Assembly (NCBI RefSeq): GCF_014203605.1
Contig: NZ_JACHJJ010000023.1
Location: 1 to 64,000, forward strand
DNA: 64,000 nucleotides
DNA from: Thiemannella venezuelensis
GTDB lineage: Bacteria > Actinomycetota > Actinomycetes > Streptosporangiales > Streptosporangiaceae
Reading direction: 5' to 3'
Positions within the stretch are counted from its first letter, which is position 1; the number at the start of each line of letters is the position of its first letter. This document shows positions 1 to 64,000 of the stretch, one piece after another. The translations under genes and the position numbers were made by a program. Under the pieces are notes generated by a model that saw only the letters and a list, made by a program, of their open reading frames with translations, was not told where the DNA came from and made no database searches.

Positions 1-276
1 AGTTGCGCGCGCGTCACCTCCGACGGTCTACCGGATCGGGCCTCGCCGCAGGGGCGAATCCCCACGATTGACCACAACCCGATACGCGCCCTAGGTTCCC
101 TTCCCTTCCCGGCCCCGTCGAGCGGAGTGCTCGACCGGGGTCCCCGTCGCGTGCGCCCCGCGCCCGCGAGTCCCGGCTTCTGCGGCGGCGTGCCGCACCC
201 GGTCCCGGGGCCGATGCGAACCGGCCCGGCGTCCGGCGGCTCGCGCCGCCCGCTTCCCGAAAGGACCCAAGGCACC

Positions 277-609
277 ATGACCGCTGACATCCACCTCAGC
301 AGCGTCCAGCTCGACTCCATCCGCGAGGAACTGCAGGGGCAGCTGTTCCGCTGGACCAAGCAGCTGGCCGAGCTGGAGGCCGCGGTGAACGACGACGCGG
401 TCGAGGTCTCCGCCAAGGCGGACGTCCTCGCCGACATCGTCTCCGCCGAGCGCAACATCGCCGTCGTGCGCGGCGCCCTGCGCAACATCGCCGGACTGGC
501 CTACGGCCGTTGCGACGGCTGCGGCTCGGGGATCCCGTTCGAGCGGCTCAAGGCGCGCCCTCTGGCCGCCTTCTGCATGGAGTGCCAGCGCCGCCACGAG
601 ACCCGCTGA
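277..609 (+). CDS. DksA/TraR-type C4 zinc-finger protein
   Basis: The 110-residue protein has a charged, probably helical N-terminal half (residues about 5-70) followed by a compact zinc finger near residues 80-105, with cysteine pairs RCDGCG and FCMEC. This is the pattern of the DksA/TraR family, whose members bind the RNA polymerase secondary channel and modulate transcription. The acidic tip residues that define true DksA cannot be confirmed by eye, so a general RNA-polymerase-binding or stress role is inferred. The ATG at 277 is chosen because GAAAGGA lies about 12 bases upstream and the family fold begins soon after it; an in-frame upstream ATG at 127 would add low-complexity sequence. 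A strong terminator follows, so it is probably monocistronic. Confidence 0.8.
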   Translation: MTADIHLSSVQLDSIREELQGQLFRWTKQLAELEAAVNDDAVEVSAKADVLADIVSAERNIAVVRGALRNIAGLAYGRCDGCGSGIPFERLKARPLAAFCMECQRRHETR

Positions 610-614
610 GCGCG

Positions 615-657
615 CGGGAGGCCGGGCCGGTGTGTGGGTCACCGGCCCGGCCTCCCG
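615..657 (+). terminator. Rho-independent-type terminator hairpin after the DksA/TraR gene
   Basis: Perfect 18-bp inverted repeat (615-632 with 640-657) around a 7-base loop, starting 5 bases after the stop codon at 609. There is no long T tract, as is usual in high-GC actinobacteria. It can also serve the convergent gene ending at 767. Confidence 0.7.
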
Positions 658-766
658 GCTCCGGGATGGCACAGGGCGGAAGGGGCCGCCGGCGGGGACC
701 GGGCGGCGCCCCGGCGGGACGGCTCCGCCGGTTCGGGCGGGGGGAGACCGGCGGAGCCGTACCGCG

Positions 767-1951
767 TCAGTAGGAGCTCGGCGGGGTCGTCGCCGGGGCG
801 GCCGTGGGCGGCGCCGCCGTGGACGGTGCGGCGCTGGGCGTCGCCGGGGCGCGGTCCCGCGCTCCGGCCGGGCGGATCAGGCCGAGCAGGCCGTGTGCGC
901 CGCCGTCGCTGCCCGCGCTGAACCACAGGGCGTTCTCGCCGCCCGTGGCCGCGGTTCCGGGCTCCAGGTCCCACAGGCCGCCCAGGGTGATCGGCCTGCC
1001 GTCGGCGGCGCGCAGCGCGCCGAGCGGGCGGCCGGTGCGCGGGTCGTAGGCGAGGATCCGCCCATCGCCGAAGTTGCCCACCAGCAGCGCCCCCGACATG
1101 CGGCCGAAGCCGCGCGGGGCGAGCGTCATCGCCCAGGGGGCGTTCAGCGCGCCGCGGGCGGCGAAGCGGCCCAGGAACCGGCCGTCGCCGTCGAACCGGC
1201 TGACGAAGCCCCTGCCCGCCCCGGCCACGGACCTGCCGGTGCGCGGGTCGCGCTTGGCGTACGCCACGAGGACGGCCCCGCCCACGACCTCGACGTTGAA
1301 GGCCGAATAGTCGCGCGGCAGGCCCGGGTCGCGGAACGCGCGACGGTGGGTGCGCAGGCGGTCGAAGTCGCCGTCGAAGACGTGCACGCGGTTGCGGGCG
1401 AAGTCGGCGGCCAGCAGCAGCGGACCCCGGTCGGTCCGGGCCAGGGCCAGCCCCTTGAAGTCGGCGCCGCGCACGAACGCGCCGATGACCGCGTCGTCGG
1501 CGTCGGCCTGGGCGTTCCAGCCGGTGATCGCCCCGCTGGGGCCGGTGAAGATGAACGTCGCGGGGCCGGAGCCGCCCGCGCCCTTCACCACGAACTCCCG
1601 GCCCGGGTTGACCACCTGCCCGGTGGGCCGGCCGCCGGGGATGCGGACGCGGGTCCTCTCCCGCCGCACGGTGCCCTGGCCGCCGGAGTAGACGGTGGCC
1701 AGGTCGCTGCCGGCGGCCGAGACCCACAGGGTCCGGCCCATGGCCAGGCCCCACGGGTTGACCAGCGCGGGGTCGGTCACCGCGGCCCGGCCCCGCACGT
1801 CCGAGACCAGGTTGACGACGGTGTAGCGGTCGGGGGTCTGGAAGCGGCCGGAGGACTGCGGCCGGTCCGGGGTCTGCTGGGTCGCGGCGTGCGCCGTACC
1901 GGCTCCCAGAGCCAGCAGTGCCGTGCATACCGTGACGATGCGTGAACGCAT
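767..1951 (-). CDS. TIGR03118 family secreted protein
   Basis: The 394-residue protein starts with a Sec signal peptide (basic MRSR, then a hydrophobic stretch ending at AHA near residue 22) and is probably exported. The mature part resembles the TIGR03118 family: repeated beta-propeller-like segments with motifs such as NPWGLA, ITGWN and LYVGNFGDG-like LLVGNFGDGRI. It ends in a proline/threonine/alanine-rich tail (last 30 residues), typical of cell-wall-spanning regions. The function of the family is not known; a cell-surface or extracellular beta-propeller is inferred. The start has an AGGAGG ribosome site 5 bases upstream. It stands alone on the minus strand, downstream of the ED-operon terminator. 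Confidence 0.8.
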   Translation of the reverse strand: MRSRIVTVCTALLALGAGTAHAATQQTPDRPQSSGRFQTPDRYTVVNLVSDVRGRAAVTDPALVNPWGLAMGRTLWVSAAGSDLATVYSGGQGTVRRERTRVRIPGGRPTGQVVNPGREFVVKGAGGSGPATFIFTGPSGAITGWNAQADADDAVIGAFVRGADFKGLALARTDRGPLLLAADFARNRVHVFDGDFDRLRTHRRAFRDPGLPRDYSAFNVEVVGGAVLVAYAKRDPRTGRSVAGAGRGFVSRFDGDGRFLGRFAARGALNAPWAMTLAPRGFGRMSGALLVGNFGDGRILAYDPRTGRPLGALRAADGRPITLGGLWDLEPGTAATGGENALWFSAGSDGGAHGLLGLIRPAGARDRAPATPSAAPSTAAPPTAAPATTPPSSY

Positions 1952-2022
1952 CGGTGCCTCCTGAGAACTCGGGAGTGCTGTCGCCGCGAGATACGCGTGG
2001 GGCGTGTGCCCGGTTCAGCACC

Positions 2023-2067
2023 CCTCCGGCCGGGAGCCCCTGGTCGTGCGGGGCTCCCGGCCGGAGG
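2023..2067 (-). terminator. Terminator of the Entner-Doudoroff operon
   Basis: Perfect 18-bp GC-rich inverted repeat (2023-2040 with 2050-2067) around a 9-base loop, 57 bases beyond the eda stop. It separates eda from the TIGR03118 gene on the same strand. Confidence 0.65.
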
Positions 2068-2123
2068 TCCAGGAGCACGGAGGCCCAGGAGTACGGCGGA
2101 TCAGGAGGAGGAGGCTCGGCGGA

Positions 2124-2744
2124 TCAGGAGGCCTGCCGGAGCGCCGCGGCCTCGGCGGCCAGCTTCTCGATGCGGGCGTAGTCGCCGGTGGCCAGCGCGT
2201 CGGCCGGGGTGAGCCAGGTCCCGCCCACGCAGCCGACGTTCGGCAGCGCCAGGTAGTCGGGGGCCGTGGCGAGCTTGATCCCGCCCGTCGGGCAGAAGCG
2301 CACGCCGGGCAGGGGCCCGGCCAGGGACTTCAGGTACGGCAGCCCGCCCGCCGCCTCGGCGGGGAAGAACTTCATCTCGGTCAGCCCGCGCTCGGCCAGC
2401 GCCATGACCTCCGACGCGGTCGCCACGCCCGGCAGGAACGGCAGGCCGCTCGCCTGCATGGCATTCACCAGGGCCGGGGTGCTGCCCGGGCTGACCAGGA
2501 ACTTCGCGCCCGCGTCCACGGAGGCGAGCACGTCGCCCACGGTCCGGACGGTGCCGGTGCCGATCACGGCCTCGGGGACCTCGGCGGCGATCCGCTTGAC
2601 GGCCTTCAGCGCGGGGGCCGTGCGCAGGGTGACCTCGATGACCGGCAGGCCGCCCGCCACCAGGGCGCGGGCCATGGGCACCGCGGTCTCCAGGTCGTCG
2701 ATGACGACGACGGGGACCACCGGGGCGATGTCGAGAAGGCTCAT
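2124..2744 (-). CDS. eda: KDPG/KHG aldolase
   Basis: 2-Keto-3-deoxy-6-phosphogluconate aldolase cleaves KDPG to pyruvate and glyceraldehyde-3-phosphate, the last step of the Entner-Doudoroff pathway. The 206-residue length fits the family. The catalytic glutamate is in IEVTLRT (Glu37) and the Schiff-base lysine in MKFFPAE (Lys125); GTGTV and CPTGGI are the phosphate-binding loops. AAGGAG lies 5 bases upstream of the ATG. It is the last gene of zwf-edd-glk-eda, but is cut off from glk by the IS200/IS605-type element, whose left boundary is only about 15 bases upstream of this start. The ribosome site is retained; the original transcript context is not. Confidence 0.95.
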   Translation of the reverse strand: MSLLDIAPVVPVVVIDDLETAVPMARALVAGGLPVIEVTLRTAPALKAVKRIAAEVPEAVIGTGTVRTVGDVLASVDAGAKFLVSPGSTPALVNAMQASGLPFLPGVATASEVMALAERGLTEMKFFPAEAAGGLPYLKSLAGPLPGVRFCPTGGIKLATAPDYLALPNVGCVGGTWLTPADALATGDYARIEKLAAEAAALRQAS

Positions 2745-2767
2745 CGAAACTCCTTGAAGTGTGGAAA

Positions 2768-2788
2768 CCCCCGCCTTCAGGCGTGGGG
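2768..2788 (+). repeat. Left-end subterminal hairpin of the IS element
   Basis: Imperfect hairpin: five C, GCC, loop TTCA, GGC, a GT bulge, four G, then AGGAA. The right end (4067-4087) has the same layout but the three-base stem is GGC/GCC instead of GCC/GGC. Structure is therefore kept while the stem sequence is swapped, as expected for TnpA-recognised ends. Confidence 0.65.
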
Positions 2789-2863
2789 AGGAAACACGGC
2801 ACGGCGCCGCAGGGACGGGAAAAACACATCTCCCTTACTTGATCGCGCAGTACCGTGTGAGAC

Positions 2864-3974
2864 ATGGCGCAGATCGTGAAGCGGGCCTACAAGTACCGCT
2901 TCCACCCGACCCCCGAGCAGGCGAACGAGCTGGCCCGGACGTTCGGCTGCGTCCGCTACGTCTACAACAAGGCCCTGGCGATGCGCTCCCGCGCCTACAC
3001 GGCCGAGGGCCGCAAACAAAGTCTCCTACGTGGAGTCCTCGGCGCTGCTCACGGCATGGAAACGCGATCCAGGGCTGGAGTTCCTGTCGGAGGTCTCCTC
3101 CGTGCCGCTGCAGCAGGCGCTGCGCCACCTGCAGGCGGCGTTCGCCAACTTCTTCGCCAAACGAGCCAAATACCCCACGTTCAAGTCCCGCAAGAAGTCC
3201 CGCGCGTCGGCGGAGTACACGCGCAGCGCGTTCCGCTGGCGCGACGGCACGCTGACGCTGGCGAAGATGGACGCGCCCCTGGACATCGTCTGGTCGCGGC
3301 CGCTGCCCGAGGGCGCGCAGCCGTCCACGGTGACCGTCTCGAAGGACGCGGCCGGGCGCTGGTTCGTGTCCCTGCTGGTGGAGGAGACGATCCGGCCGTT
3401 CGATCCGGTGGACGCCTGCGTCGGTGTGGATGCCGGGATCACCTCCCTGCTCACCCTGTCGACCGGCGAGAAGATCACCAACCCCCGGCATGAACGGGCC
3501 GACCGGCGCCGCCTGGCCAAGGCCCAGCGCAACCTGTCGCGAACAGCGAAGGGCTCGAACAACCGGGCCAAGGCCCGACTGAAGGTGGCCCGCATGTACG
3601 CGCGGATCACCGACCGGCGCCGGGACTTCCTGCACAAGCTCACCACTCGTCTCGTCCGTGAGAACCAAACGGTCGTGATCGAGGACCTCACCGTCCGCAA
3701 CCTGGTGAAAAACCACGCGCTGGCGCGCGCCGTCTCCGACGCCTCCTGGCGGGAACTGCGCTCCATGCTGGAGTACAAGACCGCCTGGTACGGGCGGGAA
3801 CTGCTGGTCGTCGACCGCTGGTTCCCCTCCAGCAAGTTGTGCTCGACTTGCGGGGCGCTGCGCGCGGCGATGCCGCTGGGTGTGCGGATCTGGGAGTGCG
3901 CCTGCGGCGCGGTCCACGACCGCGACGTCAACGCCGCACGCAACATCCTCGCCGCCGGGCTGGCGGAGAGGTGA
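2864..3974 (+). pseudogene. tnpB: TnpB RNA-guided nuclease gene, frameshifted
   Basis: The N-terminal part begins at ATG 2864 with the helix-turn-helix region (AYKYRFHPTPEQ). The remainder lies in another frame up to the stop at 3974. The shift maps to the A-rich tract around 3014-3022; removing one base there joins GRKQ to VSYVESS, the usual TnpB sequence. The rest looks intact: RuvC motifs GVDAGI (Asp), VIEDLTV (Glu) and [10 protein letters not shown] (Asp), and a four-cysteine zinc finger (CSTCGA, CACGA-like). Reconstructed length is about 370 residues, normal for the family. Intact TnpB is an omega-RNA-guided DNA nuclease that supports element retention. The gene is therefore a recent pseudogene or carries a sequencing error. 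Confidence 0.85.
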
Positions 3975-4097
3975 AACGCCTGTGGAGCCGGTGTAAGACC
4001 TCAAGGGCGCACGCCCGGCGGGCGACCGGCGGTGAAGCAGGAAACCCGACCCGTGAGGATTGGAATCCCCCGGCTTCAGCCGTGGGGAGGAAGTCAA
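3975..4097 (+). ncRNA. Predicted omega-RNA scaffold region at the IS right end
   Basis: In IS200/IS605 elements the guide RNA is made from the 3' end of tnpB and the adjoining right end, with the guide lying just outside the element. Here the 123 bases after the tnpB stop include several inverted repeats and the terminal hairpin 4067-4087, and end in TCAA. The predicted guide would come from the following bases, which are the antisense of the glk 3' end. This is inferred from family knowledge; no promoter or RNA boundary can be read directly. Confidence 0.35.
4067..4087 (+). repeat. Right-end subterminal hairpin of the IS element
   Basis: Five C, GGC, loop TTCA, GCC, GT bulge, four G, followed by AGGAAG and the terminal TCAA. 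It has the same architecture as the left-end hairpin at 2768-2788. Confidence 0.65.
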
Positions 4098-5055
4098 GCG
4101 TACTCCAGGTTGGACGTGGTCGTCAGGCGCTGGTTCAGCCAGGCCGCCGCGCCGGTGAGCGCGGGCTGGGGGGCCACGATCAGCACGGTGGCGATGGCGG
4201 ACAGGTAGTCGCCGAGGGTCGGGGTGGCCTCGAAGCGGCGGCGGAAGTCGCTGGCGCGCACCCGCTCCACGATACGGGGCAGCACGCCGCCGCCCAGGTA
4301 GACGCCGCCGCGGGCGCCCATGGTCAGCGCGACGTTCCCGGCGAAGGTGCCGAGCAGGCCGCAGAAGACGTCGACGGCCTCGGCGCACAGCGAGTCGTCC
4401 AGCCGGGCCACGATCTCGGCGGCGGGCAGGTCCGGCGCGGACACGCCGTGGACCAGGGCGAGCGCGTGGTGCAGCCGGGTCAGCCCCGGCCCGGAGAGCA
4501 GGTGCTCGGCCACCACGTGGTCCATTCCCTCGGCGCGCAGCGCCCGCACGACCTCGTGGTCCCGCTCGTCGAGGACCGGCACGGTCACGTGCCCGCCCTC
4601 GCACGGGACCGGCATCCAGCCCTCGGCCACGGGCACCAGGCCCGCGACGCCGAGACCGGTCCCGGGGCCGAGCACGGCCTTGACCCCGTGCGCGGGCTCG
4701 GGACCGCCCAGGGAGACCAGGTCGCCGGCGGCCAGGTGCGGCAGGGACGCCGCCAGGGCCTCGAAGTCGTTGAGCAGCTCGACGTGGGCGATCCCCAGAT
4801 CGCGCACCGAGCCCGACCACCCGGCGTTGGTCAGCCGGTAGCGGTCGCCGTCGATCGGGCCGGCGATCGCGATGCAGGCCGCTCCCGGCCGGACTCCGCC
4901 CGCATGGTCTGCGAGATAGGCGGCTACGGCTTCGGGGAGACCCGCGTGCTCCTTCCCGGCGAGCACGGCGATCGCCTCGGGCTGCCCGCCGGCCTCGGTG
5001 ACCAGGCCGAAGCGGGCGTTGGTGCCGCCGATGTCGGCGACGAGCCAGGGAGTCG

Positions 5056-5059
<4 letters not shown>
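4094..5059 (-). CDS. glk: Glucokinase (Glk family, non-ROK)
   Basis: ATP-dependent glucokinase phosphorylates glucose to glucose-6-phosphate, feeding zwf in the same operon. The 321-residue protein has the phosphate-1 motif DIGGTNARF (residues 9-17), GPGTGLG and EGGH, typical of the Glk family found mainly in proteobacteria and cyanobacteria. Actinobacteria more usually rely on ROK-type glucokinases. The ATG at 5059 overlaps the edd stop (ATGA), so the two genes are translationally coupled. The stop codon (TGA, read from 4096-4094) lies inside the TCAA end of the IS element, so the present C-terminus (LEYA) may differ from the ancestral one by some residues. Confidence 0.93.
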
Positions 5060-6945
<1,886 letters not shown>

Positions 6946-7004
6946 CCGGCCTCCTCCGTGGTCGTCGGTGCGATGGTCTCGTGCGTCGTTTCCGGCGGGC
7001 CCGC

Positions 7005-8480
7005 TCATGCGAGGCCCTCCTCGTGCCAGGTGCGGCCGCTGCGGCCGACGAGCTCGTGGGCTCCTGCGGGTCCCGCGGTGCCCGCCGGGTACGGCTCGGG
7101 CAGCATGTTCTGCGACTCCCACTCGGTGAGGATCGGGTCGATCCACCGCCAGGCGGCCTCCACCTCGTCGCGCCGCATGAACAGGGTCGGGTTCCCGGCC
7201 AGGACGTCCATGAGCAGCCGCTCGTAGGCGTCGGGCACGCGGGCGGTGAAGGTCTCGGCGAAGCTCAGGCTCAGCGGGACCGGCTTGAGCGCCACCTCGC
7301 CCGCGCCCGGCTCCTTGGCCATCAGCTCCAGCCGGATGCCCTCGCTCGGCTGCAGCCGCAGCACCAGCCGGTTGGGGGTGCTGCCCGGGAAGATCGAGTG
7401 GGGCACCTCCTTGAACTGCACCACGATCTCCGAGGACCGGTACGGCATGCGCTTGCCGGTGCGCAGGTAGAACGGCACGCCCGCCCAGCGCCAGTTCTTC
7501 ACCTCGGCGCGGATGGCGGCGAAGGTCTCGACCCGGTGGGAGGCCTCGGTGGGCGGGGTGTTGTCGGGCTCGTCCAGGTAGCCGGGGACCGGTACGCCGC
7601 CGGAGACGCCCGCGGTGTACTGGCCGCGCACGGTGAAGCGGTCCACCTCGCCGCCGGTGATCGGCCGCAGCGACTCCAGCACCTTGACCTTCTCGTCGCG
7701 GATGGACTCGCGGTCGTTGCGGGCCGGGGGCTCCATGGCGACCAGGCAGAGCAGCTGGAGCAGGTGGTTCTGCACCATGTCGCGCAGCGCGCCCGCGTGG
7801 TCGTAGTAGCCGCGGCGGCCGGGCGTGCCGACGGTCTCGGCGGCGGTGATCTGGACGTGGTCGATCCACAGGGAGTTCCAGATCGGCTCCAGGAACGCGT
7901 TGGCGAAGCGGAGCACCAGGAGGTTCTGGACCGTCTCCTTGCCCAGGTAGTGGTCGATGCGGAAGATCTGCCGCTCGTGGAAGATCGCGCCGACCTCGTC
8001 GTTGATGTGCCGGGCGCTGGCCAGGTCGCGGCCGAGCGGCTTCTCCAGCACCACCCGGGAGGCGGGGGTGACCAGTCCGGCGCGGTGCGCCTCGCGGCAG
8101 AACGGGCCGAACGTCATGGGCGGGCTGGCCAGGTAGAACACCCGGTCGCGCTGCTCGTGGCCGGCGAGCAGGGCGGTGACCTTCGCCCAGCCCGTGCTGT
8201 CCTCGCCGGAGATGTCGATGGAGATGTGGTGCAGGCGCCCGAGGAAGCGCTGCCAGGTGGCGAGGTCGTCCACCGGGACCGAGCCGCGGACCTCGGCGTC
8301 CACCTTGCCGCGGAAGTCGGCGTCGTCGAGTCCGCCGCGGGACATCGCGATGATCCGGGTCTCGGGGGCGAGCAGGCCGTCGCGGTCGCAGTGGTAGAGC
8401 GCGGGCAGGAGCTTCCGCATGGAGAGGTCGCCTGTGCCGCCGAAGACGATCAGGTCGGCGGGCTGCGGGGTCTCGGACAT
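7005..8480 (-). CDS. zwf: Glucose-6-phosphate dehydrogenase
   Basis: NADP-dependent oxidation of glucose-6-phosphate to 6-phosphogluconolactone, the entry to the ED and pentose phosphate routes. The 491 residues match the family. The nucleotide-binding motif is [16 protein letters not shown] (residues 14-29) and the substrate signature RIDHYLGKE lies near residue 170. It is the first gene of the minus-strand ED operon and is divergent from a ROK regulator. No lactonase (pgl) gene is present in the operon, so that step must be encoded elsewhere or be spontaneous. AGCTCCCCC before the start gives a GGGGGAGC-type ribosome site. Confidence 0.96.
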
Positions 8481-8576
8481 GGGGGAGCTCCGTTAGTGAT
8501 CTACCGGTTTGAGGATAGATCGGACACTAGCCATGTCTTGCGCTCTACACAAGCAGAGTTTTGTAATTTGAGATGA

Positions 8577-8593
8577 GAAAGTTGGAACTTTTC
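8577..8593. promoter_or_regulatory. Candidate ROK-regulator operator in the zwf/ROK divergent promoter region
   Basis: Imperfect inverted repeat GAAAGTT-GG-AACTTTTC in an unusually A/T-rich stretch (about 8530-8600) between zwf and the ROK gene. ROK repressors bind A/T-rich inverted repeats next to their own genes, so autoregulation and control of the ED operon are plausible. This is an inference from position and symmetry. Confidence 0.4.
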
Positions 8594-8624
8594 ATTTCGT
8601 AAGCCGGTGTGGTTCACTTGGCCG

Positions 8625-9794
8625 ATGCCTCGACGTCCCGCTGCCGCGCTCGCCACGAGCGGTGAGGTGCTGCGCCTCATCCGCACGGGCGAGGCCGTCA
8701 CGCGCGCGGACATCGGACGGGTCGCCGGCCTGTCCCGGCCCGCCGTCTCCCTGCGTGTCACCGAACTGCTCGACCGCGGCCTGGTCGTGGAGGGCAGCGA
8801 GGGTCCCTCCACCGGCGGCCGGCCTCCGACGCGGCTGGCCTTCAACGCCTCCGGCGGAGTCGTGCTGGTCGGCGCGCTGGGCGCCAGCCGTACGCAGATC
8901 GCCGTCTGCGACCTCGCCGGCGCCGTGCTGGCCCGCACCGATCTCGGCATCGACGTCGAGGACGGCCCCGACGTCGTGCTCCCCCTGGTCATGCGGACCT
9001 GGAGCGAACTGCTCGGCGAGCGTCCGGCGTCCCTGGTCCGCGGCGTCGGCCTCGGCGTGCCCGCGACCGTGGAGTTCGCGGCCCGCCGCACCGAGAGCGC
9101 CCGCATCATGGCCAGCTGGACCGGGGTGGCCATCCCGCCGATCATCGAGGGGCGCTTCCCGGTCCCGGTCTTCCTCGACAACGACGTGAACGTGATCGCC
9201 ATCGGCGAGCACCGCGCGGTCTACGCGGGCGAGGCCGACGACCTGCTGTTCATCAAGGTCTCCACCCGGATCGGCGCGGGCGTCATCGCGGGAGGCGAGA
9301 TCCTGCGCGGCGCCCTGGGCGCGGCCGGGGAGATCGGCCACATCCCGGTCCGGCACGGCGGGGGCGTGCTCTGCCGCTGCGGCAACACCGACTGCCTCGA
9401 CTCGGTCGCCAGCGCGACGTCCATCCTGCGGACGCTGCGCGAACGGGGCCACGAGGTCAAGAGCCTCGCCGACGCGGTCGCCCTGGTCCGCGCGGGCGAC
9501 GCCGGGACGATGACGGTCATCCGCGACGCCGCCCGGATGCTCGGCGAGGTCGTCGCCACCGCGGTCAACCTCCTCAACCCCGCCGTGGTCGTCCTCGGCG
9601 GCGACGTCGCCGAGGCCTTCCAGCCCCTGGTCTCCGGCGTCCGCGAGGTCGTCTACCGCCGCTCGACCGCCCTGTCCACCCGGAACCTCCGGATCGAGCG
9701 CAGCCGCCTGGGCCCCGGAGCGGGCATCACCGGCTGCGCCCACATGGTCCTCGACCACATCCTCGCCCCCGAGGCGATCGACTCCCCCGCCTGA
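8625..9794 (+). CDS. ROK family transcriptional regulator
   Basis: The 389-residue protein has an N-terminal winged helix-turn-helix (residues about 10-65, TRADIGRVAGLSRPAVSLRV) followed by a ROK sugar-kinase-like domain. That domain includes a DND segment (FLDNDVN), GEIGHIPV and the ROK zinc motif, CRCGNTDCLDS. ROK repressors sense sugars or phosphosugars. Its position divergent from zwf-edd-glk-eda suggests it controls glucose catabolism through the ED pathway, replacing HexR known from pseudomonads. A GTG at 8607 is in frame upstream; ATG 8625 is preferred because the family fold begins right after it. No clear ribosome site precedes either start. Confidence 0.88.
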   Translation: MPRRPAAALATSGEVLRLIRTGEAVTRADIGRVAGLSRPAVSLRVTELLDRGLVVEGSEGPSTGGRPPTRLAFNASGGVVLVGALGASRTQIAVCDLAGAVLARTDLGIDVEDGPDVVLPLVMRTWSELLGERPASLVRGVGLGVPATVEFAARRTESARIMASWTGVAIPPIIEGRFPVPVFLDNDVNVIAIGEHRAVYAGEADDLLFIKVSTRIGAGVIAGGEILRGALGAAGEIGHIPVRHGGGVLCRCGNTDCLDSVASATSILRTLRERGHEVKSLADAVALVRAGDAGTMTVIRDAARMLGEVVATAVNLLNPAVVVLGGDVAEAFQPLVSGVREVVYRRSTALSTRNLRIERSRLGPGAGITGCAHMVLDHILAPEAIDSPA

Positions 9795-9860
9795 GGGCGC
9801 GCGTCCGGGCCGCCGTCACCTCCCCGGTTCGGCGTGCACGCCGTGCGCCCTCACGGGCCC

Positions 9861-10133
9861 TCAGCCCGCCTCCGTCATGCCGCCGTGCATCCTGCGGTTC
9901 TGGTTCTGCCGGCGGATCGCCAGGACCATGTCCACGGCCACGACGACGGCGAGCACGGCCATCACGACGGCCAGCCAGGGGATCCCGACGACGAAGGCAA
10001 GGACGGCGATCGCCAGGGCCGCGATCAGGCCGAAGGAGCCGATGCGGATGTGCACCACGTCGCGGGGGGTCGCCGGGACCATGGGCTTGCCGGTCCTGGA
10101 GGTCTGCTCCGGCTGCTGTGGTTCGGAAGTCAT
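9861..10133 (-). CDS. Small two-helix membrane protein, function unknown
   Basis: A 90-residue protein with a polar N-terminus (about 30 residues), two hydrophobic segments (GLIAALAIAVLAFVVGI and WLAVVMAVLAVVVAVDM) separated by a short turn, and a basic, asparagine/arginine-rich C-tail. I do not recognise the family. Two adjacent ATG codons (10136, 10133) follow GGAGG; the second gives the better spacing of 6 bases. A possible sigma-B-type promoter lies at 10162-10186. A membrane stress protein would fit but is speculative. Confidence 0.6.
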   Translation of the reverse strand: MTSEPQQPEQTSRTGKPMVPATPRDVVHIRIGSFGLIAALAIAVLAFVVGIPWLAVVMAVLAVVVAVDMVLAIRRQNQNRRMHGGMTEAG

Positions 10134-10161
10134 CATTTCCCTCCTCGGTATCAGACCTCCC

Positions 10162-10186
10162 GTACCCGTCCCGCCCCCGCCCATGC
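10162..10186 (-). promoter_or_regulatory. Weak candidate sigma-B/F-type promoter
   Basis: Read on the minus strand: GCAT, 15 bases, GGGTAC, upstream of the small membrane protein start at 10133. It fits the loose GNNT-N14-16-GGGTAC form described for streptomycete sigma-B, but the -35 part is weak and the region is G-rich. Confidence 0.3.
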
Positions 10187-10250
10187 ACGACGCATGATCC
10201 GGCACGGGACGGGCAGAGGGCGCTGACGAGCGGAAACGAGGTGAGAATGC

Positions 10251-10646
10251 ATGCCGGCACGTGAAGAGCTGCCGTCGACCCTGCGCCGTTCCCCCAAGAA
10301 GGCGCAGGAGACCTGGATCAAGGCGCACGACTCCGCGGTGGAGAGCTACGGGGAGGGCGAGCGGGCGCACCGTACGGCCTTCGCCGCGCTGAAGCACTCC
10401 TTCGAGAAGGTGGGCGACCACTGGGAGGCGAAGAAGGGCGGCAAGGGCCCCTCGGACACCCAGGCCGCCAAGAGCACACCGAAGGCGGGCGGGACCGCCG
10501 AGGGCGTGGACGCCCGTGCCTCCAAGGCGCACCTGTACGGCCTGGCCCGCCGCCTGGACATCCCGGGGCGCTCCACCATGAGCAAGGAGCAGCTCATCGA
10601 GGCCATCAAGAAGGCCAACCGGCGGGCCACGGCCGAGGCCCGCTGA
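10251..10646 (+). CDS. ChaB family protein with C-terminal Rho-N/SAP-like domain
   Basis: The 131-residue protein begins with a ChaB domain (residues about 5-65, ELPSTLRRSPKKAQETW and AFAALKHSFEKVGDHW). A lysine/glycine-rich linker follows, then a C-terminal LYGLARRLDIPGRSTM.KEQLIEAI segment like the Rho N-terminal/SAP helical domain that binds nucleic acid. ChaB was first named beside the E. coli ChaA cation antiporter, but in actinobacteria such proteins are small, stress-associated and of unknown mechanism. GAGGTGAGAATGC precedes the ATG. The basic composition suggests DNA or RNA association. Confidence 0.75.
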   Translation: MPAREELPSTLRRSPKKAQETWIKAHDSAVESYGEGERAHRTAFAALKHSFEKVGDHWEAKKGGKGPSDTQAAKSTPKAGGTAEGVDARASKAHLYGLARRLDIPGRSTMSKEQLIEAIKKANRRATAEAR

Positions 10647-10809
10647 CCGGCGCAGGCCGGGCCCTCCTTCCGTGTCCCGGGACGCCGTGACCCCGAACGG
10701 GGTGCCGTTGGCGCCGCTGTCGCCAGACGCCGAACAGCTGACCATCGAGCCGGCCCACGCATCGGGCGGATTCCCGACCCTGGGAAGACCGGCATCCGCA
10801 CGATCATCG

Positions 10810-11475
10810 TCAGCGCCGACGACTCCCGGGTTCCCCAACACCGGTGCCGGCGAAGACGAGACCGAGTTCGTAGGCGAGAACCGCCGCCTGGGTGCGGTCA
10901 CGGGCGCCGAGCTTGTCCAGGATGTTGCCGACGTGCGTCTTGACCGTCTCCGTCGTCACATGCAGGGCTGTTGAGATCTCCGCGTTGTTCTGCCCGAGCG
11001 CGATGTGCCGCAGGACGTCCAGCTCGCGTGGGGTCAACCCGACCGGCATGCGCGGCTCAACCGTGCCGAGATGAGGGGAGGCGATGCGACGCAGCGCGTC
11101 GGGGAAGAGCACCGTGTCGCGTGTGTGCACCAGCCGGACGGCCTCCACCAGCTCGTCGGCGGGCGCGCGTTTGAGCACGTAGCCGGAGGCGCCGGCGCGC
11201 AGGGCGCCCCAGACCAGCTGGTCGTTCTCGAACGTGGTGACCACGATGACGCGCGTCGCCGGGGAGTGGCGGGCGAGTTCCCGGGTCGCGGCCAGGCCGT
11301 CCATGAGGGGCATGCGGATGTCCATCAGCACGACGTCGGCGCCGGTGCCGGCCTCGACGGCTTCGCGGCCGTCGGCCGCCTGGCCCACCACTTCGATGTC
11401 GCCGTGGAGGGAGAGCATGGTCGTCCAGCCCGAACGGATCAGTTTCTCGTCGTCGGCCAGGACGACCCGGATCAC
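10810..11475 (-). CDS. LuxR/NarL-type response regulator
   Basis: The 221-residue protein has an N-terminal receiver domain with acidic pocket ADDE, phospho-acceptor Asp in VVLMDIRMP (about residue 53) and Lys in YVLKRA, then a NarL-type helix-turn-helix (LTPRELDVLRHIALGQNNAEIS to VKTHVGNILDKLGARDR). It is translated from a GTG that overlaps the stop of the histidine kinase (GTGA), so kinase and regulator form a coupled pair. The divergent membrane-protein gene at 12615 is a likely target, by position. Confidence 0.92.
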   Translation of the reverse strand: MIRVVLADDEKLIRSGWTTMLSLHGDIEVVGQAADGREAVEAGTGADVVLMDIRMPLMDGLAATRELARHSPATRVIVVTTFENDQLVWGALRAGASGYVLKRAPADELVEAVRLVHTRDTVLFPDALRRIASPHLGTVEPRMPVGLTPRELDVLRHIALGQNNAEISTALHVTTETVKTHVGNILDKLGARDRTQAAVLAYELGLVFAGTGVGEPGSRRR

Positions 11476-12527
11476 AGCGGCAGCCTCGCCTGAACGCGCC
11501 ACGTCCCGTCCGCCTCCTCCCAGGTGCACGTCCCTCCGGCCAGGCGGGCCCGCATGCGCATGCCGGTCAGGCCACGCCCTTCCTCGTCGGAGGTGCCGAT
11601 GGTCGTGTTGGCCACGGTCAGAACCAGGTCGGCACCGACGGCGACGTCGAGCGTGACCGGGCCGTGCCCGTGACGCAGGGCGTTGGTGAGCGCCTCCCGC
11701 GCGATGGCGAAGGCCGCACGCGAGGTCGCGACCGGGACCTTGCCGAGGTCGGTGACGCTCGCGTGCACGTCGAGGCCGCGGGTGAGCGCGTCGAGCGCCT
11801 CCAGCGTGGGCGCCTCGGCCGTGATGCCGTCGTCGAGCACGCTCAACAGCACGTCGAGGTCCTGCTGAGCGTGGCGGGCGGTGGCCGTCAGATGGCCAAG
11901 CGACTGTGCGGCGAGTGTGGGCTCGGTTCGCTGCAGCGCCGCCTGGGCGGCCATGGCCTGCACGAGGACGACGCTGAGGGCGTGGCCGACGGAGTCGTGC
12001 AGTTCCAGGGCAAGGGTCTGGCGGCGGCCGAGTTCGTCGATCACGCGTGACGGCTCGCTGTGCAGCAGCCGGCGCGCCGCCCAACGTTGGCCGAATCCGG
12101 CGGAGACCATCGCGGCCAGTACGGTGGCGGCGAGCAGGAGCACCTCGGCCGACTCACCGGGCCCCTCACGCGGCGGTCCGCCGAGCGGGATCAGTCCGGG
12201 AGACAGCGCCAGCAGGCCCGCGCTGAGCGTGGCGCCGCCGTACAGGTGCAGGCTGGCCAGGGCCACCAGGTAGATGCGGTCGGCCCGCTTGGGCACGTCG
12301 ACGTCAAGCAGTTCCGACAGCGCGGCCATCTCCAGACGCCGCATCACGGGCGTCATGGCGAGCAGCACGGAGGCGGGCAGGCACGCCGCCCACAACACCA
12401 GCACGCGCCCCGGCGTCACCTCGGCCAGGATCGGCAGACCGAGCGCCACCGCGACCGGAGTCAGCAGCGCGGCACCCAGCAGTTGGTAGATCCCGGCCCG
12501 CACGGCCCGGGCGACATGGCGCCTCAC
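11472..12527 (-). CDS. Sensor histidine kinase (HisKA_3 type)
   Basis: 351 residues from the GTG at 12527. Four hydrophobic segments fill the first half, followed by the dimerisation/phospho-acceptor helix with His in LALELHDSVGHALS and a C-terminal ATPase domain (AIAREALTNALRHG). The N box is present, while the G box is short (GRGLTGMRMRARL). This is the layout of NarL-partner kinases such as DesK-like proteins, which often sense membrane or cell-envelope state. It overlaps the response-regulator start by 4 bases. The start is uncertain: the open frame extends far upstream, and GTG 12527 was chosen because it just precedes the first membrane helix. Confidence 0.85.
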   Translation of the reverse strand: MRRHVARAVRAGIYQLLGAALLTPVAVALGLPILAEVTPGRVLVLWAACLPASVLLAMTPVMRRLEMAALSELLDVDVPKRADRIYLVALASLHLYGGATLSAGLLALSPGLIPLGGPPREGPGESAEVLLLAATVLAAMVSAGFGQRWAARRLLHSEPSRVIDELGRRQTLALELHDSVGHALSVVLVQAMAAQAALQRTEPTLAAQSLGHLTATARHAQQDLDVLLSVLDDGITAEAPTLEALDALTRGLDVHASVTDLGKVPVATSRAAFAIAREALTNALRHGHGPVTLDVAVGADLVLTVANTTIGTSDEEGRGLTGMRMRARLAGGTCTWEEADGTWRVQARLPL

Positions 12528-12614
12528 GCCGACCGACGTTAGCCGACGCCGCGCCGGGCGCACTCCCTCCCCAGGGGGAGGCGGCGCGGCCTGGTCGTTT
12601 CTAGCGTGAGCGGC

Positions 12615-13247
12615 ATGACGACAACTGATCGGACGGCCTGTACGGCGCCATCGCCCACGGTGACCGCCGGACCACAAGGATCCACCGGGGCTGCTCCGCT
12701 TGGTTCGCCGGCGACCATCGGGCGGCTGCGTCACGCGTGGAGGGCCGCTCATGCCCCGGCGACCGGGGTTCCCCGCTGGGCGCGAATCGCCGCCTATGCC
12801 GTCCCGCTCACTGTACTGCCGTCCAGCCTCTGGCGACTCCCGGCCGCGTTCAGCGACGGGATGGCGGTGGGCGAGCGAGCATACATCGTCTTCCTGTCGA
12901 TTCTGTCGGAGCTGGTGGCGTTCACCGCGGTCGGGCTGGTCGCCACCTGGGGCGAGCGATTTCCACGCTGGGTTCCCGGGCTGCGCGGCCGCAGAGTGCC
13001 GGCGCCCGCCGCTGTCATCCCCGCCGCCCTCGGTGCCGGGATCCTGACGGTCTTGTGGACCGCCTGCTTCGTCACTCAGTTCGCCGGAGTCACCCTGCGA
13101 GGCGAGCCGATTCCCGCGAACTTCCCCGCACAGGCAGGCGGCTGGGAGACGGCGATCTTCTACCTCTGCTACCTCCCGCTTCTGCTGTGGGGACCACTGC
13201 TCGCCGCCGTCGCCTACGCCTACCACCGACGCCGCCGGAACCGCTGA
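12615..13247 (+). CDS. Integral membrane protein divergent from the two-component system
   Basis: About 210 residues with a polar N-terminal segment (residues 1-55) and four hydrophobic helices: around PLTVLPSSLWRL, VFLSILSELVAFTAVGLVA, PAALGAGILTVLWTACFV and YLCYLPLLLWGPLLAAVAYAY. I do not recognise the family. The start may be ATG 12615 or the in-frame GTG 12606; neither has a good ribosome site, and a leaderless transcript is possible. Its head-to-head position with the kinase/regulator pair suggests it is their target. A short inverted repeat lies between them (12566-12582). Confidence 0.6.
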   Translation: MTTTDRTACTAPSPTVTAGPQGSTGAAPLGSPATIGRLRHAWRAAHAPATGVPRWARIAAYAVPLTVLPSSLWRLPAAFSDGMAVGERAYIVFLSILSELVAFTAVGLVATWGERFPRWVPGLRGRRVPAPAAVIPAALGAGILTVLWTACFVTQFAGVTLRGEPIPANFPAQAGGWETAIFYLCYLPLLLWGPLLAAVAYAYHRRRRNR

Positions 13248-13567
13248 TCTCGCTGGCACAAGCGCTGTGTTCCGCACGCTACCGAGCCGAGGCCCGCGGC
13301 TGGGGACATGTTCGGGAGCGGAGGGTCTACGACGCCACCATGCCATCGGTGACACTCGATCTTGCTGACGACACGTCCGCGCATTCACTGACAGCAAGTC
13401 CGCGCGCAACATCCGGCGCGCCCCACCGGCCGCCGGGCGGCGCCGTCCCCGGCGGGAAAGTCCTGAAAGCTGTCCATTTTGGTGAAAATCTCACTCCGTG
13501 AGCTATAAGCGGTGTCCCCCCGGAAAGGAAGGCCGGAAGCTGACGCCGCACGGAGGGAGACGTCGTC
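13248..13567. other. Intergenic region upstream of the catalase gene
   Basis: 320 bases without a supportable gene. The last 100 bases hold the 13476-13489 inverted repeat and a TATAAG element (13504-13509). Its A/T-rich patches contrast with the surroundings and mark it as a promoter region. Nothing convincing was seen in 13248-13440. Confidence 0.5.
13476..13489. promoter_or_regulatory. Candidate operator of the 551-residue catalase gene
   Basis: Perfect inverted repeat ATTTT-ggtg-AAAAT, followed 14 bases later by TATAAG (13504-13509), which could be a -10 element. The symmetry and A/T richness resemble Fur-family operators (CatR/PerR/FurA type) that commonly control actinobacterial catalases. 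No regulator gene adjoins it, so the identity of the binding protein is inferred only. Confidence 0.4.
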
Positions 13568-15223
13568 ATGACGGACGTGTCGAGCAGGGGTCCGCAGCCG
13601 GGGGACGAACGCCCGGTGCTGACCAACCGGCAGGGACACCCGGTCTACGACAACCAGAACCAGCGCACGGTGGGCGCCCGAGGGCCCGCGACGCTGGAGA
13701 ACTACCAGTTCCTGGAGAAGATCAGCCACTTCGACCGGGAACGCATCCCCGAGCGGGTGGTGCACGCCCGGGGCACGACCGCCTACGGCTACTTCGAGGC
13801 CACCGGTCTCCTGGGCGACGAGCCGATCAGCCGCTACACCCGGGCCAAACTGTTCCAGGAGGCGGGCAAGCGCACCGACCTGGCGATCCGCTTCTCCACC
13901 GTGATCGGCGGCCGGGACTCCTCCGAGGCCGCCCGGGACCCGCGCGGCTTCGCGGTGAAGTTCTACACCGAGGACGGCAACTGGGACCTGGTGGGCAACA
14001 ACCTGGCCGTCTTCTTCATCCGGGACGCCATCAAGTTCCCCGACGTGATCCACGCGCTCAAGCCCGACCCGGTGACGTTCCGCCAGGAGCCCAACCGGAT
14101 CTTCGACTTCATGTCGCAGACGCCCGAGGCCATGCACATGCTGGTCAACCTGTTCAGCCCGCGCGGCATCCCCGCCGACTACCGGCACATGCAGGGGTTC
14201 GGCGTCAACACCTACAAGTGGGTCAACGACCGGGGTGAGACGCACCTGGTCAAGTACCACTGGATGCCCAAGCAGGGCGTGCGCAGCATGACCGCCGCCG
14301 ACGCGGCGGCCGTACAGGCCGGCGAACTCGGGCACGCCACCAAGGACCTGCGCGAGGCCATCGACCGCGGCGAGTTCCCCGAGTGGGAGCTGCTGGTCCA
14401 GATCATGACCGACGAGGAACACCCCGAGCTGGAGTTCGACCCGCTGGACGACACCAAGGTCTGGCCCGAGGACCGGTTCCCGGCCCGGCCCGTCGGCAAG
14501 ATGGTGCTCAACCGCAACGTCGAGAACAACTTCGCCGAGAACGAGCAGATCTCCTTCGGCACCGGCGTCCTGGTCGACGGGCTGGACTTCTCCGACGACA
14601 AGATGCTGGTCGGCCGGACCTTCTCCTACAGCGACACCCAGCGCTACCGGGTCGGCCCCAACTACCTGCAGCTCCCGGTCAACCAGGCCAAGAACGCCGA
14701 CGTGCGCACCAACCAGCGCGACGGCCTGATGACCTACCACGTGGACGGCCGGGGAGAGAACCCGCACGTCAACTACGAGCCCTCGATCACCGGCGGGCTG
14801 CGCGAGGCGCAGTACCCCACGCACGACGAGCAGGGGCCGGCGATCACCGGGCGGCTCACCCGCAAGCGCATCCCCCGGACCAACGACTACCTGCAGGCGG
14901 GCCAGCGCTTCCGGCTGATGGAGCAGTGGGAGCGCGACGACCTCGTGCTCAACTTCGTCACGCTCCTGTCGCAGTGCGACCGCCCCGTCCAGGAGCGCAT
15001 GGTCTGGCACTTCCTGCTGGTGGAGGACGAGCTCGGGCTGCGGGTCGGCGAGGGGCTCGGCATCGGGCCCGAGGACGTCGCCTACCTGGAGCCGCTGGCG
15101 GGCCAGGACCTCACCGACGAGGACCGCGAGCGGTTGTCCCGGCTCGGCAAGAACGGGCCGCGCGACGTCACCGGCCTGAGCATGACCCACTGCGTGCCCG
15201 ACGAGCGCGCCGCGACGGTCTAG
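13568..15223 (+). CDS. katA: Monofunctional haem catalase
   Basis: The 551-residue protein breaks down hydrogen peroxide. The distal histidine lies in [15 protein letters not shown] (about residue 75), the distal asparagine in [11 protein letters not shown], and the haem-ligand tyrosine in [17 protein letters not shown]-type features are not resolved by eye. The C-terminus runs about 50 residues beyond the small-subunit catalase core. GGAGGGAGACGTC precedes the ATG. A terminator follows at 15245. A second, larger catalase at 39333-41405 has a different promoter type, suggesting separate control: peroxide-responsive here, general stress there. The symbol katA is by similarity only. Confidence 0.93.
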
Positions 15224-15244
15224 AGGACCTCCGGAAGGTCCCGT

Positions 15245-15280
15245 GGCCCGGCCCCGCATCGCCCGACGCGGGGCCGGGCC
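15245..15280 (+). terminator. Terminator after the catalase gene
   Basis: Perfect 13-bp GC-rich inverted repeat (15245-15257 with 15268-15280) around a 10-base loop, starting 21 bases after the catalase stop. Confidence 0.6.
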
Positions 15281-15344
15281 CTCGACCCCGGAGTCCTGGC
15301 GGCGGAGGCGCGGAAGAACCAGGAGAACGACCACCGGCCTTGAC

Positions 15345-15374
15345 GGGAAGCGGTTCCCCGGAAAACGTTGATTC
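15345..15374. promoter_or_regulatory. Pair of LacI-type operator-like sites upstream of the sugar importer
   Basis: The first site is an inverted repeat GGGAA-gcgg-TTCCC (15345-15358); the second is GAAAACGTTGATTC (15361-15374), with the central CG typical of LacI/GalR-family operators. A TTGACG hexamer (15340-15345) could be a -35. LacI-family repressors commonly govern actinobacterial sugar ABC importers, but no such regulator gene adjoins this one. Confidence 0.4.
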
Positions 15375-15533
15375 AACCGGGCCTTGCGGGGCAGTCGGTC
15401 CTCCCAGCGCCACTGCCCGGCGGGGAACGGCTCCCCGGCGGCTGCGCCCTGCCCCGTGGCCCTGCCCCGTGACGGGTCGCCGCCGGGATCGGGCGCGCAC
15501 CGGGCTGGGACGGACGACTCCTGAGGAGGCCCG

Positions 15534-16955
15534 ATGCTCCGCAGCTCGGTGGGACCGGATCGCAGGGCGGCGGTGCGCGCCGCAACGGCACGCGGAGGCC
15601 GTGGCCCGGCGGCGGTGACCCTGTCCACCGCGGTGATCACCACCATGATCGCCGCCCTGGCCGCGTGCGGCGGGGTCGGTTCGGGAGGCGGCGGGGAGAG
15701 GAGCGGCGGCGGGGCGTCGCTGACCACGATGGGCTTCGGGCTGCCCGACGAGATCGCCACCGTCCGCGTCGACGCCTTCAAGAAGGCCAACCCCGGCATC
15801 GCCCTGCAGATCAACGAGGGCCAGTTCGACGAGCAGGCGTTCCTGTCCGCCGTCGCCGCCGGCAGCCCGCCCGACGTCGTCTACCTCGGCCGCGACCGCA
15901 TCGGCAGCTACGCGGCGCGCGGCGCGATCCAGCCGCTGGACGGCTGCGTCGCCGAGCAGGACGTCCCGGTCGGGGACTTCTACCCGGCCGCGCAGCAGCA
16001 GGTGAAGTACGACGGCAAGTGGTACGGCATGCCGGAGTTCTACAACTCGATCGTCCTGGTGGTCGGCGACAAGGCCGCGAAGGACGCCGGGGTCGACCCG
16101 GCGGAGATCGACACCTCCGACTGGGAGCGGCTGGCCGAACTGGCGGAGAAGATGACGCGGACCGAGGGCGGGAAGATCGAGCGGTTCGGCTTCTACCCGA
16201 AGCTGCCGGAGTTCCTCCCGCTGTGGGCCAAGGCCAACGGCGCCGACATCCTCAGCGCGGACGGCCGCACCTCGCGGCTGGACGACCCGAAGGCCGCCGA
16301 GGCGCTCGCCTACGCGCACCGGCTGGTCGAGGCCCAGGGCGGCTGGACGAAGCTCAAGGCCTTCACCGACACCTTCGACTACTTCGGCGAGGGCAACCCG
16401 TTCGTCAAGGACCAGATCGGCGCGATGCTGACCGAGCAGTTCGTGGTCACCGCGATGGCCGGGACCACTCCGGACGTGAAGATCACCGTGCTGCCGTTCA
16501 AGGACCGGCAGGGCAACCCGGTCAACAACGTGGGCGGCAACGCCTGGGTCGTCCCCAAGGGGGCGAAGAACCCCGACGCCGCGTGCGCCTGGATCAAGAC
16601 CATGACCGCGGCCGACACCTGGATCGCGGCGGCGCGGGCCCGCGCCGCCAAACGCGCCCAGGAGGGCAAGGCCTACACCGGCACCTACACCGGCAACGCC
16701 AAGGCCGACGAGGTGATCTTCTCCGAGATCGTGAAGCCGAGCGGGAAGAAGCCGTTCGACGACGCGGTCAAGGTGATCCGCTCGGTTCAGGAGGCCGGGT
16801 TCGTGGTGCCGCAGTCGGCGGCGGCGGCGGCCGAGTTCAAGAAGGCGTGGGAGGACGCGGCGACCCGGGTGCTGCAGGGGGAGCAGCAGCCCGCCGACGC
16901 CCTGGAACGGGCGCACACGGAGGCGCAGAAGGCCATCGACGAGGCGACCTCGTGA
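15534..16955 (+). CDS. Sugar ABC transporter substrate-binding lipoprotein
   Basis: The 473-residue protein has a long N-terminal region, a hydrophobic segment and a lipobox LAAC (cysteine about residue 44), so it should be lipid-anchored outside the membrane. The mature part is a family-1 extracellular solute-binding protein (segments such as ANPGIALQINEGQ, DVVYLGRD, GMPEFYNS and NVGGNAWVVPKGAKN), consistent with oligosaccharide or polyol import. The ATG at 15534 has GGAGGCCCG just upstream. Two permease genes follow. No ATPase is encoded, as is common in actinobacteria where one MsiK-like ATPase serves many importers. The substrate cannot be told. Confidence 0.88.
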   Translation: MLRSSVGPDRRAAVRAATARGGRGPAAVTLSTAVITTMIAALAACGGVGSGGGGERSGGGASLTTMGFGLPDEIATVRVDAFKKANPGIALQINEGQFDEQAFLSAVAAGSPPDVVYLGRDRIGSYAARGAIQPLDGCVAEQDVPVGDFYPAAQQQVKYDGKWYGMPEFYNSIVLVVGDKAAKDAGVDPAEIDTSDWERLAELAEKMTRTEGGKIERFGFYPKLPEFLPLWAKANGADILSADGRTSRLDDPKAAEALAYAHRLVEAQGGWTKLKAFTDTFDYFGEGNPFVKDQIGAMLTEQFVVTAMAGTTPDVKITVLPFKDRQGNPVNNVGGNAWVVPKGAKNPDAACAWIKTMTAADTWIAAARARAAKRAQEGKAYTGTYTGNAKADEVIFSEIVKPSGKKPFDDAVKVIRSVQEAGFVVPQSAAAAAEFKKAWEDAATRVLQGEQQPADALERAHTEAQKAIDEATS

Positions 16956-17086
16956 GCGAGCGGAGCGGGCGGGCCGACGGGCACGGCGGCGTCGTGAACG
17001 CGGCCGCCGGAGGAGGGCGCGTGCGCGGCCGGCCGTACGGCGGCGCCGGGGGAGGAGCGCCGGCGGGAACCGGAGGGCTCCGGTGA
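16952..17086 (+). CDS. Bridging mini-reading frame between binding protein and permease
   Basis: A 44-codon frame starting at a GTG that overlaps the binding-protein stop (GTGA at 16952-16955) and ending in a TGA that overlaps the permease GTG (17083-17086). The predicted peptide is glycine/arginine-rich and resembles no known family. It may serve only to keep ribosomes moving across the gap (termination-reinitiation). Coding for a functional peptide is doubtful. Confidence 0.25.
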   Translation: MSERSGRADGHGGVVNAAAGGGRVRGRPYGGAGGGAPAGTGGLR

Positions 17087-17994
17087 GGCGGCTGCGCCCG
17101 GAGACCCGGTGGGCGTACGTCTTCCTGCTGCCCTGGCTGATCGGCCTGGTGGTCTTCCAAGCAGGGCCGATGCTCGCCAGCCTGGTCCTGTCGTTCACCC
17201 GCTACGACCTCATCGGCGCGCCGGAGTTCGCCGGGACGGCCAACTACGCGCGGATGCTGGAGGACCCCAGGGTCTCCCGGGCGATCGGCAACACCGTCGT
17301 CTACACGCTCCTGCACGTGCCGCTGGCCATCGCCTTCGCGCTCGCCCTGGCGCTGGTGCTGAACCGGGTCACCGGCCGCGCCGCCGGGGCGTTCCGGACG
17401 ATCTTCTACCTGCCGTCCATGACCCCGTACGTCGCCGTCGGCGTGCTCTTCCTGTTCCTGCTCAACGGGCAGGCGGGGATGGTCAACCAGTTCCTGGCGC
17501 TGTTCGGGATCGAGGGTCCGCAGTGGACCACCGACCCCGACTGGATCCTGATGGGCATCGTGCTGATGTCGCTGTGGAACCTGGGCTCGACGACGATCAT
17601 CCTCTTCGCGGCGCTGCGCAACGTGCCGCGCGAGCTGAGCGAGGCCGCCATGATCGACGGAGCGGGGACGTGGCAGCGCTTCCGCGCGGTGACCCTGCCG
17701 ATGATCAGTTCGGCGCTCTTCTTCGTGGTGATCATCAACACGATCGCCTCGCTGCAGATGTTCGACCAGGTGTACACGATGTTCTTCGGCAACCAGGTCG
17801 CCCAGCAGTCGTACGGCGACGCGGCCCTGTTCTACGTCGTGTACCTCTTCCAGCAGGCCTTCCAGTTCCTGCACATGGGATACGCCTCGGCGCTGGCGTG
17901 GGTGCTGTTCCTGGTGATCGCGGCCATCACGCTGGTGCAGGTGAAGGTCGGCAACCGGCTGGTCTACTACGAGGCAGAGGAGCACGCCGGATGA
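17083..17994 (+). CDS. Sugar ABC transporter permease (MalF/UgpA type)
   Basis: 303 residues with six predicted membrane helices. The binding-protein-dependent permease EAA loop is ELSEAAMIDGAGTWQRFRAVTLP (residues about 186-208), where the shared ATPase docks. It starts at GTG 17083, where the mini-frame ends, with a GGAGGG sequence about 10 bases upstream, and ends overlapping the second permease (ATGA). It forms the heterodimeric membrane channel with the next gene product. Confidence 0.92.
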   Translation: MRRLRPETRWAYVFLLPWLIGLVVFQAGPMLASLVLSFTRYDLIGAPEFAGTANYARMLEDPRVSRAIGNTVVYTLLHVPLAIAFALALALVLNRVTGRAAGAFRTIFYLPSMTPYVAVGVLFLFLLNGQAGMVNQFLALFGIEGPQWTTDPDWILMGIVLMSLWNLGSTTIILFAALRNVPRELSEAAMIDGAGTWQRFRAVTLPMISSALFFVVIINTIASLQMFDQVYTMFFGNQVAQQSYGDAALFYVVYLFQQAFQFLHMGYASALAWVLFLVIAAITLVQVKVGNRLVYYEAEEHAG

Positions 17995-18899
17995 CGGCGG
18001 CGGAGCCGGTCCGGGCGCCGGGCCGGGCCGGGCCCGCCCGGGCGGCGGCGCCCGCGCCCGACCCCGCGGGCCGGGGCACCCGGAAGGTCTTCTTCCTGAC
18101 CGTCCTGGCCGCCGCGTCGGTGATCTTCCTGTACCCGTTCGTCTGGCTCGTCGTCGCCTCGCTCAAACCCCGCGACCGGACCTTCTCCGACCCGTTCCTG
18201 CCCTGGCCGGTGCCGTTCCGGCCGGAGAACTACGCGGCGGTCTGGGACGCGGCGCCCATGCTCGCCTGGCTGGTCAACACGGTGGTCGTCGGCGTCGCGG
18301 CCGCGCTGGCGGTCACCCTGTCCAGCGCCTTCGTCGCCTTCGGCTTCGCCTACTTCCGCTTCCCCGGCCGGAACCTGATCTTCGGCAGCGTGCTGGCCAC
18401 GATGATGCTGCCCGCCGCGGTCACCCTGGTGCCGACCTTCCTCATCTGGAACGCGGCGGGGCTGACCGGCACCCAGGTGCCGCTCTGGGCGGGCAACCTG
18501 TTCGGCTCGGCGTTCTACATCTTCCTGCTCCGGCAGTTCCTGCTCGGCGTGCCCCGCTACGTCTTCGAGGCGGCCCGCGTCGACGGCGCGTCGTATCTCG
18601 ACCTGTTCCGGCGGATCGCGCTCCCGCTCTCCCGGCCCGCACTGATCATCGCCTTCGTCTTCGAGCTCAAGGCGAGCTGGTTCGACCTGATGAAGCCGCT
18701 GATCTATCTCCAGGACCCGGCGCTCTACACGCTGCCCCGAGGGCTGAAGGCGGTCGTCGACCAGTTCTACCAGGGCGGCGACCCCAAGTGGGAGATCGTC
18801 CTGGCGGCGAGCGTGGTCACCACGCTCCCGCTGGTCGTCGTCTTCTTCCTCGGGCAGCGCTACTTCGTCCAAGGCATCGCCACCACCGGCCGCCGCTGA
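17991..18899 (+). CDS. Sugar ABC transporter permease (MalG/UgpE type)
   Basis: 302 residues: an alanine/proline-rich cytoplasmic N-terminus (about 30 residues) followed by six membrane helices, with EAA loop FEAARVDGASYLDLFRRIALP near residue 190. The ATG overlaps the preceding stop. It pairs with the upstream permease. A very strong hairpin terminator follows, closing the three-gene operon. Confidence 0.92.
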   Translation: MTAAEPVRAPGRAGPARAAAPAPDPAGRGTRKVFFLTVLAAASVIFLYPFVWLVVASLKPRDRTFSDPFLPWPVPFRPENYAAVWDAAPMLAWLVNTVVVGVAAALAVTLSSAFVAFGFAYFRFPGRNLIFGSVLATMMLPAAVTLVPTFLIWNAAGLTGTQVPLWAGNLFGSAFYIFLLRQFLLGVPRYVFEAARVDGASYLDLFRRIALPLSRPALIIAFVFELKASWFDLMKPLIYLQDPALYTLPRGLKAVVDQFYQGGDPKWEIVLAASVVTTLPLVVVFFLGQRYFVQGIATTGRR

Positions 18900-18962
18900 C
18901 CGGCCCGCGCCGGTCGGCCGCCGCGGCGGCGGGGAGGGTGCGGGGCGCGGGGGACACGGCGA

Positions 18963-19010
18963 AACGGTGGGGGCCGTCCTCCTCGGGAGAGGAGGACGGC
19001 CCCCACCGTT
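18963..19010. terminator. Strong bidirectional terminator hairpin
   Basis: Perfect 22-bp inverted repeat (18963-18984 with 18989-19010) around a GGGA tetraloop, placed between the converging permease and CBS genes. The flanking AAC/GTT gives short A and T ends in both directions. Confidence 0.8.
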
Positions 19011-19042
19011 GGTCGCACGCCCCGCGCGGGGCGCGCGGCGGG

Positions 19043-19459
19043 TCAGTCGCTGCTGATCGCGTCGAGCAGGTCCCCGACCGGCCGGTCCGGCAGCGCCCGG
19101 GCCACGTCGGCCAGGGCCACGATCCCGACCAACTTGTGGCCGTCGATCACCGGGAGCCTGCGCACCCGGTGCGAGGCCATCGTCCGGAGGATCTCCGCGG
19201 CGTCGTCGTCGGCGCCGATGGTCACGGCCTTGCCCTGGGCCAGCTCGCCGGCCAGGCAGGATCCGGGGTCCTTGCCCTCGGCGAGCACCTTCACCACGAT
19301 GTCGCGGTCGGTCAGCACACCCTTGAGCCGGTCGTCGGTTCCGCAGATGGGCAGGGAACCCACCCCTAGGCGCGCCATCTTCCTGGCGGCGTCGAGAACC
19401 GTCTCGTCGGCGTTCACGCACTCCGCGTTCGGCGTCATGATGTCGCGTGCGGTCGGCAT
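19043..19459 (-). CDS. CBS-pair domain protein (Hrp1-like)
   Basis: The 138-residue protein is made of two CBS motifs (residues about 8-62 and 75-132), with signatures DIMTPN, VGSLPICG, GVLTDRDIVVKVLAEG, HRVRRLPVIDG and LVGIVALAD. Stand-alone CBS pairs bind adenine nucleotides and act as energy or stress sensors; the mycobacterial homologue Hrp1 is hypoxia-induced. The start at 19459 follows GAGGAGCGAGA. The gene is monocistronic between the 18963 terminator and the divergent DUF2254 gene. Confidence 0.85.
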   Translation of the reverse strand: MPTARDIMTPNAECVNADETVLDAARKMARLGVGSLPICGTDDRLKGVLTDRDIVVKVLAEGKDPGSCLAGELAQGKAVTIGADDDAAEILRTMASHRVRRLPVIDGHKLVGIVALADVARALPDRPVGDLLDAISSD

Positions 19460-19610
19460 TCTCGCTCCTCTCGGTGGTTGCGGACTTCTGCGGCTGCCCG
19501 CCGCGGGCCCGACGAAACCCGCCGGAGCGGGAGGACCCGGGCCGCGGGGCCGGGGTTCCACGGCTGAACTGCGCGTACGGCCCGCGGAATTCCGCGCCCG
19601 ACGGGAGATC

Positions 19611-19635
19611 GTTTGCCGGACGGCGCCAGGGGTAA
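19611..19635 (+). promoter_or_regulatory. Sigma-B/F-type promoter of the DUF2254 gene
   Basis: GTTT (19611-19614), 15 bases, GGGTAA (19630-19635). This is one base from the GTTT-N15-17-GGGTAT consensus of mycobacterial SigF and streptomycete SigB. Transcription would begin close to the GTG at 19645, giving a nearly leaderless mRNA. Confidence 0.5.
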
Positions 19636-19644
19636 CGTCCTGCG

Positions 19645-21087
19645 GTGTCTGAGATATCGCGATTACGACGTTATGTTCCGGAGCGTCAGGACCTCCGGGT
19701 CCGCTGGCGGCTCTCGGTGACGGAGTTCCTCTTCACGCCCCTGCTCATGGTCCTCGGCTCCGTCGCGCTCGCCGCCGGAGCCGTTCTCGTGGACATGTCC
19801 TCACCGGACTGGCCCGGTGAGGTCCGGGGCCTCTTCCTGCGCCTGTTCCCGCACGACAACCTCGTCAGCATGCTGCGGGTGGTCGCGACCGGACTGGTGA
19901 CGGTGACCACGCTCACGCTCTCGGCGCTGCTGGTGGCGATCTCGCACACCGCCACGACCGTCGCGCCCGTCGTGTTCGACCAGTTCCTGCGGCGCAGGGC
20001 CAACCAGGCGTACCTGGGCTACGTCGCCGGCTGCGCCACCTACACCTACCTCGTCATGGCCGTCATGCGGCCCGAGTGGGCCGGGGTCGGAGCGCTGCTG
20101 GCGCTCGCCCTGGCCGCCGCGGCGCTGGTCCTGCTGGTGTTCATGGGCTACGTCATGATCGACCAGATGCGCCCGACCTCCGTGGTGCGCTCGATCCAGG
20201 ACCTCGCCTTCAAGGCCAGGCTCCGCCAGCTCCCCCTGCTCGCCCGCTCCCGGGCCCGGCCGCTCCTCGACGGCGAGCCCGTCCCGGTGACCACCCGGGC
20301 GACCGGCTACGTGGTCGACATCAGCACGGCCCGGCTGGCCAAGCTGCTCGCCCCCACCGGGGACGCCGTCGAGGTCGCCTTCCAGGTGCGGATCGGCGAC
20401 CTGCTCGCCTACGGCGACACCGTCGCCCGGATCCGCGGCGGCAGCGAGGCGCAGCGCCGTACGGTCGCCGACAACGTGCTCGACTGCGTCACGATCGACC
20501 GGGTCCGCAACGCAGACGTCGACCCCGACCACGCCGTCGAGCAGCTGGGCAACGTCGCCTGGGCGGCCACCTCCACCCGGCAGAACCCGGACGTCGCACT
20601 CGCCTCCGTCGGCGCGCTGCGCGACCTGTCGGCCCGCTGCGCCGCCGCCGGGATCCCGGACGCGCAGGCGTACGGCGGGCCGCTGCCGGTGGTCTACGAC
20701 GACGCCATGCAGCGGCGGATCGTGGCGGCCCTGGTCGACCTGGTGGTGGTCAGCACCTCCTCCCGGCAGCACCAGACCTGCGCCGTGGCGCTGTCCACCC
20801 TCGCCGAGATCCTGCCCCAGCTGGGGGAGCGGGACCGGGACGTCGCGGTCAGGAGCCTGCAGCGGGCGCTCCCGGCGACCCTGTCGCACGTGGCCAGCGT
20901 GGAGATGGGCCGCGGGCTGGCCAAGCTGCGGGCCGCGTTCGACACGATCGGCCGCGAGGACATGGCCGACCAGGTCCGCGACATGGGCCCCCGGCTGGTC
21001 AGGGAGAACGGCCTCGACGACGGCGACCTCATCGACCACCTCGACGACTACGACATCACCGGCCCGCGGCCGTTCCGGTACCGCTGA
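19645..21087 (+). CDS. DUF2254 family membrane protein
   Basis: The 480-residue protein has four hydrophobic segments in its first 180 residues (around FLFTPLLMVLGSVALAAGAVLV, LVTVTTLTLSALLVAIS, AYLGYVAGCATYTYLVMAV and LLALALAAAALVLLVFMGY), then a soluble C-terminal region. This matches DUF2254, a conserved membrane family of unknown function. The soluble part includes a YVVDISTARLAKLL and GDAVEVAFQVRIGDLLAYGD-like barrel segment. The GTG start at 19645 lies 9 bases from a sigma-B-type -10. No clear ribosome site is present, consistent with a leaderless or near-leaderless message. Confidence 0.85.
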   Translation: MSEISRLRRYVPERQDLRVRWRLSVTEFLFTPLLMVLGSVALAAGAVLVDMSSPDWPGEVRGLFLRLFPHDNLVSMLRVVATGLVTVTTLTLSALLVAISHTATTVAPVVFDQFLRRRANQAYLGYVAGCATYTYLVMAVMRPEWAGVGALLALALAAAALVLLVFMGYVMIDQMRPTSVVRSIQDLAFKARLRQLPLLARSRARPLLDGEPVPVTTRATGYVVDISTARLAKLLAPTGDAVEVAFQVRIGDLLAYGDTVARIRGGSEAQRRTVADNVLDCVTIDRVRNADVDPDHAVEQLGNVAWAATSTRQNPDVALASVGALRDLSARCAAAGIPDAQAYGGPLPVVYDDAMQRRIVAALVDLVVVSTSSRQHQTCAVALSTLAEILPQLGERDRDVAVRSLQRALPATLSHVASVEMGRGLAKLRAAFDTIGREDMADQVRDMGPRLVRENGLDDGDLIDHLDDYDITGPRPFRYR

Positions 21088-21146
21088 CCGCGGGGCGCGG
21101 CGGGTCCGAGGGGATCCGGCGCCTCCTCCGTGCGGCGCCGTACGGC

Positions 21147-21821
21147 CTATCCCTCGACGTCGGTGGCGCCGTGCGGCGCGCCGACCGGCTTGGACTCGGG
21201 GGAGCCCCGCTGGCGCAGGTAGACGGAGAGCACCACCATCGACAGCACCGCGAGGAACTCCGACTGCCAGTTCTGCAGGGTGCGGTTCCAGAAGTCGGCC
21301 GAGACGACGTACTCCCCCCAGCCCAGCGGATCCTGGAGCCGGGCGAGCTGCTGGGAGTTGTGGGCGGCCCGGCCGGCGACCGACTGGGCCAGCCACGAGA
21401 GCAGGAAGACGAGCCCCATCACCGCGCCGAGGGAGTTGCCGTACAGCTTCTGCCGGAGGCCGGCCGTCCTGGCCCACGCCGGGCTGTCCGGGCCGGCGTA
21501 CCGCCCGACCTGCTGCTTCTCGTCGCTCTCCGGCCCCTCGTCGCCGGGTTTCTTCGACTCCGGGGAGCCGCGCTGCACCCACCAGACCGTGGCCATGATG
21601 AAGAGCAGGAACTGCAGGTACTCCGACTGCCAGTTCTCCGCGACGTCGACGGCGAACTCCGAGGACGTGACGTACTCCGGCCAGGAGACCGCGGCCCCGC
21701 CCTCGGCGCGCTGCCGATCGTTGTAGGCGGAGTTGCCCGCCACCGACTGGCCGGTCAGCGCGAGCACGAACAGGAGCAGGAAGAACAGGCTGAGCGCGTT
21801 GTCCTTGAGGAAGCGTCGCAC
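21147..21821 (-). CDS. DUF6766 family membrane protein with internal duplication
   Basis: The 224-residue protein has four membrane helices arranged as two similar halves. Residues about 10-92 and 135-215 share the order LTGQSVAG / WLAQSVAG, W..YV.S..F, NWQSE(Y/F)L and (V/L)..RGSPESK. This is a clear tandem duplication within the gene. The function of the family is not known. It starts at GTG 21821 with AGGGGA upstream, 9 bases after the 27-codon gene. It is the last gene of a three-gene minus-strand operon (lipoprotein, small peptide, DUF6766). Confidence 0.75.
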   Translation of the reverse strand: MRRFLKDNALSLFFLLLFVLALTGQSVAGNSAYNDRQRAEGGAAVSWPEYVTSSEFAVDVAENWQSEYLQFLLFIMATVWWVQRGSPESKKPGDEGPESDEKQQVGRYAGPDSPAWARTAGLRQKLYGNSLGAVMGLVFLLSWLAQSVAGRAAHNSQQLARLQDPLGWGEYVVSADFWNRTLQNWQSEFLAVLSMVVLSVYLRQRGSPESKPVGAPHGATDVEG

Positions 21822-21830
21822 GGGCGTCCC

Positions 21831-21914
21831 CTAACGGTCGATCAGGCCGACGGCGAGCAGGTAGACCAGGCCGGCCGAGATGATGACGAGGGTCGTGACG
21901 AACATCAGGCGCAT
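21831..21914 (-). CDS. 27-residue single-helix membrane peptide
   Basis: A short frame with ATG at 21914 and TAG at 21831, encoding a basic start (MRLMF) and one hydrophobic helix (VTTLVIISAGLVYLLAVGLI) ending in DR. It begins 2 bases after the lipoprotein stop and ends 9 bases before DUF6766, so translation is probably coupled. The clean signal-anchor profile supports a real small membrane protein rather than a chance frame. Confidence 0.5.
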   Translation of the reverse strand: MRLMFVTTLVIISAGLVYLLAVGLIDR

Positions 21915-21916
21915 CT

Positions 21917-22315
21917 TCAGCCCTCCACCTCGCAGTCGTACGGCAGGTCGCCGCGGGGCCGGCAACCCGCCCCGCGCACCAGCCAGCCCTGCGCGAAGCG
22001 GTGCAGGAAGACGGTGTCGCGCGCCAGCCGCACCTGGGCCTCGTCCCCCCAGACCTGGGCACCCGTCACCTCGCCGCCGGGCAGGCCGAGCGCCAGGACG
22101 GCCTGCCCGCACGTACCGTCTCCGGTCCGGAGGCTCTCGGCGGCCTCGGGGGTCAGCAGCGCGCAGGCCCGCTCGCCCTGCCCGCCCGCCACCGCGGCGT
22201 AGAACCGCTCCGCGGCCTGCCGCGCGGCCGTCTCACCGGTGGACGAGCACCCGGCCGACCCCGTGGCCAGAGCGGTCAGGGCCGCTGCGGCGGCGAGCGT
22301 GGTTCGCGTGGTCAT
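21917..22315 (-). CDS. Small lipoprotein, function unknown
   Basis: The 132-residue protein has a signal peptide ending in lipobox GSAGC (cysteine about residue 23), predicting a lipid-anchored extracellular protein. The mature part is NTF2-like in flavour (AAERFYAAVAGGQGERACALLTPEA, then a C-terminal strand-rich region with four cysteines that could form disulfides). AGGAGG precedes the ATG at 22315 with a 5-base spacer. It heads the operon with the 27-residue peptide and DUF6766. Confidence 0.75.
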   Translation of the reverse strand: MTTRTTLAAAAALTALATGSAGCSSTGETAARQAAERFYAAVAGGQGERACALLTPEAAESLRTGDGTCGQAVLALGLPGGEVTGAQVWGDEAQVRLARDTVFLHRFAQGWLVRGAGCRPRGDLPYDCEVEG

Positions 22316-22345
22316 CAGCCCCTCCTGCCCCACCGGCCGCGAAAG

Positions 22346-23362
22346 TCACGCCGGCAGGTCGTCCAGGACGGCCGGATGCTCCCGGGTGACCGCGGAGACC
22401 CCGCCGGACCCGGTGGCCTCGGCGATCAGGCGGTCCCAGTCGGCCAGGAACCGGCCCAGGCCGTAGCGGGCCAGGGCGGCGGCGCGGGCGGTCCTGCCGA
22501 CCTGGCGGGCCAGCTCGGGCTCGCCGACGAAGGCGTCCAGGGCGGCGGTGAGCACGGAGACGCGGGTCGAGACCACGCCCGCCTCCGGCGGCACCGCCTC
22601 CACCGCCTCGGTGGCGGCCAGCGCCACCACCGGCATGCCGAGCATCATGGCCTCGATCAGGGACAGGCCGAGCGAGGTCCACCGGTAGGGGTGCAGGTAG
22701 ACGCGGCGCCTGGCCAGTTCGGCGTGCATCGCCGCCTGCGGCAGGTCCTCGAAGACGCCCAGCGGGATGCCGAGGTGGTCCGGCAGGCCGGTGACCTTCA
22801 TGCCGAAGACGTCCAGCGGCGCCTCCTCGGCGAACTGCGGCAGCAGGTCGGCGCCGGCGACCCGCTCGCGCCGGACCGGCTCGTTGACCACGACGCCCGC
22901 CCGGGGCAGCTCGCCGGTGTAGAGGTGGCCGGGGTCGACGACGCCGTGCTCGATCACGCGGGTGGGGGCCCGGCCGCAGTCCCAGAACAGGCGGTTGAAG
23001 TGGGTCACGTGGACCACGGGGACGTCGGCGCGCTCGGCCAGCGGGTGCAGGGTGGCCGGGACGTCCCCCTTGGGGGTGTTGTGCTCGACGTAGACGGCCG
23101 GCACGTCCCGGCCTGGGCGGCGGCCCAGCCACTCGGCGGCCAGGTCGAGCTCGTGCGGGCGCTGCAGGACGACCAGGTCCACGTCCTCGTCGCGGAGCCG
23201 GTCGGCGGGCACCTCGCGGGCGGCCTCCGGCCAGGGGTAGGTCCGCGCCCGGCCGCGTCCGTCGGGACCCCGGTCAGGGGTGGCGGGGACCAGGTAGTCG
23301 TGGGCGCCGTGCACGAACGACGTGGTCCACGAGCCGTGCACGTGCCAGAGCAGGATCCTCAC
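22346..23362 (-). CDS. Glycosyltransferase, GT4-like
   Basis: 338 residues with a two-Rossmann GT-B layout. The C-terminal signature LGLSLIEAMMLGMPVVALAATEAVEAVP carries the EX7E-like donor-binding region of GT4 enzymes. The N-terminal acceptor half begins RILLWHVHGSWTTSFVHG. Its GTG overlaps the stop of the gmhB-like gene (GTGA), so the two are coupled. By context it probably adds a sugar to the heptose-containing glycan made by the divergent operon. It is likely cytoplasmic or peripheral to the membrane. The donor sugar cannot be told. Confidence 0.8.
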   Translation of the reverse strand: MRILLWHVHGSWTTSFVHGAHDYLVPATPDRGPDGRGRARTYPWPEAAREVPADRLRDEDVDLVVLQRPHELDLAAEWLGRRPGRDVPAVYVEHNTPKGDVPATLHPLAERADVPVVHVTHFNRLFWDCGRAPTRVIEHGVVDPGHLYTGELPRAGVVVNEPVRRERVAGADLLPQFAEEAPLDVFGMKVTGLPDHLGIPLGVFEDLPQAAMHAELARRRVYLHPYRWTSLGLSLIEAMMLGMPVVALAATEAVEAVPPEAGVVSTRVSVLTAALDAFVGEPELARQVGRTARAAALARYGLGRFLADWDRLIAEATGSGGVSAVTREHPAVLDDLPA

Positions 23363-23991
23363 CGCGCCACCTCCGCCGTCTCTACGGTCTCCGCCGTCTC
23401 CGCTGCGCCGGTCGCGCCCGCCGTGCCGCGGGGCTCCGACGCCTCGCGGGGCTCCGCCGTCCCGCCGAGGGCCAGGGAGACCGCGGCGGCGAGGTCGGCG
23501 GCGACCTCCCCGGCGGCGGCGACCTCCCCGGGCAGTGTCACCTCCGTCGGCACCAGGATGCCCCGCGCCCCGGCGGCGCGGGCGGCCTCGACGTCCCTGC
23601 CGATGTCGCCGATCACCACGCAGTCGCGGGCGTCCACGCCGAGCGCCGCCGCCGCCTGCAGGACCAGCCCGGGGGCGGGCTTGCGGCACGCGCACCCGTC
23701 GGCGTCGTCGTGCGGGCAGACCGCCCACACGTCGAACGGGCCGAGCAGCTCCTCGACGCGGGCGTTCACCGCCGCCAGCTCGCCGGCCCCGATCAGGCCC
23801 CTGGCGACGCCGGACTGGTTGCTCACCACCCCGACCGGCACGCCCGCGCGGCGGATCCGGTCCACCGCGGCGCGACCGCCCGGAATGGCTTCGACCATTT
23901 CCGGATCATTGTTGTAAGGGACGTCGTAAATAAGGGTTCCGTCGCGGTCGAATAGCACGGCGGCGGGTCGTCTCCTGTGCGGCACCGGCAC
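23359..23991 (-). CDS. gmhB: D-glycero-D-manno-heptose 1,7-bisphosphate 7-phosphatase-like HAD hydrolase
   Basis: The 210-residue HAD-IIIA protein has nucleophile motif FDRDGTL (Asp15/Asp17), a VSNQSGVARG loop, the GmhB-type zinc motif CPHDDADGCACRKP and the closing acidic motif VIGDIGRDVEAA. GmhB removes the C7 phosphate of heptose bisphosphate between the kinase and adenylyltransferase steps of HldE, both encoded in the divergent operon. The last 45 residues (alanine/glutamate-rich) extend past the usual end. It is the first gene of the leftward unit, followed by a glycosyltransferase. Confidence 0.85.
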   Translation of the reverse strand: MPVPHRRRPAAVLFDRDGTLIYDVPYNNDPEMVEAIPGGRAAVDRIRRAGVPVGVVSNQSGVARGLIGAGELAAVNARVEELLGPFDVWAVCPHDDADGCACRKPAPGLVLQAAAALGVDARDCVVIGDIGRDVEAARAAGARGILVPTEVTLPGEVAAAGEVAADLAAAVSLALGGTAEPREASEPRGTAGATGAAETAETVETAEVAR

Positions 23992-24060
23992 CTCCGGAGG
24001 GATTGTTCGTCAACCTAATCCGCTACCCGGACGTCCGGAGGTTAACCCCAAAAAAACTAC

Positions 24061-24099
24061 TTACAGTGACAAATTGCAGCTTGCAGGCCTCCTAGCTGC
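24061..24099. promoter_or_regulatory. A/T-rich divergent promoter region with inverted repeat
   Basis: The gap 23992-24171 between the two heptose-cluster units contains the most A/T-rich stretch nearby (around 24045-24075). An inverted repeat GCAGCT (24076-24081) / AGCTGC (24094-24099) spans 24 bases. It probably holds both promoters. No sigma-factor hexamers could be assigned with confidence. Confidence 0.35.
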
Positions 24100-24122
24100 A
24101 CTTCTACCAGAGGGAAGTGTTT

Positions 24123-24136
24123 GAGAAGCGCTTCTC
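24123..24136. promoter_or_regulatory. Perfect 14-bp palindrome upstream of the carbamoyltransferase operon
   Basis: GAGAAGCGCTTCTC, 36 bases before the ATG at 24172. The central GCGC and symmetric A/T flanks resemble LacI/GalR-type operators. It lies downstream of the likely promoter, where a repressor would block transcription of the whole heptose operon. No cognate regulator is encoded nearby. Confidence 0.5.
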
Positions 24137-24171
24137 TCGGTAGTGGTTAGGCATCAGCGGGAGGCGAGTCC

Positions 24172-25812
24172 ATGAATTTTCTGGGGTTAAACGCGATCTT
24201 TCATGACCCGGCAGCGGCCCTTGTGGTCGACGGTGAAGTGGTGGCGGCCGCCGAAGAGGAAAGGTTCAGCCGCCGCAAGCACGGAAAACGTCCCGTCCCC
24301 TTCTCGTCCTGGGAGCTCCCCGAGCAGGCCGCCGCGTGGTGCCTGCGGCAGGCGGGCCTGCGGCCCGAGGACCTCGACGCGGTCGCCTACTCCTACGACC
24401 CGGCGCTCGTGCGCCCCGGGCAGCAGGGCCTGGACGAGCGCTGGGAGGACCTGCGCACCACCTACGCCCACCGGGCCCCGGCCTTCCTGGCCACCGCCCT
24501 GCCCGGCCTCGACCCCGCCCAGGTCCGCTACGTGCCCCACCACGTCGCGCACGCCGCCTCGGCCGGGCTGGCCGCGCCGTACCGGGACTCGGCGGTGCTG
24601 GTCTGCGACGGCCGCGGCGAGGCGGTCTCCCACCTGGCCGGTCGCTACACCGGCGGCGAGCTGACCGTCCTGGCCACCCAGGAGCTGCCGCACTCCCTCG
24701 GGCTGATGTACGAGGAGGTCACCGAGCACCTGGGCTTCCTGCGCTCCAGCGACGAGTACAAGGTCATGGCGCTGGCCTCCTACGGCGAGCCCCGCTTCCT
24801 GGGGGAGCTGCGCGAGCTGATCCACGCCACCGGCGACGGCGGCTTCCGCGTCGGCCCGATCGACTGGGGCGGCTACGCCAAGGCCCTCGACAGGGGCGAG
24901 GAGTGGTCGGCCGACCACGCCGACCTCGCCGCCAGCGTGCAGAAACGGCTGGAGGAGGTCCTGCTCGACCTGGCCCGCTGGCTGCACGAGCGCACCGGCG
25001 AGCGGTGCCTGACCATGGCCGGGGGCGTGGCCCTCAACTGCGTGGCCAACACCCGGCTGCTGGCCGAGGGCCCCTTCGAGGAGCTCTGGGTGCAGCCCGC
25101 CGCCGGAGACGCCGGCACCGCGCTCGGCGGGGCGCTGCACCTGGCCCAGGCGGCCGGGGAGCCGGCCGCGCCGATGCCCGGCGCCGACCTCGGCCGGGGC
25201 TGGACCGACGAGGAGCTGGCGAGCTGGCTGCAGACGGCGCGGGTGCCCTACGAGCGCCCCGCCGACCTGGCCGCCGCGGTCGCCGCCGAGCTGGCCGCCG
25301 ACCGGATCGTCGCGTGGTTCCAGGGGCGCAGCGAGTACGGCCCGCGCGCGCTCGGCCGCCGCTCCCTGCTGGCCCACCCCGGACGGGCCGCCAACACCGA
25401 GCGGCTCAACGACGTCAAGGGCCGCGAGCAGTTCCGCCCGATCGCCCCGATGGTGCTCGCCGAGCGCGCAGGGGAGATCTTCGAGCGCGGGCCGGTGCCC
25501 AGCCCCTACATGCTCTTCGTCCACGACGTGCGGCCCGAGTGGCGCGAGCGCATCCCGGCCGTCGTGCACGTCGACGGCACCGCCCGCATCCAGACGGTGG
25601 AGCGGGCCGACGACCCGCTGATGGCCAGGACGCTGGAGGAGTTCGAGGCCAGGACCGGGATCCCGGTGGTGGTCAACACCAGCCTCAACACGGCCGGGCG
25701 GCCCATGGTCGACGACCCCCGCGACGCGCTGGAGTGCTTCGGCTCCGCGCCGGTGGACCTGCTCGTGCTCGGCCCGTACCTGGTCCGGCGGGGGCAGGTG
25801 TTCGCATCATGA
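24172..25812 (+). CDS. O-carbamoyltransferase, NodU/CmcH/TobZ family
   Basis: The 546-residue protein has the two-domain layout of the family. The N-terminal Kae1-like ASKHA domain (GLNAIFHDPAAALVVDG; metal-binding histidines in HHVAHAASA) makes carbamoyl-adenylate from carbamoyl phosphate and ATP. The C-terminal YrdC-like region (QGRSEYGPRALGRRSLLAHP; REQFRPIAPMV) completes transfer to a sugar hydroxyl. In this cluster the acceptor is presumably a sugar of the heptose glycan. It starts the rightward operon behind an AT-rich promoter region and ends in a 4-base overlap with the GT2 gene. The GGGAGG ribosome site is 10 bases upstream of ATG 24172. Confidence 0.9.
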   Translation: MNFLGLNAIFHDPAAALVVDGEVVAAAEEERFSRRKHGKRPVPFSSWELPEQAAAWCLRQAGLRPEDLDAVAYSYDPALVRPGQQGLDERWEDLRTTYAHRAPAFLATALPGLDPAQVRYVPHHVAHAASAGLAAPYRDSAVLVCDGRGEAVSHLAGRYTGGELTVLATQELPHSLGLMYEEVTEHLGFLRSSDEYKVMALASYGEPRFLGELRELIHATGDGGFRVGPIDWGGYAKALDRGEEWSADHADLAASVQKRLEEVLLDLARWLHERTGERCLTMAGGVALNCVANTRLLAEGPFEELWVQPAAGDAGTALGGALHLAQAAGEPAAPMPGADLGRGWTDEELASWLQTARVPYERPADLAAAVAAELAADRIVAWFQGRSEYGPRALGRRSLLAHPGRAANTERLNDVKGREQFRPIAPMVLAERAGEIFERGPVPSPYMLFVHDVRPEWRERIPAVVHVDGTARIQTVERADDPLMARTLEEFEARTGIPVVVNTSLNTAGRPMVDDPRDALECFGSAPVDLLVLGPYLVRRGQVFAS

Positions 25813-26816
25813 TCACCGTGGTCATCCCGACGATCGGCAGGCCCACCCTCGCCGCGACCCTCGCCGCGCTGGACCCGCGGACCGAGGTCATCGTGGTCGA
25901 CGACCGCCCCGACGAGATCATCGATCCCCTGCCCGAGCCTCCGGCGGGCGGACCGCCGCCGGCCGGGGCCGCGTCCGTGCCCTCCGACCACGACGTCCTG
26001 GGCGCGCTGCGCGCCGGGGGCGGCCGGGTCCGGGTGCTGCGCTCCGGCGGACGGGGGCCCGCCGCCGCCAGGAACACCGGCTGGCGCGCGGCCGGCACGC
26101 CGTGGGTGGTGTTCCTCGACGACGACGTGGTCCCCGAGCCCGGCTGGGACAAGGCGGTCCGCGCCGACCTGGAGGACCTCCCCGCCGACGTGGGCGGGAG
26201 CCAGGGGCGCATCGAGGTCCCCCTGCCGGCGGACCGCAGGCCCACCGACGCCGAGCGCAACACCGCGGGCCTGGCGACCGCCGAGTGGATCACCGCGGAC
26301 ATGGCCTACCGGCGGGCCGCGCTGGAGCGGACCGGCGGGTTCGACGAGCGCTTCCCCCGCGCCTACCGGGAGGACGCCGACCTGGCGCTGCGGGTGCGGG
26401 CGGCGGGCTACCGGCTGGTGCGCGGCGAGCGCACCACCAGGCACCCGGTCCGCGACGACGGGTTCTGGGCCAGCGTGCGCTTCCAGCGCGGCAACGCCGA
26501 CGACGCGCTGATGCGGCGCGTGCACGGTCCCGCCTGGCGGGCCGCGCTCGGCGGCGCGCCGGGACGGCTGCGCAGGCACGCCCTCGTCACCGGCGCGGGC
26601 CTGCTCGCGGTCGGCGCGGGACTGGCGGGCCGCAGGGGCGCGGCCGCGGCGGCGGGAGCGGTGTGGGCGCTGCTCACCGCGGAGTTCGCCTGGGCGCGCA
26701 TCGCCCCGGGGCCGCGCACGGCGGAGGAGATCCGGCGGATGGCGGTCACGAGCGTGGCCATCCCTCCGGCGGCCTGCGCGCACCGCCTCCGGGGCGAGAT
26801 CCGGGTCCGCCGGTGA
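25809..26816 (+). CDS. Family 2 glycosyltransferase
   Basis: 335 residues with a GT-A fold: N-terminal ITVVIPTIGRPTLAATL, metal-binding FLDDDVVPEPGW, acceptor-side TADMAYRRAALERTGGFDERF and the YREDADLALRVRAAG catalytic region. The C-terminal third is hydrophobic (around VTGAGLLAVGAGLAG and AAGAVWALLTAEF), suggesting membrane attachment. The ATG overlaps the carbamoyltransferase stop (ATGA) and its own stop overlaps the GT9 start (GTGA). An unusual proline/glycine-rich insert (about residues 40-65) follows the first strand. Donor and acceptor are unknown. Confidence 0.87.
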   Translation: MITVVIPTIGRPTLAATLAALDPRTEVIVVDDRPDEIIDPLPEPPAGGPPPAGAASVPSDHDVLGALRAGGGRVRVLRSGGRGPAAARNTGWRAAGTPWVVFLDDDVVPEPGWDKAVRADLEDLPADVGGSQGRIEVPLPADRRPTDAERNTAGLATAEWITADMAYRRAALERTGGFDERFPRAYREDADLALRVRAAGYRLVRGERTTRHPVRDDGFWASVRFQRGNADDALMRRVHGPAWRAALGGAPGRLRRHALVTGAGLLAVGAGLAGRRGAAAAAGAVWALLTAEFAWARIAPGPRTAEEIRRMAVTSVAIPPAACAHRLRGEIRVRR

Positions 26817-27955
26817 CGGCTCCTGCGAAGGGCCCCGCGGCGGGCGGTACGGCGGGACCCGCGGGAACGGTGCTCGTGGCGCGCGTCGACAACGCCGGCG
26901 ACGTCCTGCTGGCCGGTCCGGCGATCCGGGCGGTCGCCGCCGGGGCGCGCGAGGTCGTCCTGCTGGCAGGCCCGCACGGCCGGGCCGCGGGAGAGCTGCT
27001 GCCCGGCGTCTCCCGGGTGATCGAGTGGCGCACCCCGTGGATCGACCCAGAGCCGCAGCCGGTGACCGGCCCGCACACCGCGCGGCTGATCAGGACCGTC
27101 CGCCGGGCGGCCCCCGAGCACGCCCTGATCCTGACCTCCTTCCACCAGTCCCCGCTCCCGCTGGCGCTGCTGCTCCGGCTCGCCGGAGTGCCCAGGATCT
27201 CCGCGATCAGCACCGACTACCCCGGCTCCCTGCTCGACCTGAGGCGGGTCGTCGACGAGGACGCGGACGTGCCCGAGGCCGAGCGCATGCTCGGCCTGGC
27301 CCGGGCGGCGGGGTTCGAGCTGCCGCCCGGCGACGACGGCGGGCTCGCCGTGCGCCGCCCGCTCCCGGAGGTCCGGCACCTGGCCGGGCCGCCCGGCTAC
27401 GTGGCCGTGCACCCCGGTGTCTCGGCGCCCGCGCGGGCCTGGCCGGCCGAGAGCTGGTCCGGCCTGGTCCGGCGCCTCTCCGCCGCGGGGTGGCGGGTCG
27501 TGGTGACCGGCAGCCCCGGCGAGAGCGGGCTCACCGCGCGGATCGCCGGGTCCGCCCGCACCGGTCCGCCCGCCGGCGGGCCGCGGATCCAGGCGGGGGC
27601 GGCGGGCGGGGAGCCCGGGACCGTCGTCGACCTGGGAGGGCTGACCACCTTCGCCGAACTCGCGGCGGTGCTCGCCGGGGCGAGCGTCGCCGTGGCGGCC
27701 AACACCGGTCCCGCGCACCTGGCGGCGGCGGTCGGCACCCCGGTCGTCAGCCTGTTCGCACCCGTCGTCCCGGCCGCCCGCTGGGCGCCGTACGGCGTCT
27801 CCTCCGCGGTCCTGGGGGACCAGGACGCCCCCTGCCGGGGCACCAGGGCCAGGACCTGCCCGGTCCCCGGCCATCCCTGCCTGTCGTCCGTGCCGGAGGA
27901 GCAGGTCGCCGAGGCCGTCCGCCGCCTGGCCGTACGGCAGGAGGCAGTCGTATGA
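26813..27955 (+). CDS. GT9 glycosyltransferase, ADP-heptose:LPS heptosyltransferase-like
   Basis: 380 residues of GT-B type. It starts VLVARVDNAGDVLLAGPAIRA, has the GT9 nucleotide-sugar-binding segment VAVHPGVSAPARAWP and the C-terminal VAANTGPAHLAAAVGTPVVSLFAP signature with the donor-contacting Asn-Thr-Gly-Pro. In Gram-negatives this family moves heptose from ADP-heptose to LPS core. Here, with gmhA/hldE/gmhB in the same cluster, ADP-heptose is the expected donor but the acceptor cannot be LPS. A cysteine-bearing segment CRGTRARTCPVPGHPC near residue 340 is unusual. GTG overlaps the GT2 stop. Confidence 0.87.
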   Translation: MTAPAKGPAAGGTAGPAGTVLVARVDNAGDVLLAGPAIRAVAAGAREVVLLAGPHGRAAGELLPGVSRVIEWRTPWIDPEPQPVTGPHTARLIRTVRRAAPEHALILTSFHQSPLPLALLLRLAGVPRISAISTDYPGSLLDLRRVVDEDADVPEAERMLGLARAAGFELPPGDDGGLAVRRPLPEVRHLAGPPGYVAVHPGVSAPARAWPAESWSGLVRRLSAAGWRVVVTGSPGESGLTARIAGSARTGPPAGGPRIQAGAAGGEPGTVVDLGGLTTFAELAAVLAGASVAVAANTGPAHLAAAVGTPVVSLFAPVVPAARWAPYGVSSAVLGDQDAPCRGTRARTCPVPGHPCLSSVPEEQVAEAVRRLAVRQEAVV

Positions 27956-27980
27956 GGCCGAAGGAGGCAGTCGTATGAGG
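27939..27980 (+). repeat. 19-bp direct duplication of ribosome site and start codon
   Basis: Two identical 19-base copies, 27939-27957 and 27962-27980, each containing GGAGG, GTATGAGG and therefore a ribosome site with a start codon. The first copy lies across the GT9 stop; the second supplies the GT4 start at 27975. The duplication creates the mini-frame at 27952-27978. Confidence 0.85.
27952..27978 (+). CDS. 8-codon bridging mini-frame (duplicated start)
   Basis: ATG at 27952 overlaps the GT9 stop (ATGA); the frame encodes MRPKEAVV and its TGA overlaps the GT4 ATG at 27975 (ATGA). Both junctions and the ribosome site were made by the 19-bp duplication. It is most likely a translational coupling device or a neutral by-product. 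Confidence 0.3.
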   Translation: MRPKEAVV

Positions 27981-29183
27981 ATCGCTCTCATATCCGAGCA
28001 CGCCAATCCGCTGGCCGCCATCGGCGGAGTCGACGCCGGCGGGCAGAACGTCCACGTCGCCGCCCTGGCGGCCGCCCTGGCCGACCGGGGGCACGAGGTC
28101 GTCGTGTACACCCGGCGGGACCGCCAGGACGTGCCGGGGACGGTCCCGCTCCATCCCGGGGTGACCGTCGAGCACGTCCCGGCCGGGCCGCCCGTGCCCG
28201 TGCCCAAGGACATGCTGCTGCCGTACATGCCCGCCTTCGCCGGCCACCTGCGGCGGTGCTGGGCCCGGTGGCGGCCCGACGTGGCGCACGCCCACTTCTG
28301 GATGAGCGGCCTGGCCGCACTGGAGGCCGCCCGGGGCCTCGGGACCCCGGTCCTGCAGACCTTCCACGCCCTCGGCACGGTCAAGCGCCGCTGGCAGGGG
28401 ACGGCGGACACCAGCCCGCCCGAGCGGATCGCCCTGGAGGCGGAGATCGGGCAGCGGGCGCGGGGCGTCGTGGCCACGTGCGGCGACGAGGTGAACGAGC
28501 TGCTGGCGATGGGCGTGCCCGGCGAGCGCGTCGCGGTCGTGCCGTGCGGCGTCGACCTGACCCGGTTCCGACCCGGCGGCCCCGTCGCCCCGCGCGGGCG
28601 GCGGCCCCGCATCCTCAGCATCGGCCGCATGGTCCCCCGCAAGGGGGTCGGCACCGTCGTCGAGGCCCTGCGCCACCTGCCCGACGCCGAACTGGTGATC
28701 GCCGGGGGCGCGCCGGACGACGAGGAGGCCCGGCGGCTGGCCCGCCTGGCCGCGGCGCACGGCATCGCCGACCGGGTGCACCTGGTCGGCAGCGTCGGCC
28801 GCGCCGATGTCCCCGCCCTGCTGCGCTCGGCCGCCGCGGTGGTCAGCGTGCCCTGGTACGAGCCCTTCGGAATCGTGCCGCTGGAGGCCATGGCCTGCGG
28901 GGTGCCCGTGGTCGCCTCCGCCGTCGGCGGCCACCTCGACACCGTGGCGGGCTGCGGGACCCTGGTCCCGCCCCGCCGCCCCCGCGCCCTCGCCCGGGCG
29001 CTGCGCGACCTGCTGGACCATCCGGAGCAGCGGGCGGCCATCGGGCGGGCCGGTGAGCGCCGCGCCCGGTCCCGGTACGGCTGGCCCCGGATCGCCGAAC
29101 GGACCGAAGCCGTCTACCTCGATGTGATCGCCGGTCAACGGAATCCCGACCAGAACCGGATCGCCGCAACGGCAGGAGGCTGA
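27975..29183 (+). CDS. Family 4 glycosyltransferase
   Basis: 402 residues of GT-B fold. The N-terminus has SEHANPLAAIGGVDAGGQNVHV, a glycine-rich acceptor loop typical of sucrose-synthase/MshA-like GT4 enzymes. The C-terminus has ILSIGRMVPRKGVGTVVEAL and the EX7E motif in YEPFGIVPLEAMACGVPVVAS. Related enzymes use UDP- or GDP-sugars. It sits between a GT9 gene and gmhA, so a role in assembling the same glycan is inferred. The start is ATG 27975 with GGAGG 9 bases upstream. Confidence 0.87.
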   Translation: MRIALISEHANPLAAIGGVDAGGQNVHVAALAAALADRGHEVVVYTRRDRQDVPGTVPLHPGVTVEHVPAGPPVPVPKDMLLPYMPAFAGHLRRCWARWRPDVAHAHFWMSGLAALEAARGLGTPVLQTFHALGTVKRRWQGTADTSPPERIALEAEIGQRARGVVATCGDEVNELLAMGVPGERVAVVPCGVDLTRFRPGGPVAPRGRRPRILSIGRMVPRKGVGTVVEALRHLPDAELVIAGGAPDDEEARRLARLAAAHGIADRVHLVGSVGRADVPALLRSAAAVVSVPWYEPFGIVPLEAMACGVPVVASAVGGHLDTVAGCGTLVPPRRPRALARALRDLLDHPEQRAAIGRAGERRARSRYGWPRIAERTEAVYLDVIAGQRNPDQNRIAATAGG

Positions 29184-29186
29184 ACC

Positions 29187-29783
29187 ATGCACCCACACCT
29201 GTCACGCCTGAGCACCGCGCTCGCCGCGGTGGACGCCGAAACTCCGACGATCTCCGTATGGGGCCGCAAGCTCGCCGCGGTGCTCACCGGCGGCGGAAGG
29301 CTCCTGGCCTGCGGGAACGGCGGTTCGGCCGCCGAAGCCCAGCACCTGACCGCCGAGCTGGTCGGCCGCTTCCGCGACGACCGCCGGCCGTACGCGGCGA
29401 TCCCGCTGCACGCCGACACCTCCGCCGTCTCCGCGATCGGCAACGACTTCGGCGCGGAGGAGGTGTACGCCCGCCAGGTGCGGGCGCACGGCCGCCCCGG
29501 TGACGTCCTGCTCTGCCTGTCCACCAGCGGGACCAGCCCGAACGTCCTGGCCGCCGCCCTCGCCGCCCGCGAGAGCGGCCTCACGACCTGGGCGCTGACC
29601 GGCCCGGTGCCCAACCCCCTCGCCGAGCTCTGCGACGACGCCTTCGCGGTCGCCGCCGCGGACACCGCGACCGTGCAGGAGGTGCACCTCGCCGTGATCC
29701 ACATGCTCTGCGCCGCGATGGAGGAGGCGTGCGGGGAGGCGGAGGAGACGTGCGAGGACCTGCTGGAGGAGGCGTGCGGATGA
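29187..29783 (+). CDS. gmhA: Sedoheptulose-7-phosphate isomerase
   Basis: GmhA converts sedoheptulose-7-phosphate to D-glycero-D-manno-heptose-7-phosphate, the first step of ADP-heptose synthesis. The 198-residue SIS-domain protein has ACGNGGSAAEAQHLTAELVGRF (phosphate and metal contacts, catalytic glutamate), LSTSGTSPNVL and the C-terminal QEVHLAVIHMLC helix with the catalytic histidine. The last 20 residues are a repeat-like acidic tail (EEACGEAEETCEDLLEEACG) not normal for the family and made by short DNA repeats. The ATG lies 3 bases after the GT4 stop, with GGAGG at the GT4 3' end. It overlaps hldE by 4 bases. Confidence 0.93.
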   Translation: MHPHLSRLSTALAAVDAETPTISVWGRKLAAVLTGGGRLLACGNGGSAAEAQHLTAELVGRFRDDRRPYAAIPLHADTSAVSAIGNDFGAEEVYARQVRAHGRPGDVLLCLSTSGTSPNVLAAALAARESGLTTWALTGPVPNPLAELCDDAFAVAAADTATVQEVHLAVIHMLCAAMEEACGEAEETCEDLLEEACG

Positions 29784-31228
29784 GCCCAGGACCGCTCGTC
29801 GTCGTCGGCGACAGCCTGCTCGACGTGGACGTCGAGGGCGAGGCGGAGCGGCTCTGCCCGGACGCGCCCGTGCCCGTCGTGGCGGGGACCCGCGAGCGCC
29901 GGCGTCCCGGCGGCGCGGGACTCGCCGCCCTGCTCGCGGCCGGCGAGGGGACCGAGGTCGTCCTGGTCACCGCGGCCGGCGACGACGAGTCCGGCCGGAT
30001 CCTGCAGGAGATGCTCGCCGGTTCGGTGGAGACCGTACGGCTCCCGCTGAGCGGCGGCACCGTGACCAAGACCCGGATCCGGGCGCGCGGCCAGACGCTG
30101 CTCCGGGTCGACACCGGAGAGGGCAGGGCCGAGCGCGGCGGGCCCGGGGGCCGCGGGCGCGCGCCGGAACTGCGCAGGGCCGCCGAGGCGATCAGGGACG
30201 CGGGGGCGGTCCTGGTCTCCGACTACGGGCTCGGGACCGCGGAGGTCCTGCGGGAGGCGCTGGCCGAGGCCACCGGGCCGCTGGTCTGGGACCCGCACCC
30301 GCGCGGGCTCACCCCGCTCCCCGGCTGCGCGCTCGTCACGCCGAGCGAGGCCGAGGCCCGGCTGCTGTGCGCGGGGCCGTACGGCTCGCCCGAGCAGGCG
30401 GCCCGGGGCCTGGCCCGCGACCTGGACGCCGAGGCGGTCGCCGTCACGCTGGGCGCCCGCGGCGCCGGAGTGGCGCGGCGGGGCGGCCGGTTCACCCTGG
30501 TGCCCCCGCCCTTCCCCGTGGCGGGGGGCGACGCCTGCGGGGCCGGCGACCGGTTCGCCGGGACGGCCGCGCTGGCGCTGCGCGACGGCTCCTCGGCGGA
30601 GGAGGCCGTGGAGGCGGCGGTCGGCCATGCCACCCGCTTCGTGGAGAGCGGGGGAGCGGCCCGCGTGGGCTCGCCCGCCCCCGCCGGCCGGTTCGCCGGA
30701 TCCGGCGCGGACGGCCGGTCCGCCGCCCGGGACCGGGGCGGGCGGCTCTTCGGCCCGGAGCTGGGCGACCGCCCGCGCACGCCCCGGGAGACCGCCGAGC
30801 TCGTCCGGGCCCGCGGCGGCAGACTGGTGGCCACCGGCGGCTGCTTCGACCTGCTGCACGCCGGCCACGTCAGCCTGCTCCGCCGGGCGCGGGCCCTGGG
30901 CGACGCGCTGATCGTCTGCGTCAACTCCGACGAGTCCGTCCGCCGCCTCAAGGGCCCGGGCCGCCCCGTGGTGGCGGAGGAGGACCGGGTCGAGGTGCTG
31001 CGCGCGCTGGAGTGCGTCGACGCCGTCGTGGTCTTCGGCGAGAGCACCCCCACCTCGCTGATCGAGCGCATGCGGCCCGACGTGTGGGTCAAGGGCGGCG
31101 ACTACGCCGAGTCCGACCTGCCGGAGGCCGAGGCGGTGCGCCGCGCCGGCGGCGAGACCGTGATCCTGCCGCTGGTCCCCGGCCAGTCCACCACCAGCCT
31201 GATCGCCGCCGCCCGGGCGGCGCTGTGA
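29780..31228 (+). CDS. hldE: Bifunctional heptose-7-phosphate kinase / heptose-1-phosphate adenylyltransferase
   Basis: The 482-residue protein has two domains, like E. coli HldE (477). A PfkB/ribokinase-type kinase spans residues 1-300 (VVGDSLLDVDVEG; catalytic GACGAGDRFAG-like loop CGAGDRFAG near residue 253). A nucleotidyltransferase spans about 335-482 (GGCFDLLHAGHVSLLRRA near 350, VNSDESVRRLKG). It phosphorylates heptose-7-phosphate at C1 and, after GmhB action, forms ADP-heptose. A 40-residue glycine/arginine-rich linker joins the domains. The ATG overlaps the gmhA stop. The 3' end is tandemly duplicated (31204-31257). Confidence 0.93.
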   Translation: MSPGPLVVVGDSLLDVDVEGEAERLCPDAPVPVVAGTRERRRPGGAGLAALLAAGEGTEVVLVTAAGDDESGRILQEMLAGSVETVRLPLSGGTVTKTRIRARGQTLLRVDTGEGRAERGGPGGRGRAPELRRAAEAIRDAGAVLVSDYGLGTAEVLREALAEATGPLVWDPHPRGLTPLPGCALVTPSEAEARLLCAGPYGSPEQAARGLARDLDAEAVAVTLGARGAGVARRGGRFTLVPPPFPVAGGDACGAGDRFAGTAALALRDGSSAEEAVEAAVGHATRFVESGGAARVGSPAPAGRFAGSGADGRSAARDRGGRLFGPELGDRPRTPRETAELVRARGGRLVATGGCFDLLHAGHVSLLRRARALGDALIVCVNSDESVRRLKGPGRPVVAEEDRVEVLRALECVDAVVVFGESTPTSLIERMRPDVWVKGGDYAESDLPEAEAVRRAGGETVILPLVPGQSTTSLIAAARAAL

Positions 31229-31257
31229 AGACCGCCGCCGCCCGGGCGGCGCTGTGA
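31204..31257 (+). repeat. 25-bp direct duplication across the hldE stop codon
   Basis: Identical 25-base copies at 31204-31228 and 31233-31257, each ending in CTGTGA. The second copy lies wholly after the hldE stop. It creates a 10-codon frame (31225-31257) starting at GTG overlapping the stop and ending in the copied TGA, 16 bases before the SDR start. Confidence 0.85.
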
Positions 31258-31273
31258 GACCGGAGGAACGACC

Positions 31274-31954
31274 ATGGTCGGGAACATTCTGATCACCGGT
31301 GGCGCGTCCGGCCTCGGCCGGGCCACCGCCGAGGCCGTGGCGAAGGCGGGCGGGCGGCCGCTGGTCGTCGACGTCGCCGCACCCGATTACGAGGTGGACC
31401 ACGTGATCGCCGACGTGTCCGACCGCGCCCAGGCCGAGCGGGCCGTCACCGGGCTGGCGGAGCGGGCCGGAGGGCTGGACGGCGTCGTCACGGCCGCGGG
31501 CATCGACGCCTGCGGGCGCCTGGCCGACGTGCCCGCCGACCGGTGGGAGCGGGTGGTCCAGGTCAACCTGTTCGGCACCGCCTCGGTGGTCCGCGCGGCC
31601 CTGCCGTACCTGACCGCCTCCCGGGGGAGGATCGTGACCTGCGCATCCACCCTCGGGCTGCGGGCGGTGAGCGACGCCACCGCCTACTGCGCCTCCAAGT
31701 TCGGCGTCGTCGGCTTCACCAGGGCGCTCGCGGCCGAGCTGGCCGGTCAGGTGGGGGTGACCCTGCTGGTCCCGGGCGGTATGCGGACCCACTTCTTCGA
31801 CGACCGCGACGAGCAGTACAGACCGGGCCCCGACGCCCTGCTCAACCGGCCGGAGGACGTGGCCGCGACCGTCGTGTTCGCCCTCGGCCAGCCCGCCGGC
31901 TGCGAGATCAGGGAACTGCTCGTCTGCCACTCCACGGAGACGTCGTGGCCGTGA
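31274..31954 (+). CDS. Short-chain dehydrogenase/reductase (classical SDR)
   Basis: 226 residues with the classical SDR features: TGGASGLGRA (residues 8-17) for NAD(P) binding, NLFG-type assembly motif and YCASK (about 137-141) as the catalytic Tyr-Lys pair with an upstream serine (CAST). By context it probably reduces or oxidises a sugar or sugar nucleotide of the cluster; homologues also act on small ketones, so the substrate is open. CCGGAGGAACGACC precedes the ATG. The stop overlaps the next mini-frame (GTGA). Confidence 0.85.
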   Translation: MVGNILITGGASGLGRATAEAVAKAGGRPLVVDVAAPDYEVDHVIADVSDRAQAERAVTGLAERAGGLDGVVTAAGIDACGRLADVPADRWERVVQVNLFGTASVVRAALPYLTASRGRIVTCASTLGLRAVSDATAYCASKFGVVGFTRALAAELAGQVGVTLLVPGGMRTHFFDDRDEQYRPGPDALLNRPEDVAATVVFALGQPAGCEIRELLVCHSTETSWP

Positions 31955-32022
31955 CCGGCACCGTGGTCGGCACTGTGACCGGCACCGCGGTCGGTGCGGT
32001 GGTCCGGGCGGGGTCACCGTGA
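31951..32022 (+). CDS. 23-residue bridging mini-frame made of 24-bp repeats
   Basis: GTG at 31951 overlaps the SDR stop and the TGA at 32020-32022 overlaps the GT9 start (GTGA at 32019). The DNA is a 24-bp direct repeat (31951-31974, 31975-31998, then a degenerate third unit), giving a valine/threonine/glycine peptide with an 8-residue period ([16 protein letters not shown]). It is probably a coupling spacer grown by tandem duplication rather than a functional protein. Confidence 0.3.
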
Positions 32023-32984
32023 GCGCCGGAGGGCGCGGCGACGGGCGCCCGGTGCTGCTGGCGCTGCGCGGGCTGGCGCTCGGGGACCTGCTCACCGCGG
32101 TGCCCGCGCTGCGGGCGCTGCGCCGGGCGTTCTCCGGGCACCGGGTCGTGCTGGCCGCCCCGGCGGGGCTGGCGGAGCTGCTGCCGATGATCGGCGCCGT
32201 CGACGAGCTGCTGGACGTCTCGGGCCCGGGCCCGGTGCCCCTCGCCTCCCCGGACGTCGCGGTCAACCTGCACGGCCGCGGCCCGCAGAGCGTCGAGGCG
32301 CTGAGCCGTACCGGACCGGGACGGCTGCTGACCCATGCCCATCCCGCCTTCCCCGGCGTGCCCGGTCCCGCGTGGCGGGACGGGGCGCACGAGGTGCGGC
32401 GCTGGTGCGACCTGCTCGGCTGGTACGGCATCCCGGCCGACCCCGCCGACCTGCGCCTGTCCGGCCCCGGCGAGCCCGCCGGGCCGGGCCGGGCCGGGAC
32501 GGGGCCGGTCGTGGTCCATCCGGGAGCGGCCTACCCGGCCAGGCGCTGGCCCGCGGCGCGGTTCGCCCTGGTGGCGGCGGGCCTGCGGCGGGCCGGGCAC
32601 GACGTGGTGATCACGGGCGGCACGGCGGAGCGGGAGCTGGCCCGGCACGTGGCCGCCCTGGCCCGCCTGCCCGGCGAGCACGTGCTGGCCGGGCGCACCG
32701 GCCTGCGGGAGCTGGCCGCGCTGGTGGCCCGCGCCCGGCTGGTCGTCTGCGGGGACACCGGCGTGGCCCACCTGGCCAGCGCGTACGGCACGCCGTCCGT
32801 GGTGCTGTTCGGGCCGGTCGCGCCCGCCCTCTGGGGCCCGCCGCACGCCGGGCCGCACACCGCCCTGTGGGCGGGGCGGTCAGGGGACCCCCATGGAAGC
32901 GAACCCGATCCCGGGCTGCTCAGGATCGACGTACCGGAGGTCCTCGACGCGGCCCTGAACCTGCTGGAGGTGAGCACGCGATGA
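32019..32984 (+). CDS. GT9 glycosyltransferase, second heptosyltransferase-like enzyme
   Basis: 321 residues, GT-B, starting [26 protein letters not shown] (the glycine-aspartate loop typical of GT9). The mid-protein motif is [15 protein letters not shown] and the C-terminal donor signature is [24 protein letters not shown]. It shares only the family framework with the GT9 enzyme at 26813, so two successive heptose additions, or two different acceptors, are possible. Its GTG overlaps the preceding mini-frame and its stop overlaps the next gene (ATGA). Confidence 0.87.
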
Positions 32985-33949
32985 GCGCACGGCGTGCGGT
33001 GGTGACCGGCGGGGCCGGATTCCTTGGCTCCTACCTGTGCGAACGGCTGGTGGCGCGGGGGACGGAGGTGATCTGCATGGACAACTTCCTCACCGGCTCG
33101 CCGGACAACGTCGCCCACCTGATGGGCGGGCCGCTGTTCCGGCTCGTCGAGTGCGACCTGACCGGGTTCGTCCACGTGCCCGGCGAGGTCGATCTGGTGC
33201 TCCACTTCGCCTCCGCGGCATCCCCTGCCGACTACCTGCGCCATCCGATCGAGACGCTCAAGGTCGGCAGCCTCGGCACGCTGCACGCCCTCGGCCTCGC
33301 CCGGGAGAAGGGGGCCCGGTTCGTGCTCGCCTCCACCAGCGAGGTCTACGGCGACCCGCTGGAGCACCCGCAGCGGGAGAGCTACTGGGGGAACGTCAAC
33401 CCGGTCGGCCCGCGCAGTGTCTACGACGAGGCCAAGCGCTTCGCCGAGTCGCTGACCACGGCCTACCGCAACTCCCACGGGACCGACACGGCGATCGTGC
33501 GGATCTTCAACACCTACGGGCCGCGGATGCGCCCGCACGACGGCCGGGCCATCCCCACCTTCATCCGCCAGGCGCTGTCCGGAGAGCCGATCACCGTGAC
33601 CGGCGACGGCACCCAGACCCGCTCCATCTGCTACGTGACCGACACGGTCGCGGGCGTCCTCGCCCTGGCCGACAGCGACTTCGCGGGCCCGGTCAACATC
33701 GGCAACCCGGCGGAGCTGACCATGCTCGCCCTCGCCGAGACCGTCCGGGAGCTGACCGGTTCGTCCTCGCCGATCGAGTTCGTCGAGCGCCCCGCCGACG
33801 ACCCGGCGGTCCGGCGCCCGGACACCGCGCTGGCCGCCTCCCGGCTCGGCTGGCGGCCGGAGGTGGAGGCCTCCGACGGGCTGCGCCGCACCATCTCCTG
33901 GTTCACCGACAAGCTCAGCGAGGAGCCGGAGGCGCTGGCCGGCCGTTAG
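32981..33949 (+). CDS. UDP-glucuronate decarboxylase-like NAD-dependent epimerase/dehydratase
   Basis: The 322-residue extended SDR has [19 protein letters not shown] for NAD binding, [32 protein letters not shown] and [11 protein letters not shown] (Tyr-Lys pair near residue 147), then [16 protein letters not shown]. These match UDP-xylose synthase (UXS) more closely than dTDP-glucose dehydratase or GalE, so UDP-xylose or a related pentose is the expected product. It is the last gene of the rightward heptose operon, with an ATGA overlap to the GT9 gene. No terminator was recognised directly downstream. Confidence 0.83.
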
Positions 33950-34003
33950 GACGTGTTCCGCGCAGCGGGAGAATGAACGGGCCAGCGCCGCCGCAGCCGA
34001 AGG

Positions 34004-34672
34004 ATGCCGTACATGCCGTCATCAGAGCCGCCGGTGCCGCCGCCGATCAGGGTGGTCCTCGTGGAGGACCACGACATGGTGGCGGAGGCGATCGGCATGG
34101 CCCTGGACCGGGCGGACGGCATGGAGGTGGTGGCGAGGTCGAGGTCGATCGCGGCGGCGGTGGCGGACGCGGACCGCTTCCGGCCGGACGTCGTGGTGCT
34201 CGACCGCCGGCTGCCGGACGGTGACGGGATCTCGGTCATCGGCCGGTTGGCGGAGGCGGCGCCGGGGGCGCGGATCCTGGTGCTGACCGGCGAGGCCACC
34301 GCGTCGGTGGCCGCGCGGGTGGCGGAGGCGGGCGGTGCGGGCCTGGTGCTGAAGTCGTCGGGGCTGCGGGAGCTGGAGGCGGCGGTCCGCGAGGTCGCCG
34401 CGGGCCGGGTGGCGTTCGCGCCCGAGCTGATGGCGGGCGTTCTGGAGCGGCTGACCGGGCGGGCGCGGCGCCCGGGAGGGGGGCTGACCGGGCGGGAGAA
34501 GGAGGCGCTGTCCATGCTGGCCGAGGGGTTGAGCACCGATCAGGTCGCCGAGCGGCTGGGGGTGGCCCGCAACACCGCCCGCAACCACATCCAGCGGGTG
34601 CTGGAGAAGCTGGGAGCCCGTTCGAAGCTGGAGGCCGTGGCGATCGCGCGCCGTGAAGGCCTGGTCGACTGA
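34004..34672 (+). CDS. LuxR/NarL-type response regulator
   Basis: The 222-residue protein has a receiver domain (VVLVEDHDMVAEA; phospho-acceptor in VVLDRRLPDGDG near residue 67; Lys in LVLKSSG) and a C-terminal helix-turn-helix (LTGREKEALSMLAEGLSTDQVAERLGVARNTARNHI). No kinase adjoins it directly; the PAS kinase at 35248 is the nearest candidate. ATG 34004 and the in-frame ATG 34013 are both possible starts. A hairpin terminator follows. Confidence 0.88.
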   Translation: MPYMPSSEPPVPPPIRVVLVEDHDMVAEAIGMALDRADGMEVVARSRSIAAAVADADRFRPDVVVLDRRLPDGDGISVIGRLAEAAPGARILVLTGEATASVAARVAEAGGAGLVLKSSGLRELEAAVREVAAGRVAFAPELMAGVLERLTGRARRPGGGLTGREKEALSMLAEGLSTDQVAERLGVARNTARNHIQRVLEKLGARSKLEAVAIARREGLVD

Positions 34673-34696
34673 TGCGTCCGCACCATGCCGGCTCAT

Positions 34697-34727
34697 GCAT
34701 CCGCACCGGGCGGATCGGTGCGGATGC
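34697..34727 (+). terminator. Terminator after the LuxR-type regulator
   Basis: Perfect 11-bp inverted repeat (34697-34707 with 34717-34727) around a 9-base loop, 25 bases after the stop. Confidence 0.5.
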
Positions 34728-34731
34728 GTCT

Positions 34732-34785
34732 CGTGGTCGGCGCCGTCCATGCATGACAGTTGAGGGATGGACGGCGCCGACCACG
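34732..34785 (+). promoter_or_regulatory. 19-bp perfect hairpin that pairs the start codon of the RsbW-like gene
   Basis: 34732-34750 is the exact reverse complement of 34767-34785. The right arm begins at the ATG of the next gene and covers its first six codons; the 16-base loop holds the only purine-rich ribosome-site candidate (TTGAGGG). In RNA this would place the start codon in a very stable stem. It may control translation or double as a terminator. Confidence 0.6.
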
Positions 34786-35171
34786 GAGCGTACGAAATCG
34801 AGCACCGCCTGACGGAGGAGATGGGAAGCCTCCTGGAGGCGCGGAAGGCCGCCGGTCGCGCCCTGGCCGCGTGCGCCTACGCCGGGCGGCACGAGGACGT
34901 GATCCTGGTCGTCTCCGAGCTGGTGACGAACGCGCTGCTCCACGGGGCCGGAGCCCCGGTGCTCCGGGTGATCGGCACCCCGTCGCGGGTGCGGGTCGAG
35001 GTCGCCGACGCGGGCGCGCGGCTGCCGCGGCCGCGCGATCCCGGACCGTTCGACGGCTTCGGCCTGAACGTCGTCCAGCGGCTCAGCGCCTGCTGGGGAG
35101 TCCGCCGCAGGCGGGCGGGGAAAGCGGTGTGGTGCGAGCTGGCGGCCCGCCCGGACCCCGCCGTGCTCTGA
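34767..35171 (+). CDS. RsbW-like anti-sigma factor serine kinase / HATPase_c_2 protein
   Basis: The 134-residue single-domain ATPase has an N box VVSELVTNALLHG (residues about 50-62), GARLPRPRD and the C-terminal GFGLNVVQRLSACWG G-box region. Such proteins bind and phosphorylate anti-anti-sigma (STAS) partners and hold sigma factors in sigma-B/F-type partner switching. STAS proteins at 42674 and 36797 are potential partners, though unlinked. The start codon lies in the 34732-34785 hairpin; a downstream ATG (34821) would truncate the domain. Confidence 0.85.
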   Translation: MDGADHGAYEIEHRLTEEMGSLLEARKAAGRALAACAYAGRHEDVILVVSELVTNALLHGAGAPVLRVIGTPSRVRVEVADAGARLPRPRDPGPFDGFGLNVVQRLSACWGVRRRRAGKAVWCELAARPDPAVL

Positions 35172-35247
35172 GGCGTGCCCTGTGCCGGGGCCGAACCGCT
35201 GTGCGCATGCGCCGTGCGGACGCCACCCGGTCATGCGAAGCTGAGAT

Positions 35248-36390
35248 ATGCCCGACGCCGAGTTCTTCGACGAGAGCGGTCGCCCGCGCGGGTTCGGCGG
35301 GGTCAGGACCGGATGGAACACCGCGGAGCAGGCGCTGCGCGAGAGCGAGGAGCGCTTCCGGCTGCTGGTCCAGAGCGTCGTCGACTACGCGATCTTCATG
35401 CTCGATCCCGCCGGCCGGATCGCCAGCTGGAACGCCGGTGCGCAGCGGATCAAGGGCTACGCGGCCGAGGAGGCCATCGGCAGGCACTTCTCGGTGTTCT
35501 ACCCGCCGGAGGACGTGGCCTCGGGCAAGCCGGGGCGCGAACTGGAGACCGCCGTCGTCGAAGGGCGGCTGGAGGACGAGGGCTGGCGGGTGCGCAAGGA
35601 CGGCACCCGGTTCTGGGCGAACGTGGTCATCACCGCGCTGTTCGACGAGAGCGGGCGCCTGCGCGGGTTCGGCAAGGTCACCCGGGACATGACCGAGCGG
35701 CGCACCGCCGAACGCGCCCTGGACGAGCGGGGCAGGCTGCTGTCCCACCTGGTCCACGCGCAGGAGCTGGAGCGCCGCCGTATCGCCTGGAACGTGCACG
35801 ACGACACGATCCAGTCCATGGTCGCGGTCGGAATGCGCCTGCAGCTCATGGCCGACCGGCTGCCCGGAGAGCACGCGGCGGCGATGCGCCGGCTCAACGA
35901 CGCCGTGGACGCCTCCATCACCCGCCTGCGCGGGCTGACCTTCCGCCTGCACCCGCCGGGCATCGACCGCGGCGGGCTGGTGGAGGGGTTGTCCGGATAC
36001 CTCGACCAGGTGTCCGGGGAGGCGGGCCTGACCTACGAGCTCCAGCACGACCTGGTCCGCGAGCCGTCGCCCGAGGCCGCGATCATGATCTTCCGGATCT
36101 GCCAGGAGGCACTGGTCAACGTCGGCAAGCACGCCCGCGCGAAGGCGGTGACCGTGTCGCTGACATCGGCCGACCACGGCGTGCTGGTACGGGTCGCCGA
36201 CGACGGCGTCGGCATCGACCGGCCGCTCGACGCGCTGTCCCCGTCCGAGCACTTCGGCCTGATCGACATGCGGGAGCGCGCCGAGACGGCGGGCGGCTGG
36301 TGGAGGATACACGGGAGGCCGGGCGCCGGCACGACGGTGGAGTTCTGGGTGCCCGCACTGGCGTACGGCGAGGAGGGCATCCCGCTGTGA
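35248..36390 (+). CDS. PAS-domain sensor histidine kinase (HisKA_3 type)
   Basis: 380 residues, with no membrane helix, so cytoplasmic. The PAS domain covers about residues 28-150 (ERFRLLVQSVVDYAIFMLDPAGRI, WNAGAQRIKGY, RKDGTRFWANVVI). The phospho-acceptor helix has His in RRRIAWNVHDDTIQSMVAVG, and the ATPase domain has FRICQEALVNVGKHA. The first 25 residues (FDESGRPRGFGGVRTG...) repeat the PAS-exit sequence FDESGRLRGFGKVTRD at about residues 131-146, suggesting that an upstream PAS domain was lost. The stop overlaps the receiver gene (GTGA). Confidence 0.88.
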   Translation: MPDAEFFDESGRPRGFGGVRTGWNTAEQALRESEERFRLLVQSVVDYAIFMLDPAGRIASWNAGAQRIKGYAAEEAIGRHFSVFYPPEDVASGKPGRELETAVVEGRLEDEGWRVRKDGTRFWANVVITALFDESGRLRGFGKVTRDMTERRTAERALDERGRLLSHLVHAQELERRRIAWNVHDDTIQSMVAVGMRLQLMADRLPGEHAAAMRRLNDAVDASITRLRGLTFRLHPPGIDRGGLVEGLSGYLDQVSGEAGLTYELQHDLVREPSPEAAIMIFRICQEALVNVGKHARAKAVTVSLTSADHGVLVRVADDGVGIDRPLDALSPSEHFGLIDMRERAETAGGWWRIHGRPGAGTTVEFWVPALAYGEEGIPL

Positions 36391-36770
36391 GCGCGACGCC
36401 CTGGCCGCTGACCGTGCTCATCGGCGACGACGATCCGATGATCCGGGACGTGCTCCGCGAGGTGCTGGAGGCGGAACCGGACCTCGACGTGGTCGCGGTC
36501 GCCTGCGACGCCGGCGAGTCGATCCGGCTCGCCGAACGGCACGCGCCGGCCGTCGTCATCCTGGACGTGCGGATGTCGGGCGGCGGGGCCCACGCCGCCA
36601 GGGAGATCCTGCGGCGTCTGCCCGGCACCCGGGTCATGGCGTTCTCCGCCTACGGCGACCCCGGTGTCGTGGCCGAGATGAACCGTGCCGGAGTGGTCGA
36701 GTACATCCTCAAAGGAGTGCCGAACACCGAGATCGTGGCGGCGGTGCGGCGGCTGGCCGCCCCCGGCTGA
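36387..36770 (+). CDS. Stand-alone receiver-domain response regulator
   Basis: 127 residues, receiver domain only: acidic pocket IGDDDPMIRD, phospho-acceptor in VVILDVRMSGGG (about residue 60), Lys in YILKGVP. It lacks a DNA-binding output, so it probably acts by protein contact or relays phosphate. It is translated from a GTG overlapping the PAS-kinase stop and is the kinase's likely partner. Confidence 0.87.
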   Translation: MSATPWPLTVLIGDDDPMIRDVLREVLEAEPDLDVVAVACDAGESIRLAERHAPAVVILDVRMSGGGAHAAREILRRLPGTRVMAFSAYGDPGVVAEMNRAGVVEYILKGVPNTEIVAAVRRLAAPG

Positions 36771-36796
36771 GCGGCCCGTCCGCGTCGCCGGGGGCG

Positions 36797-37645
36797 TCAG
36801 GAGCGGCTCAGCCCGGTCTCGTGCGCCTCCTCGCGGGCGCTCACCAGGACGGCGACCCGGTCGACCCCGATCAGCCGGAGGTACGCGCTCTGGCCGGGGG
36901 TGGCGACGATCGCCATCCCGTGCGGCCGTGCGGCGGCCACCTGGCCGAGCTGCGCCATCGCGCGCACGCCCATGAACGTCATGCCGGTGATGTCGATGAA
37001 GGCGTCCCCGTCGGGAAGCGAGGCGGTCAGCGCCTCCCACGCGGTCTGGTTGGACCAGTCGGCGTCGCCGGAGAGCGCCAGCCCTCGGCCGTCGCCGGCG
37101 AGCCGGTGCCGGAAGCGGGCGCCGTTCAGGTCGGCCGGATGCGCCCGGCGGACACGGGTGATCTCGGCAGGGGAGAAGGTCCGGGTGCCGTACTGGCAGA
37201 CCGCCGTCAGCCGGCGGCCGGTGAACAGGGTGTTCGTCCCGGCCTCGAAGGCGGCCAAGGCCGCGGAGTCGACGACTCCCGGTCGCGCCCAGCCCATGTC
37301 GACGCTGATCCACAGTCCGGAGAACCCGTCGGCCACCGACCGCCCGGCGGCCGAGGCGTACATCGCGCGGAGGCGCTCGGGGTCGAAACAGCCGGTGCGC
37401 AGCTGGGCCCGGCGGACGTCCAGCACCTGCAGCCGGTGTTCCGACAGGGCCGAGCGCATCGCCCCGCCGTGCTCGGCCAGCCGGAGCCGCACCGTCTCCA
37501 CCAGGCCGGGGTCGGGGAGCACGAGCACCCGTGCGTGTTCCCGCAGGCCCTGCTCCGCGAGGCTGAGGGTGGTCGCGACGAACTCGTCGCCGTCGGCGAA
37601 GACGGCTCCGATGTGGTCACCTGCCTGGATGGACAATCCATTCAC
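36797..37645 (-). CDS. MEDS-STAS domain protein
   Basis: The 282-residue protein has an N-terminal MEDS sensory domain (residues about 8-165; GDHIGAVFADGDE, VLVLPDPGLVE, FSGLWISVDMGWA, CQYGTRTFSP), first described in DcmR-type methanogen/methylotroph sensors. A C-terminal STAS domain follows (about 190-280; FIDITGMTFMGVRAM). Such proteins act as anti-anti-sigma factors with a sensor module. No conserved phosphorylatable serine is evident at the usual DxS site (here DITGMT). It lies tail-to-tail with the receiver gene. Confidence 0.82.
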   Translation of the reverse strand: MNGLSIQAGDHIGAVFADGDEFVATTLSLAEQGLREHARVLVLPDPGLVETVRLRLAEHGGAMRSALSEHRLQVLDVRRAQLRTGCFDPERLRAMYASAAGRSVADGFSGLWISVDMGWARPGVVDSAALAAFEAGTNTLFTGRRLTAVCQYGTRTFSPAEITRVRRAHPADLNGARFRHRLAGDGRGLALSGDADWSNQTAWEALTASLPDGDAFIDITGMTFMGVRAMAQLGQVAAARPHGMAIVATPGQSAYLRLIGVDRVAVLVSAREEAHETGLSRS

Positions 37646-37717
37646 CGTCTTCCACGCGGTGTCACCGGTAGTCCGATCGTACGACGTTCCCGGTTTCCGG
37701 TGGACCTTCTCCGCGTT

Positions 37718-38629
37718 TTACGGTTTCCCGGCCGCGGCGTACCCGGGCCGGGGGACCCCCAGGAGCTCCGCCAGGCGGGCGGCGTCGCGCTGGGCGTTGT
37801 CGCGGCAGCAGTTGTTCATCAGGACGTGGACGGTCTGCGCCCGGCCGGAGAACTCCCGGATCCTGGCCGCCCAGTGCTCCAGCTCCGGCTCGGAGTAGCG
37901 GTAGGCGAAGCGTTCCTCGATCTTCTTGCTGGCCCACTTCTCCGAATGGCCGTGGAAGCGGACCACGGCCAGGTCCGCGGTGGCGGCCAGGATCGGCGGG
38001 ATCGACGACGGATGGCCCTGCGGCATGTCGACGCTGACGTACGGGATGCCGTGGGCGGCGAGGAAACCGAGTGTCTCCTCCGCGCCGTCGCCCTCCATCC
38101 AGGTGCGGTTGCGGAACTCCACGCAGGCGCGCAGGGGAGCGCAGCGCCGTACGGACTCCAGGACGTGGCGCCGGTTGCGCTCCCCGGCCGGGAACCACGG
38201 CGGGAACTGCAGCAGGACGGCACCCAGCCTGCCGGCCTCGTGCAGAGGCGTGATCGCGGACAGGAAGCGCCGCCACACCTCCTCGACGGCCTCAGGCCCG
38301 AGGTCGCGCGCGTAGAGGGTGCCGTCCGGGTCGCCGAGCCGTACCCGCAGGTCCTTGTAGAGGGACCTCGCGGGGGTGGGGTGGCCGGTGAGCAGGGAGA
38401 ACGCCTTGATGTTGAAGGTGAACCCCGGCGGCGTGCGGTCCCGCCACGCCTCCACCGTCCTGAGCGCCGGGGGATGGTAGTAGGTGGCGTCCACCTCGAC
38501 CAGCGGGAACCGGCCGGCGTAGTAGGCCAGCCGCTCCGCGGGGGTCGAGACGCCGTCGGGGTACCAGCCCGAGTCGAGCAGCGACCTGTCGGTCCACGAG
38601 GCCGTTCCGACCAGGATTCTCTCCGCCAT
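37718..38629 (-). CDS. DUF72 family protein
   Basis: 303 residues, TIM-barrel-like, with the family hallmarks: N-terminal ILVGTASWTDRSLL, FPLVEVDATYYHPP, FTFNIKAFSLLTGH, LLQFPPWF, CVEFRNRTWM and C-terminal VRFHGHS / VLMNNCCRDNAQ. The biochemical role of DUF72 (YecE-like) is not established; a nucleotide- or metal-dependent hydrolase activity has been guessed. The ATG at 38629 has AAGGCGC upstream. A perfect palindrome GTCACCGGTGAC (38660-38671) lies in its promoter region. Confidence 0.85.
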   Translation of the reverse strand: MAERILVGTASWTDRSLLDSGWYPDGVSTPAERLAYYAGRFPLVEVDATYYHPPALRTVEAWRDRTPPGFTFNIKAFSLLTGHPTPARSLYKDLRVRLGDPDGTLYARDLGPEAVEEVWRRFLSAITPLHEAGRLGAVLLQFPPWFPAGERNRRHVLESVRRCAPLRACVEFRNRTWMEGDGAEETLGFLAAHGIPYVSVDMPQGHPSSIPPILAATADLAVVRFHGHSEKWASKKIEERFAYRYSEPELEHWAARIREFSGRAQTVHVLMNNCCRDNAQRDAARLAELLGVPRPGYAAAGKP

Positions 38630-38753
38630 GCGCCTTCCCCTGCCCGTACGGGCGGCCGTGTCACCGGTGACGTGAGAGATCCCCGTTGATGACTATCCGC
38701 GGTCCGGGAGGGTAGCGGAGCCGGTCCGGAGACGTTCACATATGGGAGGCGTC

Positions 38754-39203
38754 ATGAACCCCTCGTCCGCACGCACGACCCCCCGATCGCCGGTACAGCT
38801 CGCCGCGCTGGTGGTGGGGGTCGTCTTCCTCCTCGTCGGAGTTCTGGGCTTCATCCCCGGCATCACGTCCAACGTCGACGAGATCGAGTTCGCCGGACAC
38901 CAGTCGGACGCGATGCTGCTCGGGGTCTTCGAGGTGTCGATCCTGCACAACATCGTTCACCTGCTGTTCGGGGTGGCGGGCGTCGCGCTCGCCCGCACCT
39001 GGGCCGGGGCCCGCAACTACCTGATCGGCGGCGGGGTGGTGTACCTGCTGCTCTGGCTGTACGGCCTGCTGATCGCCCATGACAGCCCGGCCAACTTCGT
39101 CCCGCTCAACGCCGCGGACAACTGGCTGCACCTGTTCCTCGGCCTGGGCATGGCCGCGCTGGGCTTCCTGCTCGGCCGCCGCGCCGTCACCTCGCGGATC
39201 TGA
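38754..39203 (+). CDS. DUF4383 family membrane protein
   Basis: 149 residues with four membrane helices (around LAALVVGVVFLLVGVLGFI, NIVHLLFGVAGVALA, YLIGGGVVYLLLWLYGLLI and WLHLFLGLGMAALGFLLG). Two HxxHLLFG/NWLHLFLG-like repeats suggest ancestral duplication. This fits DUF4383, of unknown function and common in actinobacteria. GGGAGG lies 4 bases before ATG 38754, preferred over the in-frame ATG at 38742. Two hairpins downstream separate it from the converging catalase gene. Confidence 0.82.
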   Translation: MNPSSARTTPRSPVQLAALVVGVVFLLVGVLGFIPGITSNVDEIEFAGHQSDAMLLGVFEVSILHNIVHLLFGVAGVALARTWAGARNYLIGGGVVYLLLWLYGLLIAHDSPANFVPLNAADNWLHLFLGLGMAALGFLLGRRAVTSRI

Positions 39204-39229
39204 CCAGAGCGTCCGGAGGCGGAGAACCG

Positions 39230-39265
39230 GAGAAGGTCCCATGCGTCACCGCATGGGACCTTCTC
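39230..39265. terminator. Terminator between DUF4383 and katE
   Basis: Perfect 16-bp stem (39230-39245 with 39250-39265) with a TCAC loop followed by GTTTC. A further pair of arms (39214-39223 with 39269-39278) can extend the stem across an internal loop. Confidence 0.75.
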
Positions 39266-39285
39266 GTTTCCGCCTCCGCAAGGGG

Positions 39286-39313
39286 CCCTCCGCAAGGGAC
39301 CCCTTGCGGAGGG
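39286..39313. terminator. Second hairpin between DUF4383 and katE
   Basis: 13-bp inverted repeat (39286-39298 with 39301-39313). The left arm is preceded by a near-copy (39276-39285), so alternative foldings exist. It lies 20 bases from the katE stop and probably ends the leftward transcript. Confidence 0.6.
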
Positions 39314-39332
39314 GCTCTGCGGTCTGCGCGGT

Positions 39333-41405
39333 CTATGCGGGAACGCTGTCGACCGCGCGTTCCGGGTGCCGGTGGGCGGCGACGGCCGTGCCGAAGGCCT
39401 CGACGAAGTCGTCGATGTCCCCGGTCGTCCCGACGACCACGCCCGGGTGCGGGCCGGGCCCGATCCGGGCGGCCTCAAGCAGCAGGGACCCGGCGCCGAG
39501 GGCGCCCACCGCCTTGCCGTGCGTGAACGCCTCGGCGACGTAGTGCACGGCCTGGCCGTTCACGCTCAGCGTCCGGGCCGACTCCTGCCCGCCGGGCACC
39601 AGCACGGCGTCGTAGAGCACCGAGGCCATGGTGTCCAGGGCGTGGGTCACCGGGACGGCCTCGCCGCCCTCCCCCCGTACGGCGCCGCCCCGCGGAGCCA
39701 GGACGTCGCAGATCGCCCCCATGGTGGTGATCGCCGCCCGGACGGCCTCCACCTGGCCGGCGTCGGCGCCGTCGGCCACCAGGACCGCGACCTTGCGGGT
39801 GGCGGCGCTCTGCACGGGGGCGTGGGCCTGGCTGAGCGCGGGGGAGGTGCGGCCGTGGTTGGGCACGGCGGGCGCGGGCGGGGCGGCGACTCCGATGCCC
39901 GCGGCGACCAGTGCGGCCAGGTCGTGGTCGACGTTGTTCAGGTTGCGGACCACGCCCTCGCGGATGTGGGTCTGCACGACCTTGCCGAGCTCGAAGCGGA
40001 AGGCGGCGACGATGTGCTCCTTCTCCCAGGCGGACATGCTGTTCCAGAACAGGGTCGCCTGGCTGTAGTGGTCGGCGAAGCTCCCGCTGCGCTTGCGGAT
40101 CTTGTGGCCGTCCACCCGTTCCTGGAAGTGCGTGTAGGCGCCCGGCCCGCCGACCGCGGGGCAGCCCCCGCCGGTGGTGTTGGGGTGGTAGCTCGCCTGG
40201 CCCCGCGGGATGGTCATCTGGTGGTAGCCGTCGCGGTGGTGGTTGCGCACGTCGGCCAGGGGCCGGTTGATCGGGATCTGCGTGAAGTTGGGGCCGCCGA
40301 GCCGGATGAGCTGGGTGTCGAGGTAGGAGAAGAGCCGGCCCTGCAGCAGCGGGTCGTTGGTGAAGTCGATGCCGGGCACGACGTTGCCGATGTGGAAGGC
40401 GACCTGCTCGGTCTCGGCGAAGAAGTTGTCGGGGTTGCGGTCGAGCACCAGGCGCCCGACCGGCCGGACCGGCACCAGCTCCTCAGGGATGATCTTGGTG
40501 GCGTCCAGCAGGTCGAAGTCGAAGGCGTGCTCGTCCTCCTCGGCCACGAGCTGCACGCCGAGCTCCCATTCGGGGAAGTTGCCGGTCTCGATCGCCTCCC
40601 ACAGGTCCCTGCGGTTGAAGTCGGGGTCCTTTCCGGCGATCTTCTGGGTCTCGTCCCAGACCAGCGAGTGGATGCCGAGCTTCGGCTTCCAGTGGAACTT
40701 CACGAACGTGCCCCGGCCCTCGGCGTCGACCAGCCGGAAGGTGTGCACGCCGAAGCCCTGCATCATCCGGTAGCTGCGGGGGAGCGCGCGGTCCGACATC
40801 AGCCACATCATCATGTGGGTGGTCTCCGGCTGCAGCTGCACGAAGTCCCAGAGGGTGTCGTGGGCGGAGGAGGCCTGCGGGATCTCGTTGTGCGGCTCGG
40901 GCTTGACGGCGTGCACGAAGTCGGGGAACTTGATCCCGTCCTGGATGAAGAAGACCGGCATGTTGTTGCCGACCAGGTCGAAGTTGCCCTGCTGCGTGTA
41001 GAACTTCACCGCGAACCCGCGCACGTCCCGGACGGTGTCGGCCGAGCCGCGCGAGCCCGCCACGGTGGAGAAGCGGACGAACACCGGTGTCCGCGTCCTC
41101 GGCGAGGTGAGGAACTCCGCGCGGGTGAAGGCGGCCAGCGAGTCGTCGTAGGGCTCGAAGTAGCCGTGCGCCGCCGCTCCCCGGGCGTGGACCACCCGCT
41201 CGGGGATGCGTTCGTGGTCGAAGTGGGTGATCTTCTCCCGGAAGTGGAAGTCCTCCATCAGGGTCGGACCGCGTTCGCCCGGACGGAGGGAGTTGTCGGT
41301 GTCGTCCACCCTGATGCCCTGGTCGGTGGTCAGGGCGGTGTCCCGGTAGTCGACCCGGACGTCGTCCAGCTGCCGGTCCTTGTCCGTGCGGCCGTCACCG
41401 ATCAT
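39333..41405 (-). CDS. katE: Large-subunit (HPII-type) catalase
   Basis: 690 residues, the length of large clade-2 catalases. The distal histidine is in [15 protein letters not shown], asparagine in [11 protein letters not shown] and the haem tyrosine in [13 protein letters not shown]. After about residue 540 comes a flavodoxin/DJ-1-like C-terminal domain ([39 protein letters not shown]), the mark of this clade. CAGGAGGATCG precedes the ATG. A GTTT-N14-GGGTAT promoter at 41456-41479 suggests control by a stress sigma factor, as for catalases of other bacteria in stationary phase. Confidence 0.95.
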
Positions 41406-41455
41406 CGATCCTCCTGGTTCGTCATCGGGCAGGAGGGTCCCACCCAGGGAGCGGC

Positions 41456-41479
41456 ATACCCGTCATATGTCGCGCAAAC
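41456..41479 (-). promoter_or_regulatory. Sigma-B/F-type promoter of katE
   Basis: Read on the minus strand: GTTT (41479-41476), 14 bases, GGGTAT (41461-41456), about 50 bases upstream of the katE ATG at 41405. It matches the GTTT-N14-16-GGGTAT consensus of SigF/SigB. Confidence 0.65.
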
Positions 41480-41553
41480 GGAAAGAGCGTGGCCTGGCGC
41501 CGCTCCGCGCCGCCCGCCGCGGCCCCGGACGCCGGGCGGGCGGTCCGCCCGGG

Positions 41554-42618
41554 TCACCGGGTACGGGTCAGATCCCGCTTCCCGATCCCGGTGGCCAGCT
41601 CGCCGATCCGCCCGGGTCCCCCGGCGTGCGGGGAGAGCGGCGGCGTGGCCATGCCCGCCACGGAGCGCAGGCCCTCCAGCAGTTCGCGGAAGGCGTCGCT
41701 CGCCGAGTGCCGGGGCCGCCAGCCGAGCTCGGTGCGGGCCCGGGAGGCGTCCATGACCGGCATCGCGAGCACCATGTCGACCAGTTCCGGAGCGGCGGGC
41801 ACCAGGCGCATCCGCCAGGCGGCGGAGACGGCGCCGCGCAGCAGCGGAGCGGGGACGGACACCAGGCGGGCGCCGAGGAGGCCGGCCAGCGCGGCGGGGT
41901 CGATCACCGGGTCTGCGGCGATGTTGAAGGCGCCCGAGGCGTCGCCGACCACCGCCAGGCGGTAGGCCTCGCCGATGTCGTCGCCGTGGACCGCCTGGAA
42001 GGTGAGGCCGGGGATGTCCGGGACGAAGGGGACCAGCCCGGGCCGCACGAGCCGCTGGGGCAGGAACGGCCCCGCGAACAGCCGCCGCTGCTCGGTCGCG
42101 GCCTCCCGCTTGAAGATGAAGCCGGGGCGGAGCCGCACCACCCGGATCTCCGGATGCTCCCGCTCGAAGAGGTCGAGCGCCCGCTCCACGTAGGCCTTCT
42201 CCCGCCCGTAGGCGGCGCCGGGCCACCCGTGGGTGGGCCAGTCCTCGGTGACGGGGCGGTCCTTCGGGCCGGGGGAGTAGGCGCCCACCGAGGAGGCGTA
42301 CACCAGGGCGGGCACCTTCGCCCGGGCCGCCGCGGCGAAGACCCGGAGGCTGCCCAGCGCGTTGACGTGCCAGGTCGTCAGCGGGTCGCGGGTCGGTTGG
42401 AACAGCCAGGCCAGGTGCACGACGGCGTCGGAGCCCGCGAAGTGCGGCGCCAGGTCGCCGGCGGAGACGTCCACGGATCGCCATTCGGTCTTCGCCGGGC
42501 TCCAGGCGGGCGTCCTGCGGGCCAGGCCGAGGATGGAGGTGACGTTGCTGTCTGCGGCCAGGGCGGACACCACGCTCGTGCCGACGTTCCCGGTCGCTCC
42601 GACGACTGTTACACGCAT
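41554..42618 (-). CDS. NAD-dependent epimerase/dehydratase (extended SDR)
   Basis: 354 residues with the nucleotide-binding motif VTVVGATGNVGTSVV at the N-terminus, an aspartate-rich VDVSAGDLAPHFAGSDAVVHLAW stretch, SSVGAY and YGREKAYVERAL (Tyr-Lys pair). The C-terminus is typical of SDR_a-type atypical/extended SDRs (GWRPRHSASDAFRELLEGL). The substrate is unknown; related actinobacterial proteins are annotated only as sugar-nucleotide or isoflavone-reductase-like. It appears monocistronic. ATG 42618 lies directly in GGGGGGTATG, where GGGGGG may serve as a weak ribosome site. Confidence 0.8.
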   Translation of the reverse strand: MRVTVVGATGNVGTSVVSALAADSNVTSILGLARRTPAWSPAKTEWRSVDVSAGDLAPHFAGSDAVVHLAWLFQPTRDPLTTWHVNALGSLRVFAAAARAKVPALVYASSVGAYSPGPKDRPVTEDWPTHGWPGAAYGREKAYVERALDLFEREHPEIRVVRLRPGFIFKREAATEQRRLFAGPFLPQRLVRPGLVPFVPDIPGLTFQAVHGDDIGEAYRLAVVGDASGAFNIAADPVIDPAALAGLLGARLVSVPAPLLRGAVSAAWRMRLVPAAPELVDMVLAMPVMDASRARTELGWRPRHSASDAFRELLEGLRSVAGMATPPLSPHAGGPGRIGELATGIGKRDLTRTR

Positions 42619-42673
42619 ACCCCCCGGATGCCCCGAACGGGACGGGATAAGCAGCGGGGCCGCCGCGGGCGGG

Positions 42674-43042
42674 TCAGAGCTCCACGGAGGCGGCGCTCTC
42701 GGGCCGCCCCTTCGCCAGCGCGGCGCCGAGCGTCGGGTAGAGGTCGAAGGCGGCGTCCAGCCCGGTCAGCCGCATGATCCGGCGCGGCACGGGGTTCAGG
42801 CAGCACAGGGCGCAACTGCCGCCGCAGCGGTGGGCCCTGCTGGAGGCCTGGACCAGGAGCCGCAGGCCGGAGGAGTCGATGAAGTCCATGGACGACAGGT
42901 CGAAGAGCAGCCGCGGCCGGGCGGCCGTGAGCGCCTCGTCGATCTGCGCGCTGAGCATCGCTTCCTCTGTCTTGTCGACCTCCCCGACGATCGTGATGAT
43001 GGTGAAGTCGTTGCGGTGCTCCCTGCTGATCTCCAACGTCAT
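42674..43042 (-). CDS. STAS-domain anti-sigma factor antagonist with a cysteine cluster
   Basis: The 122-residue SpoIIAA/RsbV-like protein has the core IVGEVDKTEEAML, FDLSSMDFIDSSGLRLLV (phosphorylatable Ser region near residue 57) and LTGLDAAFDLYPTLGAAL. Partner-switching STAS proteins release sigma factors by binding RsbW-like kinases such as the one at 34767. Unusually, residues about 72-79 read CGGSCALCC, four cysteines where relatives have hydrophobic or charged residues; redox or metal sensing is possible. The ATG at 43042 is preceded by TGGAGTACCC. Confidence 0.85.
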   Translation of the reverse strand: MTLEISREHRNDFTIITIVGEVDKTEEAMLSAQIDEALTAARPRLLFDLSSMDFIDSSGLRLLVQASSRAHRCGGSCALCCLNPVPRRIMRLTGLDAAFDLYPTLGAALAKGRPESAASVEL

Positions 43043-43224
43043 GGGTACTCCAGAACAGCGACATGATCGCAGCGGTCCCGGAACCTCCGGCCCCGCTCAT
43101 GCGCCTGGTTCCCCCAGTCTCGCCCCTGCGACGGTGAGGGCACAAGGTGCGGCGGCGGGTGTGGTAACGGCCGGTGGGTGATCCGTGATGGTTTGTTGCC
43201 ATACTGCTCCGGCGGCCCGCCGAC

Positions 43225-43249
43225 GTCTAACGAGCCGATCATGGGGTAG
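43225..43249 (+). promoter_or_regulatory. Possible sigma-B/F-type promoter of the Nramp-like operon
   Basis: GTCT (43225-43228), 15 bases, GGGTAG (43244-43249), ending 10 bases before the ATG at 43259. It fits a loose GNNT-N14-16-GGGTA form and implies a nearly leaderless transcript. Weaker than the sites before katE and 46046. Confidence 0.35.
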
Positions 43250-43258
43250 CCGGAGTCC

Positions 43259-43357
43259 ATGACGGACGAAGGTCTGGTCCTCCTCCTGGCGTGGGCCCAG
43301 TTCGCCGCGCTCCTGGGCGTGCTGGCCTACTTCCTGCTGAGACGGGGCCGCACGTGA
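43259..43357 (+). CDS. 32-residue single-helix membrane peptide
   Basis: ATG 43259 to TGA 43357. After MTDEG the peptide has one hydrophobic helix (LVLLLAWAQFAALLGVLAYFLL) and a basic RRGRT tail, a convincing positive-inside membrane anchor. GGAG lies 3 bases before the start. The stop overlaps the lipoprotein GTG (GTGA). It is the first gene of the Nramp-like operon and may be a small transporter subunit; no homologue is recognised. Confidence 0.55.
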   Translation: MTDEGLVLLLAWAQFAALLGVLAYFLLRRGRT

Positions 43358-43821
43358 GACGGCGCCCGCCGGCCCTGCCCGCAACCCTGCCCGCCGCCCT
43401 GGCCGCCGGTCTGCTCGCCGCGGCCTCGCTGGCGGGCTGCGTCAGCCCGGCCTGGGACGGCCGCGACTACGGGCTCAAGGCCGCCGCGAGCGCCGAGTCC
43501 GTCGCCTCCGCCGTGGCGGTCGCCCGGCGCGCCGTCGAGGGCGGCGACCGGCTGAGCACGCCGTACCTGAAGGTGCTGCTCACCGAGGCCGTCACCTCGG
43601 TACGGAGCGTCAACGGGCAGTTCGCCGGGGTCCAGCCGCCGGACGAGGGGTCCGACGCGGTCGGCGAGGAGCTCCTCGTCCTGACCGGCAGGGCCGAGGA
43701 CGAGCTGGCCGGGCTGCTCCTCCAGGTCCGCAGGCAGGGGGTCGAGGACCGGGCGGGAGCCGTACGGGAGCTGGCGGCCCTGCACGAGGAGCTCCGCGGG
43801 TTCGCCGAGGAGCACCGGTGA
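43354..43821 (+). CDS. Lipoprotein, function unknown
   Basis: About 155 residues from GTG 43354. Basic start, hydrophobic alanine/leucine stretch and lipobox LAGC (cysteine about residue 29) predict a lipid-anchored extracellular protein. The mature part is helical, charged and coiled-coil-like (AASAESVASAVAVARRAVEGG to LAALHEELRGFAEEH). No family recognised. Position between the 32-residue peptide and the Nramp-like transporter suggests it is an accessory protein of that transporter. Confidence 0.7.
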   Translation: MRRRPPALPATLPAALAAGLLAAASLAGCVSPAWDGRDYGLKAAASAESVASAVAVARRAVEGGDRLSTPYLKVLLTEAVTSVRSVNGQFAGVQPPDEGSDAVGEELLVLTGRAEDELAGLLLQVRRQGVEDRAGAVRELAALHEELRGFAEEHR

Positions 43822-43859
43822 GGGCCGGCGGCGCGGAGCGGCGGGGAGGGCGCCGGTGA
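43818..43859 (+). CDS. 13-residue bridging mini-frame
   Basis: GTG 43818 overlaps the lipoprotein stop and TGA 43857-43859 overlaps the transporter GTG (43856). The encoded peptide is glycine/arginine-rich. It is likely only a coupling bridge. Confidence 0.25.
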   Translation: MRAGGAERRGGRR

Positions 43860-45085
43860 AGAAGGCGCTCGCCGTCACACTGGGCATCCTCACCGCGTTC
43901 GGCGGGTTCGTGGACATCGGCGACCTGGTGGCCAACGCGCTCGTCGGCTCCCGGTTCGGGATGTCGCTGGCCTGGGTGGTCGTGGTCGGCGTCGTCGGCA
44001 TCTGCGTCTTCGCCGAGATGGCAGGGCGCATCGCCGCCGTCTCCGGGCGGCCGGTCTTCGACCTCGTCCGCGAGCGGCTGGGACCGCGGACCGGCCTGGT
44101 GAACCTCGGCGCGTCGCTGATGGTCAACGTGCTCACCCTGGCCGCCGAGATCGGCGGCGCGGCCCTGGCCCTGGAGCTGGCCACCGGGGTGGACTACCTG
44201 CTCTGGGTGCCGGCGGTGGCGCTGACCGCCTGGCTGGTGATGTGGCGGGTGAAGTTCGAGCACATGGAGCGCCTTTTCGGGCTGATGGGGCTGGCACTGG
44301 TGGTGTTCGCGGTCGCGCTGTGGCGGCTGGAGCCCGACTGGGGCGGCCTGCTGGAGCAGGCGGCCCGGCCCTCCGTGCCCGCCGACGAGGGCGCGCCGAC
44401 CTACTTCTACTACGCCATCGCCCTGCTCGGCGGGGCGATGACCCCCTACGAGGTGTTCTTCTTCTCCTCGGGCGGGGTGGAGGAGCACTGGACGCGCAAG
44501 GACCTGGCGGTCTCGCGGGCGAACGTGTTCGTCGGCTTCCCGCTGGGCGGGTTCCTCTCGCTGGCCATCGCGGCCTGCGCCGCCACGGTCTTCCTGCCCG
44601 ACGCCGCGCACGTCGACAGCCTCGGCCAGATGGTGCTGCCGGTCGCGCTCGGCGCGGGCCAGATCGGGCTCGCCCTGGTGATCTTCGGAGTCTTCGCCGC
44701 CACGTTCGGCGCCACCCTGGAGACCGCGCTCTCGTCGGCCTACTCCCTCAGCCAGTACTTCGGCTGGCAGTGGGGCAAGTACGTGCGGCCGGTGCAGGCC
44801 GCGCGCTTCCACGCGGCCCTGCTGGTCTCGATGGTCGTGGCGACCGCGCTGATCCTCACCACCCTGGACCCGATCAAGGTGACCGAGTACTCGCTGGTCT
44901 TCTCGGCCGCCGCGCTTCCGCTCACCTACCTGCCGGTCCTGATGGTCGCCAACGACGCCGACTACATGGGCGGGCATGTCAACGGCAGGTTCTCCAACCT
45001 CCTGGGAAGCGTGTACATGGTGCTGCTCGTCGTGGTGTCGGCGGCGGCCGTCCCGCTGATGCTCGCGACGAAGGCGGGACAGTGA
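43856..45085 (+). CDS. Nramp-related membrane transporter with altered metal site
   Basis: The 409-residue protein has about 11 membrane helices with Nramp/APC-fold organisation. The helix-1 metal motif DPGN is replaced by DIGD (FGGFVDIGDLVAN, about residue 20) and the helix-6 MPH motif by TPY (GGAMTPYEVFFFSS, near residue 200). Both canonical ligands, the asparagine and methionine, are therefore missing. A different cation (for example Mg2+, as in plant-like NrMTs) or a non-metal substrate is possible. Translation is from GTG 43856. It is followed by a bridging frame and a PRC-barrel gene. Confidence 0.8.
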   Translation: MKKALAVTLGILTAFGGFVDIGDLVANALVGSRFGMSLAWVVVVGVVGICVFAEMAGRIAAVSGRPVFDLVRERLGPRTGLVNLGASLMVNVLTLAAEIGGAALALELATGVDYLLWVPAVALTAWLVMWRVKFEHMERLFGLMGLALVVFAVALWRLEPDWGGLLEQAARPSVPADEGAPTYFYYAIALLGGAMTPYEVFFFSSGGVEEHWTRKDLAVSRANVFVGFPLGGFLSLAIAACAATVFLPDAAHVDSLGQMVLPVALGAGQIGLALVIFGVFAATFGATLETALSSAYSLSQYFGWQWGKYVRPVQAARFHAALLVSMVVATALILTTLDPIKVTEYSLVFSAAALPLTYLPVLMVANDADYMGGHVNGRFSNLLGSVYMVLLVVVSAAAVPLMLATKAGQ

Positions 45086-45192
45086 CGGTGGCGGAGGCTA
45101 CGGAGATGGAGGCGGCGGAGATGGAGGCGGCGGTGACGGTGGCGGTGGTGACGGTGGGGCGGACGGAGGCGGGACGGTGCGGGCACGGGTGA
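45082..45192 (+). CDS. 36-residue repeat-rich bridging mini-frame
   Basis: GTG 45082 overlaps the transporter stop (GTGA); the TGA at 45190-45192 lies 16 bases inside the next gene. The DNA is a purine-rich degenerate repeat (GCGGAGATGGAG and GTGACGGTGGCG units), encoding valine/threonine/alanine/methionine/glutamate repeats. No known family; probably expanded spacer. Confidence 0.25.
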   Translation: MTVAEATEMEAAEMEAAVTVAVVTVGRTEAGRCGHG

Positions 45193-45983
45193 TCCACGCG
45201 CTCCTGCACCTGCTCGACCGGCAGGTCGTGCGGGAGGGCGACGGGCGGCTGCTGTGCAAGGCCGACGACCTGGAACTGGCCTCCGGCGAGGACGGCAGGC
45301 CGTACGTCACGGCGATCCTCGCCGGTCCGCTCGCGCTCGGCCCGCGGGTCGGCGGGGTGCCGGGCCGGATGATGGTCGCGGTGACGGAGCTGCTCCGGCC
45401 GGAGGAGCGCCCCGGACCGCACCGGATCGACATGGCGCACGTCACCGGCGTGGGCAGCGCGGTGACGGTGGACAGGAGCAGGCCGGAGCTGGCGCTGGAG
45501 CGCTGGACCCGCGAGCACGTCGTCTCCAGGATCCCGGGCGCGAACCACGCACCCGGGCGGGAGGCGGAACCCGCCCCCGGCCCCGGAACCGGCCGCCCTC
45601 CGGCACCGGCTCCGGAGCGGGAGCCCGCCATGCGGCTGAGCGGGCTGATCCGCCGCGCCGTGCAGGACGCCTCGGGCGAGGTGGTCGGGCAGGTCGCGGA
45701 CGTACGGCTGACGCAGGACGGCCCCCTGCTCGGCCGTGTCCAGCACGCCTTCGCGGTGAGCGGTCTCATCGTCGTCCCCCGGCACACCGGGCAGCTGTTC
45801 GGCTACGAGCGGGCGATCTCCGGGACGGGGCCGTGGCTGGTCCGCACGGCCGTCCGCGCGCTGCACCGGGGGAGCGTGCTCGTCCCCTGGGAGCACGTGG
45901 CCGACCTGGGCGGGGACCCGGTACGGCTGCGCGCCGTACGGGAGGAGCTGACGCCGCTCCGGGAGCTGTCCGCGCTGGAGTGA
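45177..45983 (+). CDS. PRC-barrel-like domain protein
   Basis: About 268 residues from GTG 45177. The N-terminal half (ARVIHALLHLLDRQVVREGDGRLLCKADDLEL) and a second unit near residue 155 (MRLSGLIRRAVQDASGEVVGQVADVRL) look like two PRC-barrel-type beta domains, joined by a proline-rich linker (residues about 125-150). PRC barrels serve in ribosome maturation (RimM) and photosynthetic reaction centres; in actinobacteria many are membrane- or stress-associated. As last gene of the Nramp-like operon it may gate or anchor the transporter. The function is unproven. Confidence 0.65.
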   Translation: MRARVIHALLHLLDRQVVREGDGRLLCKADDLELASGEDGRPYVTAILAGPLALGPRVGGVPGRMMVAVTELLRPEERPGPHRIDMAHVTGVGSAVTVDRSRPELALERWTREHVVSRIPGANHAPGREAEPAPGPGTGRPPAPAPEREPAMRLSGLIRRAVQDASGEVVGQVADVRLTQDGPLLGRVQHAFAVSGLIVVPRHTGQLFGYERAISGTGPWLVRTAVRALHRGSVLVPWEHVADLGGDPVRLRAVREELTPLRELSALE

Positions 45984-45985
45984 TT

Positions 45986-46009
45986 GTTTGTCCTTTTCAC
46001 CGGGGGTAT
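45986..46009 (+). promoter_or_regulatory. Sigma-B/F-type promoter of the TIGR03557 gene
   Basis: GTTT (45986-45989), 14 bases, GGGTAT (46004-46009), 36 bases before the GTG start at 46046. Exact match to the GTTT-N14-16-GGGTAT consensus. Confidence 0.7.
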
Positions 46010-46045
46010 GGGGAAGTCCGTGCAGCTCAGGACAAGGAGGTAAGT

Positions 46046-46999
46046 GTGGCTAAGTTCGGATATTTCCTGTCGAGTGAGGAGCACGGACCCAAGGAGCTGG
46101 TCCGGCAGGCGAAGCTCGCCGAGCAGGCCGGGTTCGAGGCCCTGTGGATCTCCGACCACTACCACCCCTGGCTGGACGAGCAGGGCCAGAGCCCGTTCGT
46201 CTGGTCGGTGATCGGGGCCATCGCCGAGGCGACCTCGCTGCCGATCACCACCGCCGTCACCTGCCCGCTGGTCCGCATCCACCCGGCGGTCATCGCCCAG
46301 GCCGCCGCCACCAGCGCCGTGCTGACCGGCGGCCGGTTCCGGCTCGGCGTCGGGACCGGCGAGGCGCTCAACGAGCACATCGTCGACTCCCGCTGGCCCC
46401 CGGCGGAGGAGCGGCTGGAGATGCTCGAGGAGGCCGTCGAGATCATGCGGGAGCTGTGGAGCGGCAAGCTGGTGACGCACCGGGGCGAGCACTACGACGT
46501 GGACACCGCCCGCATCTACACGCTGCCCGACGAGCCGCCGCCGATCTACATGTCCGGCTTCGGGGAGAAGTCGGTGGAACTGGCCGGGCGCATCGCCGAC
46601 GGGTACATGACCACCGGGCCCTCGGCCGAGATGGTCGCGAAGTTCCGCACCTCCGGCGGGGCGGGCAAGACCGTGCAGGGCGGTCTGAAGGTCTGCTACG
46701 CCGAGGACGAGGGGACGGCGCGCAAGACCGTGCACCGGCTCTGGCCGACCCAGGGCGTCCAGGGCGAGGCGGCCCAGCTGCTCCCGCTGCCCCGGCACTT
46801 CGAGCAGCTCGCCCAGATGGTCACCGAGGAGGAGGCGAGCAAGGGCTCCCCGTGCGGCCCCGACTCCGAGGTCCACGTCGAGGCGATCAAGCAGTACCTC
46901 GACGCCGGTTTCGACGAGGTCTACATCAGCCAGATCGGCGAGGAGCAGGACGCCTTCTTCGACTTCTACGCCAAGGAGGTCCTGCCCCGGCTGCGCTGA
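46046..46999 (+). CDS. LLM-class F420-dependent oxidoreductase, TIGR03557 family
   Basis: The 317-residue protein has the luciferase-like TIM barrel: KFGYFLSSEEHGPKELV, FEALWISDHYHPW, VTCPLVRIHPAVIAQAAAT, RFRLGVGTGEALNEHI and a C-terminal FYAKEVLP. TIGR03557 members resemble F420-dependent glucose-6-phosphate dehydrogenase. The substrate is not known. GTG 46046 is chosen because AAGGAGG lies 4 bases upstream. The strong sigma-B-type promoter suggests induction under stress, possibly to keep F420 reduced. Confidence 0.9.
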   Translation: MAKFGYFLSSEEHGPKELVRQAKLAEQAGFEALWISDHYHPWLDEQGQSPFVWSVIGAIAEATSLPITTAVTCPLVRIHPAVIAQAAATSAVLTGGRFRLGVGTGEALNEHIVDSRWPPAEERLEMLEEAVEIMRELWSGKLVTHRGEHYDVDTARIYTLPDEPPPIYMSGFGEKSVELAGRIADGYMTTGPSAEMVAKFRTSGGAGKTVQGGLKVCYAEDEGTARKTVHRLWPTQGVQGEAAQLLPLPRHFEQLAQMVTEEEASKGSPCGPDSEVHVEAIKQYLDAGFDEVYISQIGEEQDAFFDFYAKEVLPRLR

Positions 47000-47001
47000 C
47001 C

Positions 47002-47025
47002 GTTTGCCCGCCGGCGAGCGGGTAG
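47002..47025 (+). promoter_or_regulatory. Sigma-B/F-type promoter of the alcohol dehydrogenase/hemerythrin unit
   Basis: GTTT (47002-47005), 14 bases, GGGTAG (47020-47025), 38 bases before ATG 47064. Same spacing as the site at 45986. Confidence 0.6.
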
Positions 47026-47063
47026 ACGACCCCTTTCCGGCCGGATCGAAGAGGAGACAGACC

Positions 47064-48245
47064 ATGAAGGCCGTCACCTGGCACGGCAAACGCGACGTAC
47101 GGGTCGAGGAGGTCTCCGACCCGTCGATCAAGGAACCGACCGACGCGATCATCAAGGTCACCACCACCGCGATCTGCGGCTCCGACCTCCACCTGTACGA
47201 GATCCTGGGCCCGTTCATCGGAGAGGGGGACGTCCTCGGCCACGAGCCGATGGGGATCGTCGAGGCGGTCGGCGCCGACGTCCGGCAGATCAAGCCCGGC
47301 GACCGGGTCGTCATCCCGTTCACCATCTCCTGCGGCCACTGCCACATGTGCGGCATGCAGCTGTACGCCCAGTGCGAGACCACCCAGGTCCGCGACCACG
47401 GCACGGGCGCCGCGCTGTTCGGCTACACCAAGCTGTACGGCGAGGTCCCCGGCGGCCAGGCGGAGTACCTGCGCGTCCCGCAGGCCCAGTTCGGCCCGAT
47501 CAAGGTGCCCGAGGGCCCGCCGGACGAGCGGTTCGTCTACCTGTCGGACGTGCTGCCCACCTCCTGGCAGGCGGTGGCCTACGCCGACATCCCCGACGGC
47601 GGCAGCGTCACGGTCTTCGGGCTCGGCCCGATCGGCCAGATGAGCGCCCGCATCGCCAAGCACCTCGGCCACCGCGTGATCGGCGTCGACGGGGTGCAGG
47701 AGCGGCTGGCGATGGCGCGCCGGCACGGCATCGAGGTGCTGGACGCCTCGATGACCTCCAACGTCGCCGAGGCGGTCCGCGAGCTGACCGGCGGGCGCGG
47801 CACCGACTCCGTCATCGACGCCGTCGGCATGGAGGCCCACGGCTCCCCGGTGGCGAAGTTCACCCAGACGCTCGCCGGCCTGCTGCCGGACGCGATCGCC
47901 GCCCCGCTGATGTCCAACGCCGGCGTGGACCGGCTGGCCGCCCTGTACCAGTCCATCGACACCGTACGGCGCGGCGGCACGATCTCGGTCAGCGGCGTCT
48001 ACGGCGGCATGGCCGACCCGATGCCGATGCTGCGGATGTTCGACAAGGGCATCACCCTGCGCATGGGCCAGGCCCACGTCAAGCGCTGGATCGACGACCT
48101 GATGCCGCTGGTGACCGACGACGCCGACCCGCTGGGGGTCATGGACCTGGCCACCCACCGGCTCCCCCTGGACCAGGCCCCGCACGGCTACGAGATCTTC
48201 CAGAAGAAACGCGACGGGGCCGTCAAGGTCCTGCTCAACCCCTGA
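47064..48245 (+). CDS. Zinc-dependent alcohol dehydrogenase (glutathione-independent formaldehyde dehydrogenase-like)
   Basis: 393 residues of the medium-chain dehydrogenase family. Catalytic zinc ligands are in AICGSDLHLYE and GHEPMGIVEAVG. The structural-zinc loop is partly degenerate: CGHCHMCGMQLYAQC has four cysteines. The Rossmann motif is FGLGPIGQMSARIA. Length and the two-zinc plan resemble formaldehyde dehydrogenases not needing glutathione. The real substrate is unknown. GAGGAGACAGACC precedes the ATG. It is followed after 27 bases by the hemerythrin gene. Confidence 0.88.
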   Translation: MKAVTWHGKRDVRVEEVSDPSIKEPTDAIIKVTTTAICGSDLHLYEILGPFIGEGDVLGHEPMGIVEAVGADVRQIKPGDRVVIPFTISCGHCHMCGMQLYAQCETTQVRDHGTGAALFGYTKLYGEVPGGQAEYLRVPQAQFGPIKVPEGPPDERFVYLSDVLPTSWQAVAYADIPDGGSVTVFGLGPIGQMSARIAKHLGHRVIGVDGVQERLAMARRHGIEVLDASMTSNVAEAVRELTGGRGTDSVIDAVGMEAHGSPVAKFTQTLAGLLPDAIAAPLMSNAGVDRLAALYQSIDTVRRGGTISVSGVYGGMADPMPMLRMFDKGITLRMGQAHVKRWIDDLMPLVTDDADPLGVMDLATHRLPLDQAPHGYEIFQKKRDGAVKVLLNP

Positions 48246-48272
48246 CCCCATCCGACCCGGGAGAGGAACGCC

Positions 48273-48746
48273 GTGGACGCCATCGTGCTCCTGAAGGACG
48301 ACCACAAGACCGTCGAGAAGCTGTTCAAGCAGTTCGAGAAGGCGGGCGAGGACGCCTACGACGAGAAGCGCAAGCTCGTCGACCAGATGATCGAGGAGCT
48401 CACCGCCCACACCTACATCGAGGAGAAGATCTTCTACCCCACCGTCCGCGCGGAGGCGCCGGAGGTCTCCGACCACGTCCTGGAGAGCATCGAGGAGCAC
48501 CACGTGGTGGTCTGGATGCTCTCGGAGCTCAAGGACATGGACCCCCGGGACGAGCGGTTCGACGCCAAGGTCTCCGTCCTCATGGAGAACGTCCGCCACC
48601 ACGTCGAGGAGGAGGAGAACGAGTGGTTCCCCGAGGTGCGCAAGGCGATGGGCCGCAACAGGCTCCAGGAGCTCAGTGACCGGATGGCCGAGGCCAAGGA
48701 GAAGGCGCCGTCGCAGCCGCTGGCCGTGCCCAGCGCGAGGCAGTAG
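48273..48746 (+). CDS. Hemerythrin HHE-domain protein
   Basis: The 157-residue protein is a four-helix-bundle hemerythrin-like domain. Iron-ligand histidines and acids are spaced as in the family: LLKDDHKTVEKLF, ELTAHTYIEEKIFYP, SIEEHHVVVWML and HHVEEEENEWFPEVRKAMG. It is probably a di-iron protein for oxygen, peroxide or nitric-oxide stress. The GTG start has GGAGAGGAACGCC upstream and lies 27 bases after the ADH gene, so both share the 47002 promoter. The C-terminal codons and stop fall in a 31-bp tandem repeat. Confidence 0.88.
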   Translation: MDAIVLLKDDHKTVEKLFKQFEKAGEDAYDEKRKLVDQMIEELTAHTYIEEKIFYPTVRAEAPEVSDHVLESIEEHHVVVWMLSELKDMDPRDERFDAKVSVLMENVRHHVEEEENEWFPEVRKAMGRNRLQELSDRMAEAKEKAPSQPLAVPSARQ

Positions 48747-48801
48747 GCCGCTGGCCGTGTCCGGTGCGAGGCGGTAGGCCGCCGGCCGTACCCGGCGCCG
48801 G
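48717..48801 (+). repeat. 31-bp degenerate tandem repeat across the hemerythrin stop codon
   Basis: Units at 48717-48747 and 48748-48778, plus a shorter divergent third unit (48779-48801), each starting CCGC(T/C)GGCCGT. The first unit contains the last codons and the TAG stop; the second contains a copied TAG. Confidence 0.75.
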
Positions 48802-48811
48802 AGGGCGGAGT

Positions 48812-48841
48812 CCGGGCGCCCGGCGGGGAGAGGGCGCCCGG
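48812..48841. terminator. Hairpin between converging hemerythrin and kinase genes
   Basis: Perfect 10-bp GC-only stem (48812-48821 with 48832-48841), 10-base loop. Neighbouring CG-rich arms (to 48863) allow alternative foldings. Confidence 0.5.
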
Positions 48842-48880
48842 GGCCGCCGCGGGCGCCCCGGGACCGCGGCCCGGGCTCCG

Positions 48881-50119
48881 CTACGGCCCCGGCGGAGCGG
48901 GCAGGGTGATGCGGACGCAGGTCCCCTCGTGCGGCGTGCTGTCCATGTGGATGCTCCCCCCGTGCAGCTGGATGATCTTGCTGACGATGGCCAGGCCCAC
49001 GCCGGTGCCGCTGACGGCCTGGTTCTCCGCCTCCGGGGCGCGGTAGAAGTCCTCGAAGACGTGCTCCAGGTCCTCGGCGCCGATGCCGACCCCGGTGTCG
49101 TGGATCTCCACCATGGGACCTGGAGCGGGGCCGGGACCGGGACCGGGGCCGGGGCCGGCGGTGACGGTGACGTCGATGGCCCCCTCCGCGGGGGTGAACT
49201 TGACCGCGTTGTCCAGCAGGTGGACCAGGGCGTGCCGGAGCCGTCCGGCATCGGCCCAGACCGGCGCGTCGGGAGGCACGTGCAGGCGCAGGGCCTGGTT
49301 CTTGTGCCCGGCCTTCGCCGCGGAGACGTCCACCGCCTCGCGGACGACGGCGGACAGGTTCACCCGGTCCGGCGTGAAGACGGCGGTGTTGGCGTTGAGG
49401 CTGGCCATCAGGAGCAGTTCGTCCATCAGGTCCAGCAGGCGGTCGCTGTTGCGCTCGATCACCCCCAGGAACCTCCGCTCGGTGCCCTCGTCCAGCCCGC
49501 CGTCCTGGACGAGCTGCAGGTAGCTGCGGATCGAGGTCAGCGGGGTCCGCAGCTCGTGGTTGACGCTGCGCAGGAACTGCTGCTTGAGCTCCTCCACGTC
49601 GTGCAGCCGCCGGGCGACCTCGCCGGCCTGGCGGGCGTGGTGGTGCAGCTGGAGCAGGGCGGCGGCCTGACCCGCCAGGGTGCGCAGGATGCGCCGCTGC
49701 TCCGGGTCCAGCCGCCGGGGGCGGTAGTCCAGCACGCACACCGTGCCCAGCGCGTGGCCCCGGCCGCCGAACAGCGGCGCCCCCGCGTAGTAGCGCACGT
49801 GGGGCTCCCCGGCGACCAGGGGGTCGTCCCGGAAACGCGGGTCCGCCAGCATGTCCGGGATCTCCAGCGGCTTGCGGCCGGAGACGACGTACGGGCAGAA
49901 CCCGATCCGCCGGTCCAGCTCGGGTACGTCGAAGCCGGTACGCCCCCGGAAGTGCTGCCCGTCCCCGGACACCAGGGTGACCAGCGCGATCGGGGTCCGG
50001 CAGGTGTAGGCGGCCAGATCGGCGATGGCCTGGAAGTCCGGCTCCAGCGGGGCGTCCAGCGCGTGCAGCTCCGCCAGTTCCTGCAGCCGCTCGGACTCGT
50101 CGGGCGGGACAGGAATCAT
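48881..50119 (-). CDS. GAF-domain sensor histidine kinase
   Basis: 412 residues from ATG 50119, without membrane helices. The N-terminal GAF domain covers residues about 25-165 (IADLAAYTCRTPIALVTLVSGDGQHF, GFCPYVVSG, YYAGAPLFGGRGHALGTVCVLD). Then comes HisKA with His in FLRSVNHELRTPLTSIRSY and an HATPase_c domain (HLLDNAVKF, DTGVGIG, GTGVGLAIVSKIIQLHGG). A Gly-Pro dipeptide repeat (GPGPGPGPGPAPGP) interrupts the ATPase domain just before the MVEIHDTG strand; this insert is unusual. No adjoining response regulator is present, so it is an orphan kinase. Confidence 0.9.
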   Translation of the reverse strand: MIPVPPDESERLQELAELHALDAPLEPDFQAIADLAAYTCRTPIALVTLVSGDGQHFRGRTGFDVPELDRRIGFCPYVVSGRKPLEIPDMLADPRFRDDPLVAGEPHVRYYAGAPLFGGRGHALGTVCVLDYRPRRLDPEQRRILRTLAGQAAALLQLHHHARQAGEVARRLHDVEELKQQFLRSVNHELRTPLTSIRSYLQLVQDGGLDEGTERRFLGVIERNSDRLLDLMDELLLMASLNANTAVFTPDRVNLSAVVREAVDVSAAKAGHKNQALRLHVPPDAPVWADAGRLRHALVHLLDNAVKFTPAEGAIDVTVTAGPGPGPGPGPAPGPMVEIHDTGVGIGAEDLEHVFEDFYRAPEAENQAVSGTGVGLAIVSKIIQLHGGSIHMDSTPHEGTCVRITLPAPPGP

Positions 50120-50342
50120 CGTCGTCGACCTCTCCCGCTCTCCCCGGTGTCTCCCGGCCACTTCTATCTCGTTCTCTGCCCGCCGGATGCGGGCCACGCG
50201 CGGAGGGCACGGTAAAGGAGGGGGCAAGGCGGCGGGGTCCCGCGGATCCGTCCCGGGGCACGGCCGGGGAGGCCGACGGGAACCCGCGGCCGTGGAGGGC
50301 GGTTCACCCGGCCGCGCCCGCGGGAGTCTCCGGTGGGCGTCT

Positions 50343-51083
50343 TCAGTGGTGGCAGAGCAGGCAGTGCAGGGCCGCCTCCAGGGAGCCCGCGTCGGCGACG
50401 GGCGCGGGCCAGGGCAGGCGGACGAGGGTCGGCCGGTCGAGGGCGCCCGAGCGCACGGTGACGCCGAACCGGTCCAGCTCCCAGAGCCAGGCGTCGGTGA
50501 CCGGAGCGGCCATCAGCGAGGCCAGCGCGTTCTCCAGCCGGTCCCGGTGGGCGCCGTTGATGTGGCGGATCATGCGCTCGGCGTCGGCCAGCAGCGGGTC
50601 GGGTGCGGCGTCGAGATACTCCTCGGCGTCCAGCACGCCGGACTCCGGCCCGGTGAGGTAGACCACCTGGCCGACGTCGACGCGGAGCAGCCGCGGGCCG
50701 TCGGCGGCCTCCGGACGCTCCACGGCCTCGAACAGCGCCTCGTCCGGGCAGCGCTCGGCGATCGCGACCGCGGTCTCGCGCAGCTCTCCGGCGGGTACGG
50801 CCTGCACCCATCCCTGCACCTTGAGCAGGCCGCGGGAGAGCTCGGCCCCGCCGAGCGAGCGGCTCGCGGTCAGGTCCACGGTCACCACCGGCTCCTCCCG
50901 TGCGCCGTGCAGCGGATCCCCGGGCACGACCAGCAGCACCGGGCGGCCGGAGCCGTCCACGCCGCCCCGGGCGGGCATCGCGGGCCTGGCCGTGCCCGCG
51001 AGGGAGACATGGGTGGGCGCGGCGGTCGCGGCGAGGGTGCGGACCCGCTCGGGGATCGGCGGAGCGGTGACGGGGTGCTGCAT
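50343..51083 (-). CDS. DUF2470 / pyridoxamine-oxidase-like protein, iron-box regulated
   Basis: The 246-residue protein has an N-terminal split-barrel flavin-type region (residues about 20-110; RPVLLVVPGDPLHGARE, VTVDLTASRSLGG) and a C-terminal DUF2470 domain (about 155-240; DAERMIRHINGAHRDRLENAL). This order resembles HugZ-type haem-degrading proteins. It ends in CLLCHH, a cysteine/histidine cluster. A near-consensus DtxR/IdeR-type iron box (51121-51139) lies 38 bases upstream, supporting a role in iron or haem metabolism. The start ATG 51083 has CAAGGAGAG upstream. The catalytic role is inferred. Confidence 0.82.
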   Translation of the reverse strand: MQHPVTAPPIPERVRTLAATAAPTHVSLAGTARPAMPARGGVDGSGRPVLLVVPGDPLHGAREEPVVTVDLTASRSLGGAELSRGLLKVQGWVQAVPAGELRETAVAIAERCPDEALFEAVERPEAADGPRLLRVDVGQVVYLTGPESGVLDAEEYLDAAPDPLLADAERMIRHINGAHRDRLENALASLMAAPVTDAWLWELDRFGVTVRSGALDRPTLVRLPWPAPVADAGSLEAALHCLLCHH

Positions 51084-51120
51084 GAACCGGCTCTCCTTGA
51101 GATCGGGTGGCGGTTACGTC

Positions 51121-51159
51121 TAAGGTAAGCCTTACCTCAGTAAGGCACACCTAACCACA
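51121..51159. promoter_or_regulatory. DtxR/IdeR/DmdR-type iron box pair in the DUF2470-rpsD promoter region
   Basis: 51121-51139 matches the 19-base consensus TWAGGTWAGSCTWACCTWA at 18 positions and contains the perfect palindrome AGGTAAG-C-CTTACCT (51123-51137). A second, weaker copy at 51141-51159 matches 14 of 19. The boxes lie between the divergent DUF2470 (start 51083) and rpsD (start 51170) genes, 31-48 bases upstream of rpsD. Iron-loaded repressor bound here would be expected to lower both transcripts. The consensus is established knowledge; regulation of these two genes is inferred. Confidence 0.75.
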
Positions 51160-51169
51160 AGGAGCGATC

Positions 51170-51784
51170 GTGCGCTACACCGGACCCAAGGTGCGGCTCT
51201 CCCGCCGCGCCGGCGTCCCGCTCACCCGCAAGGCCGTCCGCTACTTCGAGGAGCGGCCCTACCCGCCGGGCGAGCACGGCCGCAAGACCAACCGTCGCCA
51301 GACCGGCGACTACGGTCTGCGGCTGATGGAGAAGCAGAAGCTCCGCTGGTACTACGACGTCTCCGAACGGCAGATGCGCCGCTACTGGGACATGGCCCTG
51401 CGCAGCCCCGGCCGGTCCGGCGCCGAGCTGGTGGTCCTGCTGGAGAGCCGCCTGGCCTCCCTGGTCCTGCGCTCCGGCCTCGCGCCGTCCATCTACGCCG
51501 CCCGCCAGTACGTCGCGCACGGCCACATCACCGTCGACGGCCGCAAGGTGGACATCCCCAGCTACCTGGTCAAGCCCGGCCAGGTCATCGCGGTGCGGGA
51601 GCGGTCCCGCGCGATGCAGCCGTTCGTCGCCGCGGCTGAGGGGATCTACGCCGACGAGCGGATCGCCTCCTACCTGGACGTCAACCACGCCGACCTGCGC
51701 TTCACGGTGGTCAGCCGCCCGCTGCGCGAGCAGATCGTGGTCCCGGTGGACGAGCAGATGGTCGTGGAGTTCTACTCCCGCTGA
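51170..51784 (+). CDS. rpsD: Ribosomal protein S4 (uS4), cysteine-free
   Basis: 204 residues. The N-terminal S4 domain (RYTGPKVRLSRRAGV, EERPYPPGEHGRK) is followed by the S4 RNA-binding motif near residues 95-155 (LESRLASLVLRSGL, ARQYVAHGHITVDGRKVDIPSYLV). S4 binds 16S rRNA early in 30S assembly. The protein contains no cysteine at all, so it lacks the N-terminal metal-cluster ligands of some bacterial S4 proteins; this is normal for actinobacterial S4. It stands alone rather than in the alpha operon. Its GTG start has AAGGAG 5 bases upstream and an iron box upstream of that. Whether it is the only S4 or a paralogue cannot be told from this window. Confidence 0.93.
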   Translation: MRYTGPKVRLSRRAGVPLTRKAVRYFEERPYPPGEHGRKTNRRQTGDYGLRLMEKQKLRWYYDVSERQMRRYWDMALRSPGRSGAELVVLLESRLASLVLRSGLAPSIYAARQYVAHGHITVDGRKVDIPSYLVKPGQVIAVRERSRAMQPFVAAAEGIYADERIASYLDVNHADLRFTVVSRPLREQIVVPVDEQMVVEFYSR

Positions 51785-51809
51785 CCGGCCGCGGTCCGCG
51801 GGAGGGGGA

Positions 51810-51836
51810 CCTCCCGGCCGGAGCCCGGCCGGGAGG
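51810..51836. terminator. Terminator after rpsD
   Basis: Perfect 12-bp stem (51810-51821 with 51825-51836) with a 3-base loop, 26 bases after the stop and just before the end of the converging gene at 51853. Confidence 0.65.
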
Positions 51837-51852
51837 CCCGCCGCCCCCGGGG

Positions 51853-52476
51853 CTACCGGGAGAACCGCGCCGCGGCCTCGCCCGTGAGCCGGCCGGGCGG
51901 CAGGCGCCGCCCGCAGACGACGAGCAGCAGGTCCTGCGCCGGGCCCCGGACCGGGGTTCCCGTGCCGTGGCTCCAGTCGAGGTCGGTCGCCTGCAGCGAG
52001 ACCCCGGAGAGGTCGGTCCCGAAGAACGCGATGTTCTTCGGCCGCAGGCCCGCCAGCACCGCGGCGACGCGTCCGGGCGGGACGCCGCGGCCGAGTCCCA
52101 GCCCCACCGTGATGTCGAGCCCGTGGATGACGTCGTGCGCGAGCGCTCCCCGGACGTCCCCGCCGGGAGGCGTCCACGGGTGGGCGACGTTGTCCCGCAG
52201 CGAGGCGAGCAGCCTCTCCGGCGGCATCCGGGCGGCGTCGCGGCGCGCGCACCGGTCGGCCATGCGGTCGATGTTCCCGCGGGCCTTCGCCAGTTCCACC
52301 AGCGTCCTGCCGAGCGAGGTGCGGAAGGGCATCGTCATGTGGGCGACGACCTCGCGCACCCTCCAGCCGTCGCACAGCGTGGGAGCGTCCCACTGCTCGG
52401 GCCGCAGGGCGGCGAGCAGGTCCGCCAGCTCGCCGCGCTCCGCCGCAACCGCCTTCCGAAGGTCGTCCTCGGCCAT
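51853..52476 (-). CDS. Maleylpyruvate isomerase-family mycothiol-dependent enzyme
   Basis: 207 residues in the DinB/MDMPI fold: DDLRKAVAAERGELADLLAAL, LCDGWRVREVVAHMT (metal-ligand histidine), DVIHGLDITVGLG (second histidine). TIGR03083-type proteins use mycothiol as cofactor, supporting an actinobacterial host. The substrate is not known. ATG 52476 is chosen over the adjacent ATG 52479 for better spacing to AGGAG. It converges on rpsD and is divergent from an ECF sigma factor gene. Confidence 0.85.
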   Translation of the reverse strand: MAEDDLRKAVAAERGELADLLAALRPEQWDAPTLCDGWRVREVVAHMTMPFRTSLGRTLVELAKARGNIDRMADRCARRDAARMPPERLLASLRDNVAHPWTPPGGDVRGALAHDVIHGLDITVGLGLGRGVPPGRVAAVLAGLRPKNIAFFGTDLSGVSLQATDLDWSHGTGTPVRGPAQDLLLVVCGRRLPPGRLTGEAAARFSR

Positions 52477-52615
52477 CATGATCTCCTGTCCGGGATGTTC
52501 GCACTGTCGCGTGCACACGTTCACGGGGTGGGTCCCCCTACGGGGTACGGGCGGGAAGCCCGGAAGTCATCGGTCCGGCCCGCGAGGTGTCGGTGGCGGC
52601 GCATATCGTCGGGGC

Positions 52616-53602
52616 ATGGTGAGGACGCCGACCGGCGCGGGCCTCCGGCTGGAGCCGTTCCGGGCCGAACTGACCGGTTACTGCTACCGGATGCTCGGCT
52701 CCGGCTTCGACGCCGAGGACGCGGTGCAGGAGACGCTGCTGCGCGCCTGGCGGTCGTTCGCCCGCTACGACGAGCGGCGGGCGTCCCTGCGCACGTGGCT
52801 CTACAGCATCGCCACCAACGTCTGCCTCGACATGCTGCGCAGCGCGCGGCGCCGCGCCCTGGCCATGGACCTCGGCCGGGCGGCGGACGCCGGGGCGGAC
52901 ATCGGCGGGCCGCTGCCGGAGCGGGCCTGGATCCACCCGGTTCCCGACGGCCTCGTGCTGCCGGCGGACGGCGGCCCGGAGGAGACGGCCGTGCGGCGCG
53001 AGACGATCCGCCTGGCGTTCGTCGCCGCGCTGCAGCACCTGCCGCCCCGGCAGCGGGCCGTGCTGATCCTGCGCGACGTGCTGGCCTGGCAGGCCGGGGA
53101 GGTCGCGGAGCTCCTGGAGACCACGGTCGCCTCGGTGACGAGCGCGTTGCAGCGGGCGAGGTCCACGATCAGAGCGGTCGGCGTCGCGCCGGGCGAGCCG
53201 TTCCGGCCGTCCGACCCCTCCCAGCGCGACCTGCTCGCCCGCTACTGCGCCGCGTTCGAGCGGCACGACGTCGCCGCCCTCGTGGCCCTGCTGCACGAGG
53301 ACGCCACGATGTCGATGCCTCCCTTCGCCTGGTGGCTGCGCGGCCGTGACCAGATCAGGCGGGCGCTGCTGGACCCGGAGGCGTCCTGCGCGGGCGCGCG
53401 CCTCGTGCCGGCGGAGGCGAACGGCTCGCCGGCGTTCTGGCAGACGAGACCCGGCCCGGACGGCGTCCACGCCCCCTTCGGCCTGGTCGTCCTCGACGTG
53501 TCCGACGGCCTGATCGGGGGCATGACCGTGTTCCTGGACGCCGACCGGCTGATCCCGCTCTTCGGCGCTCCGGACGGCCCCGCCCGGCCGCCGCGCACGT
53601 GA
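52616..53602 (+). CDS. ECF sigma factor with C-terminal SnoaL-like domain (SigX5/TIGR02960-like)
   Basis: 328 residues: region 2 (FRAELTGYCYRMLGSGFDAEDAVQE, YSIATNVCLDMLR), region 4 (LPPRQRAVLILRDVLAWQAGEVAELLETTVASV), then a SnoaL/NTF2-like domain from about residue 205 (LLARYCAAFERHDVAALVALLHEDATMSMPPF). Such fused domains take the place of an anti-sigma factor and modulate activity. No anti-sigma gene adjoins it. ATG 52616 is chosen because region 2 begins within 20 residues; no clear ribosome site was seen. The regulon is unknown, perhaps including the convergent deazaflavin-oxidoreductase gene. Confidence 0.88.
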   Translation: MVRTPTGAGLRLEPFRAELTGYCYRMLGSGFDAEDAVQETLLRAWRSFARYDERRASLRTWLYSIATNVCLDMLRSARRRALAMDLGRAADAGADIGGPLPERAWIHPVPDGLVLPADGGPEETAVRRETIRLAFVAALQHLPPRQRAVLILRDVLAWQAGEVAELLETTVASVTSALQRARSTIRAVGVAPGEPFRPSDPSQRDLLARYCAAFERHDVAALVALLHEDATMSMPPFAWWLRGRDQIRRALLDPEASCAGARLVPAEANGSPAFWQTRPGPDGVHAPFGLVVLDVSDGLIGGMTVFLDADRLIPLFGAPDGPARPPRT

Positions 53603-53641
53603 CCGCCCGGGCCGGCCGGCCCCGCCGGGGCGCCCGCGGAC

Positions 53642-54130
53642 TCAGCGGTCGGGGGAGAGGCGGAAGACGCGCAGCTCGCGGCCCGACTTCTCGGTGTAGC
53701 GGTCGTAGACCGGCCAGATCAGCAGCAGCCGGGGCCACGCCTCGGCGCGCTCCTCGCCCTCCAGCAGGCGGCCGGTGACCTCGGCCTCCCTGCCGCGGAA
53801 GGAGACGGAGGCCCGCGGGGTCTTGAGCAGGTTGCCGCTCCAGGCGGGGTGGTGCTCCCGGCCGAAGTTGGAGCCGACCACGAGGAAGGAGCCGTCCTCC
53901 TCGGGCAGGCAGGCGAGCGGGGAGACGCGGGGCTCGCCGCTCCTGCTGCCGGTCGTGGTGAGCAGGAGGGTGGGGATCATCCGGTCGCTCATGACCCCCC
54001 GGCCGCCGGTGAGGCGGTGCACGGCCCGGTCCATCCGGGGGACGATCTTCGGCCCGGCCTTCATGAACACGTCGGTGGCCGCCAGCCACTGGAAGAACGG
54101 CTTGAGCCTCTCGACGAGACGTGTGCCCAC
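53642..54130 (-). CDS. Nitroreductase-family deazaflavin-dependent oxidoreductase (DUF385/Ddn-like)
   Basis: About 162 residues from GTG 54130 (GGGAG 6 bases upstream); an in-frame ATG at 54172 would add 14 basic residues. Family motifs: PTLLLTTTGSRSGEPRVSPL, VVGSNFGREHHPAWSGNL (F420-binding region) and YDRYTEKSGRELRVFRLSP. Related mycobacterial proteins such as Ddn use F420 to reduce quinones or nitroimidazoles. It converges on the ECF sigma factor. Confidence 0.85.
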   Translation of the reverse strand: MGTRLVERLKPFFQWLAATDVFMKAGPKIVPRMDRAVHRLTGGRGVMSDRMIPTLLLTTTGSRSGEPRVSPLACLPEEDGSFLVVGSNFGREHHPAWSGNLLKTPRASVSFRGREAEVTGRLLEGEERAEAWPRLLLIWPVYDRYTEKSGRELRVFRLSPDR

Positions 54131-54266
54131 GGTGGTCTCCCGCTCCCGGGCGGCACGCCGCGGCCGCCTCACGGTGATCGTAGCAAGCGCTAGGTGGGCG
54201 ATGGTTCCCCGCCGGCCTCCGGCGGCACATCCGGCGGCTTCAGGACGAGGACGGCCCGCGCCGGAT

Positions 54267-54500
54267 CTACCGGGGCGGGCCGAAGGGCTCGATGGGCGGG
54301 TCGGAGTAGGGGCCCTCGCCCGTGGCCGGGTCGATCCGGCGGGCGGCGGCCTCGGTCACGCGCAGGCCGTACAGGCCCTGGGTGGGATCGATCAGCACCA
54401 GGCCGTAGCCGGTGTCGACCTCCTCCTCGGAGAGCCCGAGGCGCTCGACGGCCTGAGCCAGCGTCGCCTCGGGCGGGAGCCGTACCGTGACGAGGAACAT
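54267..54500 (-). CDS. 77-residue protein of unknown function, next to the subtilase
   Basis: A small acidic protein (MFLVTVRLPPEATLAQAVERLGL... ending PFGPPR) with a ferredoxin-like or propeptide-inhibitor-like alternation of strands and helices. It starts 10 bases after the subtilase stop, so both are probably co-transcribed. An inhibitor or chaperone of the protease is a guess from position; no family is recognised. Confidence 0.6.
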   Translation of the reverse strand: MFLVTVRLPPEATLAQAVERLGLSEEEVDTGYGLVLIDPTQGLYGLRVTEAAARRIDPATGEGPYSDPPIEPFGPPR

Positions 54501-54510
54501 GGACCCTACG

Positions 54511-55863
54511 CTACGCGTCTTTTCTCCGGCGCAGCGCGGCGAGGATGCCCTTGGAGTCGGTGATGCCGTAGCCGTAGTCGTAGTCGAAACCGGCGGTGCT
54601 GCGGTCGTCGGCGGTACGGCGCAGCAGGGTGCGCAGCTGGGCGGGGGACAGCCGGGAGGCGGGCCACTGGGTGCGGACGGCGGCGACGAGACCGGCGGCG
54701 ACCGGGCAGGCCGCGGAGGTGCCGGAGTCGGGCTGGTCGTCGCCGAAGGCCTTGGAACCGGAGAAGTGCGTGTAGGAGCAGACGTCCGGCTTGCGCTTGG
54801 CCAGCCGGCCGGGCCCCTGGGAGGAGTAGCCGACCCGCTCGTTGTTGACGTCGACGCCGCCGATGGACAGCACGGAGGCGTGCGAGTTGGCGCCCACGAT
54901 CGGGCGGTCGGGGAAGGCGCACCGGCCGTCGCGGCAGTCGCGCCCGCAGTTGCCCGCGGCGAACAGGATGTCGGCGCCCGCCTGCTCCAGGCTGGCCACG
55001 ATCACGTTGAACGGGTGGGCGGGGTTGTCGGAGTAGTTGCCGGGGTGGCCCACCGGGAAGTCCCAGCGCGGGGAGAACGAGCCCCAGCTGTTGCTGACGA
55101 CCAGAGCCCGGCGGTCCTCGGGCTGGGCGTTCAGCACCTCGCGCAGGTGGGCGAAGGCCGCGACCGCGTCGGACAGCAGGCCGTCCAGCGCCGAGCCGCC
55201 CTGGCGCTGGGAGAGCAGCACCGGCAGGTCGAGCAGGGTCGCCTTCGGCGCGGCGATGAGCGCGTCGAAGGCGCACATCGTGCCGTGGTCCACCGCGAAC
55301 CGGCCCGGCGTGCCGTCCACCCCGCCCGGGACCCAGCTGCGCTCGCCGTCCAGCGTCACCTCCCGGTCCAGGTGGAGGGCGACGTGCTCGTGGTTGATCC
55401 CGGTGTCGAGCACCGCCAGCGCCACCCCGGAGCCGTCCAGGCCGTCACCCGCGAGGTCCCCGACGGCCAGCAGCCGCTCCACGTCGCGCCAGTCGCCCAC
55501 CGGCGGGTCGCCGCCGCAGGTGATGTTCGGCTCGATCACCGGGTCGGCGAAGACGCCGACGACGTCGGTCCTGGTCCCGGGCAGCAGGCTGACGCGGGTG
55601 GACAGCTCGTCGTCGGAGATCTCCCCGCGGACCAGGACCGAGGCGTCGTCGGCGGCCAGGGAGAACGTCATCGGCCCGCTCAGCGAGAGCGGGTCGCCCC
55701 CGGCGGCCGGCACCGGGCGCGGCACCGCCACCGGGGAGTAGGAGGCGTCGAGGACGACCCCCGGCAGGCCGTCGGCGACGTCGGCCGGGGACACCGTCAC
55801 CGCCGGGTCGGTCACGGCGGCGACGAGCTCGGACGAGGGGCGGAGCTGGATCAGGACGCGCAT
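54511..55863 (-). CDS. S8-family serine peptidase (subtilase) without signal peptide
   Basis: 450 residues. The triad is complete: Asp in ALAVLDTGIN (about residue 155), His in VDHGTMCAF (about 198) and Ser in SGTSAACPVAAG (about 385), plus the oxyanion Asn in FAAGNCG. The first 140 residues (strand-rich) have no signal peptide or membrane segment, so an intracellular protease or one secreted by another route is likely. Cysteines near CGRDCRDGRC are unusual for a subtilase. Co-transcribed with the 77-residue gene. No terminator recognised upstream; ATG 55863. Confidence 0.88.
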   Translation of the reverse strand: MRVLIQLRPSSELVAAVTDPAVTVSPADVADGLPGVVLDASYSPVAVPRPVPAAGGDPLSLSGPMTFSLAADDASVLVRGEISDDELSTRVSLLPGTRTDVVGVFADPVIEPNITCGGDPPVGDWRDVERLLAVGDLAGDGLDGSGVALAVLDTGINHEHVALHLDREVTLDGERSWVPGGVDGTPGRFAVDHGTMCAFDALIAAPKATLLDLPVLLSQRQGGSALDGLLSDAVAAFAHLREVLNAQPEDRRALVVSNSWGSFSPRWDFPVGHPGNYSDNPAHPFNVIVASLEQAGADILFAAGNCGRDCRDGRCAFPDRPIVGANSHASVLSIGGVDVNNERVGYSSQGPGRLAKRKPDVCSYTHFSGSKAFGDDQPDSGTSAACPVAAGLVAAVRTQWPASRLSPAQLRTLLRRTADDRSTAGFDYDYGYGITDSKGILAALRRRKDA

Positions 55864-56035
55864 GCGGCACCACCTGCTAGTTAGGGAAAACGCACCCCAC
55901 CACGTTCCTTCATCCGGTCGATCATGTCCACCGGTTCAAACCATCTCCCACCAGCACCCTCAGGGGTGAACCCCGGCAAACCATCGTAGTGAATTTTCCT
56001 TCCCCGGCGGGACAGGGATCACTAGCGTTTGACGA

Positions 56036-58081
56036 ATGACAGCAGCGGCGCAGAGCACGCCACCTCCGCATCCCGACGTCCGAGCGCACTGGCTGGCCAC
56101 CCGGCCGAGGCTGGTCGTGGCCAGCGCCTTCATGCTCTTCCTGGAGCTGGCGCTGATCCGGTGGACCGGGTCGAACATCGTGCACCTGAGCTACTTCACC
56201 AACTTCGTGCTGCTCGGCTCGTTCCTGGGCATCGGGCTGGGGTTCCTGCGGGTGGGCCGCACGACCCGGCAGCCGTACTACTCGCCGATCACGCTGGCCG
56301 TCCTGGTGATGGTCGTGCTGTTCTTCCCGGTCACCGTCGACCGGCAGACCGAGGGCGTGCTGTACTGGACCAGTCTCAGCACCGCCGGGCCGCCGCCCTG
56401 GCTGATCCTGCCGGTGGTCTTCGCCGCCGCGGCGATCGTGCTGATGGGCCCGGCCGAACTGGTCGGGCGCTGCTTCCCGGAGCTGGAGCGGCTGGAGGCC
56501 TACCGCTACGACCTGATCGGCAGCCTCACCGGCATCGGCCTGTTCACCGCCCTGTCGTTCCTCAGCGCGCCCCCGGTGGTGTGGGGCGCGATCGCCGCGC
56601 TCGCCTACGCCGTCCTGCTCCGGCCGCGGCGGGTCTGGGCGCGGGTCGCGCTGGCCGTGCCGTCGCTGGTGGTGGTCGCGGCGCTGGCGGCCGAGACGCT
56701 GACCGCCGGGGCCCTGTGGTCGCCGTACTACAAGGTGACCCGCAGCCACTTCGCCGAGCAGGGCGTCCCGGTGATGGACATCCAGGTCAACGGGATCCCG
56801 CACCAGCGGGCCGTTCCGGCGGCCAGGCGGCTGGAGTGGGAGCGGCAGTACGCCCTGCCGTACGAGCGGGCGGCGGCGGGGAGGCTGGGCGACGTGCTGA
56901 TCGTGGGCGCGGGCAGCGGCACCGACGTGGCGATCGCGCTGTCCAAGGGCGCCGAGCGGGTGGACGCCGTGGAGATCGACCCCAAGCTCCGCGAGCTCGG
57001 CGGGACCTACCATCCGGACCGGCCCTACGACGACCCGCGGGTGACCACGCACGTCACCGACGGGCGCGCGTTCCTGGAGCGGACCGACCGGAAGTACGAC
57101 CTGATCCTGTTCGCGCTGCCCGACTCGCTCACCCTCGTCTCCGGCGCCAGCTCGCTGCGGCTGGAGAGCTACCTGTTCACGCGGGAGGCGATGGAGGCCG
57201 CCAGGGAGCACCTCAGGCCCGGCGGCACCTTCTCGATGTACAACTACTACCGGGAGAGCTGGCTGGTGGACCGGCTCGCCTCCACCGTGCAGGCCGCCTT
57301 CGGCCACAAGCCGTGCGTGGACATCGTCAGCGAGACGGGCCAGCAGGCCGTGATCACCGCCGGGCTCGCCGCCGCCGACCAGGCCTGCGGCGCCGGATGG
57401 GCGGGCGCGACGGCCCAGACCCCGCCGCCCTCCGGCGACGACCGGCCCTTCCTCTACCTGAAGGACCGGACGATCCCGCAGATCTACGTCATCACCCTGC
57501 TGCTCATCCTGATCGTGAGCGTGCTGGCGGTCCGCGCGGTCGCCGGGCCGTACGCCCGGATGCGCCCCTACGCCGACCTGTTCCTGCTGGGCGTGGCGTT
57601 CCTGCTGCTGGAGACCAAGAGCGTGACCGGGTTCGCGCTGCTGTTCGGGACCACCTGGGTGGTCAACGCGATCGTGTTCGCCGGGGTCCTGGTCGCGGTG
57701 CTCGCCGCGGTGGAGGTGACCCGCCGCTTCCGCACCCCGTCGCTGCCCGCCATGTACGGCGTGCTCCTGGCCGGCCTGGCGCTGGCCTGGCTGGTGCCGA
57801 ACTCCTGGCTGCTGGGCCTGCCGGTGCCGCTGCGCGCGGTGGTCGCCGTGGTCGTGGCGTTCCTGCCGATCTTCGCGGCCAACGTGGTGTTCGCCAAGCG
57901 CTTCGCCGACTCCGCCGACGGCACGACGGCCTTCGGCGCGAACCTGCTGGGCGCGATGGTGGGCGGCTGCCTGGAGTACCTGGCGCTGGTCGTCGGCTAC
58001 CAGGCGCTGCTGGTCGTGGCGGGCCTGCTCTACCTGGGTGCGTTCGCCCTGCTGCCCAGGAGCGCCCGGGTGGCGGGCTGA
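56036..58081 (+). CDS. Membrane-embedded spermidine synthase-like protein
   Basis: 681 residues: about six membrane helices in the first 230 residues, then a Rossmann methyltransferase-like domain (about 275-440; VLIVGAGSGTDVAIALSKGAERVDAVEIDPKLRELGGTYHP), then about seven more helices. This is the plan of fused-membrane SpeE-like proteins, in which a polyamine-synthase-type domain is flanked by transporter-like helices. The substrate is unknown; the acidic D-x-D motifs of spermidine synthases are only partly visible. The gene is monocistronic with a terminator at 58122. Confidence 0.8.
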   Translation: MTAAAQSTPPPHPDVRAHWLATRPRLVVASAFMLFLELALIRWTGSNIVHLSYFTNFVLLGSFLGIGLGFLRVGRTTRQPYYSPITLAVLVMVVLFFPVTVDRQTEGVLYWTSLSTAGPPPWLILPVVFAAAAIVLMGPAELVGRCFPELERLEAYRYDLIGSLTGIGLFTALSFLSAPPVVWGAIAALAYAVLLRPRRVWARVALAVPSLVVVAALAAETLTAGALWSPYYKVTRSHFAEQGVPVMDIQVNGIPHQRAVPAARRLEWERQYALPYERAAAGRLGDVLIVGAGSGTDVAIALSKGAERVDAVEIDPKLRELGGTYHPDRPYDDPRVTTHVTDGRAFLERTDRKYDLILFALPDSLTLVSGASSLRLESYLFTREAMEAAREHLRPGGTFSMYNYYRESWLVDRLASTVQAAFGHKPCVDIVSETGQQAVITAGLAAADQACGAGWAGATAQTPPPSGDDRPFLYLKDRTIPQIYVITLLLILIVSVLAVRAVAGPYARMRPYADLFLLGVAFLLLETKSVTGFALLFGTTWVVNAIVFAGVLVAVLAAVEVTRRFRTPSLPAMYGVLLAGLALAWLVPNSWLLGLPVPLRAVVAVVVAFLPIFAANVVFAKRFADSADGTTAFGANLLGAMVGGCLEYLALVVGYQALLVVAGLLYLGAFALLPRSARVAG

Positions 58082-58121
58082 GCCGTGCCCGGGGCCGGGG
58101 CGCGGCCGCCGGGGAGACGCG

Positions 58122-58157
58122 AAGGCCCCGCGCTCCCGGGAAGGAGCGCGGGGCCTT
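58122..58157. terminator. Bidirectional terminator
   Basis: Perfect 15-bp stem (58122-58136 with 58143-58157) with a 6-base loop; AA on the left and TTT on the right. It lies between the converging spermidine-synthase-like and LCP genes. Confidence 0.75.
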
Positions 58158-58181
58158 TCCGCGCCGGAGAGGTCCGGGCCG

Positions 58182-60065
58182 TCAGATGCCGCAGAGCTCG
58201 TCGAGGGACTGGGCGCTCCTGTTGTTGGCGGTGGGGGTCCTGCTGGGGGTCGGCGCGGTGAGCGACGGCGTCGGGGCGGCGCCGGAGGTGCCCGGAGAGG
58301 CGCCGGTGGTGCCGGGGGAGGCCGTCGCCCGGCCGGCCAGGGAGCGGCGGCTGGGCTGGAGCGACTGGCGCAGGGCCCGGGCGGTCGCGGCGCGGATCTT
58401 CTGCCAGTCCGGGGAGCCGGTGTAGAACTCCGGCGGCACGAACTGGAGGCTGGTGATCTTCGCGTCCTTGACCTTGAGGGCGAGGTTGGTCAGGTGCTCC
58501 AGCATGTCGCGCGGGATGTTGGTCTGGGCCGCCTTCTTGGCCACCCCCGCGATCTTGGTGAAGTTCGTGAGGACGGTGGTCGGGGTGGCCTGCTTGGCGA
58601 AGGCGCCGATGACGCAGCGCTGGCGGGCCATCCGGGAGAAGTCGTCGCTGCCGACGCGCGAGCGGCCGTACCAGAGGGCCTCCTCGCCGGAGAGCGTGCG
58701 GTAGCCGGCCTTGATCGTGCCGGCGGTGCCGAACGAGCCGCCGTACTTCACGTCCCGGTCGATCCTGATCTTCAGCCCGCCGATGGCGTCGACGAGGTGG
58801 GCGAAGCCGTACATGTTGATCAGGGCGTAGTAGTCGATCTTCAGGTTGAGCGTGTAGCCGATCGCGTCCATGAGCGCCCGGGGGCCCTGGTGCTTGCGGC
58901 CCATGACCTCCGGGTGGTCCTCGGCGTACTGCCAGACCTCGTTGAGCAGGCCGCCGTTGGGCAGCTCGCGCATGAAGCCGTCGGGGAACTGCTTGGCCAG
59001 CGGGCTGGTCGGCGGGAAGCGCACGTGCTGCAGGTTGCGGGGGAGGCTGAACATGACCGTGTTGCCGGTCTTGACGTGGATGCTGGCCACGTTCATGCTG
59101 TCGGTCCGCACGCCCTCCCGGTTGCCCGCGCCGTCGCCGCCGATGAGCAGGAAGTTGACCCGGTCCTGCCCGTTCCACGGGTCCTCGGGCTTGAACGTGG
59201 GCGCCGCCGGGTCCTGCGGCTCGCTCGGGAAGATGGCGTTGGCCGTCTCCTTGATGGTCAGCACCGCGCTGGCGGCCAGCGCGAAGGGGGCCATCACCAC
59301 CACGCAGAGCGTGCCGATGACGACGCCGGAGACGATCTGACCGGTGCTGTCGAGCCGGTTGGGGCCGAGCGTGATGTAGGAGGAGACCACCAGCAGGAAC
59401 CAGCCGAGCGCGCCCAGCCCGGCCAGGCCCGCGCCCAGGCCGAGGAGGCCGTCCCGGGTGGCGGCGCCGGTGTTGCCCTCGCCGGAGAACACGATCCCGG
59501 CGATCACCCCCAGGACCAGCAGCAGACCGAAGGCGCCGAGCAGGATGTAGCCGGTACGGCGGCGCCCCGCCCGCAGGTGCGCCATGCCCGGCAGGATCGC
59601 CGACAGGGCGGTCCAGCCGATGAGCGCCCCGGCCGTCAGCGGCCGGGCGAACCGGGGGCGCGGGGCGGGGCCGTCGCCGGCCGGGGCCGCGGCCGGATTC
59701 GGTCCGGCCCCGTGGGCGCCGATCTCCCGGGCCGGGTCGCCGCCCTCCGGCTGCGGTACGCGCTCCGGGGCGGGCTTCACCCGGGTGGCGGTCCCGCCGC
59801 CCGGGTCCGCGCCGTGCTCCGTCCGCCCGGCCGAGGGGCCGGCCGGCTGCCCGGCCCCGGCGACCGCCGCCTGCCCGGTCCCGGCCATCGCGGCGGCGGG
59901 GGGAGCGGAGCGGACGTCCGCGCCGTGCTCCGCGGGAGGGGCGGGGGTGCGGTCGGTCCGCACGTCCGGCACGCCACCGGGGCGGGCCGCGCGGCTTCCG
60001 CGCCGGCGGGGGCGCCGTTTCCCGCCCTCACCGGAGAGATCCCCCGAGTCCTGCCCATGGCGCAT
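58182..60065 (-). CDS. LytR-CpsA-Psr (LCP) family cell-wall ligase
   Basis: About 627 residues from ATG 60065: a proline/arginine-rich cytoplasmic region (about 150 residues), four hydrophobic segments, then the LCP domain (about 290-460: GGDGAGNREGVRTDSM, SLPRN, SGEEALWYGRSR with conserved arginines) and a proline/threonine-rich C-tail. LCP enzymes attach wall polymers from lipid carriers to peptidoglycan. The heptose glycan encoded at 22-34 kb could be one cargo, but this is speculative. An open frame extends to an in-frame GTG at 60104. A -35/-10 pair lies at 60150-60178. Confidence 0.88.
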   Translation of the reverse strand: MRHGQDSGDLSGEGGKRRPRRRGSRAARPGGVPDVRTDRTPAPPAEHGADVRSAPPAAAMAGTGQAAVAGAGQPAGPSAGRTEHGADPGGGTATRVKPAPERVPQPEGGDPAREIGAHGAGPNPAAAPAGDGPAPRPRFARPLTAGALIGWTALSAILPGMAHLRAGRRRTGYILLGAFGLLLVLGVIAGIVFSGEGNTGAATRDGLLGLGAGLAGLGALGWFLLVVSSYITLGPNRLDSTGQIVSGVVIGTLCVVVMAPFALAASAVLTIKETANAIFPSEPQDPAAPTFKPEDPWNGQDRVNFLLIGGDGAGNREGVRTDSMNVASIHVKTGNTVMFSLPRNLQHVRFPPTSPLAKQFPDGFMRELPNGGLLNEVWQYAEDHPEVMGRKHQGPRALMDAIGYTLNLKIDYYALINMYGFAHLVDAIGGLKIRIDRDVKYGGSFGTAGTIKAGYRTLSGEEALWYGRSRVGSDDFSRMARQRCVIGAFAKQATPTTVLTNFTKIAGVAKKAAQTNIPRDMLEHLTNLALKVKDAKITSLQFVPPEFYTGSPDWQKIRAATARALRQSLQPSRRSLAGRATASPGTTGASPGTSGAAPTPSLTAPTPSRTPTANNRSAQSLDELCGI

Positions 60066-60500
60066 CGTCACACCGCTTCCTAGTCGGTCTTCATCCCGGT
60101 CCACCTGGCAGAACGGCCGAGGTCCCCCGATTGCACAGAATTGCCCTGGATTCTAGCCCCCATACCTGGACATGACAGACAGATAGCCAAGGTGGGGTGA
60201 ATGGCGGTTTAACCGACGAGGGCAGGGGGAAAGCGGCGGGGCGCCCGAGCCGGGCCCGAGACCCGTGTGACGGAGGGGGCGGCAGGGCGGCCCTGCCCGC
60301 CTGCTGCCGTGATGTCATCCCATGGCCCCGGTCGTCCGGTGAGACCGAATCGTTCGGACCTCTGCGAAATTTAGGGCGTAAGCCTACAGATTCACCACCC
60401 GTCACGGATGTGACCGTGTTCGGCTACGGTCCGAAATCATCCGAGGTGATCTCTGCGATGTGCCGGACCGGGCCGCGTCCGGTGTCCTAGCTTCGGAGCC
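60066..60500. other. Intergenic region between the LCP and LysR genes
   Basis: 435 bases between divergent genes. It holds the predicted LCP promoter (60150-60178) and an A/T-rich patch around 60360-60395 ahead of the LysR gene. A LysR-type site (T-N11-A dyad) could not be fixed by eye. No gene is supported. Confidence 0.5.
60150..60178 (-). promoter_or_regulatory. Predicted vegetative promoter of the LCP gene
   Basis: On the minus strand: CTGTCA (60178-60173), 17 bases, TAGAAT (60155-60150), about 85 bases upstream of ATG 60065. Matches TTGACA/TATAAT at 4 and 5 of 6. Confidence 0.4.
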
Positions 60501-61370
60501 ATGAATCTGCAGCAGCTCCGCTACGTGGTCGCGACGGCGGAGCACCGCACCATGACCGACGCGGCCAGGTCGCTGTACATCGCACAGCCTGCGCTCTCCC
60601 GTGCGATCAGGGACCTGGAGCGGGAACTCGGAATGACGTTGTTCGCCCGTTCGGGGCGCGGCGTGGTCGTCACGGCGCAGGGGCGCCGGGTGGTCAAGCT
60701 GGCCCGGGAGGCGCTCGACGCCGTTCACGAGATCGAGGCCCTGTCCACGCACGGCCACTCGTCCGAGGCGGAGCTCCGCATCGCCTCGACCCCCAGCCTC
60801 GAGCCGGGGCTGGCCGGACGGATCCTCCCCGCCTACACCGCCGAACATCCAGGGGTGCGCGTGCACATCGTCCGTTGCGACGGACGGGACGGCGTGGTGA
60901 ACGCCATCAGGAACCAGCGGGCCGACATCGGCCTCACGGACCTGCCCGTCCCCACCGACCTGGTCAGCCATCCGCTGGAGCGGCAGGAGATCGTGCTGAT
61001 CTCCCCGCCCGGCCTCGACCTGCCCGACCCGGTGCCGATGAGCAGACTCAACGGCATGCGGCTGGTGCTTCCGGTCTCCGGCAGCGCCCGGCGCAGGGAG
61101 TTCGACTCACTGTTCGCCAAGTACGGCGTCGCCCCGGTGGCGGCCCTGGAGACCGAGGAGCGCGGCAACTGGCTGGGGCCGGTCCGCGCGGGCGCGGCCT
61201 CCCTGCTCTGGTACCGCGGGATGGCCGAGCAGGCGGCCCGGGCCGGGCTGGTGGTCCGGCAGCTCGATCCCTCGGTCCGCCGGGTGATCGCGATCGTGCA
61301 CGCGCGGCGGCGGCTGCCCGCCGTCGCGCAGGAGTTCCTGACCGTGGCCGAAGGTGGGTCGGCCGCGTAG
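60501..61370 (+). CDS. LysR-family transcriptional regulator
   Basis: 289 residues: N-terminal winged helix-turn-helix (LQQLRYVVATAEHRTMTDAARSLYIAQPALSRAIRDLE, residues 3-60) and a two-lobed periplasmic-binding-protein-like effector domain (about 90-285). It is divergent from the LCP gene. LysR regulators usually control a divergent neighbour and respond to a small effector; neither effector nor target can be named. The ATG has no ribosome site of note within 12 bases. Confidence 0.9.
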   Translation: MNLQQLRYVVATAEHRTMTDAARSLYIAQPALSRAIRDLERELGMTLFARSGRGVVVTAQGRRVVKLAREALDAVHEIEALSTHGHSSEAELRIASTPSLEPGLAGRILPAYTAEHPGVRVHIVRCDGRDGVVNAIRNQRADIGLTDLPVPTDLVSHPLERQEIVLISPPGLDLPDPVPMSRLNGMRLVLPVSGSARRREFDSLFAKYGVAPVAALETEERGNWLGPVRAGAASLLWYRGMAEQAARAGLVVRQLDPSVRRVIAIVHARRRLPAVAQEFLTVAEGGSAA

Positions 61371-61477
61371 GACGGTTGCGGGCACACCGCCCGTGACGAC
61401 CCTTCGAGAAGAACCCACGGAGGCGGCGCAGGTGGGAGCGCCGGCCTCTCCGGCACCGGGCGATAGGCTCGGTCCCG

Positions 61478-62317
61478 ATGACTATCTTGCGCCTGCGCGG
61501 CCGTGAGTTCCGGCCCGGCGAGTTCGCGATCATGGCGGTGGTCAACCGCACCCCCGACTCGTTCTTCGACAGGGGGAGGACCTACGGCTTCGAGGCCGCC
61601 CTGGAGGCGGTGGACGCGGCCGTCGGCGGCGGCGCGGACATCGTGGACATCGGCGGCGTCAAGGCGGGCCCCGGCGACGAGGTGGACCCGGCCGAGGAGA
61701 TCCGCAGGGTGGCCGACCTGGTCGCGGCGGTCCGCGAGCGCCATCCCGATCTGATCATCAGCGTCGACACGTGGCGTGCCGAGGTCGGCGAGGTCGTGGC
61801 CGCCGCGGGCGCCGACCTGCTCAACGACACCTGGGGCGGGGTCGACCCCGGCCTCGCGAGGGTCGCCGCCGAGTACGGCACCGGCCTGGTCTGCGCGCAC
61901 GCCGGCCGGGTCGCCCCGCGCACCCGCCCGCACCGCATCGCCTACGACGACGTGGTGGCCGACGTCATCGGCTACACCACCGGCCTGGCCGAGCGGGCCG
62001 CCGCCGCCGGCGTCCCCCGCGAGTCGATCCTCATCGACCCGGCGCACGACTTCGGCAAGAACACCTACCACTCCCTGGAGGTCGGCCGCCGCCTGGACGA
62101 GATGACCGCCACCGGGTGGCCGGTGCTGGTCGCGGTCTCCAACAAGGACTTCGTCGGCGAGACCCTCGGGGGACTGCCGGTCGACGAGCGCCACGCCGGT
62201 ACCATGGCCACTCTCGCCGTCTCCGCGTGGCAGGGCGCCCGGGTGTTCCGCGTCCACGACGCGGCCTCCGCCCGTGCGGCCCTCGCCGCCGTCACCCGCC
62301 TGAGGGGACTCCCCTAA
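61478..62317 (+). CDS. FolP2-like dihydropteroate synthase homologue
   Basis: 279 residues of the pterin-binding TIM-barrel family: MAVVNRTPDSFFDRGR matches the DHPS signature, but the second signature reads DIGGVKAGPGDEVD instead of DIGGESTRPGA. Such FolP2-type paralogues in mycobacteria lack classical DHPS activity, so folate synthesis by this protein is doubtful; the true function is open. It is followed after 13 bases by a TrkA-type gene, suggesting an operon. Confidence 0.82.
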   Translation: MTILRLRGREFRPGEFAIMAVVNRTPDSFFDRGRTYGFEAALEAVDAAVGGGADIVDIGGVKAGPGDEVDPAEEIRRVADLVAAVRERHPDLIISVDTWRAEVGEVVAAAGADLLNDTWGGVDPGLARVAAEYGTGLVCAHAGRVAPRTRPHRIAYDDVVADVIGYTTGLAERAAAAGVPRESILIDPAHDFGKNTYHSLEVGRRLDEMTATGWPVLVAVSNKDFVGETLGGLPVDERHAGTMATLAVSAWQGARVFRVHDAASARAALAAVTRLRGLP

Positions 62318-62330
62318 GAGAGGACGACCG

Positions 62331-62993
62331 TTGCCTGACGCCAGGAACGACCCCGTCGTGGTGATCGGGCTGGGCCGGTTCGGCAGCTCGCTCGCGGCGG
62401 AGCTGGTCCGCCGGGGCACCGAGGTGCTCGCCATCGACCACCGGCCCAAGGTGGTCCAGAGCATGGCGGGCAGGCTCACCCACGTGGTCGCCGCCGACTC
62501 CACCGACCTGGAGGCGCTGCGCCAGCTCGGCGTGCCGGACTTCTACCGGGCGGTGGTGGCGATCGGCACGGACCTGGAGTCCAGCATCCTGACCACCTCC
62601 CTCCTCGTCGAGCTGGAGATCGAGGACGTCTGGGCCAAGGCCATCAGCCGCGACCACGGCCGGATCCTGGAGCGGGTCGGCGCCCACCACGTGATCCTCC
62701 CCGAGCACGACATGGGCGAGCGGGTGGCGCACCTGCTCAACGGGCGGATGCTCGACTACATGGAGGTCGACGAGAACTACGCGCTGGTCAAGACCCGCCC
62801 GCCGCGGGACTACATCGGCGTCCCGCTGGGGGAGACCAACCTGCGCCGCAAGTACGGCGTGACGGTGGTCTGCGTCAAGGGGCAGGGCGAGGAGTTCACC
62901 TACGCCGGGGCGGACACCGTCCTCGGCTACGGCGACGTGATCATCATCGCGGGGAAGATCGAGCAGGTCGAGCGCTTCGCCGAACTGCCCTGA
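62331..62993 (+). CDS. TrkA/KtrA-type potassium uptake regulatory protein
   Basis: 220 residues with a TrkA-N Rossmann domain (VVVIGLGRFGSSLAAEL, residues 8-24; RGTEVLAIDHRPK), then a TrkA-C/RCK_C domain (about 140-215; YIGVPLGETNLRRKYGVTVVCVK, VLGYGDVIIIAGK). It is the cytoplasmic gating subunit of Ktr/Trk potassium channels and binds NAD(H)/ATP. The TTG start at 62331 has GAGAGGACGACC upstream. No channel subunit (KtrB/TrkH) is adjacent. Confidence 0.88.
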   Translation: MPDARNDPVVVIGLGRFGSSLAAELVRRGTEVLAIDHRPKVVQSMAGRLTHVVAADSTDLEALRQLGVPDFYRAVVAIGTDLESSILTTSLLVELEIEDVWAKAISRDHGRILERVGAHHVILPEHDMGERVAHLLNGRMLDYMEVDENYALVKTRPPRDYIGVPLGETNLRRKYGVTVVCVKGQGEEFTYAGADTVLGYGDVIIIAGKIEQVERFAELP

Positions 62994-63334
62994 CGGGCGG
63001 GCGGAGGCGTCGCGGGCCCGTCGGGAACGGCGGCACGACGGCCGCATGCCGTGGGGCCCGGGGAGCCGTGGGGCCCGCATGCCGTGAGGACCGAGGAAAG
63101 GGACCGGGCCACCCGTGGGGGGAACGGGTGGTCCGGTCGAGGCGGGGGTGGACGCCTCGTTCTCCAGGAGGTCCTGCCGTCTCCGGGAGGTCCCGCGCGG
63201 CGGCGGCCCGGGTGTCGCACGCCCGGCGCCCCAGCCGGGAGGCCCCGGTCCCGGTGACTGATCCCATGGTGGGCCGCCGGAGTGTTCACTTCAATATCCT
63301 GACTGAAGTAAATCCATTTGTTACACGGTCGGCC
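62994..63334. other. Intergenic region between the TrkA-type gene and the PLP enzyme gene
   Basis: 341 bases between converging genes. It holds repeats of GCATGCCGTGGGGCCC-type sequence (63049-63089), the hairpin 63103-63137, and an A/T-rich end (63285-63325) with inverted repeat ACTTCA (63288-63293) / TGAAGT (63304-63309). No gene is supported. Confidence 0.5.
63103..63137. terminator. Hairpin terminator after the folP2-trkA operon
   Basis: 14-bp stem (63103-63116 with 63124-63137) with one G-U pair and a 7-base loop, 109 bases after the TrkA-type stop. Confidence 0.5.
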
Positions 63335-64000
63335 TCAGGCGTAGATGGCGGACAGGAAGCGGATCAGCACCGCCTCCCGGCGGTCGGCCGGGAGCGCGTC
63401 GAGCACCGCGTTGACGACGGCCATCTCCGGCTGCCCCGAGCCGCCCGGGTCCACCCCGACCGAGGCCGCCAGCCCACCGAAGGCCGCGTCGTCCAGCGCC
63501 TCCAGATCCAGCCCCGCCACCAGCTCCACCAGCCCCTCGGGAAGCTTCACCGGCCCCCGTTCCCGGGCCGCCGCGGCCGACTCGGCGATCACCTCCAGCA
63601 TCGCCTCCACGCCGCCCAGCGTCACTCCGGTCACCGTGATGTGGATGTTGGCCGGAATGCCCGCGTAGGACAGCTGGGGCTGCAGGAACCAGCCGCGCCT
63701 GCGGGCCTCGTCCGAGAGCACGAACACGTCGATCCCGTCGGAGGCGAAGGCGACCAGCGACGACTCGGGCTCGCCGAGGGCCCGCAGGCCGCCGATGGCG
63801 GCGATGCCCTCGCGCAGCCGCCGGGCCGCCGCCAGGGTGGTACGGCCCAGCTCCAGGTATCCCTCGCGGCCCAGCGCCTGCAGGGTGGCCCACGCGCCGC
63901 CCAGCGGCCCGGCGGACTTCGAGCTCTGCACGGTCGCGTTGATCACCGTGTAGCCGGGCCACGACGCCGAGGCGAAGTAGGCCGCGCGGCGCAGCGCCGG
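63335..64000 (-). CDS. PLP-dependent decarboxylase / sphingosine-1-phosphate-lyase-like protein, 3' part
   Basis: The frame is open from the window edge (64000) to the stop at 63335, giving 221 residues of the C-terminal part. WPGYTVINATVQSSKSAGPLGGAWATLQALG matches the region after the PLP lysine in group-II decarboxylases and S1P-lyase-like enzymes, where GGLIAGAWA-type sequence is usual. The small domain follows (DIFVLSDE-like IDVFVLSDEARRRGWFLQPQ, NIHITVTGVT). The N-terminus and the PLP-binding lysine lie outside the window, so the substrate cannot be judged. Confidence 0.75.
   Translation of the reverse strand, partial: PALRRAAYFASASWPGYTVINATVQSSKSAGPLGGAWATLQALGREGYLELGRTTLAAARRLREGIAAIGGLRALGEPESSLVAFASDGIDVFVLSDEARRRGWFLQPQLSYAGIPANIHITVTGVTLGGVEAMLEVIAESAAAARERGPVKLPEGLVELVAGLDLEALDDAAFGGLAASVGVDPGGSGQPEMAVVNAVLDALPADRREAVLIRFLSAIYA

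Follow-up and report, generated by a model that had tools for sequence, protein, structure and literature searches.

The window analysed here, a 64,000-nucleotide stretch of the Thiemannella venezuelensis genome, probably encodes a version of ribosomal protein S4 meant for iron starvation, a metal-free switch partner of the S4 that the same genome encodes in its alpha operon. This arrangement suggests that a soil bacterium may be able to build ribosomes without the iron-sulphur cluster of S4 when iron is scarce. Zinc-sparing ribosomal paralogues are well known, and a metal-free S4 linked to an iron box would, if our reading is true, be their new iron counterpart. The basis for this reading in the sequence is the presence of two S4 genes, the difference in their cysteines, the iron box, its likeness to the iron-type boxes of the genome, its conservation among relatives, and the boxes that stand before S4 only in three genomes.

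The locus (Table 1) is arranged as the original prediction had described it: a box matching 18 of 19 consensus positions lies in the 86-base gap between divergent DUF2470 and rpsD genes, a second and weaker box is present beside it, and the rpsD product contains no cysteine at all. This product scores over the NCBIfam rpsD equivalog cut-offs, and its gene is under purifying selection (dN/dS 0.08-0.32 in eight pairs). A promoter scan returned no sigma-70 consensus promoter in the gap region of the window.

Table 1. Features of the rpsD-DUF2470 locus, in window coordinates
Feature	Positions	Strand	Evidence
DUF2470 (haem/iron-type) gene, divergent; shares the box with rpsD	50343..51083	-	PF10615, 32.9 bits over a cut-off of 22
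Regulatory gap common to DUF2470 and rpsD, 86 bases	51084..51169	.	
Iron box 1, DmdR/IdeR/DtxR-type palindrome, TAAGGTAAGCCTTACCTCA	51121..51139	.	18/19 positions of TWAGGTWAGSCTWACCTWA; 30.5 bits
Iron box 2, weaker, 4-base overlap with box 1, CTCAGTAAGGCACACCTAA	51136..51154	.	11.7 bits
rpsD paralogue, ribosomal protein S4 without cysteines, 204 aa, GTG start	51170..51784	+	PF00163 and PF01479

The key expectation of the original prediction was a second rpsD, preferably one in the alpha operon or with cysteines near its N terminus, and the genome has one with both attributes. A genome search for the S4 domain returned a second full S4 at C9:110034-110651, in the gene order S13-S11-S4-rpoA, which also scores over the NCBIfam S4 cut-offs and is 45% identical to the window copy. 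Its cysteines 9, 12, 26, and 31 form a CXXC-CXXXXC motif in the N-terminal domain, which by sequence makes it a candidate S4 of the [4Fe-4S] type. The available text of PMC10450194 gives this motif as the pattern for metal-binding uS4, and sections of that paper and of PMC6555806 place an Fe4S4 cluster at the CXXC-CXXXXC site of Thermus uS4. On our reading, the four cysteines of the alpha-operon S4 would hold a metal site, most likely a [4Fe-4S] cluster. The window copy is a C- paralogue, that is, a genuine S4 without the four-cysteine motif, encoded outside the alpha operon in a genome whose alpha operon carries a C+ S4; we use C- for any S4 that lacks this motif, whether or not it has other cysteines.

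We scored iron boxes with a matrix derived from 16 perfect sites elsewhere in this genome, the window site being left out, and used TWAGGTWAGSCTWACCTWA as what we took to be the iron-box consensus. Seven of the 16 sites adjoin FecCD or Peripla_BP_2 genes by Pfam (L009, L014, L015, L017, L026, L028, and L030), and five more adjoin plausible iron genes: an MFS gene (L008), two ABC genes (L022 and L034), a short-chain dehydrogenase gene whose iron role we judged by eye (L019), and a SufR-like frame, its identity also judged by eye, beside sufB (L020). For the remaining four (L011 VTT, L013 ATP-grasp/NUDIX, L024 DAO, and L033 PNPOx) no link to iron is evident. The box upstream of the SufR-like frame (C7:189158) scores 27-28 bits, so the iron regulator may act on Fe-S cluster assembly as well. 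A pattern scan of the 8.18-Mb genome with up to one mismatch gave 68 matches against 52 for the reversed control pattern, so only perfect palindromic sites are informative, and such sites of the core pattern occur at few places in the genome. Box 1 reaches 30.5 bits against a best of 12.5 in a null of 2 Mb of first-order Markov sequence, and a chance match as its origin is rejected on this comparison. It is, by sequence, a DtxR/IdeR/DmdR iron box, a 19-bp palindrome like the genome's own sites that lies in a divergent gap. Box 2 is weak alone, but 62 of 64 named relatives likewise have a second site scoring at least 8 bits. The genome also holds a DtxR-family gene (L233, C9:34829) with both iron-repressor domains, the DNA-binding and the metal-binding one, and a FeoA-type domain; three other matches to PF01325 exceed the cut-off but are short and weak (26.6-28.8 bits).

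The box is conserved among the named close relatives, which include Planomonospora, Planobispora, Streptosporangium, Nonomuraea, Herbidospora, Sphaerisporangium, and others. It reaches at least 14 bits in 63 of their 64 loci and 13.7 bits in the remaining one (L202), where DUF2470 was not found beside it; these 64 loci are 74 minus 10 distant ones (41-46% identity), carry no S4 count, and stand outside the two-S4 tally that follows. The C- copies of the window's clade are mostly cysteine-free (61/64 named), and those of family f7 and of a Streptomyces-like genus keep one to three other cysteines, for example at positions 22 and 191. A CXXC within the first 45 residues occurs in none of 234 C- sequences and in all of 27 four-cysteine loci.

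Among the two-S4 genomes that we examined, a box of at least 14 bits precedes the C- copy in 79 of 83, and no box stands at any of the 27 four-cysteine S4 loci (26 distinct genes, L086 and L117 being one), the best score there being -0.8 bits. These two counts lend support, at the level of sequence, to the iron-sparing reading of S4 that had been put forward originally. In the window's family (f1, 61 genomes), 20 genomes have both S4s, 17 the C- copy only, 22 the four-cysteine copy only, and two no match, and the box stands at the C- gene in 19 of the 20 with both. Family f7 (61 genomes) comprises 48 genomes with both S4s, four with C- only, and nine with the four-cysteine copy only; here the box is present in 46/48 two-S4 genomes versus 0/4 with a sole C- S4 (Fisher p = 5.5e-5, without correction for descent). 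The Streptomyces-like genus (91 genomes surveyed) contributes 13 genomes with both S4s, all 13 of them boxed, and f10 contributes a single two-S4 genome, boxed at 31.7 bits; in yet another family, G086 has two S4s and no box (0/1). In f7 and the Streptomyces-like genus, genomes were mostly assigned two S4s from an alpha-type match in which the cysteines were not read. In the phylum survey only 10 candidates per genome were scored, so that second S4s may be missed, and 15 of its two-match genomes (G066, G103, G123, G136, G148, G164, G166, G193, G229, G233, G259, G302, G329, G341, and G346) fall outside the box count. The loci of the genus survey leave out G445 (partial, at a contig end) and G441 (no match). 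One f7 locus, L288 (G366), is in the box count and was omitted from the tree described below; there a frameshift breaks the C- S4, and the box (20.4 bits) and the four-cysteine S4 are retained. Two f7 genomes have third, distant S4-like matches at 34-38% identity (G362:C3:69016-69561 and G369:C78:151289-151819).

The idea that the box is present only where both S4s exist is rejected as a general rule, given that 61 of 114 loci with a sole C- S4 have a box of at least 14 bits: 17/17 in f1, 44/86 in the Streptomyces-like genus, 0/4 in f7, 0/6 in f9, and 0/1 in f2, the last seven genomes having been hand-picked from the phylum survey. Some of these boxes are weak. One Streptomyces-like box (L328) scores 15.3 bits, and four of the 17 in f1 (L053, L056, L062, and L068, none of them with DUF2470) are weak but recognisable at 15.5-16.0 bits; in L053, L056, and L068 the weak box runs into GGGATTCCC. 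Four two-S4 genomes, G052, G403, G376, and G086, have no box and no DUF2470-like frame in the 1.0-1.5 kb examined upstream, and S4 alone therefore does not always keep the box.

An unlikely explanation of the window locus is that the box is the operator of the divergent DUF2470 haem gene only, the neighbouring rpsD not being usefully iron-controlled. Iron control of DUF2470 genes is in print: the available portion of PMC13258150 describes Rv3839 as IdeR-dependent, and that of PMC8914203 describes an S. griseus DUF2470 gene with a DmdR1-like motif. Nearly all boxed loci in our survey have DUF2470 on the other side of the box, where it was sought within the fetched flank, mostly up to about 1.5 kb upstream. 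The Streptomyces-like sole-S4 genomes carry the box in 44/44 cases with DUF2470 versus 0/42 without, and in these the box most simply belongs to DUF2470. Four of the seven two-S4 genomes without DUF2470 next door are also without a box. DUF2470 was found in none of 12 four-cysteine-only f1 genomes searched (of 22), so DUF2470, box, and C- S4 mostly occur as a set. The boxed loci without DUF2470 are five sole-S4 loci of f1 (L053, L056, L062, L063, and L068), the weak L202, and three two-S4 genomes (G368, G371, and G460), and these last three tell against a box for DUF2470 only. G368 (L283) has a double box of 27.8 and 17.7 bits before its C- S4, behind a co-directional methyltransferase gene and about 1.2 kb upstream of the S13-S11-S4-rpoA genes; in G371 (L265) a co-directional TetR gene precedes a 22.4-bit box; and in G460 (L313) a co-directional MgsA/RarA-type gene precedes one of 29.8 bits. 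On the opposite strand of all three, the only open frames are antisense to the upstream genes, and S4 is the sole recognisable gene leading away from the box, which is therefore not an operator of DUF2470 only. (In a second view of the G368 locus, L294, the boxed C- S4 and the four-cysteine S4 lie at 3784-4398 and 6436-7062, about 2 kb apart.) Two further loci point in the same direction: G383 of f7 has a DUF2470-like frame near its sole S4, yet the box is absent, and the other DUF2470 gene of the window's genome (L224, C1:665514) lies in a 3.2-kb locus without an iron box (best 1.8 bits).

Spacing also bears on which gene the box serves. The window's clade comprises 71 distinct loci (eight duplicates among 79 being excluded), of which 70 have a strong box; in 62 of these 70 it begins 49-50 bases ahead of the S4 start, whereas its distance to the DUF2470 start ranges from 9 to 47 bases in 33 readable loci. 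The constant distance is thus to S4 and not to DUF2470, against what an operator for DUF2470 only would lead one to expect. The 13 sole-S4 loci of f1 with a strong box have 14 bases on the DUF2470 side in 9/9 readable cases, a point for DUF2470 as the gene served there, and 57 to 78 bases on the S4 side. These distances fit a box whose position is tuned to S4 in genomes with a spare S4, and to DUF2470 in genomes with just one. Independent-pair tests on a FastTree of 187 rows had too few independent events for any to be significant. They gave four supported pairs for two S4s versus box (mean 2.1 the same way, 0.0 opposite), seven for DUF2470 versus box (4.1 and 0.0), three for two S4s versus box without DUF2470 (1.5 and 0.5), six for DUF2470 versus box in sole-S4 rows (3.5 and 0.0), and three for DUF2470 versus box in two-S4 rows (0.9 and 0.0). 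Their direction mostly agrees with the spacing pattern, and tree counts of this kind cannot separate gain from loss.

It is very improbable that the cysteine-free S4 is a zinc-sparing paralogue beside which the iron box is incidental. Zur control of the window rpsD is rejected: scanning with a Zur consensus, we found no Zur-like site in the 86-base gap (best 7/15 versus a shuffle mean of 7.7). The same scan gave seven Zur-like sites in the genome versus none for the reversed control, the window gap not being among them, and one of the seven (L391, C45:6701) has L31, S14, and L32 genes, all cysteine-free, within the next 1.2 kb. The genome thereby appears, as far as these sites tell, to sort its metal-free ribosomal paralogues by metal, with an iron box for one and a Zur-like site for others. 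The zinc reading does have a published basis, for the available text of PMC3087516 calls S4 C+ zinc-binding and discusses S4 C- as zinc economy; that same text reports that 26 genomes with multiple S4 genes, searched for Zur sites, had none near the S4 paralogues, and it leaves the control of these open. The Fe4S4 cluster of Thermus uS4, as given in the relevant part of PMC6555806, stands against zinc as well. Quite unlikely, too, is the explanation that iron stress calls for the cysteine-free S4 on grounds other than iron economy, such as altered decoding accuracy, a role outside the ribosome, or the need for the Fe-S site to survive oxidative or nitrosative stress. Further S4 roles have been published (PMC10931766, in the portion available), and a clostridial C- S4 is reported up in sporulation in the accessible sections of PMC3087516; loss of the four-cysteine motif is nevertheless a consistent difference between the copies, to judge by the CXXC counts above, and a metal reason is the simplest fit to it.

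Under the iron-sparing reading that we prefer, when iron is plentiful an Fe2+-loaded repressor of the DmdR/IdeR type, sitting on one or both boxes, would hold down the cysteine-free rpsD together with the divergent DUF2470 gene, and ribosomes would take the alpha-operon S4 with its four-cysteine metal site. When iron runs short, the repressor would be released and the metal-free S4 made, with which 30S assembly would go on without the cluster and iron would be spared. We infer that the repressor binds, in which direction it acts, that the cysteine-free S4 enters ribosomes, and which metal is bound. The weakest step is how strongly S4 is repressed: many genomes have the box at an S4 that is their only one and essential, and a strong iron off-switch on such a gene is implausible. 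From the distribution, we propose that the boxed sole-S4 genomes represent later stages, the spare having become the sole S4 and the box having been retained for DUF2470. We regard as evenly balanced the broader proposition of an actinobacterial iron-sparing switch in which a DmdR/IdeR-controlled cysteine-free S4 replaces the alpha operon's [4Fe-4S] S4 when iron is short, the choice of regulator betrays iron rather than zinc as the metal in vivo, and, in Streptomyces and other lineages, the spare became the only S4 and the box persisted as a relic until DUF2470 was lost. A conserved iron box on the metal-free copy is a sign that cells treat S4 as an iron protein; we found no report of this in the open-access literature, though the Fe4S4 cluster of Thermus uS4 is known from structures. 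Nor did we find there an iron-controlled S4 paralogue or an iron-sparing ribosomal counterpart, most subscription papers lying outside the scope of the search.

Several known systems resemble the one proposed here in part. The C+ and C- paralogues of S4 were described by Chen, Roberts, and Luthey-Schulten in 2009 (PMC3087516), and the arrangement in the available text of that paper is like ours, with a four-cysteine S4 in the alpha operon and an S4 free of the cysteine motif outside it. Unlike our analysis, that text treats the metal as zinc and leaves regulation open, whereas we find an iron box, a candidate answer to the question; and the two-copy actinobacteria that it names are two Salinispora and one Frankia, whereas two-S4 genomes are common in two families surveyed here. 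The divergent gene and box recall the IdeR/DmdR-linked DUF2470 genes, Rv3839 and that of S. griseus, with the difference that here an S4 paralogue shares the box, which also, in three two-S4 genomes, stands without a DUF2470 neighbour. The portion of PMC524172 available lists C. diphtheriae rpsD in a predicted DtxR regulon, within a secY-adk-rpsM-rpsK-rpsD-rpoA operon; that rpsD is a member of a long operon and, unlike the window gene, not a separate cysteine-free paralogue. The S. coelicolor DmdR1 regulon text available from PMC12161575 does not mention rpsD, and the parts available of PMC8464063 and PMC13061897 contain nothing on S4. A further parallel is with the Zur-controlled zinc-sparing paralogues (L31, S14, L32, and others), with which the proposed S4 switch would share a metal-free copy, a metal-responsive repressor, and a presumed exchange on the ribosome. 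S4 differs from them in having an iron box in place of a Zur box and a metal site that in Thermus is Fe4S4. S4 is also an early assembly protein. The window's genome appears to have both kinds, an iron-boxed S4 and paralogues with a Zur-like site.
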